In this document: positions 1 to 64,000 of the stretch, in pieces
Layout: each line of letters opens with the position of its first letter
Numbering within the stretch: position 1 is the first letter of the stretch
DNA from: Polynucleobacter sp. MG-Unter2-18
GTDB lineage: Bacteria; Pseudomonadota; Gammaproteobacteria; Burkholderiales; Burkholderiaceae
DNA: 64,000 bases
Assembly (NCBI RefSeq): GCF_018687675.1
Contig: NZ_CP061302.1
Coordinates: 1,376,192-1,440,191, forward strand
Direction: 5' to 3'
The notes under the pieces: generated by a model
Told to the model about the DNA's origin: nothing
Seen by the model: the letters and a program-made list of their open reading frames with translations, nothing else
Databases searched by the model: none
Position numbers and translations under genes: made by a program

Positions 1-801
1 AAAGATTTAGGACAAAACGTCATTGTTGAAAATAAAGGTGGCGCTGGTGGCAATATTGCCGCTGAATTTGTAGCGCAAGCACCAGCAGATGGCTATACCA
101 TCATGCTCGCCTCCGGCAGTATGCTTACCGTGAATCCTAGTTTATATAAAAGATTGCCAGTAAATTACAGCAAAGATTTTGTGAATATTACTAATGTTGC
201 TAGCGGCCCCATGTTGCTATCTGTCAGCAGCAAAATCCCTGTTAAGAACTTAAATGAATTTATTACCTATGCAAAAACTAAGGATCTGAATTTTGGCTCT
301 GCAGGCATTGGAAGCCAAGTTCATATGGCTGCTGAAAACTTAACTTATTCCGCCAATATCCCAGCGACCCATGTGCCTTATAAGGGTGAATCTGCTGCTA
401 TCAATGATTTAGTATCGGGACAAATAGACTTTATGGTTGGCAATCTTACTGCAGCAACAGGTTTTGCAAAAGCCGGTCAAATTAAGCCAATTGCCGTAAC
501 TAGCGCTAAACGTGTCAAGCAACTTCCCGATGTTCCTACAGTTGCCGAAAGTGGCATACCTGGTTTTGAGAGTACTGGTTGGTTTGGTTTAGTGGCACCG
601 GCCAACACACCTAAGGTCATTACGGACAAAATCTATGACGCCACTGTTAAGGCAGTGAAGTCTGAAGCTATGCAAAAGAGCTTGGATTTGAATGGCTTAA
701 CTGCAATAGCGAATACTCAGAAAGAATTTGATGCTCAGATCAAAGCTGAATCAGCTAACTGGGAAAAAGTAATTAAGGGTCGCAACATTAGCACCCAGTA
801 A
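1..801 (+). CDS. Bug/TctC-family tripartite tricarboxylate transporter substrate-binding protein, 5' truncated
   Basis: The reading frame is open from base 1, so the window starts inside the gene and the signal peptide and first part of lobe 1 are missing; 266 codons remain. The residues V-E-N-K-G-G-A-G-G-N-I-A-A near codons 9-21 and the D-G-Y-T stretch just after are typical of Bug receptors, as are the later V-P-Y-K-G and D-V-P-T-V-A-E-S-G motifs. Such proteins are periplasmic binding components for carboxylates (family knowledge); the ligand cannot be read from sequence. It is convergent with the TauE/fumarase operon and ends at a strong hairpin terminator. Confidence 0.93.
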   Translation, partial: KDLGQNVIVENKGGAGGNIAAEFVAQAPADGYTIMLASGSMLTVNPSLYKRLPVNYSKDFVNITNVASGPMLLSVSSKIPVKNLNEFITYAKTKDLNFGSAGIGSQVHMAAENLTYSANIPATHVPYKGESAAINDLVSGQIDFMVGNLTAATGFAKAGQIKPIAVTSAKRVKQLPDVPTVAESGIPGFESTGWFGLVAPANTPKVITDKIYDATVKAVKSEAMQKSLDLNGLTAIANTQKEFDAQIKAESANWEKVIKGRNISTQ

Positions 802-820
802 AAATTACTAGCGGAATATA

Positions 821-846
821 AAAAGCGAGGATTAATCCTCGCTTTT
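821..846. terminator. Intrinsic terminator, probably bidirectional
   Basis: An 11-bp perfect stem (AAAAGCGAGGA / TCCTCGCTTTT) with a four-base TTAA loop lies 20 bases after the TctC-family stop. A-tract and T-tract on either side let it work on both strands, and the convergent TauE-family gene ends 20 bases further on. Confidence 0.85.
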
Positions 847-865
847 TATTTGCCCTGGAAATATT

Positions 866-1609
866 TTACGTGATCTGTCTAAACAATAACATTGAACCCG
901 CAAATACTAATATTGACCCATAGGCTATACGCATAGAAGTATTGCTTAGCTTAGTGTGAACATGGGAGCCCACCCAAATACCCAAGAAAGTTACTGGCAT
1001 TAGGCAAACTGCAAGGCCGATTACCTCCCAACTTAAGATGAGTCCTGTTACCAGCATTAAGGTAAGACGCAAAAATGTCAGCATAAAAATAGCAAATGCC
1101 ATGGTTGCGCGCAGCACCTTTGGATTAGTAATCCGCAAACCAAGATAGGAAACGTATAGTGGGCCTCCGGTAGCAAATAGTGCAGTAAATACACCCCCGA
1201 AAAAACCAGAAGGTATCGCCCACCACCTGCTAATCGGATCGAAAGTTTCTACATTTCTCATCACTAATACACGTATGCCATTGATGGCTGCAAATATCCC
1301 GAGAATTAGCAGTAAAGGTTCGCTTGGCGCCTTTACTAACAAGAAGATTCCCAAGATCATCCCGACTATGCTGAAAGGAAATAGCCATTTTAATTCTTGG
1401 ATATTTGCATCGCCAGATGACTTTCTGCCGATATAAAGTGAGGCGCAGATATCAATGATGACCATCATTGGAACTACAACTTTAAGAGGGTACATTTGCA
1501 CCAGCAAGGGGACAGCCACTATTGACGAGCCGAATCCAGAAACTCCAAAGATGAAGAATCCACAAAGAACTACTAGAGCTGCAAGCGCAAATGAAACCGG
1601 CTCAATCAA
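866..1609 (-). CDS. TauE/SafE-family membrane permease
   Basis: This 247-residue protein is almost wholly hydrophobic, with about seven to eight membrane segments, and begins with the G-x-x-x-F-G-V-S-G-F-G-S-S-I-V-A-V-P motif typical of TauE/SafE permeases (around residues 17-35). The family moves organic or sulfur-containing anions across the inner membrane; the substrate here is unknown. It is the last gene of the operon that starts at the Fe-S subunit, 10 bases after the flavoprotein stop. The best start I see is a TTG at 1609 with a weak ribosome site, so the N-terminus is uncertain. A role in moving the acid used by the operon is inference. Confidence 0.85.
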   Translation of the reverse strand: MIEPVSFALAALVVLCGFFIFGVSGFGSSIVAVPLLVQMYPLKVVVPMMVIIDICASLYIGRKSSGDANIQELKWLFPFSIVGMILGIFLLVKAPSEPLLLILGIFAAINGIRVLVMRNVETFDPISRWWAIPSGFFGGVFTALFATGGPLYVSYLGLRITNPKVLRATMAFAIFMLTFLRLTLMLVTGLILSWEVIGLAVCLMPVTFLGIWVGSHVHTKLSNTSMRIAYGSILVFAGSMLLFRQIT

Positions 1610-1619
1610 TTCAAAGATA

Positions 1620-3338
1620 TTAAGCCTCTACTAAAATAGTCTCGCCCGGTTTGACCATCGTAAATTGAACGGGTCTGTTTTCAATTTCTAAACCTCGAGA
1701 TTGCAGATAGACTGCCGTGAAATAGGACTCTTCCAAAGATCCTGCATCAGGAAAATCCTCACGATAGTGTGCCCCTCTTGAGTTTTCACGAGAAAGAGCG
1801 GCCTCCGTGACAGACTTGCTCACCAAAATGAGATTATTTAGATTCATCCAATCCTGCCATGTAATGCTGTACTGCCTTTGGATATCACCCACTCCCATTT
1901 GGTCTAACTGCTGACCTAACTGATCTAACTTAGTACGAGCACGTAACAAACTTTCTCTTGTTCTAGAGATACCCACGTCATCCCACATACATTCTGCCAA
2001 GGCATCTCGAATCAATTCAATATCGCCTGCCGGCCTCTCTAATGGAGCCTCATGCGCCTTGATACTAGCGCGCACCACTTCCATATTGCACTCTTGTAAA
2101 GTTTGAGACATCACCCAATGTGCCATTTCCTCGCCAGCTATACCGCCATATACAGTGGAGTTAGCTACACCGTTACCACCTAGGCGATTTGCTCCGTGCA
2201 CCCCGCCAGTATCTTCACCTGCAGCAAATAAGCCTGGTAACTCTGTGCTGCAGTCCGCCTTGAAGATTAATCCACCCATCATGTAATGCGCAGTGGGCAC
2301 TACCTCTACTAGATCTCCTGCCAAATCAAAGCCGCTGTCTGCACATCGCTCAACCATACCTTTAAATTGCTTGCGCACATTATCAGGACCTAAGTGACTC
2401 ATCTGAATATAGACACCGCCATTAGGAGTAGATCTACCTGCACGAATTTCAGAATTAATCGATCGCGAAACGATATCCCGAGTAGCACGCTCATTGCGCG
2501 GATCGTAGTTACCCATGAAGCGTTCTTTATTGCCGTTGAGCAAATATCCACCTGCGCCACGCAACCCTTCCTCAAGCACGGTTCCCGTCATCCTAGTGCC
2601 AGGTCCCGCCAGTAAGCCGGTAGGATGAAATTGCACCATCTCCATATCGCGCAAAGTAAGACCTGCACGAAGTGCCATAGCCAAGCCATCACAACTCTTA
2701 TCACCCGATGGTGTGTGGTACTTGTACATAGTAGGTCCACCACCTGTGGCTAGCAGAACTGCCTTTGCTCGCACCAGGGTAAATTGACCAGTCGTCATAT
2801 CGAGCATTAATACACCAGCGAGAGACTTTCCATCAGCACTATGAATTAACTCGACTGCCCTATGCTCCTCAAGTCGATGAATTCCTCTCGCCCATACCTG
2901 CTCAGCCAGTCGACTGATAATTTCAATTCCAGTTAAATCGCCCTTGTGAACTGTCCGGTCAAAAGTTTGACCCGCAAATGCTTTTTGATGAACTGTGCCA
3001 TCTGGATTGCGATCAAAGAAACAGCCGAGCTCATTCTCAAGCTCACGAATACGTTCAACCGACTTATTTACCAATGTCCATGCCAACTCTTGGTCCGACA
3101 ACCATTTACCACCTTCGATTGTGTCCATAAAATGACGTTCAACAGAGTCGCCCTCTGCTAGCGCCACGTTATAACCACCTTGCACCATACGAGTACAACC
3201 ACATTTACCCAGCAATCCTTTTACGGCAATGGTGATATGTAGATTTGGGTTAGTTTGATGGGCGTGCAGAGCTGCAAAAAGCCCTGCGCCACCAGAACCT
3301 AGAATGAGAATGTCTGTCTCAAGAGTGGTGATATTCAT
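1620..3338 (-). CDS. Succinate dehydrogenase/fumarate reductase-type flavoprotein subunit
   Basis: The 572-residue protein has the FAD-binding G-S-G-G-A-G at residues 14-19 and the catalytic set of the SdhA/FrdA/NadB family: H238 in F-H-P-T-G, R287 in T-R-D-I-V-S-R, H351 in T-A-H-Y-M-M-G-G and R385 in A-N-R-L-G-G-N. It should interconvert succinate and fumarate (or a close analogue) and pass electrons to the Fe-S subunit. The position that carries the FAD-linking His in E. coli FrdA/SdhA appears to be Cys48 here, so the flavin may be bound non-covalently. It overlaps the fumarase beta gene by 4 bases (ATGA) and ends the catalytic part of the operon. Substrate identity is not proven. Confidence 0.88.
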   Translation of the reverse strand: MNITTLETDILILGSGGAGLFAALHAHQTNPNLHITIAVKGLLGKCGCTRMVQGGYNVALAEGDSVERHFMDTIEGGKWLSDQELAWTLVNKSVERIRELENELGCFFDRNPDGTVHQKAFAGQTFDRTVHKGDLTGIEIISRLAEQVWARGIHRLEEHRAVELIHSADGKSLAGVLMLDMTTGQFTLVRAKAVLLATGGGPTMYKYHTPSGDKSCDGLAMALRAGLTLRDMEMVQFHPTGLLAGPGTRMTGTVLEEGLRGAGGYLLNGNKERFMGNYDPRNERATRDIVSRSINSEIRAGRSTPNGGVYIQMSHLGPDNVRKQFKGMVERCADSGFDLAGDLVEVVPTAHYMMGGLIFKADCSTELPGLFAAGEDTGGVHGANRLGGNGVANSTVYGGIAGEEMAHWVMSQTLQECNMEVVRASIKAHEAPLERPAGDIELIRDALAECMWDDVGISRTRESLLRARTKLDQLGQQLDQMGVGDIQRQYSITWQDWMNLNNLILVSKSVTEAALSRENSRGAHYREDFPDAGSLEESYFTAVYLQSRGLEIENRPVQFTMVKPGETILVEA

Positions 3339-3946
3339 GAGGCAATTCCTAAGCTCTTTAGTACGGCCTCTTTCTTGCGTGCAACGTCACTTTTTACTTC
3401 TTGATAAATACTACCGCCGTGACTATCCATCGCTACTAGCAAAGGTCCAAAATCTTTAATCTTGAAACGCCAGAGAGACTCTGGATTGAGATCATCCATA
3501 TCCACATCTTCAATTTGCTCAATCCACGTTGTCTCTAGCGCTGCTGTGCCTCCGATAATTGCTAGATACACGCCACCAATTTCCTGAAAAGCTGCCGCAG
3601 ATTCTTCTCGCATACCGCCCTTACCGACAATCATTCGTACGCCATTCTCGGTCATCAGTGGACGCGTAAAACGCTCCATGCGATCTGATGTGGTTGTACC
3701 AATACAGATTGCTTGATATCCAGCTGGGAATTCCTCACTCACTACTACCTTGCGCACATTAGGAGCCGTATGAATCACTGCATGACCATGGAGATCAAAG
3801 CGAGTTTTTCGACCCTTATCAAACATATGAATTTGCGTAGCATCCCGAATACCAAATAAGGTGTTTTGCAGAGTCACTGTGTCATTAATACGTAGTTTTC
3901 GAATATCTGATTCGCTAACAGGGGTTGGAAGCTTGTAATGGGCCAT
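3335..3946 (-). CDS. Class I fumarase/tartrate dehydratase-type hydro-lyase, beta subunit
   Basis: The 203-residue protein matches the beta domain of iron-sulfur class I fumarases (TtdB or FumA C-terminal part): the H-G-H-A motif near residue 52, the T-T-T-S-D-R-M substrate loop near residue 92 and the V-G-K-G-G-M motif near residue 112. It forms the active enzyme with the alpha subunit encoded 8 bases upstream. The likely reaction is reversible hydration of fumarate to malate; mesaconate or tartrate are possible alternatives because the family is promiscuous. The stop overlaps the flavoprotein start, so the products are likely made together. Confidence 0.88.
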   Translation of the reverse strand: MAHYKLPTPVSESDIRKLRINDTVTLQNTLFGIRDATQIHMFDKGRKTRFDLHGHAVIHTAPNVRKVVVSEEFPAGYQAICIGTTTSDRMERFTRPLMTENGVRMIVGKGGMREESAAAFQEIGGVYLAIIGGTAALETTWIEQIEDVDMDDLNPESLWRFKIKDFGPLLVAMDSHGGSIYQEVKSDVARKKEAVLKSLGIAS

Positions 3947-3954
3947 CTTGATCC

Positions 3955-4830
3955 CTAGAAACCGTAAGTCACGCCATCAGGCGTAAAGGTTGCTCGCGCT
4001 CTACGCGCTGAGTGGCACTGCATATTTACGGCTACTGGATTTAAGGTGATATGAGTATGGGCAAGCTCCACATGAACAGCAAACGCTGTGCCGTCACCAC
4101 CCAGGCCTTGCGGGCCAATACCTAATTTGTTCACAGCAGCAGTTAATTCTTGCTCTAGCTTAGCACCTTCTTCATCACTGCACACACTACCCAATGCTCT
4201 TGTAGCAGCACACTTGGCCATCGCAACACATTGCTCAGAGGTGCCACCGATACCAACACCGACGATGGTTGGCGGACAAGTCTTGCCTCCCGCAGAAACA
4301 ACACTATCAATAACAAAGGCTTTAACACCATTAATTCCATCAGCAGGAATGGCCATCTTCAAAAAAGAATTGTTTTCTGAACCGCTTCCTTTTGGGACCA
4401 TCTCGATTTCAATCATCTCATCATCATCACAAAAATCGATGCTGATTGCCGGCATATCAATACCGCAGGATGTGTGATTATTCTTGCGCGTGATGGGATG
4501 CACTACTGAAGAACGTAATGGGTATTCAGTAGTTGCACGCTCGCAACCTTTACGAATCGCCGCCTTGAGTTCCATGCCATCTAGTTGCACATTACGGCCA
4601 ATCTTGACTTTATAAATTGGTAAGCCAGTGTCTTGGCAAAGTAAATTATCCTCACGCTCTGCAACAGCAATGTTGGTGATCATAGTTTTGAGAACCACCT
4701 GTGCACGCGCATCTGATTCACCTTGATTTAAGCGCTCAATACCGGCTTTAACATCATCTGGAAGCACCTTTAAGGCGCGTATGTAGAGCTCCTTGCAAGC
4801 CTCTTCAACTGCTTTCATTTGCAACTGCAT
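3955..4830 (-). CDS. Class I fumarase/tartrate dehydratase-type hydro-lyase, alpha subunit
   Basis: The 291-residue protein is the [4Fe-4S]-carrying alpha part of a class I fumarase. Cys65 (in C-Q-D-T-G), Cys185 (in T-C-P-P-T) and Cys272 (in Q-C-H-S) have about the spacing of the three cluster cysteines in fused FumA, so they are the likely ligands. G-S-G-S-E-N at 148-153 is another family motif. In enterobacterial FumA both parts are one chain; here they are two genes, as in TtdAB and the two-subunit fumarases. It lies 11 bases after the second membrane anchor. Oxygen sensitivity of the cluster is a known family trait. Confidence 0.88.
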   Translation of the reverse strand: MQLQMKAVEEACKELYIRALKVLPDDVKAGIERLNQGESDARAQVVLKTMITNIAVAEREDNLLCQDTGLPIYKVKIGRNVQLDGMELKAAIRKGCERATTEYPLRSSVVHPITRKNNHTSCGIDMPAISIDFCDDDEMIEIEMVPKGSGSENNSFLKMAIPADGINGVKAFVIDSVVSAGGKTCPPTIVGVGIGGTSEQCVAMAKCAATRALGSVCSDEEGAKLEQELTAAVNKLGIGPQGLGGDGTAFAVHVELAHTHITLNPVAVNMQCHSARRARATFTPDGVTYGF

Positions 4831-4841
4831 AAATTACCCAA

Positions 4842-5201
4842 TCAATTTGCCAAATACAAAAATAAGAGGCCGCAAGCAATACCGAACAAAATAGCCACTT
4901 GGGTCCAAGCCTTACGAAGTCCGCGCCATGGACCAAACTCAATCATGATGAGTCGAATTCCGCCCACCAAATGGATCGCTAACAAAATAACCAAAACCCA
5001 CTCACCGACTTTAAAGACCCAAAAGTCCGTTAAGCCCAGATAGCGCTCAAACCCACTGGCGCCACGCAAAGACTGAGAAAGCATCAAAAAATGTAAGGGG
5101 ATGAAGCAAGCCAGTAGCAGGCCGGAAAAGCGATGGCATGCATATGCAAAGTAAGAGAGATGAGACTTTGCGCGTAAATCAAGCTTTGGCCTTGGGCTCA
5201 T
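4842..5201 (-). CDS. Succinate dehydrogenase-type membrane anchor, SdhC-like
   Basis: This 119-residue protein has three predicted membrane helices and the H-R-F-S-G motif near residue 23 and H-L-V-G-G-I-R near residue 87, both typical of cytochrome b subunits of succinate dehydrogenase. The His residues in helices one and three are the candidate haem ligands. It anchors the flavoprotein/Fe-S pair to the inner membrane and passes electrons to or from quinone. It overlaps the preceding anchor gene by 4 bases (ATGA). Assignment to the C or D type is not secure. Confidence 0.8.
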   Translation of the reverse strand: MSPRPKLDLRAKSHLSYFAYACHRFSGLLLACFIPLHFLMLSQSLRGASGFERYLGLTDFWVFKVGEWVLVILLAIHLVGGIRLIMIEFGPWRGLRKAWTQVAILFGIACGLLFLYLAN

Positions 5202-5548
5202 AACGCACCGCCGGAATAGACACCAACGACTGCGGTGGTCCCTAGAATGAGTATAAGAACTGCAAGCAGCGAAGATAGAGCTTTAGAAATAAACCCCTTG
5301 GAAAACGTTTCTTCAAGAATATTCGCCAATCCAATCGGCGCATGCACAAAGCAGGCCAAAACAAAAATCTCATAAAAAATAGCAAAAGCAATATTGCCTT
5401 GGGTGCGCCCCAGAATCTCTTCAGCAGTTAAGCCACCGCGTATTGCATAGAAAATAATGACGAGGTGGATGCTGACGCAAAGACCTAAAACCATAGCGCT
5501 GATTCTTTGGGCATACCAAAACTTTGCCTGCATCACGGCTTGACTCAT
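5198..5548 (-). CDS. Succinate dehydrogenase/fumarate reductase-type membrane anchor, second subunit
   Basis: The 116-residue protein has three hydrophobic segments. R-I-S-A-M near residue 15, a His in the first helix and F-V-H-A-P near residue 73 resemble the cytochrome subunits of quinone-linked succinate/fumarate enzymes. I start it at the ATG at 5548 because this overlaps the Fe-S subunit stop as ATGA, the same coupling used elsewhere in the operon; an in-frame GTG at 5560 is the alternative. Together with the next gene it gives the usual two-anchor arrangement. Confidence 0.78.
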   Translation of the reverse strand: MSQAVMQAKFWYAQRISAMVLGLCVSIHLVIIFYAIRGGLTAEEILGRTQGNIAFAIFYEIFVLACFVHAPIGLANILEETFSKGFISKALSSLLAVLILILGTTAVVGVYSGGAL

Positions 5549-6276
5549 AACTTGCCCCACTTACTTCCTCGTACAGCAGCTCTTGCTACTAACTTTTTCA
5601 ACCCAGCAATACTGGCTGTAGGCTCAAGTTTCTTAGGACAACGCTCTGTACAGGATCCCTGCGTATGACATGCGTGGCAACCTTCATCACCAGCAACGGC
5701 ACGTAGGCGATCTAATTGCTGTACATCACGCACATCATTCGTTAAGGTCCAAGCGCGATTTAGGGCAGCTGGGCCGAGATAGTTAGGGCGGCTCTGCACA
5801 ACTTCACAAGAGGAGTAGCACACTCCACAACCGATACATTCGATACCGGCATTAGCTAATTGACGTTCAGGTGACTGCGGCTCTACTCTTGAAAAATCAT
5901 CATGACGGGTTTTATCTCCCTTAAAAAAACCAACCGCACCCTTCCACTTATTAAAGAACTCTCGCATATCGGTAGCAAGGTCTTTAATGACTGGTAGATT
6001 ATTCAGAGGGGCAATCTCTAGAGAATCCCCTTCAACAATTTGGGAAACGTGAGTTCGACAGGTCCAGCGAGCAACGCCGTTGACTGTCATGGCGCAAGAG
6101 CCACACATACCCACCCGACAAGCGAATCGGTAGCTAAGAGTTGGATCTAGCTTGCGCTGAATAAAGGTAACGACATCTAGTACCGTTTGATTTGGATTGC
6201 GAGGCACCAAATACTCAACAAACTCACCCTCTTGAGCACCGCGCCAAACTTTGACTTTGAGATCTGTATTAGACAT
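5545..6276 (-). CDS. Succinate dehydrogenase/fumarate reductase iron-sulfur subunit
   Basis: The 243-residue protein carries the three cluster sites of SdhB/FrdB: [2Fe-2S] by C53, C58, C61 and C73; [4Fe-4S] by C147, C150, C153 and C157; and the [3Fe-4S] region by C203, C209 and C213, with an additional Cys at 200. It relays electrons between the flavoprotein and quinone. The frame is open far upstream to 6534, but that part overlaps the LysR gene on the other strand and matches nothing; the ATG at 6276 starts directly on the conserved domain. It is the first gene of the seven-gene operon. The residue after C157 is Glu where most relatives have Pro. Confidence 0.9.
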   Translation of the reverse strand: MSNTDLKVKVWRGAQEGEFVEYLVPRNPNQTVLDVVTFIQRKLDPTLSYRFACRVGMCGSCAMTVNGVARWTCRTHVSQIVEGDSLEIAPLNNLPVIKDLATDMREFFNKWKGAVGFFKGDKTRHDDFSRVEPQSPERQLANAGIECIGCGVCYSSCEVVQSRPNYLGPAALNRAWTLTNDVRDVQQLDRLRAVAGDEGCHACHTQGSCTERCPKKLEPTASIAGLKKLVARAAVRGSKWGKL

Positions 6277-6358
6277 GAGCTCATTATATCGATAGATAGT
6301 AAAAAATAAATCGAATATAATTTTCTTTGAGATAAATAAATAATTTATATTAAATTCC
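6277..6358. promoter_or_regulatory. Divergent promoter/operator region between LysR gene and fumarase-SQR operon
   Basis: The 82-base gap is very AT-rich. It holds an interrupted palindrome AATTTA-TAT-TAAATT at 6342-6356, ending two bases before the LysR ATG, and a smaller palindrome TATCGATA at 6287-6294 close to the Fe-S gene. Such dyads between a LysR gene and its divergent target are the usual place for regulator binding. Which dyad is used, and the exact promoters, cannot be told by eye. Confidence 0.5.
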
Positions 6359-7258
6359 ATGTCCAGCATAAAAGTACTCAAGAATTTTTTAGCCATTTCA
6401 AGGCATAAGAGCGTGGCAGCGGCTGCACGTGAAATAGGCCTCACGGCCGCTGCCGCTGGACAGCAATTGCAACAACTAGAAGCGGATATTGGTGTGGAGC
6501 TATTTGATAGAACAAAGCGCTCTATGACCCTCAATCATCATGGCAGATCCTTGGTTGAGCCCATTCAAGAAATCATTGCGCGCTACGAGGCCCTAGGATC
6601 GGACTTTAAATCTGAACTCAGCGGCACCATTGTTCTGGGCGCACTGGTCTCAACCTTAATGGGCGCCTTTGGAAATACCTTAAATGAGCTCAAGCAGAAC
6701 TACCCAGAACTTGAAATTAAACTCATTGCAGGCCTATCTAGCAACTTTTTAGAGCAAGTCATTGAAGGCAGCTTAGATGCAGCAATAGTGACTGAGTCAC
6801 CCTATGCCTTACCCCAAAATGTTCAATGGACGGAGCTATATACAGAGCCCATGATTGTGATCTATCCAGCAATCAAAAATAAGAAAGGATTTACACCAAA
6901 GGAGTTGGCGAATCAATTTCCGTTCATCCGTTTTGAGCGAAATACATGGACAGGCCATCTCGTAGATCAAACCATTCGGGCGAATAAGTTAAGCATTAAA
7001 GAAGGTATGGAGCTCAATTCTGTAGAGGCAATCATTGAGCTTGTAAGACAAGGGCTTGGATATTCCATTGTTCCCAAGCTAGCCAACGTTTCTTGGGAAA
7101 ACGACCGCCAATTGAAGATATCTGCATTGCCTGGAAAAACAATTTATCGAAAAGTTGGTTTACTAGAAAAACGCAAACATTCTCGTGAAAATATCACCCA
7201 AGAGATTAAGAAATACTTCCTAGATGAAGTTATTGCAAAGAGAAAAACCACCCCATAG
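6359..7258 (+). CDS. LysR-family transcriptional regulator
   Basis: The 299-residue protein has the N-terminal winged helix-turn-helix of LysR regulators (about residues 3-60, with S-V-A-A-A-A-R-E-I-G and the L-F-D-R-T-K-R wing) followed by a two-lobed effector-binding domain. It is transcribed away from the succinate-dehydrogenase-like/fumarase operon with an 82-base spacer, so by the common LysR pattern it probably controls that operon and itself in response to a small acid. No clear Shine-Dalgarno precedes the ATG; the palindrome at 6342-6356 occupies that place, which hints at repression of its own translation or transcription. Confidence 0.9.
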   Translation: MSSIKVLKNFLAISRHKSVAAAAREIGLTAAAAGQQLQQLEADIGVELFDRTKRSMTLNHHGRSLVEPIQEIIARYEALGSDFKSELSGTIVLGALVSTLMGAFGNTLNELKQNYPELEIKLIAGLSSNFLEQVIEGSLDAAIVTESPYALPQNVQWTELYTEPMIVIYPAIKNKKGFTPKELANQFPFIRFERNTWTGHLVDQTIRANKLSIKEGMELNSVEAIIELVRQGLGYSIVPKLANVSWENDRQLKISALPGKTIYRKVGLLEKRKHSRENITQEIKKYFLDEVIAKRKTTP

Positions 7259-7266
7259 GGTGGTTT
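7245..7266 (-). terminator. Intrinsic terminator for the minus-strand Rap1a/DUF3300 genes
   Basis: A 9-bp stem (AAACCACCC / GGGTGGTTT) with a four-base loop overlaps the end of the LysR gene. The T-run follows it on the minus strand (GGTTTTTCTC), so it is oriented to end transcripts coming from 7412-8913. On the plus strand there is no T-run. Confidence 0.65.
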
Positions 7267-7411
7267 GAAAAATAAATCTATGGAGGTACTACCTAAGAAT
7301 GAACAACAACTTCATCGTATTCCATTGAAATTCTCCCCCAATTCAGTTTTGCTTACTTAATGTGCGTAATGCCTCATATTGGTGCAATGGGCGTTGATGC
7401 CTAAGCGCCTG

Positions 7412-7780
7412 CTATTTACAAGGATACTTTGCCTCAAAGAATCGAATCAATGTCTTGGCTGCGCGCTCCTGATTGAATTGGGGATTATTTTGGTTCCAAG
7501 CCAAGAACTCCTGAAGAATAACTTCCCTGGTGCCAGCTTCCGATGAGAAACAAATACTCATCTTTTGTTTTGAATTGCGATTAGCAAGATAAGCCTGATA
7601 AACACCCTCTCCAAAACCAAAGCAAAAGTTCTGAGCATCCGCATCGTTGAGGTTTTTGCATAGCTCAACCAATGCAGTAGTGGAGGCATCATTTTTAGGC
7701 AGGTCGGACTGAGCAAAAGCATTTACCTGCGACAGCAAGACTGCACCAATGACAAGTGGGATTATCCGGAATAGTTTCAT
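7412..7780 (-). CDS. Secreted Rap1a/Tai-like domain protein
   Basis: The 122-residue protein starts with a signal peptide (K-L-F-R-I then a hydrophobic run, cleavage probably after A-F-A near residue 23). The mature part has conserved Cys at about 41, 53, 77 and 121 and the pattern L-C ... F-C-F-G-F-G-E-G-V-Y-Q-A-Y ... I-C-F ... Y-P-C seen in the Rap1a/Tai immunity-like family, probably two disulfides. In Serratia, Rap1a is an immunity protein for a type VI effector, but many members stand alone with no known role, and no effector gene is seen here. It follows the DUF3300 gene by 17 bases and likely shares its transcript. Confidence 0.7.
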   Translation of the reverse strand: MKLFRIIPLVIGAVLLSQVNAFAQSDLPKNDASTTALVELCKNLNDADAQNFCFGFGEGVYQAYLANRNSKQKMSICFSSEAGTREVILQEFLAWNQNNPQFNQERAAKTLIRFFEAKYPCK

Positions 7781-7797
7781 AGTGTCTTCTTTAGAGA

Positions 7798-8913
7798 TTA
7801 ACGCCTAAATCCACCCATACGACCACCGCCAAAACCGCCGCGACCACCGAATCGATCATCATTCATTCGATCAGCACGCGCTTGCTCTCGCATCGCATTT
7901 TCTTGGGCAGCCTCACGATAGGTATTTGGATTACTACGATCTTGCTGGTAATCATTTCTTGCCTCTTGATTTAGGCGATCAGCTTGAGCGCGCTCTTGTG
8001 GCGTAGCATTTTTCTGAAAGGCGCTATCTGCGCGCTGCCCCGCTGCTCTTGCCGCTTGTCGATCTTGCGGAGTCGCATTATTTTTCCAGTCATTGAGAAG
8101 TCGCTGTTGGTTCTGAATGCTACTCGGACCAATCAGCCCCCTATTCGTTCTTCCGGGAGAATTTGTATTATTCACATTAATCGTGCCATCAGACCAACTA
8201 GGCGTGGACCAAAATGCACCACCTACTGCCATCCCAAGACCAAATGACATCATTCCCCAGGCGGGGTTATAAGCAGGATATGGCGGGTAGTCTGGATAAG
8301 GCCACGCTCCATAAACAACCGTGGGGTTATAGCTCGGCACGTAGACCACTTGAGTATTGGCGGGACCAATTAATACGTTCGAGTTAGCATCAGTACTGAC
8401 TGTAATTTGCTGATTTGACTTGAGAGTTCCAGCCTGCACGGCGCGTTTACGTAAAATCTGCACCGCCTTCATCGTATCTGCGGGTTGTAGCTTGTAGGCA
8501 TTACCCAAATTTTGGGTCCACTGCAACTTACTACCCATCATATTGAATGCTTGCGGGAATGCGATCAGTGACTTCACACTATCGTTCCATGATTGTGCTT
8601 TGAGAGCATCTTGTAATGCAGCGCCATTTAGACTGGAATTGCTGTTACGCCAGTTATAGGCTTCAGCCACTTCCAGTGGATAAGTTGATGCCAATAGCAT
8701 CAAAGACAGCAAGGAGTCTGGGTATAAAGCAATCGGAGAGAGTAAGGACTGCAATTGCTCTGATGAAATCAACTGTGGCGAACTGCTATAGCCCCCACTT
8801 TGAGTATAGGACTGTGGATAGTCGATATTTTGATAGGGATCACTATTATTTGAGCAAGCACTCAAGAGCGCTGTAAGCCCAATCAAATATCCTGCTTTAT
8901 TCTGAATATTCAT
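7798..8913 (-). CDS. DUF3300 domain lipoprotein
   Basis: The 371-residue protein has a lipoprotein signal with lipobox L-L-S-A-C (Cys at residue 20). The DUF3300 domain follows (about 45-240): L-S-P-I-A-L-Y-P-D-S-L-L near 59-70, the Q-S-W-N-D-S-V-K-S-L motif, and the V-V-Y-V-P-S-Y-N-P region. The C-terminal third is rich in Q, R, A and N and ends in a Gly/Arg tail, suggesting a disordered, charged tail. Function is not known for the family; it is likely an envelope protein. Its neighbour is the Rap1a-like gene. Confidence 0.85.
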   Translation of the reverse strand: MNIQNKAGYLIGLTALLSACSNNSDPYQNIDYPQSYTQSGGYSSSPQLISSEQLQSLLSPIALYPDSLLSLMLLASTYPLEVAEAYNWRNSNSSLNGAALQDALKAQSWNDSVKSLIAFPQAFNMMGSKLQWTQNLGNAYKLQPADTMKAVQILRKRAVQAGTLKSNQQITVSTDANSNVLIGPANTQVVYVPSYNPTVVYGAWPYPDYPPYPAYNPAWGMMSFGLGMAVGGAFWSTPSWSDGTINVNNTNSPGRTNRGLIGPSSIQNQQRLLNDWKNNATPQDRQAARAAGQRADSAFQKNATPQERAQADRLNQEARNDYQQDRSNPNTYREAAQENAMREQARADRMNDDRFGGRGGFGGGRMGGFRR

Positions 8914-8962
8914 ACACTCATTAATCCTCTTGTATTTCTAGAGTGTAATACCGAGCCAGAAA

Positions 8963-9301
8963 TTAATGATTTTCTTTAGCGTGGTTAATGGAGTATTTCG
9001 GGATCTCAATGACTAGGTCCTGGCGCGCCACAATAGCCTGACAAGATAAGCGAGACTGAGGATTGAGTCCCCATGCACGGTCTAATAAATCTTCTTCATT
9101 CTCATCAGGCTCATTCAGACTCTGATAACCCTCTCTCACAATCACGTGACAAGTAGTACAAGCACAGACCATATCGCAGGCATGCTCAATCGGAATATGG
9201 TTTTCTAGCAAGGCTTCACAAACAGAAGTGCCTGGAGTCACTTCAAGCACCGCACCTTCAGGGCAATACTCGCTATGGGGTAGAACGACGATCTGAGTCA
9301 T
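8963..9301 (-). CDS. fdx: ISC-type [2Fe-2S] ferredoxin
   Basis: The 112-residue ferredoxin has the adrenodoxin/ISC cluster motif C-x5-C-x2-C (in A-C-D-M-V-C-A-C-T-T-C, about residues 42-52) and the distal Cys in S-R-L-S-C near residue 87. It supplies electrons for cluster assembly on IscU. It is the last gene of the isc operon, 18 bases after hscA; no iscX follows, unlike in E. coli. Confidence 0.93.
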   Translation of the reverse strand: MTQIVVLPHSEYCPEGAVLEVTPGTSVCEALLENHIPIEHACDMVCACTTCHVIVREGYQSLNEPDENEEDLLDRAWGLNPQSRLSCQAIVARQDLVIEIPKYSINHAKENH

Positions 9302-9319
9302 TTAGGTAATTTTCTTTTC

Positions 9320-11185
9320 TTAAATTTCTGCAACATTCTTACCGGCTAACGCCCTCTTAATACTGGCATTCATACGCTTTTGAGCAAACTCGTCGGTAGC
9401 CTTGGCAGCATGATCGACTGCTTTTCTGAGAATGGCACTATCAGTTTCTTCTGTAAGCAACTTTTGCAAGACGGCCATTTCTTGATCAACCTCAGCCTGC
9501 TCTTGAGAGTTCAATAATCCACGATCAGAATCCAAAGCAGTTTGTACGGCATCTAGTAATCGCTGGGCATTCACTTGCTCTTCACGCAAAGATCTTGAGA
9601 GGAGATCTATTTTGGCTGAGGCAAAACCATCTTGCAGCATGCGGGCAATCTCAGCATCAGTCAAACCATATGATGGCTTAATATCTATTGAGGCTTGCAC
9701 ACCTGAACCCTGCTCCGTGGCGCTTACGGAAAGTAATCCATCTGCATCCACTTGATAGGTCACCCGAATACGGGCAGCACCAGCAGCCATTGGCGGAATG
9801 CCACGCAATTCAAACTTGCCTAAAGAGCGACAGTCTTGTGCCAACTCTCTCTCACCCTGTACCACCTGAATTGCTAAAGCAGTTTGGCCATCCTTAAAGG
9901 TCGTGAAATCCTGAGCACGCGCTACCGGTATAGGTGTGTTCCGAGGAATAATTTTTTCTACCAAGCCACCCATGGTTTCAACGCCAAGAGATAGTGGAAT
10001 GACATCTAAGAGGAGCCACTCATCATCCTTACTTTGATTGCCTGCAAGCAAGTCAGCTTGCATTGCGGCGCCTAAAGCAACAACCTGATCTGGATTGAGA
10101 TTGTTTAAGGGCTTGGTGCCGAAGAGCTCGCCCACCGCACGTTGCACCTGAGGCATGCGAGTTGCTCCACCAACCATCACAACACCTTTGACTTCATCAG
10201 CCTTAAGGCCTGCATCGCGCAAAGCCTTCTTCACAGCAACTAAAGTCTTATTGATTAAGTTTTGGGTGATTTCAAAAAACTGCGCCTGGCTCACTCCCAC
10301 ATTAATCACAGTGCCATCAGCAAGGATTTCATGAACGCGTGCTAACGGGTTATGACTCAGTTGCTCTTTCGCATGTTTGCAAGAAAGCAAGAGCTTACGG
10401 TGATCTTGAATCGACAGTGGTGGAAGCTTAGCTTGCTCTATCACCCAACAATAGAGACGATGGTCAAAATCATCGCCACCCAAAGCAGAATCGCCGCCAG
10501 TAGAGAGCACTTCAAATACCCCTCTGCTCATACGCAGAGTGGAGATATCAAAAGTGCCACCACCTAAATCGTAAACCGCATAGATTCCTTCGGAAGCATT
10601 ATCTAAACCATAGGCAATGGCAGCAGCAGTAGGCTCATTAAGTAGACGTAAAACTTCAATACCAGCCAACTTCGCAGCATCTTTAGTTGCTTGACGCTGA
10701 GCATCATCAAAATAAGCAGGCACAGTAATCACTGCACCAACGATGTCGTCATTAACTGAGTCTTCCGCCAACTGGCGCAAGCGTGCCAGAATTTCTGCTG
10801 AAACTTCAATGGGACTCTTATCACCCGCCACTGTTTTGATCTTTAACATCCCGGGCTCATCGACAAAGTCGTAAGGAGCGCTTTCAATATTCTCTACATC
10901 CACAATACCCCGGCCCATGAAACGTTTCACAGAAACGATCGTATTTTTGGGATCAGAGACAATACTTTCAGAGGCCTCGAAGCCCGCTTGGGTTCTACCA
11001 TTTGGGAGATAACGCACCACCGAAGGGAGTAATTCGCGCCCCTCTGAATCAGGGAGAACCTGAGGCAAGGCATCCCGCACAATTGCGACCAAGGAGTTAG
11101 TGGTACCTAAATCAATACCTACCGCAATCCGACGCTGATGCGGAGCAAGTGATTTACCGGGTTCGGAGATTTGTAATAAGGCCAT
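9320..11185 (-). CDS. hscA: Fe-S assembly Hsp70-type chaperone HscA
   Basis: The 621-residue Hsp70 homologue starts with the ATPase motif G-I-D-L-G-T-T-N-S (about residues 23-31), has D-L-G-G-G-T-F-D near 206 and a substrate-binding part from about residue 395. Its length and place between hscB and fdx identify it as HscA rather than DnaK. It binds the L-P-P-V-K segment of IscU with the help of HscB and drives cluster transfer. It lies 18 bases after hscB in the operon. Confidence 0.95.
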
Positions 11186-11203
11186 GGGGTCTAGAGTGTA
11201 AAG

Positions 11204-11743
11204 CTATACCAAAGCTGAGATAGCATCATCTAGCTCTAGCGCAAACTTATCAATAAAAAGCAGACCTCTAAGTAACTCAGCTGCGCGCTCATAGTTCTTA
11301 GCTCTATCAATAGCCTGTGTAATTTCTACCAAGATATCTCGCTTGGCTTGATCAACCTCTTCAGCCAGAGCTTCTAGAGCTCCGAGATCCTCATCTTGAT
11401 CCTCAAGACTTTCACGCCATTCCATTTGCTTCATCAGAAAAGCAGCTGGCATGGCCGTATTAGTCTCTAGACGCGCATCCACTTTGTGGAGTTGGCAAAG
11501 ATAGAGCCCACGCTGAATGGGATTTTTCAAAGTTTGAAATGCAGTATTTGCTAGGGTAGCCATTTGCATTGCCAGCCTTTGCTCGGTATCGCTACCGCGA
11601 GCATGGCGATCGGGATGCACTTCTTTTTGGATCGCCAAATAGGCTTGATCTAGTGCAGACAAATCGAGATTGAATTGCTGCTCTAAACCAAAGAAATTAA
11701 AGTAATTGTCAGACGCGGAAGGATTCACCACAACCACACTCAT
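11204..11743 (-). CDS. hscB: Fe-S assembly J-domain co-chaperone HscB
   Basis: The 179-residue protein has an N-terminal J domain with the H-P-D motif (V-H-P-D-R-H near residue 43) and a C-terminal helical domain that binds IscU. It stimulates HscA ATPase. The ATG at 11743 lies inside the end of iscA, giving a 35-base overlap in a different frame; a slightly later GTG is the alternative, but the overlap hints at translational coupling. Confidence 0.92.
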
Positions 11744-12032
11744 CTTTTACATTCGGGTTTTGGAACTTAAAGCCTTCGTTCAAACCTTCACGTACAAAGT
11801 CTAATTCGGTGCCATCTAAGTAGGCCAAGCTCTTGGGATCAATAAAGATGGTGATGCCATTAGATTCAAATTTCGCATCTTCAGGAGCAACCTCATCCAC
11901 ATACTCCAATTGATAGGCTAAGCCCGAGCAACCGGTCGTGCGAACACCCAAGCGTAAGCCGCAACCTTTTCCGCGCTTATCTAAATTGCGCTGAACATGT
12001 TTTGCTGCTTTGTCGGTTAAGGTAATTGCCAT
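11709..12032 (-). CDS. iscA: A-type Fe-S carrier IscA
   Basis: The 107-residue protein has the three conserved cysteines of A-type carriers: one in T-T-G-C-S-G (about 35) and two in the C-terminal E-C-G-C-G-E-S (about 99 and 101). It accepts clusters or iron and passes them to apo-proteins. Position between iscU and hscB fits IscA. Confidence 0.94.
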
Positions 12033-12050
12033 GATGAAGCCTCTTTATCT

Positions 12051-12437
12051 TTACAGGGCCGGATGCTTTTCTTTGTAATCAGCCACTGCTGCCTTGATAG
12101 CATCTTCAGCCAAGATAGAGCAGTGAATTTTTACTGGTGGCAAAGCCAACTCTTCAGCAATCAAGGAGTTCTTAATCTCCAAAGCTTGATCCAAAGTTTT
12201 CCCTTTTACCCACTCAGTAACTAATGAGGAGGATGCGATCGCAGAACCACAACCATAGGTCTTGAACTTGGCATCTTCAATCACGCCCTGATCGTTTACA
12301 CGAATCTGTAGCTTCATCACGTCACCACACGCAGGTGCGCCGACCATGCCGGTACCTACTTGGTCATCGCCTTTTTCAAAAGAACCCACATTGCGGGGAT
12401 TTTCATAATGATCAATTACTTTGTCGCTATATGCCAT
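12051..12437 (-). CDS. iscU: Fe-S cluster scaffold IscU
   Basis: The 128-residue scaffold has the three cluster cysteines in G-A-P-A-C-G-D, T-Y-G-C-G-S and I-H-C-S-I-L, plus the L-P-P-V-K motif (about residues 99-103) recognised by HscA. It receives sulfur from IscS encoded just upstream and iron to build [2Fe-2S] clusters. Confidence 0.96.
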   Translation of the reverse strand: MAYSDKVIDHYENPRNVGSFEKGDDQVGTGMVGAPACGDVMKLQIRVNDQGVIEDAKFKTYGCGSAIASSSLVTEWVKGKTLDQALEIKNSLIAEELALPPVKIHCSILAEDAIKAAVADYKEKHPAL

Positions 12438-12505
12438 GGTGTTTTCTCGCTATCTCTTTTATCTTTAATCTTGCTTCAATACATTCAATGCTTATTCAAT
12501 AATTC

Positions 12506-13765
12506 TTAGTGAGCTGCCCACTGGATGGTGCTGAGGTCAATACCATCCTTAAACATTTCCCATAAAGGTGAAAGTTCACGCAACTTCGCAATCTTCTCTT
12601 TAACCAATTTGATCGTGAAATCCACTTCTTCTTCAGTAGTAAAGCGTCCCAAAGTAAAACGAATTGAGCTATGCGCCAATTCATCATTGCGGCCAAGAGC
12701 ACGCAAAACATAAGAAGGCTCTAAGGATGCCGAAGTACATGCAGAACCAGAAGAGATAGCTAGGTCTTTCAAGGCCATCAACATCGATTCACCCTCAACA
12801 TAGTTAAAGCTGATGTTGAGGTTATGTGGAACACGATGGTCCATATCTCCGTTAACGTAAACCTCTTCAATATCTTTCAAACCATTGAGCAAGCGATCGC
12901 GCAAAGCACGAATACGAGCATTGCCTGAAGCCATCTCAAGACGTGCGATACGGAAAGCTTCGCCCAAACCAACAATTTGGTGCACAGCTAAAGTGCCAGA
13001 ACGCATACCGCGCTCATGACCGCCACCATGAATCTGCGCCTCAATACGAATACGGGGCTTACGACGCACAAACAAAGCGCCGATACCTTTTGGGCCATAA
13101 GACTTATGAGCAGAAAAGCTCATTAAATCTACTTTAGTTTTCTCTAAATCAATTTCAACTTTGCCAGTAGCTTGCGCTGCATCCACATGAAAAATCACAC
13201 CACGTGAGCGGCATAACTCGCCAATGCCTGGAATATCTTGGATCACGCCAATCTCATTATTGACGTACATCACTGACAACAAAATAGTGCCCGGCTTCAT
13301 TGCCGCTTCTAGCTGAGCAAAATCAATCAAACCATTTGGAAGAACATCTAAGTATGTAACTTCAAAACCTTCGCGCTCAAGTTCGCGGCAAGTATCTAAA
13401 GTAGCCTTGTGCTCTGTCTTCACCGTAATGATGTGATTGCCACGATCTTTATAAAAGTGCGCCGCACCCTTAAGCGCTAAATTAATACTTTCAGTCGCGC
13501 CGCTAGTAAATACAATTTCCCTTGGGTCGGCATGCACCAACTGAGCTACTTCTGAACGCGCCCACTCAACCGCTTCCTCTGCAGCCCAACCGTAGGCATG
13601 GCTACGAGATGCGGCATTACCAAACTGCTCACGCAAGTAAGGCAACATCTTATCTACCACGCGCGGATCGATCGGAGTGGTAGCCGAATAGTCCATATAA
13701 ACCGGAAAATGCTTAGGACTAAACATCGGGATTGACTGCTGGGGAATGTCTTGTGGTGCGTTCAT
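12506..13765 (-). CDS. iscS: Cysteine desulfurase IscS
   Basis: The 419-residue PLP enzyme has the PLP Lys in [10 protein letters not shown] and the catalytic loop Cys in [10 protein letters not shown]. It frees sulfur from cysteine for IscU and other acceptors. It carries about 15 extra N-terminal residues compared with E. coli IscS before the [15 protein letters not shown] start of the domain. It follows iscR by 43 bases. Confidence 0.96.
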
Positions 13766-13808
13766 TTTTTGCTTATCGATTTATGGGTAAAGAGATGAAT
13801 CTCTTGGA

Positions 13809-14378
13809 TTAACTTTGCCGAGCCAAATTAAAAACAGAATTCACAAGAGGACGCTTCGGGGCATCTTCTTTCTTTGCTGCGACTGCTGGTGCTAGCTTTT
13901 CTGCTTTAACACTGTCAGCCTTGATTTTCTTGGGACGCAAATCATGCAATACGATTCCACGTCCAGACTGCTGGTGCACCAAGTCTCGTAGTGACACGGA
14001 ACTCAAGTACTCCACCATCTTCGCATTCAAATTCGACCAAAGATCATGGGTCATGCAATGACCTTGACTTTCCTCGTCGCTATGACAATTGCCCTTACCG
14101 CCACACTGCGTTGCATCCAGGGGCTCATCAACGGCCACAATGATGTCAGCCACACTAATTTCCTCAGATTTACGGGCCAGGGTGTAACCACCGCCAGGAC
14201 CACGAGTACTTTCAACGATGTTGAAACGGCGTAACTTGCCAAATAGTTGCTCTAAATAAGAGAGAGAAATCTTCTGTCTTTGGCTAATTCCGGCCAAAGT
14301 TACAGGCCCGTGCGTCTCACGCAGGGCTAAATCGATCATTGCGGTTACTGCAAAACGGCCTTTAGTTGTAAGTCTCAT
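13809..14378 (-). CDS. iscR: Rrf2-family Fe-S regulator IscR
   Basis: The 189-residue regulator has the IscR N-terminus (M-R-L-T-T-K-G-R-F-A-V-T-A-M) and DNA-binding helix-turn-helix (about 25-65). The cluster ligands are C92, C98 and C108 with a following His111; the third Cys is four residues further on than in E. coli (C104), so the ligand loop is longer. The holo form represses the isc operon when clusters are plentiful. A Lys/Ala-rich tail of about 40 residues extends beyond the usual end. An IscR-type site lies just upstream. Confidence 0.95.
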   Translation of the reverse strand: MRLTTKGRFAVTAMIDLALRETHGPVTLAGISQRQKISLSYLEQLFGKLRRFNIVESTRGPGGGYTLARKSEEISVADIIVAVDEPLDATQCGGKGNCHSDEESQGHCMTHDLWSNLNAKMVEYLSSVSLRDLVHQQSGRGIVLHDLRPKKIKADSVKAEKLAPAVAAKKEDAPKRPLVNSVFNLARQS

Positions 14379-14428
14379 ATGTCACCTTGGTAATGGATTG
14401 TTATGGACAGCTAACAGTCGGGCGGGTA

Positions 14429-14453
14429 ATACCCGACCATTCCACTCAACTTT
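14429..14453 (-). promoter_or_regulatory. Type 1 IscR binding site upstream of iscR
   Basis: On the minus strand the 25 bases begin AAAGTTGAGT, continue GGAA and end TGGTCGGGTAT. Compared with the type 1 IscR consensus (ATASYYGACTRWWWYAGTCRRSTAT) I count 21 of 25 agreeing positions, with the dyad arms well kept. It sits 51 bases upstream of the iscR ATG, where autorepression would act. A second small palindrome (CGGGTA-T-TACCCG) overlaps its downstream edge. Confidence 0.75.
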
Positions 14454-14495
14454 ACCATATACCCCACTAAATTGCTCAGGAATTAACCCCTCAAT

Positions 14496-16637
14496 TTAGA
14501 TGGCGTCTCGGGAACGTGCGCCAAATGCCATTTCCTTCACCTTAGTCAATCTATCGCGGGTGGAAGCGGCCTTCTCAAACTCCAAATTCTTGGCCTCAGA
14601 GTTCATTTGCTTCTCTAAACGCTTGATTTCGCTGGCTAAATCCTTCTCGCCCATATCCTCATAGCGCGCCCGCTCCTGCTCAACTTGCATCTCAGAGCGC
14701 TTCTCTTTGACGTCATAGACCCCATCAATAATGTCTTTAATGCGCTTTTTAACGCCACGGGGCTCAATCCCATTAGCCTTATTGAAAGCAATTTGTTTGG
14801 TGCGACGACGCTCGGTTTCGCCCATGGCTCGCTTCATGGAATCGGTAATGCGGTCAGCATACAAAATCGCCTTACCTTTGACGTTTCGTGCTGCCCTACC
14901 AATGGTTTGAATCAAACTGCGCTCAGAACGCAAGAAGCCCTCTTTATCTGCATCCAAGATTGCAACCAAGGAGACCTCTGGAATATCTAAGCCCTCACGT
15001 AATAAATTAATACCTACCAATACGTCAAAGACGCCTAAACGCAAGTCACGCAGAATTTCTACGCGCTCCACCGTATCGATATCGGAGTGCACGTAGCGCA
15101 CTTTTACTCCGTTATCTGATAGGTAATCAGTAAGTTGTTCAGCCATGCGTTTTGTTAACACCGTTACTAAAACGCGTTCATGGACTTTGACTCGCTCATG
15201 AATCTGATTCAGTAAATCATCCACCTGAGTACTTGCTGGCAATACTTCAATTTCTGGATCAACCAATCCGGTGGGTCTAGCTACCTGCTCTACTACTTGG
15301 CCGGTATGCGTATTTTCATAATCAGCCGGTGTTGCAGAAACAAAGATGGTTTGACGCATCTTGGTTTCAAACTCAGTAAATTTGAGTGGACGGTTATCCA
15401 TTGCTGAAGGCAAGCGGAATCCAAACTCCACTAAGGTATGTTTGCGAGACTTGTCGCCGTTGTACATTGCATTGAGCTGACCGATGAGGACATGACTCTC
15501 ATCTAAAAACATGAGTGCATCATTGGGCAGGTAGTCGACCAAGGTAGGCGGCGCCTCACCAGGCATAGCGCCTGAGAGGTGGCGAGAATAGTTCTCAATG
15601 CCTTTGCAGAAGCCTAATTCGTTGAGCATCTCTAGGTCAAAGCGGGTACGCTGCTCTAAACGCTGCGCTTCAACCAGCTTGCCGTCTTTTACAAATTCAT
15701 CTAAGCGAATGCGTAACTCTGCTTTGATGGTTTCAATTGCTTTGAGAACCGTATCACGCGGCGTGACGTAGTGCGAGCTTGGATAAACGGTAAAGCGTGG
15801 AATCTTCTGACGAATTTTTCCAGTGAGTGGATCAAAGAATTGCAAGCTCTCGATAACATCATCGAAGAGCTCAACGCGAACAGCTAATTCATTATGCTCA
15901 GCCGGAAAAATATCAATCGTGTCGCCCCGAACTCGGAAAACACCACGCTTAAAATCGGTTTCATTGCGATCGTATTGCATCGCAATTAAGCGCATCAAAA
16001 TATCGCGCTGACTCATCTTGTCGCCAGGACGTAAAGTCATCACCATGCTGTGATAGTCACCTGGATTACCAATACCGTAAATTGCGGATACGGTTGCTAC
16101 GATGATGACATCTCGTCGCTCCAATAAACTCTTAGTAGCAGACAGTCGCATTTGCTCGATATGTTCATTGATTGATGAATCCTTTTCAATAAACAAATCA
16201 CGTGTCGGAACGTAGGCCTCCGGCTGGTAGTAATCGTAGTAACTAACAAAGTACTCCACCGCATTTTTAGGGAAAAATTCCCGAAACTCACTATAGAGCT
16301 GGGCAGCTAGGGTCTTGTTTGGGGCAAAAATGATGGCGGGACGACCTGTCCTAGCAATCACATTAGCCATAGTGAAGGTCTTACCCGAGCCAGTCACGCC
16401 CAACAGCGTCTGAAAGGTCAAACCATCCTCAATACCAGCCACCAAAGCGTCAATTGCAGCCGGCTGATCACCAGCGGGCGGAAATGGCTGATAGAGCTGA
16501 AATGGGGAATCTGGGAAGGAAACGAATTTAGCTGGGTCTAAATCGTGGCCTACCTCGCCCAAAGGATCGACTACAGGGGTTTTCTTGCTTTCGGCAACTG
16601 GGGAATTCGAGGAAGTTTTAGGCAACTTGGGGGGCAT
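14496..16637 (-). CDS. uvrB: Excinuclease ABC subunit B
   Basis: UvrB is the damage-verifying helicase-like subunit of nucleotide excision repair. Seen here are the Walker A G-V-T-G-S-G-K-T, the [10 protein letters not shown] beta-hairpin, D-E-S-H Walker B and the C-terminal UVR helix pair that binds UvrC. I start at the ATG at 16637 (M-P-P-K-L-P), giving 713 residues; an ATG four codons earlier and a TTG at 16688 are in frame. The first 40 residues are Pro/Ser/Lys-rich and precede the conserved domain. uvrC is also in this window (59423-61363). Confidence 0.95.
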
Positions 16638-16798
16638 CTCAGCTATCATTTCAACTGTAAGTTTTAGTTCACAGCGAATTTTGTACAAACATTGATTTTG
16701 CCGTTTTTATTTAGAAATAGTTGAATCTAGCCTCAAAAACAGCCACTCAAAGCAAATTTAACTGAAATATTCCCTTATCCACCCTTTCTGACCATCAA

Positions 16799-17998
16799 AT
16801 GAACCTTTTTACTTCAGTCCAGCTAGCCCCTAAAGACCCTATTTTTGGCCTCACAGAAGCCTATGTCGCCGATCAACGTGCAGACAAGGTCAACCTAGGT
16901 GTTGGCGTGTACTACACCGACGAAGGCAAGGTGCCTCTTTTGAAGGCAGTGATTCAGGCCGAAGAGGCGATTGTTGCAAAGCACTCACCGCGTAGCTACA
17001 TTCCAATCGAAGGTCCAAATCCTTACAACAGCGCAGTTCAGAACTTATTATTCGGCGCTGACTCATCGCTCATCAAAGATGGTCGCGTGGTTACCGCCGA
17101 GTGCCTTGGTGGAACTGGCGCATTGCGAGTTGGCGCTGACTTCATTAAGCGCCTCAACTTAAATGCGCCATGCGCAATTAGTAATCCAACCTGGGAAAAT
17201 CACCGCGGCATTTTTGAATCTGCTGGCTTTGAGGTAGTTGAGTACACCTACTTCGATGGCAAAACCCGCGGTGTAGATTTTGATGGCATGGTGAAGTCCT
17301 TAGAGTCTTTCCCAAAGTACACCACCGTATTGCTACACGCTTGCTGCCACAACCCAACTGGTGCTGACATTACCGAAGCGCAATGGCGTCAAGTGATCGA
17401 TATCTGTAAAGCGAAAGACCTCATTCCATTTTTAGATATGGCCTACCAAGGCTTTGCTGATGGTATTGAGAAAGATGGCATTGCTGTGCGCTTGTTTGCG
17501 GATTCCGGCATGTCTTTCTTTGTATCGAGCTCCTTCTCCAAATCGTTCTCGCTTTATGGTGAACGCGTTGGCGCTTTGTCTATCGTGACGCAAAGCAAAG
17601 ATGAGTCTACTCGTGTGCTCTCTCAATTGAAGCGCGTGATTCGTACAAATTATTCCAATCCTCCAACTCACGGTGCCGCAATTGCAGCCGCTGTTTTGAA
17701 TTCACCAGAACTCAGACAGCTTTGGGAAGATGAATTAGCACAGATGCGTGATCGCATAAAAGCAATGCGTCATGGTCTCGTAGAAAAATTGGCTGCTGCT
17801 GGCGTGAAGCAAGACTTTGCTTTCATTGAAGCTCAGCGTGGAATGTTTTCTTACTCCGGATTAAGCGCTGAACAAGTAGATCGCCTACAAAAGGAAGATG
17901 GTATTTATGCCCTTTCCACGGGTCGTATTTGTGTAGCCGCCCTCAATACCAAAAATATTGACAAGGTAGCTCAAGCAATCGCCCGCGTATTGGCTTAA
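16799..17998 (+). CDS. Aspartate/aromatic amino acid aminotransferase (class I PLP)
   Basis: The 399-residue protein matches the AspC/TyrB subfamily: start M-N-L-F-T-S-V-Q-L-A-P-x-D-P-I-F-G-L, N-P-T-G near residue 182 and the PLP Lys in S-F-S-K-S-F-S-L-Y-G-E-R near 248. It exchanges amino groups between aspartate or aromatic amino acids and 2-oxoglutarate. Sequence by eye does not separate AspC from TyrB specificity. It is transcribed away from uvrB, and phaZ follows after 42 bases. Confidence 0.92.
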   Translation: MNLFTSVQLAPKDPIFGLTEAYVADQRADKVNLGVGVYYTDEGKVPLLKAVIQAEEAIVAKHSPRSYIPIEGPNPYNSAVQNLLFGADSSLIKDGRVVTAECLGGTGALRVGADFIKRLNLNAPCAISNPTWENHRGIFESAGFEVVEYTYFDGKTRGVDFDGMVKSLESFPKYTTVLLHACCHNPTGADITEAQWRQVIDICKAKDLIPFLDMAYQGFADGIEKDGIAVRLFADSGMSFFVSSSFSKSFSLYGERVGALSIVTQSKDESTRVLSQLKRVIRTNYSNPPTHGAAIAAAVLNSPELRQLWEDELAQMRDRIKAMRHGLVEKLAAAGVKQDFAFIEAQRGMFSYSGLSAEQVDRLQKEDGIYALSTGRICVAALNTKNIDKVAQAIARVLA

Positions 17999-18040
17999 AA
18001 GCAAGTAATCAGCGGTTACACTGGATCATCAGGAGGCATC

Positions 18041-19339
18041 ATGCTTTATCAGTTACACGAATTTCAAAAAGCCTTACTTCAACCAATGAGCTCATGGGCT
18101 CGCGCTGCATCTGAAGCATTTATCAATGCTTCCAATCCAGCGTCAAAGGTTCCGGGGTCTGAACGTCTAGCTGCAAGTTATGAACTGCTCCATCGTCTTG
18201 GTAAAGACTATAAAAAACCAGAATTTGGTATCCGCTCAGTACAGGCGCATGGTCGCGAAGTAGCGATTCATGAAAGAACGATTGTTGCCAAACCGTTTTG
18301 TAATTTAATTCGCTTTAAGCGTTTTTCTGATGATCTTGAAGCCATCAAAAAACTCAAGGGCGACCCAGTGGTCTTAGTAGTAGCTCCCCTGTCTGGTCAC
18401 CACTCTACATTACTACGTGATACTGTACGCACCCTGTTGCAAGATCATAAGGTTTACATTACCGACTGGATTGATGCTCGCATTGTCCCTGCTGAAGACG
18501 GCAGCTTTAGTTTGGATGACTACGTTCACTACATTCAAGATTTCATTCGTGCTATTGGTGCAGATGATTTACACGTGATCTCGGTATGTCAACCAACCGT
18601 TCCTACTTTGGGTGCAATCTCATTAATGGCCTCTGCTGGTGAGAAAACGCCCGCTTCAATGATCATGATGGGCGGTCCAATTGATGCGCGCAAATCACCA
18701 ACTGCGGTTAACAACTTGGCCGATCAAAAGTCCTATGACTGGTTTGAAAGTCATGTGATTTACAAGGTACCGCCAAGCTATCCAGGCGCTGGTCGTAAGG
18801 TCTATCCAGGTTTTTTACAGCACACTGGCTTTATTGCCATGAACCCACAAAACCACATGCAGTCACATTGGGATTTCTTCCAAAACTTGGTGCGTGGAGA
18901 TGAACAAGATGCTGCATCCCATATTCGTTTTTATGATGAATACAATGCAGTGTTGGATATGGATGCTCAGTATTATCTAGATACCATTAAGACGGTTTTC
19001 CAAGACTATGCTTTACCGAACGGCACATGGGCGGTATCAGGCGATTTAGTTAAACCACAAGATATTAAGAAAACTGCACTTCTCACTGTTGAAGGCGAGT
19101 TGGACGATATCTCCGGTAGCGGACAGACTCGCGCTGCACATGCCTTGTGTGCAGGAATTCCGAAAGCCGATAAGGATCACTACGAAGTTGCTGGCGCTGG
19201 CCACTATGGTATTTTCTCTGGTCGCCGTTGGCGCGAGAGGGTGTATCCAAAGATTAAATCGTTTATTCGTGAACACCAAGGCGTACAAAAGAAAACTCGT
19301 GCTAGACCTCCGAAACTAGAAGGCTCAAAGTCTGCATAA
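18041..19339 (+). CDS. phaZ: Intracellular polyhydroxyalkanoate (PHB) depolymerase
   Basis: The 432-residue protein begins M-L-Y-Q-L-H-E-F-Q and is of the Ralstonia PhaZa1 type, with an alpha/beta-hydrolase core whose nucleophile is a cysteine: C183 in S-V-C-Q-P-T. His in G-A-G-H-Y-G-I-F-S-G near 387 completes the likely triad. It mobilises stored PHB granules. A strong AGGAGG ribosome site precedes the ATG. The gene ends at a TTCG-capped hairpin terminator, so it is expressed apart from rsxB. The rest of the PHB pathway is not in the window. Confidence 0.92.
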   Translation: MLYQLHEFQKALLQPMSSWARAASEAFINASNPASKVPGSERLAASYELLHRLGKDYKKPEFGIRSVQAHGREVAIHERTIVAKPFCNLIRFKRFSDDLEAIKKLKGDPVVLVVAPLSGHHSTLLRDTVRTLLQDHKVYITDWIDARIVPAEDGSFSLDDYVHYIQDFIRAIGADDLHVISVCQPTVPTLGAISLMASAGEKTPASMIMMGGPIDARKSPTAVNNLADQKSYDWFESHVIYKVPPSYPGAGRKVYPGFLQHTGFIAMNPQNHMQSHWDFFQNLVRGDEQDAASHIRFYDEYNAVLDMDAQYYLDTIKTVFQDYALPNGTWAVSGDLVKPQDIKKTALLTVEGELDDISGSGQTRAAHALCAGIPKADKDHYEVAGAGHYGIFSGRRWRERVYPKIKSFIREHQGVQKKTRARPPKLEGSKSA

Positions 19340-19346
19340 ATCAGCG

Positions 19347-19376
19347 GCGCGACTTTCGAGTCGCGCTTCTAGTTTT
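19347..19376 (+). terminator. Intrinsic terminator after phaZ
   Basis: An 8-bp GC-rich stem (GCGCGACT / AGTCGCGC) is capped by the stable TTCG tetraloop and followed by TTCTAGTTTT. It starts 8 bases after the phaZ stop and ends about 20 bases before rsxB. Confidence 0.8.
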
Positions 19377-19393
19377 AGGGCTCACCAATTGCA

Positions 19394-20086
19394 ATGAATA
19401 TGAAGCAGACGAAAGAACTTGCAGATCGTCTCGAGGATATCCTTCCTCAAACCCAATGCACTAAATGCAGCTACCCAGATTGCCGAGCCTATGCACAAGC
19501 AATGGCAACTGGCGAGGCTTTGCCTAACCGCTGCCCTCCTGGCGGCGTAGAAGGCATTGTGCGGCTGAGCGCAATTCTGACACCCCTATTTCCTCAAGAT
19601 GCGTTTGAACTACACCCCAGCATTAATCCTGAATGTGGCTTAGAGCGCCCTAGACCAGTTGCATTCATCGACCCTAAGACTTGTATTGGTTGCACGCTTT
19701 GTATTCAAGCTTGCCCTGTAGATGCGATTGTGGGTGCCTCTAAGCAAATGCATGTGGTCTTAAGTGATTGGTGCACTGGTTGTGATCTCTGTATTCCCCC
19801 TTGCCCTGTAGACTGCATCACCATGCAAGATGTCACTGACCAAAAGACTGGCTGGGATGCCTGGTCTCCAGAGTTAGCGGATGCGGCGCGCGCAAGATAT
19901 GCAACTCGTAATGTCCGACTGGATCGCGAGCAACGCGACAATGATGAACGACTAGCAAAGAAAGCTGCCGCCAAACTAGTTGCAGTAAATGCAGAGAATC
20001 CCGATTCAGAAGAAGCCCGAAAAGAACAGGAAAGAAAGCGAGCCATCATCGCCGCAGCGATCGCGCGAGCTCAGCAACAAAAATGA
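19394..20086 (+). CDS. rsxB: RsxB/RnfB-like ferredoxin-type electron transport protein
   Basis: The 230-residue protein has an N-terminal Fe-S domain (C-T-K-C ... D-C-R ... R-C-P near residues 22-47) and two ferredoxin [4Fe-4S] motifs, C-I-G-C-T-L-C-I-Q-A-C-P and C-T-G-C-D-L-C-I-P-P-C-P (about 98-150), then a charged Lys/Arg/Ala-rich tail. It lacks the N-terminal membrane helix of enterobacterial RsxB and no other rsx/rnf genes are near, so it is the betaproteobacterial stand-alone form; its electron partner is unknown. Its stop overlaps the nth start by 4 bases, a pairing that echoes the rsx-nth link in E. coli. Confidence 0.85.
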   Translation: MNMKQTKELADRLEDILPQTQCTKCSYPDCRAYAQAMATGEALPNRCPPGGVEGIVRLSAILTPLFPQDAFELHPSINPECGLERPRPVAFIDPKTCIGCTLCIQACPVDAIVGASKQMHVVLSDWCTGCDLCIPPCPVDCITMQDVTDQKTGWDAWSPELADAARARYATRNVRLDREQRDNDERLAKKAAAKLVAVNAENPDSEEARKEQERKRAIIAAAIARAQQQK

Positions 20087-20742
20087 TGAATCTCGAAAAG
20101 CGCCAAGCTTTCTTTGAGCTACTTAGGGAAAACAATCCCCATCCAGAAACCGAATTGGAATATAGCTCTCCGTTTGAACTGCTCATTGCTGTATTGCTAT
20201 CGGCGCAAGCAACTGATATTTCAGTAAATAAGGGTACGCGTCAGCTATTTAAGATTGCCAACACGCCCCAAGCCCTTCTGGATCTGGGTGAGCAAGGTGT
20301 GAAGCCTTTTATCCAACACATTGGCTTATTCAACTCCAAGGGCAAGCATATTCAAGAGACTTGTCGACTACTGCTTGAAAAGCATGGTGGTGAAGTCCCT
20401 CAAAATCGCGAAGAGCTAGAGTTGCTCCCAGGCGTTGGCAGAAAGACTGCGAACGTAATTCTCAATACTGCCTTTGGTCAACCCACTATGGCTGTAGATA
20501 CCCATATCTTTAGAGTCTCAAACCGAACTGGTTTGGCACCCGGTAAAGATGTTCTGAAAGTTGAAGCGCAATTACTCAAGCGCATCCCAAAAGAGTTTTT
20601 AATGGATGCACATCATTGGCTTATTCTGCATGGCCGATATACCTGCAAAGCCCGTAATCCGGATTGTGAGCAATGTATTGTTGAGCCTCTCTGCAGCTTT
20701 AAACAGAAAACTGGTAAAGGAAAAGTTCGTGGCAATATTTAA
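20083..20742 (+). CDS. nth: Endonuclease III (DNA glycosylase/AP lyase)
   Basis: The 219-residue enzyme removes oxidised pyrimidines. It shows the helix-hairpin-helix with the catalytic Lys in L-P-G-V-G-R-K-T-A, the catalytic Asp in V-D-T-H-I-F-R-V, and the [4Fe-4S] motif C-x6-C-x2-C-x5-C at the C-terminus. It overlaps rsxB (4 bases) and the DUF1841 gene (14 bases), so all three are co-expressed. Confidence 0.96.
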   Translation: MMNLEKRQAFFELLRENNPHPETELEYSSPFELLIAVLLSAQATDISVNKGTRQLFKIANTPQALLDLGEQGVKPFIQHIGLFNSKGKHIQETCRLLLEKHGGEVPQNREELELLPGVGRKTANVILNTAFGQPTMAVDTHIFRVSNRTGLAPGKDVLKVEAQLLKRIPKEFLMDAHHWLILHGRYTCKARNPDCEQCIVEPLCSFKQKTGKGKVRGNI

Positions 20743-21160
20743 TCCGACCCGCGAAGAGGTTAGGCGCTTTTTTTGTGACGCCTGGAAGAAGAAAACTGGA
20801 GATCAAATTCTGACGCCAATGGAAACGCTTGCTAGCGATTGGATGGCTCAGCACCCGGAATATCATGCTCTCCTAGCTGATCCAGAGGGCGCAATTGCGC
20901 AAGATTACACGCCAGAGCGTGGCGAGACTAATCCTTTCTTGCACCTCTCCATGCACTTATCGATTAGCGAACAAACCTCGATCGATCAACCCCCAGGTAT
21001 TAAGGAAGTTTCTGAAAAGTTAGCAAAGAAACAGGGCTCTACGCATGAAGCTCAGCACGCCATGATGGAATGTCTAGGACAGGTGATGTGGGAAGCGCAA
21101 CGTGAGGGACAAGCACTCAGCCCCGAGAAATATCTAGAGGCGCTTCAGAAATTGATCTAG
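20729..21160 (+). CDS. DUF1841 family protein
   Basis: This 143-residue protein matches DUF1841: F-N-P-T-R-E-E-V-R-R-F-F at the start, G-E-T-N-P-F-L-H-L-S-M-H-L, I-D-Q-P-P-G-I and the C-terminal H-E-A-Q-H-A-M-M-E-C-L. The conserved His/Glu residues suggest a metal or active site but no function is known. I choose the GTG at 20729 with AGGA seven bases before it; the frame is open further upstream inside nth but that part is not conserved. Its stop (TAG) shares CTAG with the convergent transporter's stop. Confidence 0.85.
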   Translation: MAIFNPTREEVRRFFCDAWKKKTGDQILTPMETLASDWMAQHPEYHALLADPEGAIAQDYTPERGETNPFLHLSMHLSISEQTSIDQPPGIKEVSEKLAKKQGSTHEAQHAMMECLGQVMWEAQREGQALSPEKYLEALQKLI

Positions 21161-22038
21161 TAACTTCGCTTCACGAGCATTCTCTTGCTCAGAATCACGG
21201 TAGAGATAACCAAAAAAGCAAAGACCATATTCATTAAGGTGATGCGATCATCCAAGAAAAAACTCGATGCCAACAGCGTACAAAAAGGTTGAATCAATTG
21301 CACTTGACTGACCCTTGCAATGCCACCGACAGCAAGACCCTCATACCAAAAGAAAAAGCCCAAGTACATCGGAAATATACTGAGGTAGACAAAGCTTGTC
21401 CAAGCAACTACATCAGCACTCCAATACGATGAAGAAAATGTGAAGTAAGTTGCCACGATATTAATAGGCAATGAAACCACTAGCGCCCAAGAAATTACAA
21501 CACGCGGGTTCATCTTTCGAGATAACTCCCCACCCTCTACATATCCTACACAAGCGCAAATGCCACCCAGTACCAGCAGGATATCTATATAGGTAAAACT
21601 TCCAGAATTTTTGAGGAGGGCATACATCATTACCAATGCAGCACCCAAGATGGATACGAGCCAAAAACCGATCGAGGGGCGCTCTTTGAAGCGGATGACT
21701 CCGATCACTGTCGTAGCTAAGGGCATCATCCCCAAAATAACGGCACCATGAGAGGATGAGCCCTCCTTCATGGCCAGTGTAGTAAAGATTGGAAAGCCAA
21801 AAACTACACCCAGCGCAATCACAGCAAACTTCACTAAGTCAGTTTTACTGGGGAGCGGTACTTGCTTATATGCAAGATAGCTTAAGGCAACTAAACCAGC
21901 TAAAGAAGCTCTACCAAAAGCAATGAAGTAAGGATTAAAGCTTTCAACGGTAATCTTACTTACCGGCAAGGTAAGACTAAAAACGAGAATGCCAATAAAG
22001 CCAATAAGCATTCCCTTGGTTTCTTTATTCACTGTCAA
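21157..22038 (-). CDS. EamA-family (drug/metabolite) inner-membrane transporter
   Basis: The 293-residue protein has about ten membrane helices in two EamA repeats (about 8-140 and 150-285), with the conserved G-R-A-S-L-A-G near residue 43. Substrate unknown. The longest frame starts with TTG at 22038; a GTG two codons later sits at a better distance from an AAGG site. Its stop overlaps the DUF1841 stop. Confidence 0.85.
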   Translation of the reverse strand: MTVNKETKGMLIGFIGILVFSLTLPVSKITVESFNPYFIAFGRASLAGLVALSYLAYKQVPLPSKTDLVKFAVIALGVVFGFPIFTTLAMKEGSSSHGAVILGMMPLATTVIGVIRFKERPSIGFWLVSILGAALVMMYALLKNSGSFTYIDILLVLGGICACVGYVEGGELSRKMNPRVVISWALVVSLPINIVATYFTFSSSYWSADVVAWTSFVYLSIFPMYLGFFFWYEGLAVGGIARVSQVQLIQPFCTLLASSFFLDDRITLMNMVFAFLVISTVILSKRMLVKRSY

Positions 22039-22069
22039 CCTTGGGAGAGAAAAACACTACTGAACTATT

Positions 22070-22510
22070 TTAGGAAAGTGTAGCAATGGCGGCTTTGATT
22101 GCTGCAGGCAATTGACTTGCAAGCTGCTGACGTTCCGATAGCTTACTCAGAGATAGTTCTTGAACTCTTGTTGACCACGCAGATCCCGGAAAGAAAGCAT
22201 CATCCTTATATCTGGGAATCACATGCCAATGTATGTGGGGAACCATATTGCCTAAGGCTGCAATATTGACCTTATCTGGACACATCATATGCCTTATCGC
22301 TTCCTCTACCGCAAAGACTAAGGACATCAGATGTTCGCGCTCACCACGGGTGAGATCAGTCATTTCAGTGACATGATGATTCCAGATGACCCTACAAAAG
22401 CCAGGCAGATCAGGATCATTTACCAAGATGATTCTGCAGTCATCCCCACGCCAAATTAATTGACCCTCTTCAGGTCTAAGCTCTTCTTTACAGAGTACGC
22501 AATTAGTCAT
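22070..22510 (-). CDS. HIT-family nucleotide hydrolase/transferase-like protein
   Basis: The 146-residue protein has the histidine triad H-I-H-W-H-V-I-P (about residues 94-101) and a short Cys motif near the start (C-V-L-C). HIT proteins cleave nucleotide phosphoramidates or dinucleotides. I start at the ATG at 22510; the longer GTG frame to 22570 adds unconserved residues. It is 31 bases upstream of the EamA gene. Confidence 0.88.
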   Translation of the reverse strand: MTNCVLCKEELRPEEGQLIWRGDDCRIILVNDPDLPGFCRVIWNHHVTEMTDLTRGEREHLMSLVFAVEEAIRHMMCPDKVNIAALGNMVPHIHWHVIPRYKDDAFFPGSAWSTRVQELSLSKLSERQQLASQLPAAIKAAIATLS

Positions 22511-22623
22511 GGGAAGAATGTAAACGAAAACGGCATCTAAGTCACCCTTATGAGGTAATTTAGATGCCACGACAGTAAGGGTAGATTCTTTTACTGTTCT
22601 ATTACGAACTACTTAGGGATTAC

Positions 22624-23922
22624 TTAGTGAAACTGCTCTTCCTCTGTAGAACCAGTCAACGCAGTGACTGAAGACTTGCCACCTTGAATTACTGTGGTGA
22701 CATCGTCGAAGTAACCAGTACCTACTTCCTGCTGATGCGATACGAATGTGTAACCGCGATCACGAGCAGCGAATTCTGGCTCTTGTACTTTCTCGATGTA
22801 AGCAGTCATGCCGCGCTGCATATAGTCTTGAGCTAAGTCGAACATGTTGTACCACATGGAGTGAATGCCAGCCAAAGTGATGAACTGATACTTGTAACCC
22901 ATTGCACCTAATTCGCGCTGGAACTTAGCAATCGTTGCATCATCCAAGTTCTTCTTCCAGTTGAAAGAAGGTGAGCAGTTGTATGCCAACATCTTGCCTG
23001 GGAACTTCGCACGAATTGCTTCAGCGAACTGACGAGCAAACTCGAGATCAGGAGTGCCTGTTTCGCACCACACCATATCAGCGTAAGCGGCATATGCCAA
23101 GCCACGAGAGATCGCTTGATCCAAGCCCTTACGTGTTTTGTAAAAGCCTTCTGGCGTCCGCTCACCAGTCAAGAATGGCTTGTCATTTGCATCGTAATCC
23201 GATGTCAACAAATCAGCAGCCTCAGCATCGGTACGAGCCAAGATAATGGTTGAAACACCCATTACGTCAGCAGCCAAACGCGCAGAAATCAATTTCTGTA
23301 CTGACTCAGCTGTAGGTAACAATACTTTGCCACCCAAGTGACCGCACTTCTTAACAGAAGACAGTTGATCTTCGAAATGAACACCAGCAGCACCCTGCTT
23401 GATCAATGCCTTGCTTAATTCAAACGCATTCAATACACCACCAAAACCCGCTTCAGCATCAGCAACGATCGGAGCAAAATACTCGATATAGCCAGCATCG
23501 CCCTTATAGATACCTTTAGCAGTTTGGATCTCATCTGCACGTTGAAATGAGTTATTAATGCGCTCAACCATCTTTGGAACTGAGTCAACTGGATACAGAG
23601 ATTGATCTGGATACATTGCTGCGTAAGAGTTACCGTCAGCAGCAACCTGCCAACCTGACAAGTAGATGGCTTGAACGCCAGCTTTAACTTGTTGCATTGC
23701 CTGTCCACCAGTCAAAGCACCTAAACAGTTCACGTAAGCTTCGTTATTCACCAATTCCCAGAGACGCTCTGCGCCATGTTTCGCTAGTGTGTGCTCAATC
23801 TTTAATGAGCCACGGAGACGAACAACGTCCTCAGCCGTGTAACCACGTGTAATACCCTTCCAACGTGGATTGGTATCCCAGTCTTTTTGTAATGCTGCGA
23901 TTTCTGCTTTGCGATCTGCCAT
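22624..23922 (-). CDS. aceA: Isocitrate lyase
   Basis: The 432-residue enzyme splits isocitrate into glyoxylate and succinate in the glyoxylate shunt. The catalytic loop K-K-C-G-H-L-G-G-K lies near residue 190, with the E-D-Q-L-S-S-V motif just before it and W-C-E-T near 286. Upstream lies an AT-rich 282-base gap (23923-24204) with no gene. The succinate it makes could also feed the quinone-linked oxidation module at 1.6-6.3 kb. No malate synthase is seen in the window. Confidence 0.96.
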
Positions 23923-24174
23923 GTTTTTCTCCCTAAGTTAAACAAGTACATCCAATATTGAGACACTCAATACAGACTATGAAGTCTTATGTCTTATATA
24001 AGAGTTTAAGTATTTAGGAAAAGCATGCAAGAACTATTTCAGCATTAATTTAAATAAATTAGTTCAATAAATTCAATTACTTAAAATTATATTTTTATAA
24101 TGTGAAATACAAATCCAATCGGCGAAATAATGCCTAGCTTGAAATGTTGCACTGCATTTTGCGTATGGGAATGA

Positions 24175-24193
24175 CTTTTCACATTGTGAAAAG
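24175..24193. promoter_or_regulatory. Perfect 19-bp palindrome in the aceA/MFS gap
   Basis: CTTTTCACA-T-TGTGAAAAG is a perfect inverted repeat with a single central base, 12 bases after the MFS stop and about 250 bases upstream of aceA. The one-base centre makes a hairpin terminator poor, and no T-run follows, so an operator is more likely than a terminator. The rest of the gap is AT-rich with no other clear signal. Confidence 0.5.
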
Positions 24194-24204
24194 AAAGGGG
24201 TCTG

Positions 24205-25443
24205 TTAGCTAGCTTTAAGCGTACTGATGCTCGCCACCTTAAATCCAGTCAAAATAATCATGAGCTGGAGAAGAGCCACGCCAATAAATAAGAGCTTTGG
24301 CAAACCTACATCCAAGAAGATTCCAAAGATCAGCGGACTTAAGGCGGCGCCCAAATCAATGCCTGAATAAACAATGCCGTAGACCCTGCCCGATGAGCCA
24401 GAGGGAGTTGCAGAGCGAATCATCAAGTCACGAGATGGTGCCGCTATTCCTAAGCCAAGCCCAATCACAATGAAAGCGATGATGATTAATTCCACAGGCA
24501 CTAAACCGGTAGCCATTAAAAGACCCATGACAATATTCACTGTGAAGCAGATCGTAATGATGCGCTCGGGTACTTTTAGTTTAGTGGCAAGATAGCCACC
24601 CAAAAGCATCCCTCCAGCCCCACCCATAGACATGAGTGTTAAATAGTAATTACCAGAACTCACAGCAATGTCATAGATCTTAAAAAGCGCGGTTGGGGCA
24701 AATGATTGCAAGCCTGTAGTAGCAGCCATGCTAAAGAAAAAGAAAATCCAACAAAGCCAAACAACCGGTAGCTTCAGAAAACCAAAGGTACTCATTGGCG
24801 CGCCATCAGGATTGCTTTGCGCATGGCTAGCTTGTGATTCTTCTCGCCTTGCATGGACGTCATCAATTAAGCGCGCTCTACCAAGCCAGAGGGTCAATAA
24901 GATCAGAGCTTCCAGCAATGCGGCAGATAGAAATGCAATCCGCCAATCAGAAATGCTTGCTACCGCCACCATAAAGGCTGGAGCAGCGGCCCAACCGATA
25001 TAACCTGTTACCCCATGAATCGAGTAAGCGTAGGGCAAATTTGGTGGTGAAATTTTGTGATTAATCAGGGTGTAATCCACTGGATGGAAAACGCCATTGC
25101 CACATCCCGCAATTACTGCACCTAGAACCAACATGGCATAACCATTGCTTTGTGAGTAAATCAGTGCAGCCAATGCTAGCAATGCCACGCCAGCAAACAA
25201 GACAGGTCGAGATCCAATACGGTCTACTAAAAATCCAGATGCTGCCTGAACAATGCAAGAGACCACAAAGAAGATGGTCATGAGCAGGCCTAGTTCGGCG
25301 TAGTTAAAGCCGAACTCTGCTTTCAGCCATGGGAACATGGGTGGCAGAATTAAATGAAAGAAATGGGAGCTGCCGTGAGCCAGGCTAATAAGACCAACAA
25401 CCCGGACATCACTGGCGCGCCTCATTTTGAGGGCATCAATCAT
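24205..25443 (-). CDS. Major facilitator superfamily transporter, fosmidomycin-resistance-like
   Basis: The 412-residue protein has twelve membrane helices split by a charged loop near residues 195-215. The start H-G-S-S-H-F-F-H-L-I-L-P-P-M-F-P, the F-L-V-D-R-I-G-S-R-P motif A and G-N-G-V-F-H-P-V-D resemble the Fsr/MFS group. Efflux is the usual role, but the substrate is unknown. It follows clpB by 47 bases and may share its transcript. Confidence 0.85.
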   Translation of the reverse strand: MIDALKMRRASDVRVVGLISLAHGSSHFFHLILPPMFPWLKAEFGFNYAELGLLMTIFFVVSCIVQAASGFLVDRIGSRPVLFAGVALLALAALIYSQSNGYAMLVLGAVIAGCGNGVFHPVDYTLINHKISPPNLPYAYSIHGVTGYIGWAAAPAFMVAVASISDWRIAFLSAALLEALILLTLWLGRARLIDDVHARREESQASHAQSNPDGAPMSTFGFLKLPVVWLCWIFFFFSMAATTGLQSFAPTALFKIYDIAVSSGNYYLTLMSMGGAGGMLLGGYLATKLKVPERIITICFTVNIVMGLLMATGLVPVELIIIAFIVIGLGLGIAAPSRDLMIRSATPSGSSGRVYGIVYSGIDLGAALSPLIFGIFLDVGLPKLLFIGVALLQLMIILTGFKVASISTLKAS

Positions 25444-25490
25444 GTACCGAGTTTACTGGTGCAGGCCTATTCCTGCCAATTTTTGATGAA

Positions 25491-28085
25491 TTACTTACTA
25501 AAGCTGAAATCCCCGTTCTGATCAACGCCTACAGGAACCGTGTCCTTAGGGCCAAACTTACCTTCCAAGATCATCTTGGAAACTGGGTTCTCAATATATT
25601 GCTGAATCGCACGCTTAAGTGGCCTTGCTCCAAATACAGGATCAAAACCGACTTCTGCAATCTTACCGAGAGCGGCATCACTGACATCCATCTGCATATC
25701 AATCTTGGCTAAACGATCTGACAAGTTCTTGAGCAAGATCTTCGCAATATTAGCAATATTGCCTTTATCTAAACCATGAAAGACGACGATCTCGTCAATC
25801 CGGTTTAAGAACTCAGGACGGAAATGGCCTTTTAATTCTTCAAATACCGCCTCTTTAATTTCTAACTGCTTCTTACCAACCATCGACTGAATGAGATGTG
25901 AGCCAATATTGCTGGTCATCACAATTACAGTATTCTTAAAGTCTATGGTACGACCTTGACCATCCGTTAAGCGGCCATCATCCAATACTTGCAAGAGTAC
26001 ATTGAAGACATCCGGATGCGCTTTTTCAATCTCATCAAACAAGATGACGCTGTATGGATGGCGACGTACTTGTTCAGTTAAGTAACCACCTTCTTCGTAG
26101 CCTACATAGCCTGGAGGCGCACCGATTAAACGGGCAACACTATGCTTCTCCATAAACTCACTCATATCAATACGAATGAGGTGCTCTTCACTATCAAATA
26201 AGAAACCGGCCAGGGCTTTACAAAGCTCAGTCTTACCAACACCAGTAGGTCCTAAGAATAAGAATGAGCCATAAGGACGATTCTCTTCAGAAAGACCTGC
26301 ACGGGAACGACGAATAGCATCAGACACCGCACGAATAGCCTCTTCTTGGCCAACTACACGTTGATGCAATAACTCCTCCATCTTGAGTAACTTATCGCGC
26401 TCACCCTGCATCATCTTTGATACCGGAATTCCTGTTGCACGAGAAACTACCTCAGCAATTTCTTCTGCACCGACTTGTGTACGTAAGAGCTTGTTCTTTA
26501 CTACGCCATCTTTATCGCCCTTGGCTTCTGCAGCGGCAGCGGATTTGAGTTTGGCTTCAAGCTCGGGTAATTTGCCATATTGCAATTCTGCAACTTGCTC
26601 TAACTTGCCATCGCGTTGTAATCTGGCAATGTCAGCACGGACTTTTTCGATCTCCTCTTTGAGATGAGCGGCGCCTAGTACGGCACCCTTTTCTGCTTTC
26701 CAGATTTCCTCTAGATCAGCATACTCAGCACCTAGGCGCTTGATCTCATCTTCAATCAAGCCAAGACGTTTTTGCGAGGCCTCATCTTTTTCCTTCTTAA
26801 CTGCTTCACGTTCAATCTTGAGCTGAATCAGACGACGCTCCAGCTTATCCATAACCTCTGGCTTGGAATCAATTTCCATGCGAATGCGTGAGCCGGCCTC
26901 ATCAATCAGGTCAATAGCCTTATCTGGCAAGAAACGATCGGTAATGTAACGATGAGACAGCTCTGCCGCAGCCACGATAGCAGGATCAGTAATCTCAATA
27001 CCATGGTGAAGCTCATAACGCTCCTGTAAACCGCGCAAGATGGCAATAGTGGCTTCTACGCTAGGCTCCTCCACCATTACTTTTTGGAAGCGGCGCTCAA
27101 GTGCGGCATCCTTCTCAATGTACTTGCGGTATTCATCTAGAGTGGTTGCGCCGATGCAATGCAATTCACCACGTGCCAGAGCGGGCTTGAGCATATTACC
27201 GGCGTCCATTGCGCCATCACCCTTACCTGCACCTACCATCGTATGTATCTCATCAATAAAGATGATGGTTTGACCTTCGTCCTTAGCAACATCACTTAGA
27301 ACAGCCTTGAGACGCTCCTCGAATTCACCACGGTATTTAGCACCTGCTAGCAACAAAGCCATATCCAATACTAGGACACGCTTGTTCTTGAGGGTTTCGG
27401 GAACCTCACCATTAACGATGCGCTGAGCTAAACCCTCCACAATGGCCGTTTTACCAACACCTGGCTCACCAATAAGGACCGGATTGTTCTTACCGCGACG
27501 TTGCAGAATCTGAATGGTGCGACGAATCTCATCGTCACGACCAATCACAGGATCGAGCTTACCCATACGAGCCCGCTCAGTTAAATCAATGGTGTATTTC
27601 TTTAAGGCTTCACGCTGACCTTCGGCATCTGCACTATTCACTGAGTCTCCTCCGCGTACTAAATCAATAGCCGCTTCTAACGATTTACGATTTAAACCAT
27701 TCTCACGAGCAATCTTGCCGAGCTCACCTTTGTCATCGGCCACCACCAATAAAAATAACTCACCAGCAATAAATTGATCATTACGCTTATTGGCTTCTTT
27801 TTCACATAAGTTCAGCCAGTTACTTAAATCACGTCCAAGCTGAACTTCCCCACCAGTGCCCTGCACTTCTGGGAGATTGGCAACGAGTTTCTCGGTTGCC
27901 TTCTCAAGGCCCAGCACATTAACGCCAGCACGTGTCAACAAACTCTTGGCACCACCATCTGAATCGCGCAGCATTGCTAGCAGCAAATGGGCTGGCTCGA
28001 TATATTGATTGTCTTTTGCTAAAGCAAGACTTTGCGCCTCACTGAGCGCCTCCTGAAACTTCGTGGTTAATTTATCTATCCTCAT
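25491..28085 (-). CDS. clpB: ATP-dependent disaggregase ClpB
   Basis: The 864-residue Hsp100 protein has the Clp N domain (1-145), two AAA+ modules with Walker A G-E-P-G-V-G-K-T (about 205) and G-P-T-G-V-G-K-T (about 604), and the long coiled-coil middle domain (about 410-520) that marks ClpB. With DnaK it dissolves protein aggregates after heat. A sigma-32-type promoter lies 50-77 bases upstream. Confidence 0.97.
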
Positions 28086-28134
28086 TTTTACGTCCTATCT
28101 ACTCTATCTATTTTTGTGTGTTTATATCTATAGA

Positions 28135-28162
28135 ATATAGGGGCATTCTGCATAATTTCAAG
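28135..28162 (-). promoter_or_regulatory. Sigma-32 (heat shock) type promoter of clpB
   Basis: On the minus strand CTTGAAA (28156-28162) is followed after 12 bases by CCCCTATAT (28135-28143). This is very close to the RpoH consensus (CTTGAAA and CCCCATNT with a 11-16 base spacer). It lies about 50 bases before the clpB ATG, as expected for a heat-shock chaperone gene. Confidence 0.85.
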
Positions 28163-28199
28163 TCTGTTAGACCTCTTTTTAAGCGAATTAATCCCTATT

Positions 28200-28442
28200 T
28201 TGACCTGGCTTGTTTACCTCTTGGAATGCTCTGATGGCAGCTATTACGCTGGCATTACAAACCGCCTAGAACATCGTTTAGCCGCTCATAATTCTGGGGA
28301 AGGTGCTCGTTATACGAGGGCTCGCAGACCAGTAACCCTTTTAGCAAGCCAAGAGCACCCAGATCGATCTGAGGCATCTAAAGCCGAGGCTAGATTGAAG
28401 AAACTACCTAGATCAGAAAAACTGGGATTTTTTAAAGCCTAG
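28200..28442 (+). CDS. GIY-YIG domain endonuclease-like small protein
   Basis: The 80-residue protein is a single GIY-YIG domain of the YhbQ/UPF0213 type: V-Y-L-L-E-C-S-D-G-S-Y-Y-A-G-I-T, R-L-x-x-H-N, the G-A-R-Y-T-R-A-R-R-P-V motif and a K-K-L-x-R-S-E-K end. Role unsettled; nuclease activity on DNA is likely by family. The only start fitting the domain is a TTG at 28200 without a clear ribosome site. It is divergent from clpB and convergent with another GIY-YIG gene. Confidence 0.82.
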   Translation: MTWLVYLLECSDGSYYAGITNRLEHRLAAHNSGEGARYTRARRPVTLLASQEHPDRSEASKAEARLKKLPRSEKLGFFKA

Positions 28443-28457
28443 GCTTTTAGTGGATAC

Positions 28458-29867
28458 TTACGCAGCATCTTTGATTGCTAGAGGAATCACCTGACTCTTG
28501 AAGCTTCCAGCCAGTGCTTTTTTCAAGATCTTGTAAATATCCAGATCAAACTCAGCCTCACCTGAATCGGCCAACTCATAGAGCTCTTCTTCGTTGATCG
28601 CCGTACCTAAATAACGCCAACGATCCACTACGTGCATGTGGCCCGCCTCTTTTACTGCCACCGGCCCAGGATATGGCCAGACTTGAACCTGAAATAACTC
28701 CAGAGCAGTTTTGAGTTGAAGATTATGCAAATCGATAGGAGAGCCCCCAATACAGGCGCCGCCACATTGCTTTACTTGATAACCAAAGCAAGCCTTGCCT
28801 TCAATCCGCTTCTCTAGACCAAGCAGCGCCTCACAGAGGCGGTATTTTTTTGCAATGGCTTTAAGGTAGGAATTGGCCTCCCGCTTGCTATAAAACAAGC
28901 CGAACAAGTTTTCTTGAATGCCGGGATCCAATTCACGATGACCCACTAGATTAGGGGTGAGCACACCACCCTCAGCAAGCTCTAATTTCCAGGCGCAGAG
29001 ATCCTTTGAGCGGCGTAGTTTGATGTTCATACTGGGCATGCGCTCTTTAATGAGGCGCGACTCTAAAATCAATGCGCCTAACTCTCCGCTAGTCTCAATC
29101 CAATCGATATCTCTGACTTGCATCGAGAGCTTCATTTCCTTGCGCTGGGTGAGCGCCCCTTGAAAGTGACCCATCACCCTGCTACGCAGAGAAATGCTTT
29201 TACCGATATACAGCGGGATTTGATTCTCACCATAAAAAATGTAGCAGCCCGGCTTTTCTGGAATCGAGTCCACTAGCGCTTTATCAATATTGGGCGGTAA
29301 GCTCGGATTACCAATGAGTTGATTGACCGCCTTGAGAAGCGCTTCACGGCCGAGCTTTTCTTCACAAACGCGCCAAAACTGAAGCAACAAATCAGCGTCA
29401 CCCAATGCACGGTGCCGCGCGCTAATTTTGAGGCGGTGGGCGCTAATGATGGTGTCGAGATTGTGCCTTGCCTGATCAGGAAATAGTAAACGGGAGAGCT
29501 TTACAGTACAAAGTACTTTGGGCTTGAAGTCGATGCCCACCCGCTTAAAAGACGCCTTTAAAAAGCCGTAATCAAAACGGGCGTTGTGAGCTATAAAAAT
29601 CTTCCCCTCGAGCTCGCGAGCAATCTCTGTCGCCAAGCCCTCAAAGGCTGGCTGCTGCCTCACCATCTCAGGGCGAATACCCGTCAAACTTTGAATATTC
29701 TGCGGAATAAATGTCTGGGGATTAATGAGGCTTTCCCAAGTCTCCACTTGATCATGAATCAGCGATTTAATACCAACTTCTGTAATGCGATCGCGCTCGA
29801 AGTTTGAGCCCGTAGTCTCGATGTCAACAAATGCTAATGGGGGATATTCATAGCCACTTGATGACAT
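28458..29867 (-). CDS. DEDDh exonuclease fused to UvrC/Cho-like GIY-YIG nuclease
   Basis: This 469-residue protein joins two nuclease parts. Residues about 10-175 are a DnaQ-like DEDDh 3'-5' exonuclease: F-V-D-I-E-T-T-G, A-H-N-A-R-F-D-Y and H-R-A-L-G-D-A-D. Residues about 205-290 are a GIY-YIG domain as in UvrC/Cho: P-G-C-Y-I-F-Y, Y-I-G-K-S-I-S-L-R-S-R-V and the E-S-x-L-I-K motif, followed by a Cys-bearing region (C-G-G-A-C-I-G). It lacks the UvrC C-terminal endonuclease and HhH, so like Cho it could make only the 3' cut, perhaps followed by trimming. That role is inference. It lies 13 bases downstream of the TPR gene. Confidence 0.87.
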   Translation of the reverse strand: MSSSGYEYPPLAFVDIETTGSNFERDRITEVGIKSLIHDQVETWESLINPQTFIPQNIQSLTGIRPEMVRQQPAFEGLATEIARELEGKIFIAHNARFDYGFLKASFKRVGIDFKPKVLCTVKLSRLLFPDQARHNLDTIISAHRLKISARHRALGDADLLLQFWRVCEEKLGREALLKAVNQLIGNPSLPPNIDKALVDSIPEKPGCYIFYGENQIPLYIGKSISLRSRVMGHFQGALTQRKEMKLSMQVRDIDWIETSGELGALILESRLIKERMPSMNIKLRRSKDLCAWKLELAEGGVLTPNLVGHRELDPGIQENLFGLFYSKREANSYLKAIAKKYRLCEALLGLEKRIEGKACFGYQVKQCGGACIGGSPIDLHNLQLKTALELFQVQVWPYPGPVAVKEAGHMHVVDRWRYLGTAINEEELYELADSGEAEFDLDIYKILKKALAGSFKSQVIPLAIKDAA

Positions 29868-29880
29868 GAGAGCTGAAGAA

Positions 29881-30354
29881 TTACTTTTTACCTTGGTACT
29901 TGGCGATACTCGCTTTCAGGTCGCTGTACTCTTCGCAACCGAAGAGGCAAGCCTTATCGAGTCTTGCCAACATCGCCTCTGCTCCAGGCAAGTCTTTCTT
30001 CATCAAAAGCAACTCACCGTAGTACTCTAAAGCTGATCTATGACTTGGATCAATCTTCAATGCTGCCTGGTAATACTTTTCAGATGAAGCTAAATCTGGT
30101 GGTTGCTTTTTGCGCAAACTGTATCCCATCAGATTGTTCCAGTCTGCAGAGTTGACTTCGTTTGCCGACTGTAATTGCTTTAATGCCTGCTCATAATTAT
30201 TGGATTTGATGCTGGCGCGGGCATCTGTTAGCCAAGCTGGATCAGATTTAGTTGGGGCGCTATCAGCAGCCAAGGAAACCATCCATGGTGCTGTTGCCAG
30301 CAAAAGAGATGCTAATAGTTTACTAGCGAAATTCCATTTCATTATCTGCATCAT
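29881..30354 (-). CDS. Exported tetratricopeptide-repeat protein
   Basis: The 157-residue protein has a signal peptide (cleavage likely after S-L-A-A near residue 30) and about three TPR helix pairs: Y-E-Q-A-L-K-Q-L near 54, Y-Y-Q-A-A-L-K-I-D-P-S-H near 98, and a last repeat with P-G-A-E-A-M-L-A-R-L. Two Cys near the end (C-L-F-G-C) may form a disulfide. TPR proteins act as protein-binding adaptors; the partner is unknown. The start overlaps the Rrf2 stop (ATGA). Confidence 0.78.
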   Translation of the reverse strand: MMQIMKWNFASKLLASLLLATAPWMVSLAADSAPTKSDPAWLTDARASIKSNNYEQALKQLQSANEVNSADWNNLMGYSLRKKQPPDLASSEKYYQAALKIDPSHRSALEYYGELLLMKKDLPGAEAMLARLDKACLFGCEEYSDLKASIAKYQGKK

Positions 30355-30935
30355 GAAGGTCTTTGTTGTTGTCCTGCTTTTTGTAAGTAGTCACCAAAAC
30401 TAAAAATCGAATTGGGTCCCAGAGGTACGTCTTCCACCTTCTTAAATGGCGCTTTGATTACTCTTTGCACCTCACCTTTAGAGGGCTTTTCAATTCTAAA
30501 TTCGGAGTAAACAAAAGCCTGACGCTCAGGAGCAGTTTTCGCTTCGCTAAATCGCGGTACGTAATCTTTAATAGCATCGGAGAGCTTCACATTGGCCATA
30601 CAGCTGAGCATATAAGTCTCCAAAGATTGATAGAGCTCACTAGCGATATCGCAAGCCTCAACTTTGCGCTTTTTGATGTAGTTCATTGCTAGGACCACAT
30701 CTTTAATAGTGACCTTACCGGGATCCTGCAACAAGGTGTAACCCCCATTGCGACCTTTTGTACCCTTCACGATTCCAGCTGCACGCAATGCGCTGAGTAA
30801 TAACTCTATTCTGCTCACCGATAATTTTTGACGCTGCGCGAGTTCCAAGCCAGTGACTGGCTGAACACCATTTGAATGAGATGCAATATCAACCAGGGTA
30901 TTGAGGGCGGCTTTTACTGCTGTATTAACGTTCAT
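30351..30935 (-). CDS. Rrf2-family transcriptional regulator
   Basis: The 194-residue protein has the Rrf2 winged helix (about 1-85, with R-I-E-L-L-L-S-A-L-R-A-A-G-I-V and G-R-N-G-G-Y-T-L). Only two Cys lie in the usual ligand region (near 102 and 116), far from the C-x5-C-x5-C pattern of IscR, so binding of an Fe-S cluster in the IscR way is unlikely. A charged 70-residue C-terminal tail is extra. It is coupled by overlap to the TPR gene; the target is unknown. Confidence 0.82.
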   Translation of the reverse strand: MNVNTAVKAALNTLVDIASHSNGVQPVTGLELAQRQKLSVSRIELLLSALRAAGIVKGTKGRNGGYTLLQDPGKVTIKDVVLAMNYIKKRKVEACDIASELYQSLETYMLSCMANVKLSDAIKDYVPRFSEAKTAPERQAFVYSEFRIEKPSKGEVQRVIKAPFKKVEDVPLGPNSIFSFGDYLQKAGQQQRPS

Positions 30936-31034
30936 AATGGATTTAGCAAATATGTTGAATTAAGCAAAGTATCGAGTTGAATCCATATTTCTGCAGAGAG
31001 CCAAGTTTTAACCCTCTTGAACTCATGGTTGTAG

Positions 31035-31463
31035 TCAACCCAAGTAAGGCTTGAGCTCAGCAATCAGATTTTTAAACTGTTCTCGCCTGAGAAACTGGCC
31101 AACCTCAACCCTCTGACCGGTCTGCTCAACAAAAAATACCTTTTGATGCTCTTCTGGATGCGACAGCCTGACCCAACGGGTATTAAATTCAGTTACCGAC
31201 TCTTTGTAGGCAATAAATTTCCTGACCAATAAGCGGGTACCGCTGATTTCTATCTCCTCATAATCCAAAGCATGTCGGCAGTAGATCAAAAAGCCCGCAG
31301 TGACTGCAGTTAACTCTATTGCAGTAAAGATCAGGATAATTTTTACGCCAGCCAACAAAAAGCCGGTTGCTACGGTTAAGGAAAGACAAACCAAGGCGAT
31401 ATAAAACTTGAGCAATTGACTCGGGGTCAATGCGCAATTGCGCCTCATCTTCCAGATTTTCAT
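31035..31463 (-). CDS. DUF2244 family membrane protein
   Basis: The 142-residue protein starts with the R-R-N-C-A-L-T-P-S-Q-L motif of DUF2244, followed by two membrane helices (about 20-38 and 43-61) and a cytosolic part with F-N-T-R-W-V-R-L. Function is unknown; in many proteobacteria relatives sit near cytochrome c oxidase genes, but none are here. The tiny gene at 31496-31648 lies just upstream on the same strand. Confidence 0.78.
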   Translation of the reverse strand: MKIWKMRRNCALTPSQLLKFYIALVCLSLTVATGFLLAGVKIILIFTAIELTAVTAGFLIYCRHALDYEEIEISGTRLLVRKFIAYKESVTEFNTRWVRLSHPEEHQKVFFVEQTGQRVEVGQFLRREQFKNLIAELKPYLG

Positions 31464-31495
31464 TCTTTAATGTCAGCCTCAGTCAGACTTGAAGT

Positions 31496-31648
31496 CTAGT
31501 GCTTGGCAGATTGAGCTTGTTTGGCCTTTTCCAGCTGATCAGCACTACGTTGCTGAAAATCAACCATGGTGTGGTAGCCCATTTGGTAGCAAGGGCAATG
31601 TTTACCCAAAATCCAGCGTGCGAGCTTAACCCGTAACTTTTGCATCAT
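31496..31648 (-). CDS. Small basic protein of 50 residues, unknown function
   Basis: A short frame begins ATG-ATG seven bases after a strong AGGAG ribosome site and runs 50 codons to TAG. The product starts M-M-Q-K-L-R-V-K-L-A-R-W-I-L-G, has a C-P-C motif at residues 18-20, and a helical Gln/Lys/Ala-rich C-terminal half. The amphipathic, basic start could bind membrane or nucleic acid. I recognise no family. The ribosome site and clean codon pattern support it; there is no database evidence. It ends 32 bases before the DUF2244 gene and may be its operon partner. Confidence 0.6.
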   Translation of the reverse strand: MMQKLRVKLARWILGKHCPCYQMGYHTMVDFQQRSADQLEKAKQAQSAKH

Positions 31649-31760
31649 GTTTATTCTCCTGTGAGTACTCTATATTTTGGCTGAAATCCAGGATTACTGC
31701 TGAGCACGGTGCCATTTCGACCGCTCAGCAAACTAAACGTAAATCCTTTAAATTAAACGC

Positions 31761-32408
31761 ATGACAACACCTTCTCTGACAGCCCGCTGGATTCCGCTTT
31801 TCCCTTTGGGGACTACCCTCTTTCCAGGCGGTGTAATTGCCCTCAAAATCTTTGAAGCGCGTTATTTAGATATGATGAAGCGATGCCTGCGCGAAGATAC
31901 TCCTTTTGGGGTTATCAGCATTCTTGATAACAAACCAATTGAGTCAAATGCCGATGCAGTTGCCAACTTTTCAAATATTGGCACCTTAGCAAAATTAGAA
32001 GAATTTGATCCGATTCAGCCAGCGCTGTATATGACCAAGTCTTATGGAACGCAACGCTTTAAAGTGCTCAATATCAAGCAAGAAGCTGATGGCTTATGGA
32101 TGGGCCAAGTTGAACTCATGGATGCTGACCCAGAAATGCCATTGGCAAAAGAGCATGAAAAGGTAGCCTCGCTGTTGAATGAGATTATTGCTGTTATCAA
32201 AAGGGAAGATTTAATGGGGGAAGATGCGTTCAAGATGCCGATGAACCCAGATGATTGTGGTTGGGTATCTAACCGATTGGCTGAGCTCTTGCCGCTCCCC
32301 CCAGCTCAGAAGAACCACTTGCTTGCTCAAAGCAATCCCAGAATCCGGCTCGATTTAATATCAGAGATCATTGAGGATGATGGCTTGCGTAATATCGTAA
32401 TTCATTAG
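31761..32408 (+). CDS. LON substrate-binding-domain protein
   Basis: The 215-residue protein matches the N-terminal substrate-binding domain of Lon without ATPase or protease: I-P-L-F-P-L-G-T-T-L-F-P-G-G near residue 12, then I-F-E-A-R-Y-L-D-M and F-G-V-I. Stand-alone members are common in proteobacteria and are thought to bind unfolded or substrate proteins. It is followed after 4 bases by the DUF2236 gene. Confidence 0.85.
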   Translation: MTTPSLTARWIPLFPLGTTLFPGGVIALKIFEARYLDMMKRCLREDTPFGVISILDNKPIESNADAVANFSNIGTLAKLEEFDPIQPALYMTKSYGTQRFKVLNIKQEADGLWMGQVELMDADPEMPLAKEHEKVASLLNEIIAVIKREDLMGEDAFKMPMNPDDCGWVSNRLAELLPLPPAQKNHLLAQSNPRIRLDLISEIIEDDGLRNIVIH

Positions 32409-32412
32409 CAAC

Positions 32413-33282
32413 ATGATTGATGAACTCATTCGTCGGTCAATTCGAGAAATGGTGGGTGGTGGCGGTCCACCCGTAGCATTTCTGGAGCCCCCTGGTGATA
32501 GAGGTCTATTTGGCCCGGAGTCTGTAGCTTGGAAGGTGCATGCGGATTTTATTTCCATGATGATCGGCGGCATTAGCTCGCTGGTATTGCAAGCCCTCCA
32601 TCCAAAGGCACTCGCTGGTGTATGGGATCACTCCAGCTTCAGGCAAGACCTTAAAGGTAGATTAGGAAGAACGGCATTCTTCATTGCCGCAACTACTTAC
32701 GGCTCGCATGAGATGGCGGATAAAGCCATCAATCGTGTTAATCAAATTCATCAAAAGGTCACCGGGTTTGATGAATTCAATCAACCCTATAGAGCAGATG
32801 ATCCAGAACTACTTGCGTGGGTTCACCTGACAGAAACTCGGAGTTTTATGTGCTCATATGAGCCATACCGAAGTGAAGCTTTAATTCCAAAGCAAAAAGA
32901 TCAGTATTTCGCAGAAATGAAAATGCTCGGGGAGAGATTGGGGGCGATTGATCTACCCGACACCTATGCTGGTACAGAGCAAGCTATCAGGCAATATATC
33001 CCCCAACTTCACTACGGGGAGAGGGCTAAAAGTATTATTGGAATGCTCGATCACTTCCCTAGTTCGCTTAGCGCCAAACCTTTCGTAAGTCTGATCAGTC
33101 GGGCAGGCTTTCTCAATTTACCTGATTGGGCATATCCGATTATTCAGCGGCCCCAACCAAGTCGGCTAGAGCGACTGGCCGTGCAATCTTCTATTCGACT
33201 GATGGCAATTCCTGTGAGGGAAGCACTAAAAGATGGTGTAGCTGCTCACTCGCTCCGTAGAGTTTACGGATCAACTAAATAA
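32413..33282 (+). CDS. DUF2236/oxygenase MpaB-like protein
   Basis: The 289-residue protein has the DUF2236 features G-G-I-S-S-L-V-L-Q-A-L-H-P near residues 51-63, D-H-S-S-F and L-L-A-W-V-H-L-T-E-T near 136-145. Some relatives are haem-dependent oxygenases (latex-clearing protein Lcp, MpaB), and the conserved His residues fit haem binding. Substrate is unknown. It is coupled to the LON-domain gene by a 4-base gap. Confidence 0.82.
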   Translation: MIDELIRRSIREMVGGGGPPVAFLEPPGDRGLFGPESVAWKVHADFISMMIGGISSLVLQALHPKALAGVWDHSSFRQDLKGRLGRTAFFIAATTYGSHEMADKAINRVNQIHQKVTGFDEFNQPYRADDPELLAWVHLTETRSFMCSYEPYRSEALIPKQKDQYFAEMKMLGERLGAIDLPDTYAGTEQAIRQYIPQLHYGERAKSIIGMLDHFPSSLSAKPFVSLISRAGFLNLPDWAYPIIQRPQPSRLERLAVQSSIRLMAIPVREALKDGVAAHSLRRVYGSTK

Positions 33283-33289
33283 GGGGATC

Positions 33290-33463
33290 CTAGGATTCAG
33301 GTTTAGGATTTGTAGACTCAGAATCAGAAGGCTGGCTTTTTGCAGACATAAGGGGCGGCGCGCTCATTTTCTCGCCATCCCACACTTGGCCACACCAGCA
33401 TTCCCCTGCTTCATTAATAATGCAAACCCCTGAGCCGCAGCATCGTTTATCGGGCGCTTTCAT
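33290..33463 (-). CDS. Small Cys-rich protein of 57 residues, unknown function
   Basis: The frame starts at the ATG at 33463, preceded by an AGAGGT ribosome site, and codes for a product with five Cys in the first half (K-R-C-C-G-S-G-V-C then C-W-C-G). The spacing suggests a small metal-binding knuckle, probably zinc. The second half is Ser/Pro-rich and likely disordered. I do not recognise a family. It is convergent with the DUF2236 gene, 7 bases apart. Confidence 0.65.
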   Translation of the reverse strand: MKAPDKRCCGSGVCIINEAGECWCGQVWDGEKMSAPPLMSAKSQPSDSESTNPKPES

Positions 33464-33554
33464 AATCAACCTCTTAGTCCTGAACAATTCATAATGCAGT
33501 CTATTCTAGGGTTTTTATTGAAATAACGTGCAACCCTAGATTTATTAGCAAAAA

Positions 33555-34178
33555 ATGCAAAGCCCCTTATTCGAACCCTCAGAATCATCCGACCCAATCT
33601 GCCTATTGGAGAGGGATGGTCGGGCTGAGTACTTCAGTCATTTTTATAAAATGCATGAATCTGATCATTTTTTTGAAAGCTTGCTGCATTCTCTTAACTG
33701 GCAAGCGGACCAAATCACTATGTTTGGCAAGTTAGTGACAACCGCGAGAAAAGTTGCTTGGGTGGGAGACCCCCAATGCCGTTATACCTACTCGGGCATC
33801 GAAAAAATTCCTCAGGACTGGACGGCGGAGTTACTTCAAATCAAGCATCAACTTGAAGATATGACCGGCTATAGCTATAACTCTTGCTTACTCAATCTCT
33901 ATCACAATGGCGATGAAGGTATGGGTTGGCACAGTGATAATGAAAAAGAGTTGGATAGCACAACTCCGATCGCATCAATCAGCTTGGGTGCTCGCCGTAA
34001 ATTTGCATTTCGTCATAAGCAGGATAAAACGACTGTGTCAGTATTTCTTGATCACGGTAGCCTTCTCATCATGCATGCCCCTGTTCAAGATCACTGGCAT
34101 CATAGCCTTCTGAAAACCAAGACTGTGATGAGTCCACGTATCAATCTCACCTTTCGCAAAATACTTCCCAGAATATGA
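33555..34178 (+). CDS. AlkB-like 2-oxoglutarate/Fe(II) dioxygenase
   Basis: The 207-residue protein has the Fe ligands in W-H-S-D-N-E (about residues 126-131) and a distal His in Q-D-H-W-H-H (about 179), with the R-I-N-L-T-F-R motif that binds 2-oxoglutarate near the end. These match AlkB proteins that remove alkyl groups from bases, close to the ALKBH2-type. Coupled to the next gene by an ATGA overlap. The substrate (DNA, RNA or protein) is not proven. Confidence 0.9.
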   Translation: MQSPLFEPSESSDPICLLERDGRAEYFSHFYKMHESDHFFESLLHSLNWQADQITMFGKLVTTARKVAWVGDPQCRYTYSGIEKIPQDWTAELLQIKHQLEDMTGYSYNSCLLNLYHNGDEGMGWHSDNEKELDSTTPIASISLGARRKFAFRHKQDKTTVSVFLDHGSLLIMHAPVQDHWHHSLLKTKTVMSPRINLTFRKILPRI

Positions 34179-35164
34179 ACGGCAGCAAAGCAATCAATCG
34201 GGTAGCGGTCATTGGCGCAGGAATGGCAGGCCTCGCTTGTGCAAAGGAATTACAGTCACACGGTATATCGGTAGACGTCTTTGAAAAGAGTCGTGGTCCA
34301 AGTGGACGCATGAGTACGCGTCGCGCTCAAGACTGGACTGCTGATCATGGTGCCCAGTACTTTACTGCCAGAGATCCTCGTTTTATCGAAGAAGTAGAAA
34401 GTTGGCTTCAGGCCGGTACCGCAGCTATTTGGGAACCGAAACTTAAGGTATACGAATCCAAGACATGGCGTGATAGTCACTCACAAGATATTCGCTATGT
34501 TGGTACCCCTCATATGAATTCAACAGGCAAGTATCTTGCTGAAGGACTCTCCATTCAATATGAGAGAACCATTTCTCAGTTGGAGCGTAGGGATGATCAG
34601 TGGCATTTACAGTGCAGTGAAGCCGATGAAATTACAGCACTATATGATTTTGTCGTATTGGCCATACCCGCACCTCAGGCAAGCACTCTGCTTAAGGGTC
34701 TTGATAGTAGAGCCGCAGATATCGCTGACACGGCACAGATGAAGGCCTGCTGGACCATGATGGCGCACCTTCCGAATCAGCTCAATAGAGATTTTGATGC
34801 AGCATTTGTTAATAAAGAAATCATTAGCTGGATTTGTCAAAACGGATCAAAGCCAATGCGTCAGGGAAGCACGTGGACTATCCATGGAAGCCCTGACTGG
34901 AGTCAAGAGCATGTTGAGTTAAGTAAAGAGGATGCTCAATACCAAATGGTGCAGTGCCTGACAGCACTAGGCTTTAATTGCGAGGGCGCCGATATCAGCA
35001 TGCACCGCTGGCGCTATGCCAGTGGGAGCCTAGAAAATGGAATTGGATATTTATTGCTACCTACTATTGGCCTAGGGCTTTGTGGAGACTGGCTCAATGG
35101 TGGCAGAGTCGAGGGTGCCTGGCTCAGCGGCTTTAATCTAGCTTTAGCACTCAAGCAGATATAA
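34175..35164 (+). CDS. Renalase-like FAD-dependent oxidoreductase
   Basis: The 329-residue protein has an N-terminal FAD fold (V-I-G-A-G-M-A-G-L-A-C-A at about 12-23, then E-K-S-R-G-P-S-G-R-M-S-T-R-R) and the D-H-G-A-Q-Y-F-T-A-R motif typical of renalase-type NAD(P)/FAD oxidoreductases. In bacteria such enzymes oxidise off-form dihydro-NAD(P) isomers. The gene overlaps the AlkB-like gene and ends 7 bases from the convergent moaE. Confidence 0.87.
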   Translation: MNGSKAINRVAVIGAGMAGLACAKELQSHGISVDVFEKSRGPSGRMSTRRAQDWTADHGAQYFTARDPRFIEEVESWLQAGTAAIWEPKLKVYESKTWRDSHSQDIRYVGTPHMNSTGKYLAEGLSIQYERTISQLERRDDQWHLQCSEADEITALYDFVVLAIPAPQASTLLKGLDSRAADIADTAQMKACWTMMAHLPNQLNRDFDAAFVNKEIISWICQNGSKPMRQGSTWTIHGSPDWSQEHVELSKEDAQYQMVQCLTALGFNCEGADISMHRWRYASGSLENGIGYLLLPTIGLGLCGDWLNGGRVEGAWLSGFNLALALKQI

Positions 35165-35171
35165 AGCCAAA

Positions 35172-35630
35172 CTAATTCCAGCGTGCCATTGCAGTATCGT
35201 CAGTCACGCGGGCATCCACCCATTTGCTACCTTGTGGTGTTTCTTCTTTTTTCCAAAATGGTGCTGCTGTCTTTAAGTAGTCCATGATGAATTCACAGGC
35301 AGCAAATGCTTCACCTCGGTGAGCGCTAGTGACTACTACCAAAACAATTTGATCTTCAGGAAGAAGCGGTCCCACTCGATGGATGACTAGTGTCTTATAA
35401 AGATCCCAGCGGCCTCTAGCTTGCATGATGATTTCTTCTAGGGATTTTTCTGTCATACCAGGGTAGTGCTCCAGAGTCATACCTTGAACTTGACTACCAT
35501 CATTCATATCTCGGACAGTGCCCAAGAAAGTCACCACTGCACCCACTCGGGGATCATCCTTACGCAGGACCTTCACCTCAGTTGTTAGATCAAAGTCAGC
35601 TTCTTGAATGCGGATGAAATCATTCTGCAT
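35172..35630 (-). CDS. moaE: Molybdopterin synthase catalytic subunit
   Basis: The 152-residue protein has the MoaE motifs G-A-V-V-T-F-L-G-T-V-R, L-E-H-Y-P-G-M, H-R-V-G and the late K-K-E-E-T Lys pair. With MoaD thiocarboxylate it inserts two sulfurs into precursor Z. The start at 35630 directly follows the moaD stop; the longer frame to 35696 overlaps moaD and is rejected. Confidence 0.94.
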   Translation of the reverse strand: MQNDFIRIQEADFDLTTEVKVLRKDDPRVGAVVTFLGTVRDMNDGSQVQGMTLEHYPGMTEKSLEEIIMQARGRWDLYKTLVIHRVGPLLPEDQIVLVVVTSAHRGEAFAACEFIMDYLKTAAPFWKKEETPQGSKWVDARVTDDTAMARWN

Positions 35631-35631
35631 C

Positions 35632-35889
35632 TTAGCCGCCAGTAACCGGAGGAAAGAAAGCGACTTCGGCACCCTCCACCAAAGGCGTCGAGTCACTCAT
35701 CATCTCTTGATTTAATGCGCAACGAATCACTTTGCCACTTGCTAACACTTCAGCCCAAGGATCTCCCCGTTGAACAAGGTAGCTTCTTAAGTCGGCAATA
35801 GTTTTTACTTCGGGTGGAGTATCAATACTCTCACCAGAAAGTCCGAGACCCTCTCTTAAGGAGGCAAAGAATCGTAATTCAAGTTTCAT
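35632..35889 (-). CDS. moaD: Molybdopterin synthase sulfur-carrier subunit
   Basis: The 85-residue ubiquitin-like protein ends in the required Gly-Gly (F-P-P-V-T-G-G), where the thiocarboxylate is formed. It lies between moeA and moaE in a three-gene molybdenum cofactor operon. Confidence 0.94.
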   Translation of the reverse strand: MKLELRFFASLREGLGLSGESIDTPPEVKTIADLRSYLVQRGDPWAEVLASGKVIRCALNQEMMSDSTPLVEGAEVAFFPPVTGG

Positions 35890-35907
35890 ATCAGAATCGT
35901 AATACGA

Positions 35908-37173
35908 CTAGGAAAGAAGTGCACTAAATGGAATGTACTTCACCATATCGCCAGACTTGACTGCTTGGCCAGGTAGACAATCTACTAAGCCATCCCCCCA
36001 AGAGGCGCTAGTCAGCACCCCAGAGCTTTGATTGGGGAACAGATCCAAACCGCCCTGCGCATTGATCTTGACCCTCAGAAACTCGTTACGACGATCGGCT
36101 TTGAGCCAATCAAAGTCGGCGCGCATGGGGTAAGACTGCGGTAAGCCTGCATCACGCCCCTGTAACTTGAGAATAAATGGGCGTACAAATAATAGAAAAG
36201 TCACAAAACTCGATACCGGATTACCAGGCAAACCGATAAACCAAGTTTCAGCTGCAGTTTTCGCTTCGACCGCATTACTTTTTGAACTATCTGATTTTCG
36301 GACAGCACCAAAAGCTAAAGGCTTGCCAGGCTTAATAGCAATCTGCCAGAGATCCAGCCTGCCTTCAGCGCTCACTGCAGGCTTAATGTGATCTTCTTCG
36401 CCAACGGAGACGCCACCAGACGTAATGATTAAGTCATGATCTTTGCTTGCCTTACGCAGAGTTTCTTTCGTGGCCTCAAGACTATCAGGAACAATTCCGA
36501 AATCAGTGGCATCGCAACCTAAGGATTTGATGCACGCTAATAGTGTGTCGCGATTGGAGTTATAGATACCGCCTGGTTTAAGTGGTTCACCTGGCAGGGA
36601 AAGTTCGTCACCAGTGAAAAATGCAGCAACCCTCACCTTACGTTTTACAGTTAAATGCGTTAAGCCGGCAGAGGCAGCAACTCCAAGTTCTTGCGGCCGC
36701 AGATAAGCGCCTGCAGTAAGAGCTGTTTTGCCTGCAGTCAGATCTTCGCCTCTGCGACGAATCCATTGGCCTGATGTTGGTGCGATATTGACCTGCACTT
36801 GGTGGCTTGCTCCTTCAGGAGTCGAGCAGTCTTCTTGCATGACAACGGCATCAGCACCAGGTGGCACAGGGGCACCAGTAAATATTCTGGCAGCAGTGCC
36901 AGGCTCGAGCTGAGTTCCCATAGAGCCCGCCGGAATACGTTGCGCAATTGTGAGTGTTTGGCCTGGTGTATGAGTATCCGCTGTTCGCACTGCGTAACCA
37001 TCCATTGAGGTGTTATCGAGTGGAGGTACATCTACAAGGCTATTTACGCTTTCCGCTAGTACACGACCTAAAGCAGATTGCATCGCAAGTGTTTCAGTTT
37101 CGCTCACAGGCTTTGCGTGAGAAAGTAAGTGATCTAAAGCCTGCTGAGCAGTCAACATCGGAGGCTTAGTCAT
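35908..37173 (-). CDS. moeA: Molybdopterin molybdenumtransferase
   Basis: The 421-residue protein inserts molybdate into adenylylated molybdopterin. Visible motifs are D-N-T-S-M-D-G-Y-A (about 52-60), F-T-G-A-P-V-P-P-G-A-D-A-V, T-S-G-G-V-S-V-G and G-L-P-G-N-P-V-S. It is the first gene of moeA-moaD-moaE and follows thrC by 17 bases, so it may be read through from there. Confidence 0.95.
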   Translation of the reverse strand: MTKPPMLTAQQALDHLLSHAKPVSETETLAMQSALGRVLAESVNSLVDVPPLDNTSMDGYAVRTADTHTPGQTLTIAQRIPAGSMGTQLEPGTAARIFTGAPVPPGADAVVMQEDCSTPEGASHQVQVNIAPTSGQWIRRRGEDLTAGKTALTAGAYLRPQELGVAASAGLTHLTVKRKVRVAAFFTGDELSLPGEPLKPGGIYNSNRDTLLACIKSLGCDATDFGIVPDSLEATKETLRKASKDHDLIITSGGVSVGEEDHIKPAVSAEGRLDLWQIAIKPGKPLAFGAVRKSDSSKSNAVEAKTAAETWFIGLPGNPVSSFVTFLLFVRPFILKLQGRDAGLPQSYPMRADFDWLKADRRNEFLRVKINAQGGLDLFPNQSSGVLTSASWGDGLVDCLPGQAVKSGDMVKYIPFSALLS

Positions 37174-37190
37174 AGCAATGGATTTCTGAG

Positions 37191-38633
37191 TTAGTTGGTG
37201 TGGGTGGTAATGAAGTTTTTAACTTGATTGACATCGGCATCGATATTTTCAACGCGCTGCGGCTTTGACTTGATGTCCTTGAATGCTGGCGGACATTCTG
37301 CTGGACGACCCAAAGCTAATTCAATAGTTTCTTCAAACTTAATGGGTAAAGCAGTTTCCAAAACAATCATTGGAATGCCTGCCTGCAGATGTTCGCGCGC
37401 AACCTTCACGCCATCCGCTGTATGCGTATCAATCATCACGCCATACTGCGCATCAACATTACGAATCGTTTCTAGACGATTCTCATGGGTACTGCGGCCA
37501 GATTGAAATCCATACCGCGCAAGGTCTTTAAAGACAGCATCTTTGGAAATATCAAAGCCACCTGCCTCATCCACCTGCTTAAACATGCCGGCAGTTGCCT
37601 TGCCATCCTTACCCATGAAATCAAATACAAAGCGCTCAAAGTTACTCGCCTTAGAAATATCCATAGAGGGGCTAGAGGTATGCAAAGTTTCAGCAGACTT
37701 ACGTGCACGGTAGACGCCAGTACGGAAAAACTCATCGAGAACATCATTCTCATTGGTAGCGGCAATTAAATGCGCAATTGGCAAACCCATCATGCGGGCA
37801 ATGTGACCAGCACAGATATTGCCAAAGTTACCTGAAGGCACAGTGAATGACACTTTTTCATCACTCGATTTTGTGGCCAATAAATAACCCTGGAAGTAAT
37901 ACACCACCTGAGCAACTACACGACCCCAGTTAATGGAGTTGACCGTACCAATTTGGTGATTCGCTTTGAAACTATGGTCGTTACTCACTGCCTTAACAAT
38001 ATCTTGGCAATCGTCAAATACACCAGAAACTGCTAAGTTAAAGATATTTGGATCTTGCAGTGAATACATTTGGGCAGACTGGAATGAGCTCATCTTACCG
38101 CGTGGTGAAAGCATAAATACTTTGACACCCTCTTTGCCACGCATTGCGTATTCAGCAGCACTTCCAGTATCCCCAGATGTCGCGCCCAAAATATTAAGCT
38201 TCTGACCATTCTTCTTTAGGGCGTATTCAAAGAGATTGCCGAGTAACTGCATCGCCATATCTTTAAATGCCAATGTGGGTCCGTTAGACAGGCTGAGCAA
38301 ACCAATACGTGTGCCCTGCTCTTCGCCCAACCAATGCAATGGCGTAATGTCTTTAGCATTGTCTTCAGGGCGGCCGTTACAGTAGACCTGCTCTGTATAG
38401 GTCTTACGCAATAGAGTACGCAGATCCACTTCAGGAATGTCGTCGCAATAAAGACTTAATACTTCATAAGCGAGATCGGCATAAGACATGCCACGCCAAG
38501 CATCTAACTGCGCTTTAGTGACTTGCGGATACACTGTCGGCAGATATAGGCCACCATCTGGCGCTAATCCGCCAAGCAGAATTTCTAAAAAGGATTGTTG
38601 TGGGCTATTGCCCCGGGTTGATTGGTAACGCAT
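37191..38633 (-). CDS. thrC: Threonine synthase
   Basis: The 480-residue PLP enzyme converts phosphohomoserine to threonine. The N-terminal R-Y-x-S-T-R-G start, the PLP Lys in L-A-F-K-D-M-A-M-Q and the A-T-S-G-D-T-G-S-A motif are present. It is the proteobacterial long form. It follows hom by 9 bases, as in many betaproteobacteria. Confidence 0.95.
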   Translation of the reverse strand: MRYQSTRGNSPQQSFLEILLGGLAPDGGLYLPTVYPQVTKAQLDAWRGMSYADLAYEVLSLYCDDIPEVDLRTLLRKTYTEQVYCNGRPEDNAKDITPLHWLGEEQGTRIGLLSLSNGPTLAFKDMAMQLLGNLFEYALKKNGQKLNILGATSGDTGSAAEYAMRGKEGVKVFMLSPRGKMSSFQSAQMYSLQDPNIFNLAVSGVFDDCQDIVKAVSNDHSFKANHQIGTVNSINWGRVVAQVVYYFQGYLLATKSSDEKVSFTVPSGNFGNICAGHIARMMGLPIAHLIAATNENDVLDEFFRTGVYRARKSAETLHTSSPSMDISKASNFERFVFDFMGKDGKATAGMFKQVDEAGGFDISKDAVFKDLARYGFQSGRSTHENRLETIRNVDAQYGVMIDTHTADGVKVAREHLQAGIPMIVLETALPIKFEETIELALGRPAECPPAFKDIKSKPQRVENIDADVNQVKNFITTHTN

Positions 38634-38642
38634 GTATTTGTA

Positions 38643-39953
38643 TTAGGACAGATTTTCTAAACGGATCTTCACTACTTCACCAGCAACAGTTTTCAGATTC
38701 TGAATTTCCTGAATTGCTGCGAGCATGTGCTTTTCTTTAGTCTCATGGGTGAGAGCAACTAAGTCGGTTTGACTTTCACCTTCGTCGGCCTCTTTTTGCA
38801 AGAGGGCATCAATGGAGATGCTATGAGCCGCCAAGATCTTGGTAATGTCAGCTAATACACCGGCTTGATCGGCTACGCGCAAGCGCAAGTAGTAGCTAGT
38901 AGTAATTTCGCCCATGGGCAATACGGTGATATCACGCACTGCATCAGGCTGGAAGGCCAGATAAGGAACACGGCTCCCAGGACTTGCGCCTAACAAACGA
39001 GTGATATCCACTAAGTCGGCAATCACAGCAGAAGCGGTCGGCTCTGAGCCCGCACCCTTACCGTAGTAAAGCGTTGTGCCAACAGCATCACCAAATACCT
39101 GAACGGCATTCATAGCGCCTTCAACGTTTGCAATCAGACGCTTAGTTGGAATCAATGTTGGGTGTACGCGCAACTCAACACCAGTAGCTGTCTTCTTCGC
39201 AATACCAAGTAACTTGATGCGATAACCTAACTGCTCAGCGTACTTAATATCGATGGCATCTAACTTGGTAATACCCTCAACGTGCGCTTTCTCAAATTGC
39301 ATTGGAATGCCAAATGCAATTGCACTCATGATGGTGGCCTTATGAGCGGCATCTACACCCTCGATATCAAATGTAGGATCTGCCTCTGCATAGCCCAAAC
39401 GCTGAGCCTCTTTCAAGACGGTCGCAAAGTCTAAGCCTTTATCGCGCATCTCAGAAAGAATGAAATTGGTTGTACCGTTGATGATGCCGGCGATCCACTC
39501 AATACGATTCGCAGTTAAACCTTCACGAAGTGCTTTGATGATTGGAATACCACCAGCAACAGCCGCTTCAAACGCAACCATCACGCCCTTTTCGTGGGCG
39601 GCTTTAAAAATCTCGTTACCATGAACTGCGATCAAAGCCTTATTCGCCGTGACCACATGCTTACCAGCAGCAATGGCCTCAAGCACTAAATCTTTAGCAA
39701 TGCCATAACCACCAATCAACTCAACAACGATATCGATTTCAGGATTGTTAATCACAGCACGCGCATCGCTCACCACTTGAGCACGATCTTTTACCAACTC
39801 TTTAGCGCGCTCTACATTGAGGTCGGCAACGGTGTTGATACGAATGCCACGACCAGCACGACGGGTAATTTCATCCTGGTTGCGTTCGAGAACAGTAAAT
39901 ACACCACCACCTACAGTGCCAATACCTAATAGACCTACTTGAATCGGTTTCAT
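38643..39953 (-). CDS. hom: Homoserine dehydrogenase
   Basis: The 436-residue enzyme reduces aspartate semialdehyde to homoserine. It has the NAD(P) motif G-I-G-T-V-G-G-G-V, the catalytic region G-I-I-N-G-T-T-N-F-I and E-A-D-P-T-F-D-I-E-G, and a C-terminal ACT domain (about 350-430) for feedback control, as in monofunctional forms. Its start overlaps the preceding aminotransferase stop (ATGA). Confidence 0.95.
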   Translation of the reverse strand: MKPIQVGLLGIGTVGGGVFTVLERNQDEITRRAGRGIRINTVADLNVERAKELVKDRAQVVSDARAVINNPEIDIVVELIGGYGIAKDLVLEAIAAGKHVVTANKALIAVHGNEIFKAAHEKGVMVAFEAAVAGGIPIIKALREGLTANRIEWIAGIINGTTNFILSEMRDKGLDFATVLKEAQRLGYAEADPTFDIEGVDAAHKATIMSAIAFGIPMQFEKAHVEGITKLDAIDIKYAEQLGYRIKLLGIAKKTATGVELRVHPTLIPTKRLIANVEGAMNAVQVFGDAVGTTLYYGKGAGSEPTASAVIADLVDITRLLGASPGSRVPYLAFQPDAVRDITVLPMGEITTSYYLRLRVADQAGVLADITKILAAHSISIDALLQKEADEGESQTDLVALTHETKEKHMLAAIQEIQNLKTVAGEVVKIRLENLS

Positions 39954-41218
39954 GATGCCTTTGTTGCTGTTGAATTAGTCGAATTAGTTACCTTGCGACT
40001 ATGTTTTTGACGATAACGCTCTAGGAAACGTGCCAGACGGCCAATAGCCTCTTTCAGCACATCCTCATGAGGTAAGAACACTACGCGGAAGTGGTCTGAC
40101 TTAACCCAATTAAAACCCGAGCCTTGTACCAGTAATACTTTTTCTTCCTTAAGAAAATCAGCTACAAATTGCTGGTCATCTTCAATTGGATACATCTCAG
40201 AATCAAGTTTTGGAAATAAATACAAAGCAGACTTTGGTTTCACGCAAGTCACACCCGGAATTTCGGTGATGAGCTTCCATGCGAGATCGCGCTGTTTAGC
40301 CAAGCGACCGCCTTCAGCAACTAAGTCATTAATGCTTTGATAGCCGCCCAAAGCTGTCTGAATAGCGTACTGCCCCGGCACGTTAGCGCATAGGCGCATT
40401 GAGGACAACATATTGAGACCCTCGATGTAATCTCGGATCATCTCTTTATCTCCAGAAACTACCATCCAGCCAGCGCGGTAGCCGCAAGAGCGATAGTTTT
40501 TGGATAAACCATTAAAAGTGATCGTAACTACATCCGTGGATAAGGATGCTAAAGAGACATGTTTCTCTTTGTCGTACAGCATCTTGTCGTAGATCTCGTC
40601 AGCAAACAGAATCAAACCATGTTCACGTGCGATTGAGCATAGCTCAGTCAATACTTCTTTTGAATAGATTGCACCAGTTGGATTGTTGGGGTTAATCACC
40701 ACAATTGCCTTGGTACGCGGTGTAATTTTTTTGCGCAAATCTGCTAAGTCAGGAGCCCACTCTTTGGACTCATCACACAAGTAATGCACTGGGGTGCCGC
40801 CAGATAGACTCACCGCAGCCGTCCATAAAGGGTAATCTGGGGCTGGCACCAATACCTCATCACCGTTGTTGAGCAATGCATTCATTGCGAGAACGATTAA
40901 TTCAGAAACCCCATTACCGGTATAGATGTCATCCAAAGTAACGCCTTGAATGCCTTTTTCCTGGCAATATTGCATGATCGCTTTACGAGCCGCGAAAATT
41001 CCCTTGGAATCAGAGTACGCTGAGGCATTACCCAAATTACGGATCATGTCCAACTGAATCTCTTCTGGAGGGTCAAAACCAAAAACACCCACATTACCGA
41101 TGTTCAGTTTGATGATTTTGTGACCCTCTTCCTCCATGCGCTGCGCGAGTTCTAGCACGGGCCCACGAATGTCATAACAGACGTGATTGAGTTTTGCGGA
41201 CTTTAGGATCGGTTTCAC
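39950..41218 (-). CDS. Class I PLP aminotransferase, alanine transaminase-like
   Basis: The 422-residue protein has N-P-N-N-P-T-G-A (about 176-183), the PLP Lys in N-G-L-S-K-N-Y-R and the C-terminal F-R-V-V-F-L-P. It resembles the AlaA/AlaC group that precedes hom in betaproteobacteria; it may supply alanine or a related amino acid. The start is a GTG at 41218. It overlaps hom by 4 bases, so aminotransferase, hom and thrC form one operon. Confidence 0.87.
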   Translation of the reverse strand: MKPILKSAKLNHVCYDIRGPVLELAQRMEEEGHKIIKLNIGNVGVFGFDPPEEIQLDMIRNLGNASAYSDSKGIFAARKAIMQYCQEKGIQGVTLDDIYTGNGVSELIVLAMNALLNNGDEVLVPAPDYPLWTAAVSLSGGTPVHYLCDESKEWAPDLADLRKKITPRTKAIVVINPNNPTGAIYSKEVLTELCSIAREHGLILFADEIYDKMLYDKEKHVSLASLSTDVVTITFNGLSKNYRSCGYRAGWMVVSGDKEMIRDYIEGLNMLSSMRLCANVPGQYAIQTALGGYQSINDLVAEGGRLAKQRDLAWKLITEIPGVTCVKPKSALYLFPKLDSEMYPIEDDQQFVADFLKEEKVLLVQGSGFNWVKSDHFRVVFLPHEDVLKEAIGRLARFLERYRQKHSRKVTNSTNSTATKAS

Positions 41219-41297
41219 AATAAATTAAAGGGTAAGTTCTTGAAATCTAGGAAAAAACAGCTGGCTATAATCAACACAATTATGACAGAGAGTCCAT

Positions 41298-41675
41298 GTG
41301 AAGCTTCAATCTGACCCCCACTCCGGAGCCAATACGATCACCGGTTACGGTGATGGCTACATCGAGATCAATAAGATCCCCTACAGTCATGCCGTTTTAC
41401 TGAGTTCTGACGGTGAAATCTTGGAATGGGCCGTAAAGTCCTTTGAAGAGCTTAGTTCAGCAGATTTTGCTCAAATGGCTTCCCTGAAGCCTGAATTAAT
41501 CATTATTGGCACCGGTAAACGCCAACGCTTCCCAAGGCCTGAGCTTTTAAAAACGCTCATTGAGGCTAAGCTGGGCTTTGAGGTCATGGATTCTCAGGCT
41601 GCTTGTCGCACCTACAACATTCTTGTCGGCGAAGGCCGTCAAGTCCTCCTCGCCCTTATTGTGGAAGCCGTCTAA
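41298..41675 (+). CDS. Mth938-like/DUF498 domain protein
   Basis: The 125-residue protein has the Mth938 fold motifs I-T-G-Y-G-D-G-Y-I, P-E-L-I-I-I-G-T-G-K-R-Q-R-F-P and D-S-Q-A-A-C-R-T-Y-N. Relatives include NDUFAF3, a complex I assembly factor in mitochondria; the bacterial role is unknown. The start is GTG at 41298. Its stop overlaps the arnT start (TAATG), so it is translated with the L-Ara4N operon. Confidence 0.85.
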   Translation: MKLQSDPHSGANTITGYGDGYIEINKIPYSHAVLLSSDGEILEWAVKSFEELSSADFAQMASLKPELIIIGTGKRQRFPRPELLKTLIEAKLGFEVMDSQAACRTYNILVGEGRQVLLALIVEAV

Positions 41676-43369
41676 TGCAGTTTGGCCAAATTCGGCAGTC
41701 AAGCACCCTCAACCCAGTAACTATTTTGATTCTGGTTTTGATCTATGCCTTACTGTGGTTTGGCACCTTAAATTACCGTCACCTCATTCCGTCGGATGAA
41801 GGGCGTTATGCCGAGATTGCTCGTGAGATGCTTGTCACTGGAGATTGGGTTACTCCTCGCTATAACGGTTACAAGTATTTTGAAAAACCCCCTTTACAAA
41901 TTTGGGCTACCGCTACAGCCTTTAATCTTTTTGGTATTGGTGATTGGCAAGCGCGCTTATGGACTGCGCTCACTGGATTTCTGACAATTGTGTTTATTGG
42001 ATTTACTGGCGCTCGCATCTACAGCGCACGAGCAGGCTGGTTAGCTGCAATCGCCTTAGCCTCAAGCCCAATGTGGGTGATTGGTGGGCATATCAATTCA
42101 CTTGATATGGGATTGTCAGCATTTTTAGTTGCTGCGCTTTGCAGTCTTTTGTTAGCGCAAACCTCTCGGAACTCGAGCGACACCAGAAACTGGATGCTAG
42201 CGTGCTGGGCCTTCATGGCATTAGCAACCCTATCCAAAGGTGTTATTGGGATCGCCATCCCTGGCATGGTGTTTATTGTTTATTCGATTACCGCTTGGGA
42301 CTGGAAGATCTGGAAGCGACTTCACATCATTAAAGGCACGATTTTATTTTTAGCGATTACCGCACCTTGGTTTGTTCTGGTAGCCCAACGCAATCCAGAG
42401 TTTCTGGAGTTCTTTTTTATTCATGAACACCTGCAACGTTTTACACAAAAAGCCCATAGTAGGACGGGTCCGATTTATTACTTCATTCCACTACTGCTAC
42501 TCGGCTTTCTGCCATGGATTGCGAAAACTCCTCAAGCCCTTGTTCAGGCTTGGCGGGAGCGTAATCGAGAATTTTCCAGCGGCTGGTTGCTCACCTGCTG
42601 GTTTGCCGTGATCATGGGATTCTTTAGTGTCTCTCAATCAAAATTGCCCGGCTACATCATCCCAGTCTTTCCAGCGCTGGCAATGCTTGTTGGTCATAGC
42701 CTAGATCGTAATCTGGGCCCTGGTAATGCACTGGGATTATCTTGGAGATTACAAGCACTCTTCTTTGCAATCTTAGGTGGCATTGGATTTTTCTTTTTAG
42801 GCGAAGTTGGTAAACAAGCAAGGCCGGATGAAATTGAGTCCTATGCACAATACATTTACTGGATAGTTGCTGCGTTGATTACCTTAATTGTATTTAGCCT
42901 CCTTACAGTCATGCAAAGTAAGCGCAATGGTTTGGGCAGCATTACCAGTTTTGCTTGCGGATTTTTTCTCTGCGCGATCATCGCCGGAACGGGTCATGAA
43001 ACTCTGGGTCGCGCCGTATCAGGCATTGATTTAGTTGAGAGAGTCAAATCAAGTATTCCAGAGAAAGTGAATTTTTATTCCATCAGAATTCTAGATCACA
43101 CAGTACCGTTTTATCTTGGTAGAACCATGATCATGGTGGAGTCCCCAGATGAGCTTGAGTTTGGCGTGAAGCAAGAGCCTGAGTTGTGGATCTCTACCTT
43201 TGCTGCTTTTATCGAACGCTGGAAAGAAGATCAAACCGCTTATGCCTTGATGGTTCCGGAACAGTATATTGAGCTGCAGAAACTGAATGTACCAATGCAA
43301 GAGGTGGGCAGAGATTCTCGGCGCGTTATTGTTAAACACCCGGATTCACAAAGCAACTCCACAAAATAA
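41675..43369 (+). CDS. arnT: ArnT-type glycosyltransferase (L-Ara4N transferase to lipid A)
   Basis: The 564-residue GT-C membrane protein has about twelve helices and the family's first periplasmic loop with D-E-G-R-Y-A-E-I-A-R-E-M (about 45-56) and W-V-T-P-R-Y-N-G. It moves 4-amino-4-deoxy-L-arabinose from undecaprenyl phosphate onto lipid A, giving resistance to polymyxins. The start at 41675 overlaps the previous stop; the longer frame to 41603 lies in the Mth938 gene. The other arn genes follow. Confidence 0.9.
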   Translation: MQFGQIRQSSTLNPVTILILVLIYALLWFGTLNYRHLIPSDEGRYAEIAREMLVTGDWVTPRYNGYKYFEKPPLQIWATATAFNLFGIGDWQARLWTALTGFLTIVFIGFTGARIYSARAGWLAAIALASSPMWVIGGHINSLDMGLSAFLVAALCSLLLAQTSRNSSDTRNWMLACWAFMALATLSKGVIGIAIPGMVFIVYSITAWDWKIWKRLHIIKGTILFLAITAPWFVLVAQRNPEFLEFFFIHEHLQRFTQKAHSRTGPIYYFIPLLLLGFLPWIAKTPQALVQAWRERNREFSSGWLLTCWFAVIMGFFSVSQSKLPGYIIPVFPALAMLVGHSLDRNLGPGNALGLSWRLQALFFAILGGIGFFFLGEVGKQARPDEIESYAQYIYWIVAALITLIVFSLLTVMQSKRNGLGSITSFACGFFLCAIIAGTGHETLGRAVSGIDLVERVKSSIPEKVNFYSIRILDHTVPFYLGRTMIMVESPDELEFGVKQEPELWISTFAAFIERWKEDQTAYALMVPEQYIELQKLNVPMQEVGRDSRRVIVKHPDSQSNSTK

Positions 43370-43385
43370 GTTTTTAAGGTTCGCC

Positions 43386-44558
43386 ATGTCAACTACTGAA
43401 AACACTCTTCCCTTTATTCCTTTTACGCGCCCACACTTTAATCAAGAAACAATTGATGCGGTTACCGAGGTTTTGCGTTCCGGTTGGGTTACATCAGGTC
43501 CGAAGCTAGCTGAATTCGAGTCCACCTTAAGTGACTATTTCGGTGGTCGCCCTGTACGTTGCTTTGCCAACGGCACAGCCACCATGAAAATCGCTCTCCA
43601 AGTTGCTGGCATTGGGTCTGGGGATGAAGTCATCACTACTCCCGTTTCTTGGGTGGCCACTTCGAATGTGATTCTGAGTGTGGGTGCAACACCTGTATTT
43701 GTAGATATTGACCCCGTTACACGCAACATTGATTTAAACCAAATAGCTGCAGCCATTACACCAAAGACACGCGCCATCATGCCCGTCTATTTGGCTGGAT
43801 TACCAGTCAATATGGATCAACTTTATGACTTGGCCAAGCAATACAAGTTGCGTGTAATTGAAGATGCGGCGCAAGCGTTTGGGTCGCAGTGGAGAGGTCA
43901 AAAGATTGGCGGCATTGGTGATCTCGTGAGCTTTAGTTTTCAGGCAAATAAAAACTTATCCACTGTTGAAGGCGGTTGTCTTATTCTGAACAATGCTGAT
44001 GAAGCAAGACTTGCAGAGAAGTTTCGTCTTCAAGGTCTTACACGCCAAGGTATGGATGGCATGGATGTTGATGTACTTGGTGGCAAAGATAATTTGACTG
44101 ATGTGAATGCAGTAATCGGTCTTCATCAACTAAAGCAGTTGCCAGCATTTCAAGTGCGCAGAACTGCCTTGGCCAGAATGTACTTTGATGCGATTCGAAG
44201 TGAAATAACGTCTGCTGGCTTAGACGCCCTTCATCTAGAACTGCCTGTGGAAAACTTCACCGACAGTAACTGGCATATGTTTCAAGTTCTACTCCCGCTG
44301 GAGCAATTGAATGTGGATCGCGCGCAGGTGATGTCTGAACTCAAGGATCTGGGCATTGGTACTGGTGTTCACTACCCTTTAATTACTGGATTTACGCTTT
44401 ACCAAAAGCTAGGCTATCAAACCGAGGCTACTCCAGTAGCAAAGCGTATTGGTCGCTCTATTTTGACCCTCCCCCTTTTTCCAGGCATGGCTGATGAAGA
44501 TATTGGCCGTATAGCCAAGGGTTTGACTGGAATCCTGAAGAAACATCGTAAAAACTAG
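43386..44558 (+). CDS. arnB: UDP-Ara4O aminotransferase ArnB
   Basis: The 390-residue DegT/DnrJ/EryC1/StrS-type aminotransferase starts at the ATG at 43386. I-P-F-T-R-P, S-G-W-V-T-S-G-P, T-P-V-S-W-V-A-T-S-N and the E-D-A-A-Q-A-F-G motif are seen, with the PLP Lys in Q-A-N-K-N-L-S-T-V-E-G-G. It makes UDP-L-Ara4N from UDP-4-keto-pentose. Position between arnT and arnC supports the name. Confidence 0.9.
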   Translation: MSTTENTLPFIPFTRPHFNQETIDAVTEVLRSGWVTSGPKLAEFESTLSDYFGGRPVRCFANGTATMKIALQVAGIGSGDEVITTPVSWVATSNVILSVGATPVFVDIDPVTRNIDLNQIAAAITPKTRAIMPVYLAGLPVNMDQLYDLAKQYKLRVIEDAAQAFGSQWRGQKIGGIGDLVSFSFQANKNLSTVEGGCLILNNADEARLAEKFRLQGLTRQGMDGMDVDVLGGKDNLTDVNAVIGLHQLKQLPAFQVRRTALARMYFDAIRSEITSAGLDALHLELPVENFTDSNWHMFQVLLPLEQLNVDRAQVMSELKDLGIGTGVHYPLITGFTLYQKLGYQTEATPVAKRIGRSILTLPLFPGMADEDIGRIAKGLTGILKKHRKN

Positions 44559-44589
44559 GGCCGAGAGCGGAATCAGGCAAAATTGCACA

Positions 44590-45561
44590 ATGACTGCAAA
44601 TTTAGCTACCCAAGCCTGCAATCCCATACTCAGCGTTGTTATCCCCGTTTATAACGAGGAAGATGGCCTTCAAGCCCTGTTTGATCGTCTATATCCTGCG
44701 CTCGATGTCATGGCCAGTAAGCGCAACATTGCTTATGAAGTCATGTTTGTGAATGATGGCAGCAAAGATCGTTCGGCTGGCATTCTAGCTAAGCAAGTTG
44801 AATTACGTCCTGACGTTACGCGTGCGGTGTTATTTCATAGTAACTTTGGTCAGCATATGGCGATCATGGCTGGCTTTGAATACTCCCGCGGCGAATACAT
44901 CATCACCCTTGATGCTGACTTGCAGAACCCTCCTGAAGAAATCGATGCCCTAGTAAATGAATTACTTCAAGGTCATGACTATGTTGGCACTATTCGTGCC
45001 GATCGTCGCGATAGCTTCTTCAGAAAATTTGCTTCACGCGCAATGAATCATTTACGCGAGAAAATCACTCGCATCACAATGACTGACCAAGGCTGCATGC
45101 TACGTGGCTATAGCCGTCGTATTGTTGATCTCGTTCGTCAGTGCGATGAGAGTAATACTTTTATTCCGGCACTGGCTTATACCTTTGCATCCAATCCAAC
45201 TGAAATTACCGTCAAACATGAAGAGCGTTTTGCCGGTGAGTCCAAATACAGCCTCTATCAACTCATTCGCCTGAACTTTGATTTAGTGACCGGCTTTTCC
45301 GTAATGCCTTTGCAGATTTTCTCGATTCTGGGCATGTTGCTGGCAATGGCTGCGGGCAGTCTGTTTATTTACCTCCTTATTCGCCGCTTTGTACTCGGTG
45401 CCGAGGTTGAAGGGGTGTTCACCCTCTTTGCTCTTACCTTCTTCCTAATTGGCGTGATGCTCTTTGGTCTTGGTTTACTCGGTGAGTATATTGGCCGCAT
45501 TTACCAACAAGTTCGCGAGCGTCCACGCTATGTTGTGCAAACTGTTTTAGAGAAAAAATAA
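44590..45561 (+). CDS. arnC: Undecaprenyl-phosphate L-Ara4FN transferase ArnC
   Basis: The 323-residue GT2 enzyme has V-V-I-P-V-Y-N-E-E near residue 17, D-A-D-L-Q-N-P-P-E-E near 113 and two C-terminal membrane helices (about 235-305). It places formylated Ara4N on undecaprenyl phosphate at the inner leaflet. It is followed directly by the formyltransferase gene. Confidence 0.9.
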   Translation: MTANLATQACNPILSVVIPVYNEEDGLQALFDRLYPALDVMASKRNIAYEVMFVNDGSKDRSAGILAKQVELRPDVTRAVLFHSNFGQHMAIMAGFEYSRGEYIITLDADLQNPPEEIDALVNELLQGHDYVGTIRADRRDSFFRKFASRAMNHLREKITRITMTDQGCMLRGYSRRIVDLVRQCDESNTFIPALAYTFASNPTEITVKHEERFAGESKYSLYQLIRLNFDLVTGFSVMPLQIFSILGMLLAMAAGSLFIYLLIRRFVLGAEVEGVFTLFALTFFLIGVMLFGLGLLGEYIGRIYQQVRERPRYVVQTVLEKK

Positions 45562-46431
45562 TTGCACGCAGTCGTCTTTGCTTATCATGATGTTGGCGTT
45601 AACTGCCTCAAGGCATTGCTAGATGCCGGTATTCAGATTGATTTAGTAGTTACCCATCAAGACGATCCCAATGAGAATGTCTGGTTTGGGAGCGTTGCAA
45701 AACTGTGTGAAGATCAAAAGATTCCTTACATCACACCAGACGCCAATCAGTTGATGGATCTCGTACCGCAGCTTCAAAAGCTAGCACCTGATTATCTTTT
45801 CTCCTTCTACTATCGCCACATGATTCCAGCAGAACTCTTGGCCTGCGCCAGGATTGGGGCCTTAAATATGCACGGCTCACTGCTACCAAAGTTCCGTGGA
45901 CGGGCACCCGTTAATTGGGCCATTTTGCAGGGTGCAACAGAAACTGGTGCCACATTGCACATGATGGAAGTCAAACCGGATGCGGGTGACATTGTGGGAC
46001 AGTCAACAGTCTCGATTGGGCCCAACGAGACTGCTACCGACGTCTTTGGCAAGGTCAGCCAGGCAGCTGTCACGGTGATTAACCTGGTCCTACCGGAACT
46101 TATTCAAGGTCACATCCCCAGAAAACCCAATAACCTAGCTCAAGGAAGCTATTTTGGGGGTCGCAAGCCTGCAGATGGGCAAATTCTGTGGCATCAAACG
46201 GCCCAACAAGTTCATAACCTCGTGAGAGCCGTTGCACCCCCTTATCCCGGTGCTTTTACAGACTGGCAAGGTCAACGCAGGATCGTGGCTCGCACCAGCC
46301 TAGAAGGTCCATTTCCGAAGCAGCTAGATCTTCAGGTTCCCGGTATCCAAGTGGTTGATAATCAGGTATTCGGCATTTGTGGGGACCAAAAGGCAGTTTC
46401 GATATTGGACTGGTTTCCAGCAAATAGCTAA
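45562..46431 (+). CDS. arnA: UDP-L-Ara4N formyltransferase (ArnA N-terminal activity), separate protein
   Basis: The 289-residue protein matches only the formyltransferase half of ArnA: V-V-F-A-Y-H-D-V-G at the start, the catalytic N-M-H-G-S-L-L-P (about 94-101) and the Asp in K-P-D-A-G-D. It formylates UDP-Ara4N with formyl-tetrahydrofolate. In E. coli this domain is fused to the oxidative decarboxylase; here that part is a separate gene 45 bases downstream. The start is a TTG placed directly after the arnC stop, which suggests coupling and a low starting rate. Confidence 0.88.
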   Translation: MHAVVFAYHDVGVNCLKALLDAGIQIDLVVTHQDDPNENVWFGSVAKLCEDQKIPYITPDANQLMDLVPQLQKLAPDYLFSFYYRHMIPAELLACARIGALNMHGSLLPKFRGRAPVNWAILQGATETGATLHMMEVKPDAGDIVGQSTVSIGPNETATDVFGKVSQAAVTVINLVLPELIQGHIPRKPNNLAQGSYFGGRKPADGQILWHQTAQQVHNLVRAVAPPYPGAFTDWQGQRRIVARTSLEGPFPKQLDLQVPGIQVVDNQVFGICGDQKAVSILDWFPANS

Positions 46432-46476
46432 TAAATTACAAGCAGCACTCTTTAGATTAAAAACGAGGCAGTAAAG

Positions 46477-47523
46477 ATGAAAAAAGTACTCATTCTTGGC
46501 GTAAATGGCTTTATTGGCCATCACCTTTCAAAGCGCATCCTGGAGACAACCGATTGGCATGTCTACGGCATGGATATGCAAAACGATCGTCTTGGTGATT
46601 TAGTAAGCCATCCTCGCATGCACTTTTTTGAAGGTGATATCACCATCAATAAAGAATGGGTTGAATATCACATCCGTAAATGCGACGTCATCCTGCCCTT
46701 AGTAGCCATTGCAACACCTGCAACTTATGTACAGCAACCATTGAAAGTATTTGAGCTCGACTTCGAAGCCAATTTACCAATCGTGCGCTCAGCAGTGAAA
46801 TACAAAAAGCATTTGGTCTTCCCATCCACATCTGAAGTCTATGGTATGTGCGAAGACAGTGAGTTTGATCCCGCTAAATCCAATATGGTTTATGGCCCAA
46901 TCAATAAGCCACGCTGGATTTATGCGTGCTCTAAGCAATTGATGGATCGTGTAATCTGGGGTTACGGTATGGAAGGTTTGCGTTTCACTCTCTTTCGCCC
47001 ATTTAACTGGATTGGCCCTGGACTAGATAGTATTTACACACCCAAAGAGGGCTCTTCCCGTGTCGTTACTCAGTTCTTAGGTCATATCGTTCGCGGTGAA
47101 CCCATCAACGTGGTTGATGGTGGTGCGCAAAAACGTGCCTTTACTTATGTTGATGATGGTATCGACGCCTTAATGCGCATCATCGATAACAAAGATGGTG
47201 TTGCTGATGGCAAAATCTACAACATCGGCAATCCAAAAAACAATCACTCTATCCGTGAACTCGCCAATCAGATGCTCGATATCGCTCGAAGTATTCCTGA
47301 GTACGCGAAGACGGCAAATGAAGTGAAGATAGTGGAAACCACCTCCGGTGCTTACTACGGCGAAGGCTATCAGGATGTTCAGAATCGCGTTCCCGCAATT
47401 GACAATACGATGACTGAATTGGGTTGGAAGCCGACGATCAATATGAGCGATGCGCTGAAGAATATTTTTGAAGCCTACCGCCATGACGTAGAAAATGCAC
47501 GTCATTTAGTTGATAAAGAATAA
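46477..47523 (+). CDS. UDP-glucuronate 4-oxidative decarboxylase (ArnA C-terminal activity), separate protein
   Basis: The 348-residue SDR enzyme has the NAD motif G-V-N-G-F-I-G-H-H near residue 8 and the S-x-E-V-Y-G and Y-A-C-S-K-Q-L motifs (Y152, K156-like pair), as in the decarboxylase half of ArnA. It turns UDP-glucuronic acid into the 4-keto-pentose that ArnB aminates. Separate in this operon, unlike the fused E. coli enzyme. Confidence 0.88.
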   Translation: MKKVLILGVNGFIGHHLSKRILETTDWHVYGMDMQNDRLGDLVSHPRMHFFEGDITINKEWVEYHIRKCDVILPLVAIATPATYVQQPLKVFELDFEANLPIVRSAVKYKKHLVFPSTSEVYGMCEDSEFDPAKSNMVYGPINKPRWIYACSKQLMDRVIWGYGMEGLRFTLFRPFNWIGPGLDSIYTPKEGSSRVVTQFLGHIVRGEPINVVDGGAQKRAFTYVDDGIDALMRIIDNKDGVADGKIYNIGNPKNNHSIRELANQMLDIARSIPEYAKTANEVKIVETTSGAYYGEGYQDVQNRVPAIDNTMTELGWKPTINMSDALKNIFEAYRHDVENARHLVDKE

Positions 47524-47545
47524 GTAAAAGTATATTTAAGGCTTC

Positions 47546-48463
47546 ATGGCTAAGATTGCACTCAAGGTAGATGTTGATACTCTGCGCGGGACCAAAGAAG
47601 GCGTCCCTAATCTAGCGCGGACGCTTGAACGCTTTGGCCTGAAAGCCACCTTCCTATTTAGCCTGGGCCCCGACCACACTGGCTGGGCCCTCAAGCGAGT
47701 CTTTAGGCCAGGCTTTCTAAAGAAAGTGAGTCGTACTTCTGTTGTTGAACACTACGGGGTTAAGACTTTGCTCTACGGCGTCCTTCTTCCTGGTCCCGAT
47801 ATTGGCAAACAAGCTGCGACTGAAATGCGTGCCATAGATGCAGCTGGTCATGAGACTGGTATCCACACTTGGGATCACGTTGCCTGGCAAGATGCCGTAC
47901 GCAATCGCGATGCTCGATGGACTAAAGCGCAGATGCAAAAAAGCTGGGATCGCTTTGTAGAGATCTTTGGTCATCCACCCGTTACTTATGGCGCTGCTGG
48001 CTGGCAAATGAATGAAGCCGCTTTTGAGCAACTCGATCAATGGGGTATCAAATATTCTTCTGATGGCCGAGCTGAACCTAACTTGATGCCATACCGTTTT
48101 GAATTACCTTCCGGTAAAGCAAAGCACGTGCAGTATCCAACTACTCTACCAACTTTTGATGAGTTGATTGGAATAGATGATGCCGACGAATTTGGAGCCG
48201 TAAAAAAACTGCTTGAGATTACACAAAGTAATCCGAATGATCAGGTGTTCACTCTGCATGCAGAGCTTGAAGGTCAGAAGCTTCTACCCGCCTTTGAGCA
48301 ACTACTGGCAGGCTGGCTAAATCAAGGACATGATCTAGTGACCATGGGTGAACTTCATCAATCTTGGGCAGCTACCAAGCAACTGGATAAAATAGCTGTG
48401 CAGCCAGTGAGCTGGGGAGAAATACCCAATAGAAGTGGTGAACTCATTTTGCAAACGGCATAA
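47546..48463 (+). CDS. arnD: Ara4FN-phosphoundecaprenol deformylase ArnD
   Basis: The 305-residue polysaccharide deacetylase-like protein begins K-V-D-V-D-T-L-R-G, with the catalytic Asp pair, G-I-H-T-W-D-H-V near residue 107 for metal binding, and G-A-A-G-W-Q. It removes the formyl group from the lipid-linked sugar before ArnT uses it. It closes the L-Ara4N operon; no arnE/arnF flippase genes follow. Confidence 0.88.
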   Translation: MAKIALKVDVDTLRGTKEGVPNLARTLERFGLKATFLFSLGPDHTGWALKRVFRPGFLKKVSRTSVVEHYGVKTLLYGVLLPGPDIGKQAATEMRAIDAAGHETGIHTWDHVAWQDAVRNRDARWTKAQMQKSWDRFVEIFGHPPVTYGAAGWQMNEAAFEQLDQWGIKYSSDGRAEPNLMPYRFELPSGKAKHVQYPTTLPTFDELIGIDDADEFGAVKKLLEITQSNPNDQVFTLHAELEGQKLLPAFEQLLAGWLNQGHDLVTMGELHQSWAATKQLDKIAVQPVSWGEIPNRSGELILQTA

Positions 48464-48513
48464 ACAAGCTCAGAATACGTAATATATAAAGTTAAATATA
48501 AGAGAGTCCTATC

Positions 48514-48981
48514 ATGACAGTAGAAATTGGCAAACCAATGCCCCAATGTGCAATCCCGGCAACATCAGGATTGACCTTCACACCAGACTCAGCCAGAGGC
48601 AAAAAACTGGTTGTCTACTTTTATCCAAAAGATATGACTCCAGGCTGCACTGCGGAGTCCGGTGAATTTCGAGACAACATTGAGGCCTTCACTAAAGCCA
48701 ATACTTTGATCGTTGGTGTATCTCGGGACAGCCTCAAGTCTCACGATAACTTCCGAAGCAAACTGGAGCTACCATTCGAACTCGTTGCCGATACCGAAGA
48801 GATCCTATGTCAACTCTTTGGCGTTATGAAAATGAAGAATATGTATGGCAAACAAGTGCGTGGCGTCGAGCGCAGCACCTTCCTCTTTGACTCTTCGGGC
48901 ATGCTAGTAAAACAGTGGCGTGGTCTTAAGGTTCCCGGACATGTGACAGAGGTATTACAAGCAGCCCAAGAGACTAAATAA
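48514..48981 (+). CDS. Peroxiredoxin of the Bcp/PrxQ group
   Basis: The 155-residue protein has the peroxidatic Cys45 in D-M-T-P-G-C-T. Classical two-Cys Bcp has a resolving Cys five residues later; here residue 50 is Gly (T-A-E-S-G-E-F), so this member is probably of the one-Cys kind or uses C12 or the Cys near residue 111. It reduces hydrogen peroxide and organic peroxides with thioredoxin or a low-molecular thiol. AGAG ribosome site upstream. Confidence 0.92.
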   Translation: MTVEIGKPMPQCAIPATSGLTFTPDSARGKKLVVYFYPKDMTPGCTAESGEFRDNIEAFTKANTLIVGVSRDSLKSHDNFRSKLELPFELVADTEEILCQLFGVMKMKNMYGKQVRGVERSTFLFDSSGMLVKQWRGLKVPGHVTEVLQAAQETK

Positions 48982-49008
48982 TTTTTAAATTAATTTAATC
49001 TGGGGCAC

Positions 49009-49036
49009 TTGCAAAGCCCAAAATTTGGGGTAAAGT
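49009..49036 (+). promoter_or_regulatory. Sigma-70-like promoter of the phoH leader
   Basis: TTGCAA (49009-49014) and TAAAGT (49031-49036) are spaced by 16 bases, a fair match to TTGACA and TATAAT. Transcription should start near 49043, at the beginning of the structured leader. Confidence 0.5.
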
Positions 49037-49042
49037 AGTTCT

Positions 49043-49200
49043 TATGCACCGTAAACGACGGGAAAGTCTCACAATCCGTTTGACTCATCAGCCTGAACAC
49101 TTAAGCACAGGCTCGGCAAACAACCCCCGCAGTTTTACAGATCTTTTTACACCCAGTTTCGTTATAAACCGTCATTGCAATCCGCTTGACGGTTTTTTCT
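49043..49200 (+). ncRNA. Candidate structured leader or small RNA upstream of phoH
   Basis: From the predicted start near 49043 the transcript has a hairpin at 49090-49113 (AGCCTG / CAGGCT, 12-base loop) and then a full intrinsic terminator at 49166-49200, only 15 bases before the phoH ATG. It could be an attenuated leader or a short RNA. It also holds a 53-codon frame (49044-49205) starting right at the predicted transcript start, whose translation would run through the terminator. No known riboswitch family is recognised. Confidence 0.45.
49166..49200 (+). terminator. Intrinsic terminator inside the phoH leader
   Basis: A 9-bp stem (AAACCGTCA / TGACGGTTT) with a 12-base loop is followed by a T-run. 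It lies after a promoter and before phoH without a gene between, which is unusual and points to attenuation. Confidence 0.7.
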
Positions 49201-49215
49201 TTTAGGAGAGTCTAC

Positions 49216-50892
49216 ATGCCATTGCCCCCAATCCCAACTCAAATTGCTGGCCAAGTAAAAATTAGTAGCAAGGACACTCCAAATTTAAAAAAGCGTCCTG
49301 CGCCAGCAAAAACTGTTGTGATGGATAGTCATGCGTCAGATTGGGCAACAGATGTAGAGGAAGATCTTTCTGCTGCTGAAATAGCACTTGAGAAAATTAA
49401 AAGTGATCACAGTGAAGTAGCTGTCCGTAGTAAGCGCAGTGATAACAAGATAGTGAATATTCCAGAAAAACCAAAACGCATTGTTCGTACAGGTCCCCCG
49501 AGCCTATTTGTCCTAGACACCAACGTATTAATGCATGATCCAAGCTCTCTATTCCGCTTCTCTGAGCACGATCTCTTCTTACCAATGACTACTCTTGAGG
49601 AGTTGGACAACCACAAGAAAGGTATGACTGAGGTTGCTCGTAATGCCCGTTCAGTCAGTCGCTCCTTAGATCAATTGGTAGCTGGTACTAGTGGCACATT
49701 AGATGAGGGCATCCCCCTTAACAAACTTGGCAATCAAGATGTATCTGGTCGACTCTTTTTCCAGACAAAGTTGACCACTCAAGCACTACCAGAAGGTTTG
49801 CCCGAAGGTAAGGGTGACAACCTTATCTTGGCAGTGGTCAGCGAGCTTCAAAAGACACGTCAAGGCCAAGAAGTTGTTCTGGTATCCAAGGATATCAATA
49901 TGCGCATTAAGGCGCGCGCGCTTGGTTTGCCTGCTGAAGATTACTTCAACGATCAGGTTTTAGAAGATCGCGACTTAATGTATTCCGGAGTTATGGCACT
50001 ACCCACAGACTTTTGGCCAAAGCATGGAAAAGATATGGAGAGCTGGGCTGACGGCAAATCTGGAACAATGTTTTATCGTGTAACTGGCCCTTCAGTTCCA
50101 AGCATGTTGGTGAATCAGTTTGTCTATCAAGAAAATCCCGATGGATCCACCCCGTTCTATGCTCAAGTTAAAGAGATCAATGGCAAGACTGCCCTCCTCC
50201 AAACCTTGAGAGACTTCTCTCATCAGAAAAATAATGTATGGAGCGTAACAGCACGCAATCGCGAGCAGAACTTTGCCATGAATCTACTCATGAACCCGGA
50301 TGTGGACTTCATCACATTGCTGGGGCAAGCCGGTACTGGTAAAACTTTGCTGGCATTAGCAGCCGGCCTTGAGCAAGTGTTAGATAGTAAGCGTTATAAC
50401 GAGATCATCATCACTCGAGCCACTGTTCCTGTAGGTGAAGATATTGGCTTTTTGCCAGGCACCGAAGAGGAGAAGATGCAACCTTGGATGGGTGCGTTTG
50501 ATGACAACCTTGAGGTGCTACAACGTAATGAAGAGGGCAGCGCTGGTGAATGGGGACGTGCCGCTACACAGGAACTGATTCGTTCGCGAATTAAGGTGAA
50601 GAGCATGAACTTCATGCGTGGCAGAACTTTTGTGAGTAAGTTTGTGATTATTGATGAAGCGCAGAATTTAACTCCAAAACAAATGAAAACCTTGGTTACT
50701 CGCGCGGGTCCTGGAACCAAGATTATTTGTTTAGGTAATATCGCTCAGATCGACACACCTTACTTAACCGAAGGCTCTTCAGGCCTAACTTATGTGGTGG
50801 ATCGCTTCAAAGGCTGGCGTCATGGTGGACATGTGACCCTGGCTCGCGGTGAGCGTTCCCGTCTTGCGGATCATGCTGCTGACGCACTCTAA
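49216..50892 (+). CDS. PIN-domain and PhoH-family ATPase (PhoH2/YlaK type)
   Basis: The 558-residue protein joins an N-terminal PIN ribonuclease domain (about 95-235, with L-D-T-N-V-L-M-H and Asp101) and a PhoH ATPase (about 345-555) with Walker A G-Q-A-G-T-G-K-T and V-I-I-D-E-A-Q-N. Such PhoH2 proteins unwind and cut RNA in other bacteria. I start at ATG 49216 with AGGAGAG before it. The first 90 residues are basic and Pro-rich. It is preceded by a leader with a terminator and overlaps the NlpC/P60 gene. Confidence 0.9.
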   Translation: MPLPPIPTQIAGQVKISSKDTPNLKKRPAPAKTVVMDSHASDWATDVEEDLSAAEIALEKIKSDHSEVAVRSKRSDNKIVNIPEKPKRIVRTGPPSLFVLDTNVLMHDPSSLFRFSEHDLFLPMTTLEELDNHKKGMTEVARNARSVSRSLDQLVAGTSGTLDEGIPLNKLGNQDVSGRLFFQTKLTTQALPEGLPEGKGDNLILAVVSELQKTRQGQEVVLVSKDINMRIKARALGLPAEDYFNDQVLEDRDLMYSGVMALPTDFWPKHGKDMESWADGKSGTMFYRVTGPSVPSMLVNQFVYQENPDGSTPFYAQVKEINGKTALLQTLRDFSHQKNNVWSVTARNREQNFAMNLLMNPDVDFITLLGQAGTGKTLLALAAGLEQVLDSKRYNEIIITRATVPVGEDIGFLPGTEEEKMQPWMGAFDDNLEVLQRNEEGSAGEWGRAATQELIRSRIKVKSMNFMRGRTFVSKFVIIDEAQNLTPKQMKTLVTRAGPGTKIICLGNIAQIDTPYLTEGSSGLTYVVDRFKGWRHGGHVTLARGERSRLADHAADAL

Positions 50893-51403
50893 GCAAACTT
50901 TCTCATGCCGCACTCTGATAGGGTGCGGCATTTTTATTTGCACACTTCTCTTGCTGACAGGGTGTAGCAGCTTTGGCCCAAAGAATAGTGCGGCCAAGGT
51001 CAGTCAGTTCAAACAAGACACTAGCGTGGGTACCGAAGATATCTCGATCGCTGCAGTGGGCTTGGTTGGCGTACCTTATCGCTATGGCGGCAATAATCCC
51101 AACGCCGGGTTTGATTGCAGTGGATTAATTGCTTATGTCTACAAGAAGTCTGCAAATATCAAGCTACCAAGGACTATTCAGGAGATGAGCATTCGGGGCC
51201 AAAGTGTGGATAGTGGCCCACCTGCACCTGGTGACCTCGTTTTCTTCAACACTACTGGTGCAAAGTATTCGCATGCAGGCATCTATGTAGGTCAAGGTAG
51301 ATTTGTCCATGCCCCAAGCGCCGGAGGAACTGTACGCTTGGAATACATCACTACACCCTACTGGGCGGCTAGATTTACTGAGGCTAGAAGATTGACGCCT
51401 TAA
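50873..51403 (+). CDS. NlpC/P60 family lipoprotein (peptidoglycan endopeptidase)
   Basis: The 176-residue protein has a lipoprotein signal (lipobox L-L-T-G-C, Cys about residue 31) and an NlpC/P60 domain: G-V-P-Y-R-Y-G-G, the catalytic Cys in F-D-C-S-G-L-I, His in Y-S-H-A-G-I-Y and the third polar residue in F-V-H-A-P-S. It cleaves stem peptides in the cell wall from the outer membrane or periplasm. The start at 50873 lies 20 bases inside phoH; the GTG at 50849 is an alternative. It resembles the E. coli Spr/MepS group. Confidence 0.9.
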   Translation: MLLTHSKQTFSCRTLIGCGIFICTLLLLTGCSSFGPKNSAAKVSQFKQDTSVGTEDISIAAVGLVGVPYRYGGNNPNAGFDCSGLIAYVYKKSANIKLPRTIQEMSIRGQSVDSGPPAPGDLVFFNTTGAKYSHAGIYVGQGRFVHAPSAGGTVRLEYITTPYWAARFTEARRLTP

Positions 51404-51518
51404 TTATTAGCCTTTCGGCCGATAGCATTAACACTGTATTCCCAAAATACTGAATATTGTTTACATTTATAAGAAGAACAATTGGTTCTTTAGATTACTC
51501 ATTTTTGGAGTGGCTCAT

Positions 51519-51785
51519 ATGAAGAAAATCATTATCGTTTTAAGTGTTGCATTTAGTTTTGCAATTCCGTCCGTTACTTTTGCAGATCAGGCAGCTTGCG
51601 AGGCAAAGGCAGTTAGCAAAGAAGGTAAGCCGCTCTATGGCGCTGCTAAAGACGCATCTATTAAGAAATGTATGGGTGATGCCAAACCCAATGATTGCGA
51701 AGCTAAAGCAGTCAGTAAGGATGGCAAGCCGCTTTATGGGGCTGCTAAAGCTGCATCTATTAAGAAGTGTGAAGGCGGAAACTGA
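51519..51785 (+). CDS. Small exported protein with duplicated PsiF-like Cys repeat
   Basis: The 88-residue protein has a signal peptide (M-K-K-I-I-I, cleavage after T-F-A near residue 22) and two near-identical units of about 25 residues, C27-C51 and C60-C84, each shaped C-E-A-K-A-V-S-K ... G-K-P-L-Y-G-A-A-K ... S-I-K-K-C. The repeat period is 33 residues (99 bases). This resembles PsiF repeats of proteobacterial periplasmic proteins; function is unknown. GGAG lies 8 bases before the ATG at 51519, which I prefer to GTG at 51510. A strong terminator follows. Confidence 0.8.
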   Translation: MKKIIIVLSVAFSFAIPSVTFADQAACEAKAVSKEGKPLYGAAKDASIKKCMGDAKPNDCEAKAVSKDGKPLYGAAKAASIKKCEGGN

Positions 51786-51805
51786 ATACCTGTCGCATCA
51801 AGTTA

Positions 51806-51833
51806 AAAAGCCTCGCATTGCGAGGCTTTTTTT
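51806..51833. terminator. Intrinsic terminator, likely shared by the PsiF-like gene and dnaB
   Basis: An 11-bp perfect stem (AAAAGCCTCGC / GCGAGGCTTTT) with ATT loop and T-runs on both strands lies 20 bases after the PsiF-like gene and 47 bases after the dnaB stop on the other strand. It probably ends both transcripts. Confidence 0.88.
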
Positions 51834-51880
51834 ATTCTGAGTTACTGTTTATATATCGCTACTTATTATTTTTATTTGAA

Positions 51881-54376
51881 TTAGAACGGTTCGTACCCAC
51901 CAGAGGAGTATCCAACTGATCCCATCGCCAAGTTATCAAACTTGGTATATGGACCCTGCCAGCTTAAACGCACAGTACCAATTGGTCCATTACGTTGCTT
52001 ACCAATAATGATCTCCGCCATACCTTTATCTTGGGTTGTATCTGGGTGATACACCTCATCACGATAGATGAACATAATTAAGTCAGCGTCTTGTTCGATC
52101 GCACCCGACTCACGCAAGTCAGACATGATTGGGCGCTTGTTAGGTCGTTGCTCAAGGCCACGGTTTAACTGTGACAAGGCAACTACTGGGCACTGTAACT
52201 CTTTTGCAAGTGATTTAAGAGAGCGTGAGATTTCTGAAATCTCTGTCGCGCGGTTCTCAGAACCAGAGCCACTCATCAACTGCAAGTAATCAATTACAAC
52301 AAGGCCAAGTGTTCCGCCAAAGTTACGAGCAATACGTCGTGCACGCGCACGTAACTCTAAACTGGAAAGAGCGCCAGTCTCATCAATCAAAATTTGGGTA
52401 TTGCTCAAGCGGGCAATGGCATCCGTAACACGTGGCCACTCATCATCTTGAAGCTTACCGGTACGCATACGGCCTTGGTCAACGCGCCCCACTGAACCCA
52501 GTAAACGGGCAGCCAATTGCTCACCCGACATCTCCATTGAGAAAACAACGACTGGCAAGCCTTCGGCCAACGCGACATTCTCAGCGATATTGAGTGCAAA
52601 TGCAGTGTTATGAGTCACCACGTATTCATTGGTGACGTAGGTTCTATCTGGATGGCTAACTGAGATGCATTGGGCCGCAGCAACTCTAGATGGCTCAATG
52701 CTCTTAAATGAAAGTCTGCGCTGTCGATCCCAGCTCGCTCTGAGCCTTTCTTTCTTTTCAGGCAAAGTAAATGCTTGAAATCCAGGGCCAAAACTCATAT
52801 TCAAAACATAAGCTAAACGACCCTGCTTTTTTTCACCCTTGTAGGTGTAGCTAGACTGTTTTTCTGCGATTGAACAAAAGCCGCCCAATGATCTAGCCAA
52901 AGTGGCAACGTCTTCTGATAATTGCTTGCTTGCAGTACAAAAACGAATGGAGCCCCACTTCTCAATCCAACCATCAGTGTCCATCAAGCCCTGAAATAGG
53001 GCGAGACGGGCAGTCTTGTTGGCTTCAAGATAAGTAGCGGGGATGTATTTATCAAAACTTCTACAACCCAAAACACCGAGATCTTGTAAAGCAGAGCGGA
53101 AATAATTTGTTGGCACGGACTGACGTTGGCCATTAGCAGCAATTCTAGCTTTAGAAACCAATCTCCAGTCATATGCGTTGGCATGAACTAACTCCATCTC
53201 ATAGCCAGCTAGAGCATTCATGCGTTCAATAAGCTCGGGAGACTTAGTCGAGAACATCACGCAACCGTGAGATAAAGCCAAAGTCCCATCACCGAGTAAT
53301 GCGCCCAAAACCCATGGGTTAATTGGTAATATATTTGAATGACCAAAATCACCTGAAACAGGATCTATCCACAGACGATTCTTGTATCGAACACAAGAAA
53401 GCATTTCTATTAAACGCGCAGTATTAATGACTTTGGGCGCATCCCAATCGCGATACATGACGCGCCAAAGATGCTCATCGCAGCACTCAGCTTCACGACC
53501 ATCTGAGAAAGTGACTCTATAAATCTGTTTAATGCCTTGCGGATAGATGCCAGTCACCATAGAGTGCTGACCATCCACAGAGGCTAGGCGATCGCCAAAA
53601 CGTAAATCGCCCATCAACTTCCATCCATCAACTGTTTTTACTTTAGCATCCAGTGGTTGCGCTTTACCCATGGACGGTCTACCAGCAACTATCACCAAGT
53701 CGCCTTTTTGCAGACCACTAGTTTGCTTATCTAAATCAATAAATCCAGTTGCAATACCAGTGATGTCGCTACCACCTTGACGGTTATATAACTCATCAAT
53801 GCGCGCAACAACGGTTTTCAGTAGTGGTTCGATCTCGAGGTAATCGGCTTTACGACTACCCTCTTCACCAATTTGTAGAATGCGTGACTCTGCTTCATCT
53901 AAGAGCGTTCTAACAGAACGACCCTCCGGAACAAATGCAGAGTTAACGATGTTGTCAGATACTTCAATTAGGCGACGCAGAATGCTGCGATCACGAACAA
54001 TGTCGGCATAGCCTTTGATGTTCGCTGCACTAGGTGTGCTCTGCGCCAATGAATTGAGGTAATCAATACCAACTAAGTCACCACCCTGCTCAGACTTAAC
54101 AGCCTCATGAACAGTAATGACGTCAGCAGGATGATTGTCGCCAACTAAACGCTGAATGACCTTATAGATCAGAGCATGTTCAGGACGATAGAAATCTTTA
54201 TCAGTTAACACCCCACCCAGGCGATCCCAGGCTGTGTTGTCAATCAGTAGACCGCCGAGCAAAGATTGCTCGGCTTCTACAGAATGCGGCGGTACTTTTA
54301 AAGCCTGCAAGGCTGGATCCCCAGAACCCATCATGCCAGGATTTGACATAAGGGGGCGTGAGCGGGATTCAGCCAT
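51881..54376 (-). CDS. dnaB: Replicative DNA helicase DnaB with an in-frame intein
   Basis: The 831-codon gene codes for a 479-residue DnaB helicase interrupted by a 352-residue intein (residues 239-590). The host part has the N-terminal DnaB domain (about 28-130), Walker A G-R-P-S-M-G-K | T-A split by the intein, Walker B V-V-I-D-Y-L-Q-L (about 693-700) and the conserved E-S-G-A-I-E-Q-D-A-D. Only the spliced protein has an intact ATP site, so DnaB, essential for replication, must depend on splicing. It is the last gene after rplI, 24 bases apart. There is no frameshift; both extein parts are in the same frame. Confidence 0.97.
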   Translation of the reverse strand: MAESRSRPLMSNPGMMGSGDPALQALKVPPHSVEAEQSLLGGLLIDNTAWDRLGGVLTDKDFYRPEHALIYKVIQRLVGDNHPADVITVHEAVKSEQGGDLVGIDYLNSLAQSTPSAANIKGYADIVRDRSILRRLIEVSDNIVNSAFVPEGRSVRTLLDEAESRILQIGEEGSRKADYLEIEPLLKTVVARIDELYNRQGGSDITGIATGFIDLDKQTSGLQKGDLVIVAGRPSMGKAQPLDAKVKTVDGWKLMGDLRFGDRLASVDGQHSMVTGIYPQGIKQIYRVTFSDGREAECCDEHLWRVMYRDWDAPKVINTARLIEMLSCVRYKNRLWIDPVSGDFGHSNILPINPWVLGALLGDGTLALSHGCVMFSTKSPELIERMNALAGYEMELVHANAYDWRLVSKARIAANGQRQSVPTNYFRSALQDLGVLGCRSFDKYIPATYLEANKTARLALFQGLMDTDGWIEKWGSIRFCTASKQLSEDVATLARSLGGFCSIAEKQSSYTYKGEKKQGRLAYVLNMSFGPGFQAFTLPEKKERLRASWDRQRRLSFKSIEPSRVAAAQCISVSHPDRTYVTNEYVVTHNTAFALNIAENVALAEGLPVVVFSMEMSGEQLAARLLGSVGRVDQGRMRTGKLQDDEWPRVTDAIARLSNTQILIDETGALSSLELRARARRIARNFGGTLGLVVIDYLQLMSGSGSENRATEISEISRSLKSLAKELQCPVVALSQLNRGLEQRPNKRPIMSDLRESGAIEQDADLIMFIYRDEVYHPDTTQDKGMAEIIIGKQRNGPIGTVRLSWQGPYTKFDNLAMGSVGYSSGGYEPF
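52607..53662 (-). mobile_element. Class 3-type intein with LAGLIDADG homing endonuclease, in DnaB P-loop
   Basis: DnaB residues 239-590 are the intein (352 residues). It begins with Ala (A-Q-P-L-D-A-K-V) instead of Cys/Ser and ends V-V-T-H-N, followed by Thr as the first C-extein residue, restoring the loop G-K-T. A Trp in block B (D-E-H-L-W, intein residue 66) and a Cys in block F (Q-C-I-S-V, intein residue 332) with that Thr make the W-C-T set of class 3 inteins, where the block F Cys attacks first. Two LAGLIDADG motifs (L-G-A-L-L-G-D-G-T-L, about intein residue 119, and L-F-Q-G-L-M-D-T-D-G-W, about 222) show a homing endonuclease. Confidence 0.93.
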
Positions 54377-54400
54377 GAGGCTAGATTACAGATCTAAAAC

Positions 54401-54853
54401 TTACGCTTGCTCACCAACTACACGGATAGTGATGTCAGCCACTACATCGGTATGAACAGCTACCGCTACAGGGTGATCACCAACCATCTTCAACGGGCCA
54501 GTAGGCATACGTACAGAAGCTTTTTCAATTACAAAGCCTTTGGCTTTCAAAGCATCAGCGATGTCATGATTGGTTACAGAACCAAACAAACGACCGTCAA
54601 CACCCGCTTTTTGACCGATTTCAAGAACCAAGTCTTTGAGCTTTGCGCCAACCGCTTCAGCGGCAGCCAACTTCTCAGCTGCCAACTTCTCCAACTCAGC
54701 GCGACGTACTGCAAAGTCAGCGATGGCTGTTTCAGTTGCACGACGAGCTTTGCGTTGTGGGATTAGGAAATTACGAGCGTAACCGTCTTTAACACGAACG
54801 ATGTCACCGAGGTTGCCCAGGTTAATTACTTTTTCTAAAAGAATGATTTGCAT
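54401..54853 (-). CDS. rplI: Ribosomal protein bL9
   Basis: The 150-residue protein starts [13 protein letters not shown] and has the L9 N-domain motif [12 protein letters not shown], a long helix and the C-domain. The frame is open upstream to 54916, overlapping rpsR; the M-Q start at 54853, with GGGAGCCCTCA before it, fits all L9 proteins. Confidence 0.97.
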
Positions 54854-54866
54854 TGAGGGCTCCCAA

Positions 54867-55139
54867 TTATTTCTTGTGTTGATCGGAGAATGGCAACAAA
54901 GCCAAGTAACGAGCACGCTTGATAGCAGTGTCTAACTGACGCTGATATTTAGCTTTTGTGCCTGTCAAACGTGCAGGAGTGATCTTGGCGTTCTCGCCAA
55001 TGAAGTCCTTCAACGTGTCTACATCTTTGTAGTCGATCTGCTCTACGCCAGCAACAGTGAAACGGCAATAACGCTTACGCTTGAACAATGGGTTCTGAGC
55101 TGGTTTCTTTTTGAAATCGGGTTTCTTTCCAAACGCCAT
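54867..55139 (-). CDS. rpsR: Ribosomal protein bS18
   Basis: The 90-residue protein has the S18 core [16 protein letters not shown] and I-T-P-A-R-L-T-G. A Lys/Phe/Pro-rich N-terminal tail of about 20 residues precedes it, common in betaproteobacteria. In the 30S subunit it pairs with S6, made by rpsF in the same operon. Confidence 0.97.
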
Positions 55140-55152
55140 GATGATTTCCTCT

Positions 55153-55446
55153 TTAATTTTTCAATTGAATATGGGTGATATGGAAAACCAGTCTTTGATT
55201 ACGTAGAGTCTTGGGTGCTAAGAATCCTTCAAACACTGCCTTGGCTCCTAAATCCATTTGCTCTAAGCCCTTTTGTATCGGACCAATTGCTATGGCTTCA
55301 ACACTCATCTGAATTTTCCTAGCCACTCCTACCTCGTTTACTTCGCCGCTATGTTCTAGCTGGCAATGCATCACCGGTATTCCTGCTGGTGTAAATCGAA
55401 TTGCGTCTTTAGATACCAAGAATGCAGTTAGGGTGAAATGATTCAA
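55153..55446 (-). CDS. priB: Primosomal replication protein PriB
   Basis: The 97-residue OB-fold protein resembles single-strand binding proteins: [14 protein letters not shown] and the late H-I-T-H-I-Q-L. It helps PriA reload DnaB at stalled forks, and dnaB is in the same operon. The start is a TTG at 55446, 59 bases after rpsF, which lowers yield relative to the ribosomal proteins. Confidence 0.9.
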
Positions 55447-55505
55447 CGCCGCTCCGTCACTCTGATACGTTTTCTAGTCTGTGTATTCCTCTTCAAATTT
55501 CTAAC

Positions 55506-55880
55506 TTAAACCGCTGCTACAGGAGCGTCGGATTGAGCTGATTTGCGCGCTTCTTCACGTTGCACTTCTTTCATCATGATGGAAGGCTCTGTTTCAGCTT
55601 TCTTTGTCTTGATGATGAGGTGACGCAAAACAGCATCGTTAAATTTGAATGCGTGCTCGAGCTCGTCCAGAGTTTTCTGGTCGCACTCAATATTCATACA
55701 AACGTAATGGGCTTTAGCAAGTTTGTCGATCATGTAAGCCATCTGACGACGACCCCAATCTTCCATGCGGTGAATTTTGCCGCCAGCAGCAGCTAATGTC
55801 GCTTTATAGCGATCGATCATCGCAGGCACTTGCTCGCTTTGGTCCGGGTGGACGATAAAAACGATTTCATAATGACGCAT
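55506..55880 (-). CDS. rpsF: Ribosomal protein bS6
   Basis: The 124-residue protein starts [15 protein letters not shown] and has G-R-R-Q-M-A-Y near residue 44. It is the first gene of rpsF-priB-rpsR-rplI-dnaB. AAGGAG precedes the ATG. S6 with S18 often represses this operon by binding its leader; a hairpin at 55918-55945 is a candidate. Confidence 0.97.
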
Positions 55881-55917
55881 CTAACACTCCTTAAGGATAA
55901 AGTCACCTGAGCGTCTT

Positions 55918-55945
55918 GCTAACTTCCGATGGTTTTAAAGTTAGC
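55918..55945 (-). promoter_or_regulatory. Hairpin in the rpsF leader, possible S6:S18 binding site
   Basis: An 8-bp perfect stem GCTAACTT / AAGTTAGC with a 12-base loop lies 38 bases upstream of the rpsF ATG. Autoregulatory S6:S18 leaders occur at this place in many bacteria, but I do not see the classical bulged CCG, so the identity is only a guess. Confidence 0.35.
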
Positions 55946-56013
55946 GTCAGTGTGACAAGGTAGTAACAAATTGTAGGTAAAACTAACTACTCATATTTAC
56001 AGCTTTTAAGTAC

Positions 56014-57090
56014 TTACTTAATTTCAGGTAAGTCCGCTATTCTAGCAAAAAAATCCTGCCAAGTCAGGGGTTTACCGGCTTTATTTGCCTGCTTTGCAGC
56101 ATTTAACGCCAATTGAAGTGCAATTCTGGCTCTAGGCGCAGTCAGAGACCCTGAGGCACAGCATCCAGGCTTATCCAACTCAGGAATGTTTCGCAAAGTA
56201 GCCCCGGCACCTGTTCTCGTTGTCCTCGCCAATGCAATACCCTGAAGCATCGCCCGGTCCAAAGGCTCGATCCAGCCATCATGAAAGCCACCGTGCCCCG
56301 AACCAGCAAGAACAAAGCCTTGGACGGCACTACCAAGCCACTGCGCGATGGTTTCAGGACGAGCACCCGCATGACTTGTTAGGATCTCAACCCAAGGCCA
56401 CTGTGCTTCCTCCGGAATAGGCAAATCTTCATTCCAAGCTGCCTGTACAGCTTTCACGCCAGATACCCAAGATGGGTTAACCAAACCTACCGAACTGGAC
56501 GGGGCATTTTGTAATGGCGCATTCAAAGCCGTAGCATGGCGCTTAGCTAAGTCCATTGCCATACATCCACGCCCGTCCATCACTGCGTAAATACCACCAG
56601 GAAAGTTATCAATAGGCGTGGAAGCCCATCGCAAGGCGTCCAAAAGATTTGAGGGGCCATCGGCTCCAGGCGCATTACTCGGGAGCATGGCCCCAGTCAA
56701 AATGACCCTCTTAGACTGAGTCTGCGCTAACTTGCCACACGTTGCCTGCAAAAATAAGCCTACTTCTTCAATCGTATCAGTGCCGTGGGTAATCACAATT
56801 CCCTTTACAGCAGCATCTGATAGGGCCTCCTTTACAGCAAGTCCTAGACTAGTCAGGTGAGCCTCGGTCAGATTACGACTATTAATATTCGCTAACTGAC
56901 GTGAAACTAGATTGACCCCCGCAGGGACCACCGAATGAATTTGAGCTACTAGAGCGTCAACCCCGACTAGACCGGCTTCATATTGAAGAGGGCTGTCTTT
57001 AGGGTTGGGGGCGAGACCTGCAATGGTGCCGCCCATACCTAAAATCAGGATATGGGGTGTATTTGCAGAAATATTAGATGTTGAGCTCAT
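56014..57090 (-). CDS. Asparaginase (bacterial type)
   Basis: The 358-residue protein has the two Thr motifs of L-asparaginases: G-M-G-G-T-I-A-G near residue 18 and [10 protein letters not shown] near 98. It turns asparagine into aspartate and ammonia. No signal peptide is seen, suggesting the cytosolic form. It is divergent from lexA, and its ATG is 63 bases from the lexA ATG, so the promoters overlap. Confidence 0.93.
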
Positions 57091-57135
57091 TCATCCATTA
57101 TCCGCCCTTCAAATTGCTTGAATATTCAAAAAGTG

Positions 57136-57151
57136 CTGTATACAATCCCAG
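57136..57151 (+). promoter_or_regulatory. LexA (SOS) box in front of lexA
   Basis: CTGT-ATACAATC-CCAG fits the CTGT-N8-ACAG LexA consensus with one mismatch in the second half. It ends one base before the lexA ATG, so bound LexA would block its own gene. It is also about 46 bases from the asparaginase start. Confidence 0.75.
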
Positions 57152-57152
57152 T

Positions 57153-57872
57153 ATGGACATAAATACAGTCGATTTTCCAGAGGGGCTGACTGCCCTCCCC
57201 AAACTCACCTCACGTCAAAGTGAGATTTTGGAATTGATTACCAAGGCCATCGATGAAAGTGGCTCCCCCCCTACTCGCGCTGAAATTGCAACGCAACTCG
57301 GTTTTGCATCAGCCAACGCTGCTGAAGAGCACTTACGCGCCTTAGCAAAAAAAGGATATATCGAACTGACACCGGGAACATCTCGCGGCATTCGTATTCC
57401 ACAACGATTTAATCAAACGCACAATCCTAATAAATATCGTCAGATGTCATTACCCTCTGGCGCTCTTCAGCAACTCACATTGCCACTCATTGGTCGTGTT
57501 GCCGCAGGTTCTCCAATCATGGCTGTTGAGCACATTGAAAAACAAGTGCCAATTGATCCAAGCTTGTTTAGCAAAGGTGCTGATTACTTACTGAAGGTAG
57601 TTGGTATGAGCATGCGCGATGCTGGCATTCTGGATGGCGACTATCTTGCAGTACGAAAAACTTCCGAGGTTCGTAACGGCGATATTGTGGTTGCGCGTTT
57701 AGATGATGAAGTCACAGTAAAACGTTGGAACCAAAAGAAAACTGCGGATGGCATGGTAATTGAATTGCAAGCTGAGAACCCAGACTTCAAAAATATTTTG
57801 GTAGATAGACGTCAACCGAACTTTGCGGTTGAAGGTCATGCTGTTGGCCTCATCAGGGCTGGCGGACTATAA
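57153..57872 (+). CDS. lexA: SOS response repressor LexA
   Basis: The 239-residue protein has an N-terminal winged helix (L-T-S-R-Q-S-E-I-L about 18-26) and an S24 protease domain with the cleavage pair A118-G119, catalytic Ser153 and Lys190, 37 apart as in E. coli. It is about 37 residues longer than E. coli LexA, mainly in the N-terminus and hinge. The start at 57153 is just behind the SOS box; the longer frame to 57078 is rejected. A terminator follows. Confidence 0.96.
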
Positions 57873-57889
57873 GCTCCGCCCCGCTAAGC

Positions 57890-57915
57890 AAAAGGCCTCG
57901 TTTAGAGGCCTTTTT
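57890..57915. terminator. Intrinsic terminator after lexA
   Basis: A 10-bp stem (AAAAGGCCTC / GAGGCCTTTT) with a 5-base loop and T-run lies 17 bases after the lexA stop. It can also serve the lipoprotein gene on the other strand. Confidence 0.85.
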
Positions 57916-57940
57916 CTATTGCTAAGCGATATAAGTATTT

Positions 57941-58399
57941 TTATTTCTTAGTTGGCGCAACTACGTTTGCGTTCTTTGGTGATGCAGTGATAGTGATAAT
58001 TGTCTTTGGACCAGTGAATGGACCTTCATTTAGCTCTACTGTTGAGGTGCGGTCACCCTTAGTGAAAACCAAAATACTGGTTTTTGATTTCACTGCACTC
58101 ACGGTAGTCCAACCCGCTTTAGGGTATTCAGCTTGGAAGAATGCGTAAATATCCGTTGGGGTTTGCACACCAGATAAAACTACGCGCCCAACCCAGTTAT
58201 CACCACGACCAATGATTAAAGAATCTGAACCGATGATTTTGGATGCCGCAGGCAATGGCATATCACCTAAGAGTTGTGTCTGAATTTCTTGAACTTCACT
58301 GGGCGTACCTGTTGGAGAATCACCAGAAGATGCACATCCACCCAGCAGAGTGGATAAGACTAAGCAAAGCGCACTAAGTTTTAGAGTTTGAAATGTCAT
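57941..58399 (-). CDS. Lipoprotein of unknown function
   Basis: The 152-residue protein has a lipobox L-G-G-C (Cys22) and a small mixed alpha/beta part with P-L-P-A-A-S-K-I-I near residue 48, W-V-G-R-V and Y-A-F-F-Q. I recognise no named family with confidence. No catalytic pattern is evident; a structural envelope role is possible. It lies between lexA and the tRNA genes. Confidence 0.7.
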   Translation of the reverse strand: MTFQTLKLSALCLVLSTLLGGCASSGDSPTGTPSEVQEIQTQLLGDMPLPAASKIIGSDSLIIGRGDNWVGRVVLSGVQTPTDIYAFFQAEYPKAGWTTVSAVKSKTSILVFTKGDRTSTVELNEGPFTGPKTIITITASPKNANVVAPTKK

Positions 58400-58493
58400 T
58401 GTTTACCATGATAGCCCAAAGTGATTAACGCATAAGAGCTTACAACATTTGTAAGCTTCTTAGGCTACACGATTCATTCGTCAACTCAAATTC

Positions 58494-58567
58494 TGGAGGC
58501 GCGTGAGGGAATCGAACCCCCGTACGAAGCTTTGCAGGCTCCTGCCTAACCACTCGGCCAACGCGCC
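58494..58567 (-). tRNA. tRNA-Cys (GCA)
   Basis: The minus strand starts GGCGCGT and ends ACGCGCC-T-CCA, forming the 7-bp acceptor stem with the CCA encoded. The anticodon loop is CTGCAAA (anticodon GCA) on a stem GGAGC/GCTTC, and GGTTCGATTCC makes the T-arm. Length 74. Confidence 0.95.
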
Positions 58568-58617
58568 ATATGCTTGAATCAAAAATGGGAAGCTTTTTTA
58601 GGGCTTCCCATCGAACT

Positions 58618-58693
58618 TGGAGCGGGAAAGGAGGTTCGAACTCCCGACCTATACCTTGGCAAGGTATCGCTCTACCAGCTGAGCTATTCCCGC
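58618..58693 (-). tRNA. tRNA-Gly (GCC)
   Basis: The minus strand starts GCGGGAATAGCTCAGC and ends TTCCCGC-T-CCA. The anticodon loop TTGCCAA gives GCC, and the T-arm holds GTTCGAACC. Length 76 with encoded CCA. It lies 50 bases upstream of tRNA-Cys on the same strand and is likely co-transcribed with it. Confidence 0.96.
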
Positions 58694-58810
58694 ATAACAG
58701 GGCAACAGTTTAGCAAACAATTTGAGGGAACGCATTATTCATGGAGAAGGCTGTCCACTAGCAGGGCTGATGTTTTCGCTAGACCCTTATCGGCAATGGG
58801 TTTGTGGATA

Positions 58811-59386
58811 TTACTTAGCTTTCTCAACTATCTGAGGCAAAGCCTTTTTCATGTAATAAAACATGGACCAAAGCGTCAAAAAGGATGCAATCCAAATTAA
58901 CCAAGTGCCAACTTGCGCGCAATTGAGCCAACCAAAAATGGTGTCGTTTAACAATAAAAATGGAATTGCTACAAGTTGAGCCGTAGTCTTTAGCTTGCCG
59001 ACCATATGCACAGCAACGCTTTTGCCGGCACCTAAGAGCGCCATCCACTCTCTTAATGCGGAGATGGTAATTTCACGTCCAATGATGATGAGGGCAACCC
59101 AAACCTGTACGCGGTCCATGTTCAGGAGAACCAACAATGCAGCAGCAACAATCAACTTGTCTGCTACCGGGTCTAAGAATTGACCAAATGCTGACTCCTG
59201 TTTCATTTTGCGAGCTAAGAATCCATCTAACCAATCAGTCACAGCAGCAAAGATAAAAATCACTGTAGCTGTGAGATTTTTTTCAAAGGGAGTAAGCCAG
59301 TCATTAGGTAAATAGAACACTGCAACGACAAGCGGAATTGCGGCAACACGCAACCAGGTCAGGGCAATAGGTAAATTAAACGGCAT
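58811..59386 (-). CDS. pgsA: CDP-diacylglycerol-glycerol-3-phosphate 3-phosphatidyltransferase
   Basis: The 191-residue membrane protein makes phosphatidylglycerol phosphate. It has the CDP-alcohol transferase motif D-x2-D-G-x2-A-R-x8-G-x3-D-x3-D (T-D-W-L-D-G-F-L-A-R ... F-L-D-P-V-A-D-K, about residues 50-75) and four to five helices. It follows uvrC by 36 bases, as in many proteobacteria. Confidence 0.95.
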   Translation of the reverse strand: MPFNLPIALTWLRVAAIPLVVAVFYLPNDWLTPFEKNLTATVIFIFAAVTDWLDGFLARKMKQESAFGQFLDPVADKLIVAAALLVLLNMDRVQVWVALIIIGREITISALREWMALLGAGKSVAVHMVGKLKTTAQLVAIPFLLLNDTIFGWLNCAQVGTWLIWIASFLTLWSMFYYMKKALPQIVEKAK

Positions 59387-59422
59387 TGTTCAAGCATAAA
59401 CTAATGTGAGCTTGCTGGGCAA

Positions 59423-61363
59423 TCAATGGAGTTGTCTATAAATTAGCTCTGCCAATGCAGTAGATATCCCCTCTACGCTGGAGAGCTCTTCGATAGTGGC
59501 ATTAGAAACGCCACGCAAACCTCCAAAACGGGCTAGTAATTTTTGGCGACGTTTTGCTCCGATCCCCTCAATCTCTTCTAGCTGAGAGACTGTTCTGGCT
59601 TTTGCTCGTTTAGCACGCATGCCCGTAATGGCAAAGCGATGTGCCTCATCTCGGATTTGCGCAACTAATAACAAAGCTGCGCTATCAATACCGAGTTCAA
59701 GCGATTTACGTCCGTCCGCAAAAATAAGCGTCTCGAGACCTACCTTACGGCCTTCCCCTTTAGCAACACCAACAATCAACCCAATATCCATGCCAAATTC
59801 AGAAAGAACTTGTCTTGCCATCTCGACCTGACCTTTGCCACCGTCAATCAAAATCACTTGTGGCATCTTCTCAACCGGGAGCTCTTGGAAATTTGCATAA
59901 CGGCGCTGTAGGACCTGACGCATTGCAGCGTAGTCATCACCCGGTGTAATGTCATTAATATTAAAACGACGATATTCACTAGACTGCATCGCATTTTTGG
60001 AATACACCACACAAGAAGCTTGTGTGGCCTCACCAGAAGTATGACTAATGTCAAAACACTCAATACGCAACTGCTCGAGACTTTCCAATTCCAAAGCCAA
60101 AACATCAGCTAGCGCTCGCGCTCTTGCTAGTTGTCCACCAGTCTCGACCAAACGCTTTGCAATTGCAATCTTGGCATTACCTTCAGCCATACCCAGCCAA
60201 TGTCGTCTTTGGCCTTGTGGCTGATGCAGGAAAGTAATGCGCTTACCGGCTTGCGCATTGAGTAAGTCATGCAAGCCTTCTGGAGCTGATTGCTCGGAAA
60301 TATCCTCTGCACTTTCTTCCGGCGCCGCAATATCATCAACCAACTTTCTTAAAGGATGATTCAGAATCAACACCGGTGGAATTAAATTGGTGGTCGCCTC
60401 GCCATCACCTGACTTCTCCTCTAGGTAATGCTGCGCAATAAAGGCTTCTAAAATTTCTGCGGGGGGTGGCAACTCTCCAGAACTTGAACGCAAGCCTTTA
60501 GGGAAATAGGCTCGATCACCTAAATGGCGTCCGCCCCGAATCATTGCTAAGTTGACGCAAACCACGCCTTCCATTTGAGCTACAGCTATGACGTCAACAT
60601 CACCCTCACCATCAGCAACGGTATCCATCGACTGCTGCTGCAAGACGCTAGAAAGATCTGCAATACGATCTCTTAATACCGCAGCCATTTCAAATTCCAT
60701 AGCATCGCTGTAGGCATGCATCTTTTTTTCAAGCTCAGAAAGCACGCGACTATGATCACCCTCCAAAAAACGGGTTGCTTGAGCTACGTCCTGACCATAT
60801 TGATCTGCGCTCAGACGACCAACACAAGGTGCACTACAGCGATGAATTTGATGCAGCAAACAAGGACGGCTACGGTTTTTGAACACTGAGTCTTCGCAAG
60901 TCCTCAGACGAAAGACTTTTTGCAAAATCTGCACGCTATTACGTACTGCCCATGAATTCGGAAATGGTCCAAAGTAGTGATTGCGCTTATCTGTTTTTCC
61001 TCGATAAGAGGCTAGACGTGGAAACTGGTGTCCCGTCAACATCACATAGGGATAGGACTTATCATCTCGGAAGAGAATATTGAATGGAGGGGCTAACTCC
61101 TTAATTAAATTATTCTCTAAAATTAAAGCTTCTGTTTCTGAGCGTGTTACTGTAGTTTCGTAGCGGGCAATTTTTCCCACCATCAGCTCTATACGTGGTG
61201 AAAGCTGAGTTCGCTGGAAGTAACTAGATACCCGCTTTTTGAGGTTGCGCGCTTTTCCGACATACAGAATATGTCCCGCCTCATCAAAGAAGCGATACAC
61301 CCCCGGCAATCCGGGTAGCCGTTTAACATCCTGCTGAAGGGTTTCAAAAAGCGAATTGCTCAT
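59423..61363 (-). CDS. uvrC: Excinuclease ABC subunit C
   Basis: The 646-residue repair nuclease has the GIY-YIG domain for the 3' cut ([15 protein letters not shown], about 20-45), a UVR helix near 205-240, the 5' endonuclease domain (I-D-G-G-K-G-Q-V-E near 507) and two HhH motifs at the end ([10 protein letters not shown]). It cuts on both sides of the lesion held by UvrB. Its ATG overlaps the earP ATG on the other strand (CATG). Confidence 0.96.
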
Positions 61364-62441
61364 GCGTTGGGATATTTTCTGTCAAATCGTAGATAACTAT
61401 GGTGATGCCGGTGTTTGCTGGCGCCTAGCAAGAAGCTTAACAAGTCTTCATGGCCAAGACGTGCGCATTTTCTGTGATGATCTGCCAACCCTTAATTTAC
61501 TCGCTTCTGGGGTTGACCCAAAAATCCAGCGTCGTATCGACATCCAACCCTGGGAAGCTAGTCATAACAATAGCCGCCATCCAGTTGAAGCCCCCGATAT
61601 CGTGATAGAGGCATTTGGATGCGAGCTTCCCGATCGCTACCTTGCAGGCCTGCTGATTGCTTCAAAAAAACCCATCATCATCAATCTAGAGTACTTAACT
61701 GCAGAGCCTTGGATTGTGGACTTTCATCAGAAAGCATCCCCGCAGGCACATGGTATTCCGAAATATTTTTTCTTTCCTGGATTCCAGACTAATGCCGGTG
61801 GCATTTTGATAGATCCAATTCCCCAAGAGTCATCATTAACTGAGCAATTAGTTCCTGAGAGTCTCAGGGCAAGCTGGAAGCTCTTGCGACCTAATGCAAA
61901 ACGCATCAGTGTTTTTTGCTACCCAGGTGTACCACTCCTGAAATGGTTAGAGGATCTAGCAACATTAGATGGGAACTTTGACATCGTCCTGACGCATGGT
62001 CAGCTTGAGCAATTGCAGTTCAGCTCTGGCCATCCTACCAAAGCGCTTATCCTACCCAACTCGATTCAGCTCATCTCAATTCCTTTTGTGTCTCAGGATG
62101 AATACGATTGGACGCTCTCTCAATGCGACTTCAATATTGTTCGAGGTGAGGATTCTTTTGTCAGAGCGCAATTAGCGGGCAAACCTTTCATCTGGCATAT
62201 TTACCCACAAGAAGATCGCGCGCACGAAACCAAGTTGGCTGCATTTTTAGATCTCTATCTTGCAGAGGCATCACAAGAGCTTAAACACGCCGTCACTGCA
62301 GCAATGACTTGGGCAATGCCTAACAAGTGGCATCACTCCATTGATGACTGGAACACCCATTCCAAGGCCTGGCGAGCAGATTTATTAGAAAAACAAGCCG
62401 ATGGTGGCCTAGCTGCCCGTCTAATGAGCTTTGTAGGCTGA
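61362..62441 (+). CDS. earP: EF-P arginine rhamnosyltransferase EarP
   Basis: The 359-residue GT-B-type enzyme starts [20 protein letters not shown], the EarP N-terminal motif with the catalytic Asp, and has [10 protein letters not shown] near residue 262. It attaches rhamnose from dTDP-rhamnose to Arg32 of EF-P, whose gene follows after 87 bases. The start is ATG 61362; the TTG two codons before is in frame. Confidence 0.94.
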
Positions 62442-62528
62442 TCTTGGGCTAAAGATACCTGCGGGCGGTTACAATCTTGTTTTTGATAAAAACCGCAGAA
62501 AAACAACTCTGCACCCAGGAATAGCAAG

Positions 62529-63089
62529 ATGAAAACAGCACAAGAACTCCGCGTTGGTAACGTAGTCATGATTGGCACAGATGCCATGGTCGTTTTAAAA
62601 GCAGAATACAGCCGCTCAGGCCGCAACTCCTCTGTTGTAAAAATGAAATTCAAGAACTTGTTAACTGGTGCGCCTAACGAAGGCGTATTCAAAGCAGATG
62701 ACAAGTTTGATGTGGTGATTTTGGACAAGAAAGATTGCACCTACTCTTACTTCGCAGATCCAATGTATGTATTTATGGATACCGAGTACAACCAATATGA
62801 AGTAGAAGCCGAATTCATGGGTGATGCATTGCATTACCTAGAAGAAAGCATGCCTTGCGAAGTCGTGTTCTACGAAGGTAAAGCGCTCTCAGTAGCCATG
62901 CCAAACTCTTTGGTTCGTGAAATCATTTACACAGAGCCAGCGGTTAAAGGCGACACTAGTTCAGGCAAGGTCTTGAAGACTGCAAAATTAGCCACTGGCT
63001 ATGAATTACAAGTACCACTGTTCTGCAATACTGGCGATAAGATCGAGATCGACACTCGTACCGGTGAATATCGTAGCCGCGCTAACTAA
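62529..63089 (+). CDS. efp: Elongation factor P
   Basis: The 186-residue protein helps ribosomes pass polyproline stretches. The loop tip at residues 30-33 is S-G-R-N, so residue 32 is Arg, as in the rhamnosylated type; this fits the earP gene just upstream. The three EF-P domains follow in the usual order, ending with D-T-R-T-G-E-Y. A terminator follows 18 bases later. Confidence 0.97.
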
Positions 63090-63107
63090 TTAGATCGCTC
63101 GTTAAGG

Positions 63108-63133
63108 AAAAGCCCGGTACGCCGGGCTTTTTT
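63108..63133. terminator. Intrinsic terminator between efp and nagZ
   Basis: A 10-bp GC-rich stem (AAAAGCCCGG / CCGGGCTTTT) with TACG loop and T-run; the convergent nagZ ends 5 bases beyond, so it can serve both genes. Confidence 0.88.
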
Positions 63134-63138
63134 ATTGT

Positions 63139-64000
63139 CTAGGTAATGAGCTTCAGTTGCTGAAGCAAGCCTTTGGCATGTTGGTATTGCGCTTCGCCTT
63201 GTAATTCATCCCAGGCAGGAGCTGTGGCAGTCGGCATCAAGCGATTTAATCGAGTTGCGGATTCAGCTTGTTTTGTTTTGGAAACTTTTAGCTGACTCAG
63301 CAATTGATCTGCAAGATCAGGGCGATTACAAATCAACACCGCGTCGCATCCTGCCTCCAGCGCCATATCAGCACCCTTCACTACAGAGCCAGCAACACTG
63401 GCACCCTCCATAGAAAGGTCATCACTAAAGATCACACCTTGAAATCCTAATTCTTGACGCAAAATAGAATGCAACCAGACCTTAGAAAATCCCGCTGGGT
63501 TTTTATCTACTTGCGGGTAAATCACATGAGCCGGCATCACCGCAGTCAAACTCAAATCTAACCACTCGTAAGGCTTAGCATCGTCATTCAGAATTTTCTG
63601 CAATGGGCGCTCATCTACCGGAATGGCCACATGAGAATCCGCCTCTGCCCAGCCATGCCCTGGAAAATGCTTTCCGCAGTTGGCCATACCCGCAAGTCGT
63701 AAGCCTTCATTCAAACTCTTAGCCAATGCAAAGGTGATTTGTGGATCACGGCTAAATGCACGATCGCCGATTACACCGCTGCGACCGAAGTCCAAATCCA
63801 GAACAGGAGTAAAACTAAAGTCTACACCGCAAGCCCTTAACTCAGCAGCTAAGATGTAACCACAGGCAGTTGCTGCTGCCATGGCAATGGCGGCTGATTC
63901 AGCGCTATGTTTTGGTTTGTGCGTTGATTTATTTTTTAACCCCCAAAGTTCACCAAGCTTGCGCATGGCAGGCAAATGGGTGAAGCCATCCGTTCTGCAG
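63139..64000 (-). CDS. nagZ: Beta-N-acetylhexosaminidase NagZ, start outside window
   Basis: The frame is open to base 64000, so the N-terminal part (probably about 60 residues) is missing; 286 codons remain. GH3 motifs are seen: G-F-T-H-L-P-A-M near the cut edge, D-x-D-F-G-R-S-G-V-I-G-D-R-A-F, K-H-F-P-G-H-G with the acid/base His, and the nucleophile Asp in F-S-D-D-L-S-M-E-G. It removes GlcNAc from cell-wall recycling products in the cytosol. Confidence 0.93.
   Translation of the reverse strand, partial: CRTDGFTHLPAMRKLGELWGLKNKSTHKPKHSAESAAIAMAAATACGYILAAELRACGVDFSFTPVLDLDFGRSGVIGDRAFSRDPQITFALAKSLNEGLRLAGMANCGKHFPGHGWAEADSHVAIPVDERPLQKILNDDAKPYEWLDLSLTAVMPAHVIYPQVDKNPAGFSKVWLHSILRQELGFQGVIFSDDLSMEGASVAGSVVKGADMALEAGCDAVLICNRPDLADQLLSQLKVSKTKQAESATRLNRLMPTATAPAWDELQGEAQYQHAKGLLQQLKLIT

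Follow-up and report, generated by a model that had tools for sequence, protein, structure and literature searches.

The locus raises the question of what the 352 residues are that interrupt the Walker A loop of the replicative helicase DnaB in Polynucleobacter sp. MG-Unter2-18, and of how they persist there. The window (the whole stretch of DNA analysed, 64,000 nucleotides) contains a dnaB reading frame that is open through 831 codons, with the insert in frame as DnaB residues 239–590, between GRPSMGK238 and T591AFALN (Walker A loop GRPSMGK/T; a slash within a motif marks the insertion point). We assign a probability of about 0.92 to the reading that the insert is a class 3 intein of bifunctional type, which carries a LAGLIDADG homing endonuclease and occupies the Walker A codons of the one dnaB gene found in this Polynucleobacter genome. 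The host genome is a single contig of 2.0 Mb with one match to DnaB in a genome search; the open reading frames upstream of dnaB, named by eye, are presumably rpsF-priB-rpsR-rplI. Features of the locus are listed below, with residues up to 352 numbered within the intein and Thr591 within DnaB.

51881..54376, minus strand: dnaB, replicative DNA helicase with intein, 831 aa (Pfam DnaB and DnaB_C; NCBIfam TIGR00665 above cutoff).
53663..54376, minus strand: N-extein, 238 aa, C-terminal end GRPSMGK (ORF translation).
52607..53662, minus strand: class 3 intein, 352 aa, Ala1 to Asn352 (sequence, 6bs8 alignment, relatives, predicted structure).
53480..53485, minus strand: Cys60-Cys61, conserved pair of block B; Cys61 at the TxxH/DxxH position (alignment to structure and relatives).
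53465..53473, minus strand: His64-Leu65-Trp66 of block B; Trp66 is the Trp of the WCT triad (alignment to structure and relatives).
52763..53329, minus strand: LAGLIDADG homing endonuclease domain, approximately residues 112–300 (Pfam and fold; limits set by eye).
52667..52669, minus strand: Cys332, block F position 4, predicted first nucleophile (alignment and relatives).
52607..52615, minus strand: Thr350-His351-Asn352 of block G, i.e., Thr of the WCT triad, penultimate His and terminal Asn (sequence and relatives).
52604..52606, minus strand: Thr591, the +1 residue, also the Walker A Thr after splicing (sequence).
51881..52606, minus strand: C-extein, stop codon included (ORF translation).

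The defining residues of class 3 inteins are Trp B:12, Cys F:4, and Thr G:5 (PMC5222942), present here as Trp66, Cys332, and Thr350. Trp66, one of nine Trp in the intein, is located two residues after block B His64, and Cys332, one of eight Cys, lies inside the block F motif QCISV. Position 1 is occupied by Ala and not by Cys, Ser, or Thr, which makes a class 1 start impossible; the last residues are Thr-His-Asn, and the +1 position holds Thr591, Ser or Thr being the class 3 residues there. The coordinates given in the initial annotation were all confirmed, as were its Ala1 (residue 239), the length of 352 aa, the Walker A site, Trp66, Cys332, and the +1 Thr. Its W-C-T triad was correct for Trp66 and Cys332 and mistaken for Thr, the triad Thr being Thr350 (block G:5) and the +1 Thr591 a separate residue. 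As Thr350 and Thr591 are both present, the class 3 assignment stands.

Relatives and structures agree with this assignment. Homologous inteins of full length came from 116 of 120 listed proteins, from 86 of 108 genome loci, and from 74 of 80 viral loci, 276 in all; because of overlap between these sets, independent sequences number fewer. Cys332, Thr350, His351, and Asn352 are each conserved in all 276, Trp66 in 267 (Phe in the remaining 9, all viral loci), and Ala at position 1 in 257. The N-terminal splicing part aligns with the class 3 DnaB intein of M. smegmatis (6bs8, E 2e-4), with Trp66 on Trp67 and His64 on His65; a second, sub-threshold piece of this alignment places Cys332 on the block F Cys. 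A placement of Trp66 or Cys332 away from blocks B and F was looked for and not found, block B being aligned and the block F motif, sub-threshold in the alignment, being invariant in relatives. Among solved structures, the best sequence match of the N-terminal part is gp41-1 (6riz, E 6e-8), which is a class 1 intein without endonuclease and in its natural form has Phe at the Trp position (6riz, 6qaz). The gp41-1 intein is naturally split. In the predicted structure (pLDDT 91, pTM 0.90), the Hint part matches 6bs8 (Foldseek E 3e-5, rmsd 1.5 Å, 31% identity, 83 columns), and the best fold matches over the whole length are TliVMA and PI-SceI, both inteins with endonuclease. Judged from sequence, conservation of the class 3 motif is far above chance, and the insert is a genuine class 3 intein, apparently an active one; the class 3 type proposed at the outset is backed by block positions, the 6bs8 alignment, and conservation in relatives.

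Known systems place the intein further. DnaB inteins of M. smegmatis (DnaBi1, DnaB-b site, 6bs8), M. leprae, and M. chimaera are likewise inserted in the P-loop of DnaB before Ser/Thr, and have the WCT triad and block F Cys nucleophile as here; Ala1 is also found in DnaBi1. In contrast to the Polynucleobacter intein with its endonuclease, those of M. leprae and M. smegmatis (DnaBi1) are mini-inteins that lack one; DnaBi1 has Ser at +1, Asp62 in block B, and the disulfide partner Cys48, where the Polynucleobacter intein has Thr, Cys61, and Ile47, and detectable sequence similarity between the two is limited to the splicing blocks. Burkholderia, Paraburkholderia, Trinickia, Limnobacter, and other bacteria, with Ramlibacter and Polaromonas represented among the listed proteins alone, have DnaB inteins that are identical in site and in the CC..HLW of block B; those outside the genus are 46–72% identical to the Polynucleobacter copy. 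Several listed proteins of 1190–1263 aa also contain the Pfam intein-splicing domain PF14890, which points to a second intein. Phage inteins hosted by SNF2 helicase, PhoH, terminase, and further P-loop proteins share the class 3 residues, the LAGLIDADG endonuclease, and insertion at GK/T or GK/S; they differ in their exteins, in an identity of 31–41% (viral contigs kept), and in a more variable block B position 61.

The LAGLIDADG endonuclease domain, on which the initial annotation was silent, sits inside the Hint splicing domain and is matched by Pfam LAGLIDADG_3 and, in fold, by PI-SceI, TliVMA, and I-DmoI. Its acidic motif residues Asp125 and Asp228, which we take to be the catalytic ones, are invariant in all 59 genus copies. 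Median dN/dS values in the genus are 0.053 (endonuclease), 0.035 and 0.045 (the two splicing parts), 0.026 (exteins of occupied loci), and 0.029 (exteins of empty loci); the intein medians are based on 457–507 of 1653 pairs, most pairs being dropped because synonymous sites were saturated, and exclude the divergent genome G066, which is kept in the genus conservation count. The endonuclease thus appears intact and under selection, and it is probably active.

One divergent lineage of the genus (G021, G042, G147, G161) has lost both endonuclease Asp in 4/4 fetched members, with Ala1, CC..HLW, Cys332, and THN retained in 4/4. For the members of this lineage that differ most, identity is 42–45% in the endonuclease region, 73–79% in the N-terminal splicing part, and 84% in the C-terminal one. 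Endonuclease pN/pS is 0.33–0.58 in five of six pairs, against 0.17–0.34 and 0.08–0.15 for the two splicing parts in the same five pairs; the sixth and closest pair (L302-L303) is nearly identical and, with very few changes, gives 0.066 and no relaxation. DnaB of this lineage also contains a mini-intein of 140–144 aa before SGAI, starting with Cys. Empty sites, sites with an intact endonuclease, and sites with a decayed endonuclease are all seen in dnaB of the genus, so that these stages coexist.

The intein was initially called rare, a claim which the counts refute. A genome search matched it in 76 of 186 genus genomes, 70 of which have a full-length intein at 75–100% identity; the other six matches are four inteins with decayed endonuclease, one copy in a phage terminase-like protein, and one partial match. 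The closest named genome copy is that of Polynucleobacter hallstattensis, 99% identical over the intein (the genome of the window was possibly excluded). In an even draw from the family, 32 of 299 genomes and 5 of 25 genera gave a match, 17 of the 32 being in Polynucleobacter and one being weak and partial. Other genera with related DnaB inteins include Limnobacter, Paraburkholderia, Burkholderia, Trinickia, Roseateles, Malikia, and Dyella; the intein region is matched by 4010 of 7996 scored candidate protein clusters (120 of them listed). By 2020, 1701 class 3 inteins had been counted, 82.5% with LAGLIDADG motifs (PMC7891396). From the genus, family, and Burkholderiales counts, the intein is no rare guest: it belongs to a large, already recognised kind and is common, patchy, and probably mobile in the genus. 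No earlier report of an intein or homing endonuclease in Polynucleobacter was found in open-licence literature.

Empty sites, suggested earlier as something to search for, were found in 49 of 108 fetched genus dnaB loci; the other 59 are occupied, with the intein frame open in every one. The codon position is identical throughout, and the site is GRPSMGK/T in all loci except one empty locus with Ser after the insertion point. These loci were taken from the matches listed for 169 genus genomes with an N-extein match, omitting mostly fragmented assemblies and the most distant rows; as a chosen set they do not give an occupancy rate, for which 70/186 is the figure. On the extein tree, occupancy requires 32 changes, compared with 35.9 for shuffled states (sd 2.8, minimum 27), and is therefore hardly clustered, near random on the dnaB tree.

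Intein and extein histories conflict. The extein tree is rejected by the intein alignment (dlnL 1042, AU p 3.5e-64) and the intein tree by the extein alignment (dlnL 737). As a control, N- and C-extein halves were compared, and these also conflict (dlnL 522 and 342 for occupied loci; 316 and 270 for empty loci, 43 of 49 used, six distant empty genomes being left out), and the same holds for the halves of the intein (431 and 602); the divergent G066 was left out of the AU and halves-conflict tests and kept in the parsimony count. Given the N-extein alignment, the intein tree is no poorer a fit than the C-extein tree (464 vs. 522); given the C-extein alignment, it is a somewhat poorer fit than the N-extein tree (406 vs. 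342). Because extein halves conflict too, general recombination accounts for part of the tree conflict, which is large and is kept as supporting evidence alone. A co-conversion footprint was considered on account of the pair G093/G092, with upstream ribosomal genes 0.25% different and dnaB third positions 25% different. The same gradient occurs in empty-empty pairs, and the candidate was dropped; upstream genes are probably just more conserved (107 of 108 loci compared, one with a short upstream part left out; G066 included in the first upstream comparison and excluded from that of empty-empty pairs). We conclude that dnaB recombines often in the genus and that the intein shares in this recombination at least equally.

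Patchiness could also arise without homing, by vertical inheritance with frequent precise loss or by plain allele replacement, since general recombination at dnaB could swap occupied and empty alleles in either direction without any endonuclease. We give this explanation an outside chance: the endonuclease has its Asp pair invariant in 59/59 genus copies and is under selection, which would be hard to keep up without recurrent homing, and conflict per 100 sites is higher for the intein alignment against the extein trees (107 and 115) than for the extein halves against each other (72 and 45). In the preferred reading, with homing, the endonuclease would cut empty dnaB alleles at the conserved GK/T codons and the intein would be copied into the cut alleles, by which its circulation among Polynucleobacter would be kept up.

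The wider relatives connect the intein with phages. A set of 104 non-redundant inteins (55 of 74 viral inteins, 40 genome inteins, 6 of 59 genus copies, and 3 odd loci; near-identical genome and viral inteins removed) falls into 18 extein families by BLAST linkage, with junctions GK/T in 98, GK/S in 3, GR/T in 2, and AK/T in 1. Pfam names nine kinds of P-loop host above its curated cut-off among the representatives scanned (DnaB, SNF2 helicase, PhoH, ClpX, Lon, RecA, AAA_25, AAA_5, type III restriction helicase); several representatives have no host name above the cut-off. In the tree of this set, a quick tree with several long branches and built without any biochemically proven class 3 intein, the 46 bacterial DnaB intein copies sampled form one clade (SH-aLRT 100), located beside phage DEAD-like helicase inteins at a weak support of 88, short of the starred level; two DnaB copies from viral contigs fall outside it, and host family changes 22 times for 18 families. 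The position between Lys and Thr of the Walker A motif is described as a classic one for insertion into P-loops, and phages and their hosts have already been proposed to exchange class 3 inteins (both PMC5050341). As the relatives were found by patterns from the intein of the window, the sample extends this known picture and is no survey. Of the transfer suggested initially, two parts are supported, namely exchange among members of the genus and a deep connection with phage inteins, with the caveat of general recombination; a lone arrival is not, given the intein copies in many Burkholderiales.

Any retention of the intein as a replication switch that responds to redox state or zinc would depend on its cysteines. 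Splicing of M. smegmatis DnaBi1 is reported to be blocked by a Cys48-Cys118 disulfide (PMC6195587) and also by zinc on Cys118, Val119, and Tyr128 (PMC7360933). The M. smegmatis type of redox switch was rejected: the 6bs8 alignment places Ile47 at the position of Cys48, Ile or Val occupies position 47 in 46/46 sampled bacterial DnaB copies, and without this partner the mycobacterial redox idea is not transferable. The zinc side chains Cys118 and Tyr128 correspond in the same alignment to Cys332 and Tyr342. Cys61 aligns with mycobacterial Asp62, forming with Cys60 a pair beside the catalytic His; class 3 inteins are described as generally lacking the Thr of TxxH, and Asp62 of M. smegmatis as being near Ala1 (both PMC6195587). 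As Cys61 replaces this Asp62, an active-site thiol pair is plausible. In the literature text consulted, no mention of a block B Cys was found for class 3 inteins; figure logos may show one.

Cys61 is kept in 115/116 listed proteins, 86/86 genome loci, and 55/74 viral loci (Gly, Thr, Ser, or Asp in the other 19); Cys60 is kept in 104/116 listed proteins (Ala in 11, Val in 1), 86/86 genome loci, and 46/74 viral loci. In the tree set, both are present in 46/46 bacterial DnaB copies, and 46 (Cys60) and 43 (Cys61) of the 58 others have them; both are also present in 59/59 genus copies and in 4/4 copies with decayed endonuclease. By these counts Cys61 is the stricter and Cys60 is dispensable in some inteins; Cys60-Cys61 is a specific candidate switch that would depend on Cys61. 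The block B Cys may equally serve splicing chemistry alone.

A switch kept for the host, with Cys61 (which by homology adjoins the scissile bond) and Cys332 as sensing pair, is consistent with the retention of Cys61 in listed proteins and genome loci, with the invariance of the Cys60-Cys61 pair in bacterial DnaB, genus, and decayed copies, with the location of its counterpart Asp62 near Ala1 (PMC6195587), and with the match of the DnaBi1 zinc ligands (PMC7360933) to Cys332 and Tyr342. We nevertheless regard it as unlikely. The demonstrated partner Cys48 is replaced by Ile47, Cys60 is not strict (listed and viral inteins) and Cys61 differs in 19/74 viral inteins; many close relatives have no intein, so that hosts do not need the switch; and conservation may reflect splicing chemistry alone, every change of Cys48 in DnaBi1 having abolished splicing (PMC6195587). 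Slightly more doubtful still is the extended proposal for the Burkholderiales DnaB clade, by which a Cys61-Cys332 thiol pair would stop splicing and the start of replication under oxidative or zinc stress, and the clade would be phage-derived; here the clade would have reached DnaB from phages because the endonuclease reads Walker A codons, which would also let relatives settle at GK/T in unrelated P-loop ATPases.

As for splicing itself, family chemistry suggests that Cys332 would attack the Lys238-Ala1 bond, that the N-extein would then be handed to Thr591, and that Asn352 would cyclise to leave an uninterrupted GRPSMGKT loop. With the Walker A loop interrupted, DnaB would be expected to have no ATPase, in which case splicing must function in the living cell. 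A class 2-type route, with direct attack of Thr591 on the N-terminal junction and without Cys332 as first nucleophile, would suit an intein that starts with Ala, class 1 being ruled out; it is highly improbable in view of Cys F:4 in 276/276 relatives, Trp in 267/276, and the abolished splicing of three class 3 inteins in which Cys F:4 was changed (PMC5222942). Least credible is a dead intein, with splicing lost and dnaB non-functional or replaced by another copy: a class 3-like pseudogene is on record (PMC3196547), but here the catalytic residues are all intact, purifying selection within the genus is strong, and the single-contig genome has just one DnaB match.

For specialists, the intein itself is ordinary, a further member of the known class 3 group. 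The genus is a clean natural experiment: it is free-living and has many named strains, with three site states at one codon of an essential gene. Having empty, intact, and decayed sites at one dnaB codon makes two debated questions testable, namely whether an intein located in the Walker A loop is a purely selfish element or can regulate replication, and what role the conserved block B cysteines of this clade have.

Two inteins were found in each of the DnaB proteins of L298, L299, L302, and L303 (loci from genomes G021, G042, G147, and G161 of the Polynucleobacter group). The class 3 intein at GK|T has lost both endonuclease Asp residues in these four proteins; the second insert, located ahead of SGAI, is a mini-intein of 140–144 aa with Cys as first residue.

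Among close relatives, the protein P0032 starts with Cys, and P0030, P0061, and P0068 start with Ser, all four with the full set of class 3 residues; they are possible class 1/class 3 hybrids. At the triad position in block B, Trp is replaced by Phe in nine of the 74 viral inteins (e.g., in loci L053 and L073), several of the nine being near-copies; Cys F:4 and Thr G:5 are retained in all nine.

Hosts other than DnaB were also encountered. A class 3-type intein with Asp present in block B (DEEHLW) is inserted at GK|S in a 974 aa ORF of L300 (genome G052, of the window's genus), named terminase-like by eye. Class 3 inteins also occur at GK|T in the viral-contig genes L012, L041, and L060, with Pfam domains ClpX, Lon protease, and RecA, which seem unusual hosts for such inteins.

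One further feature adjoins dnaB in the window:

51510–51785, + strand, small ORF.

It contains two near-identical copies of EAKAVSKxGKPLYGAAKxASIKKC, and its start, judged by eye, resembles a signal peptide.
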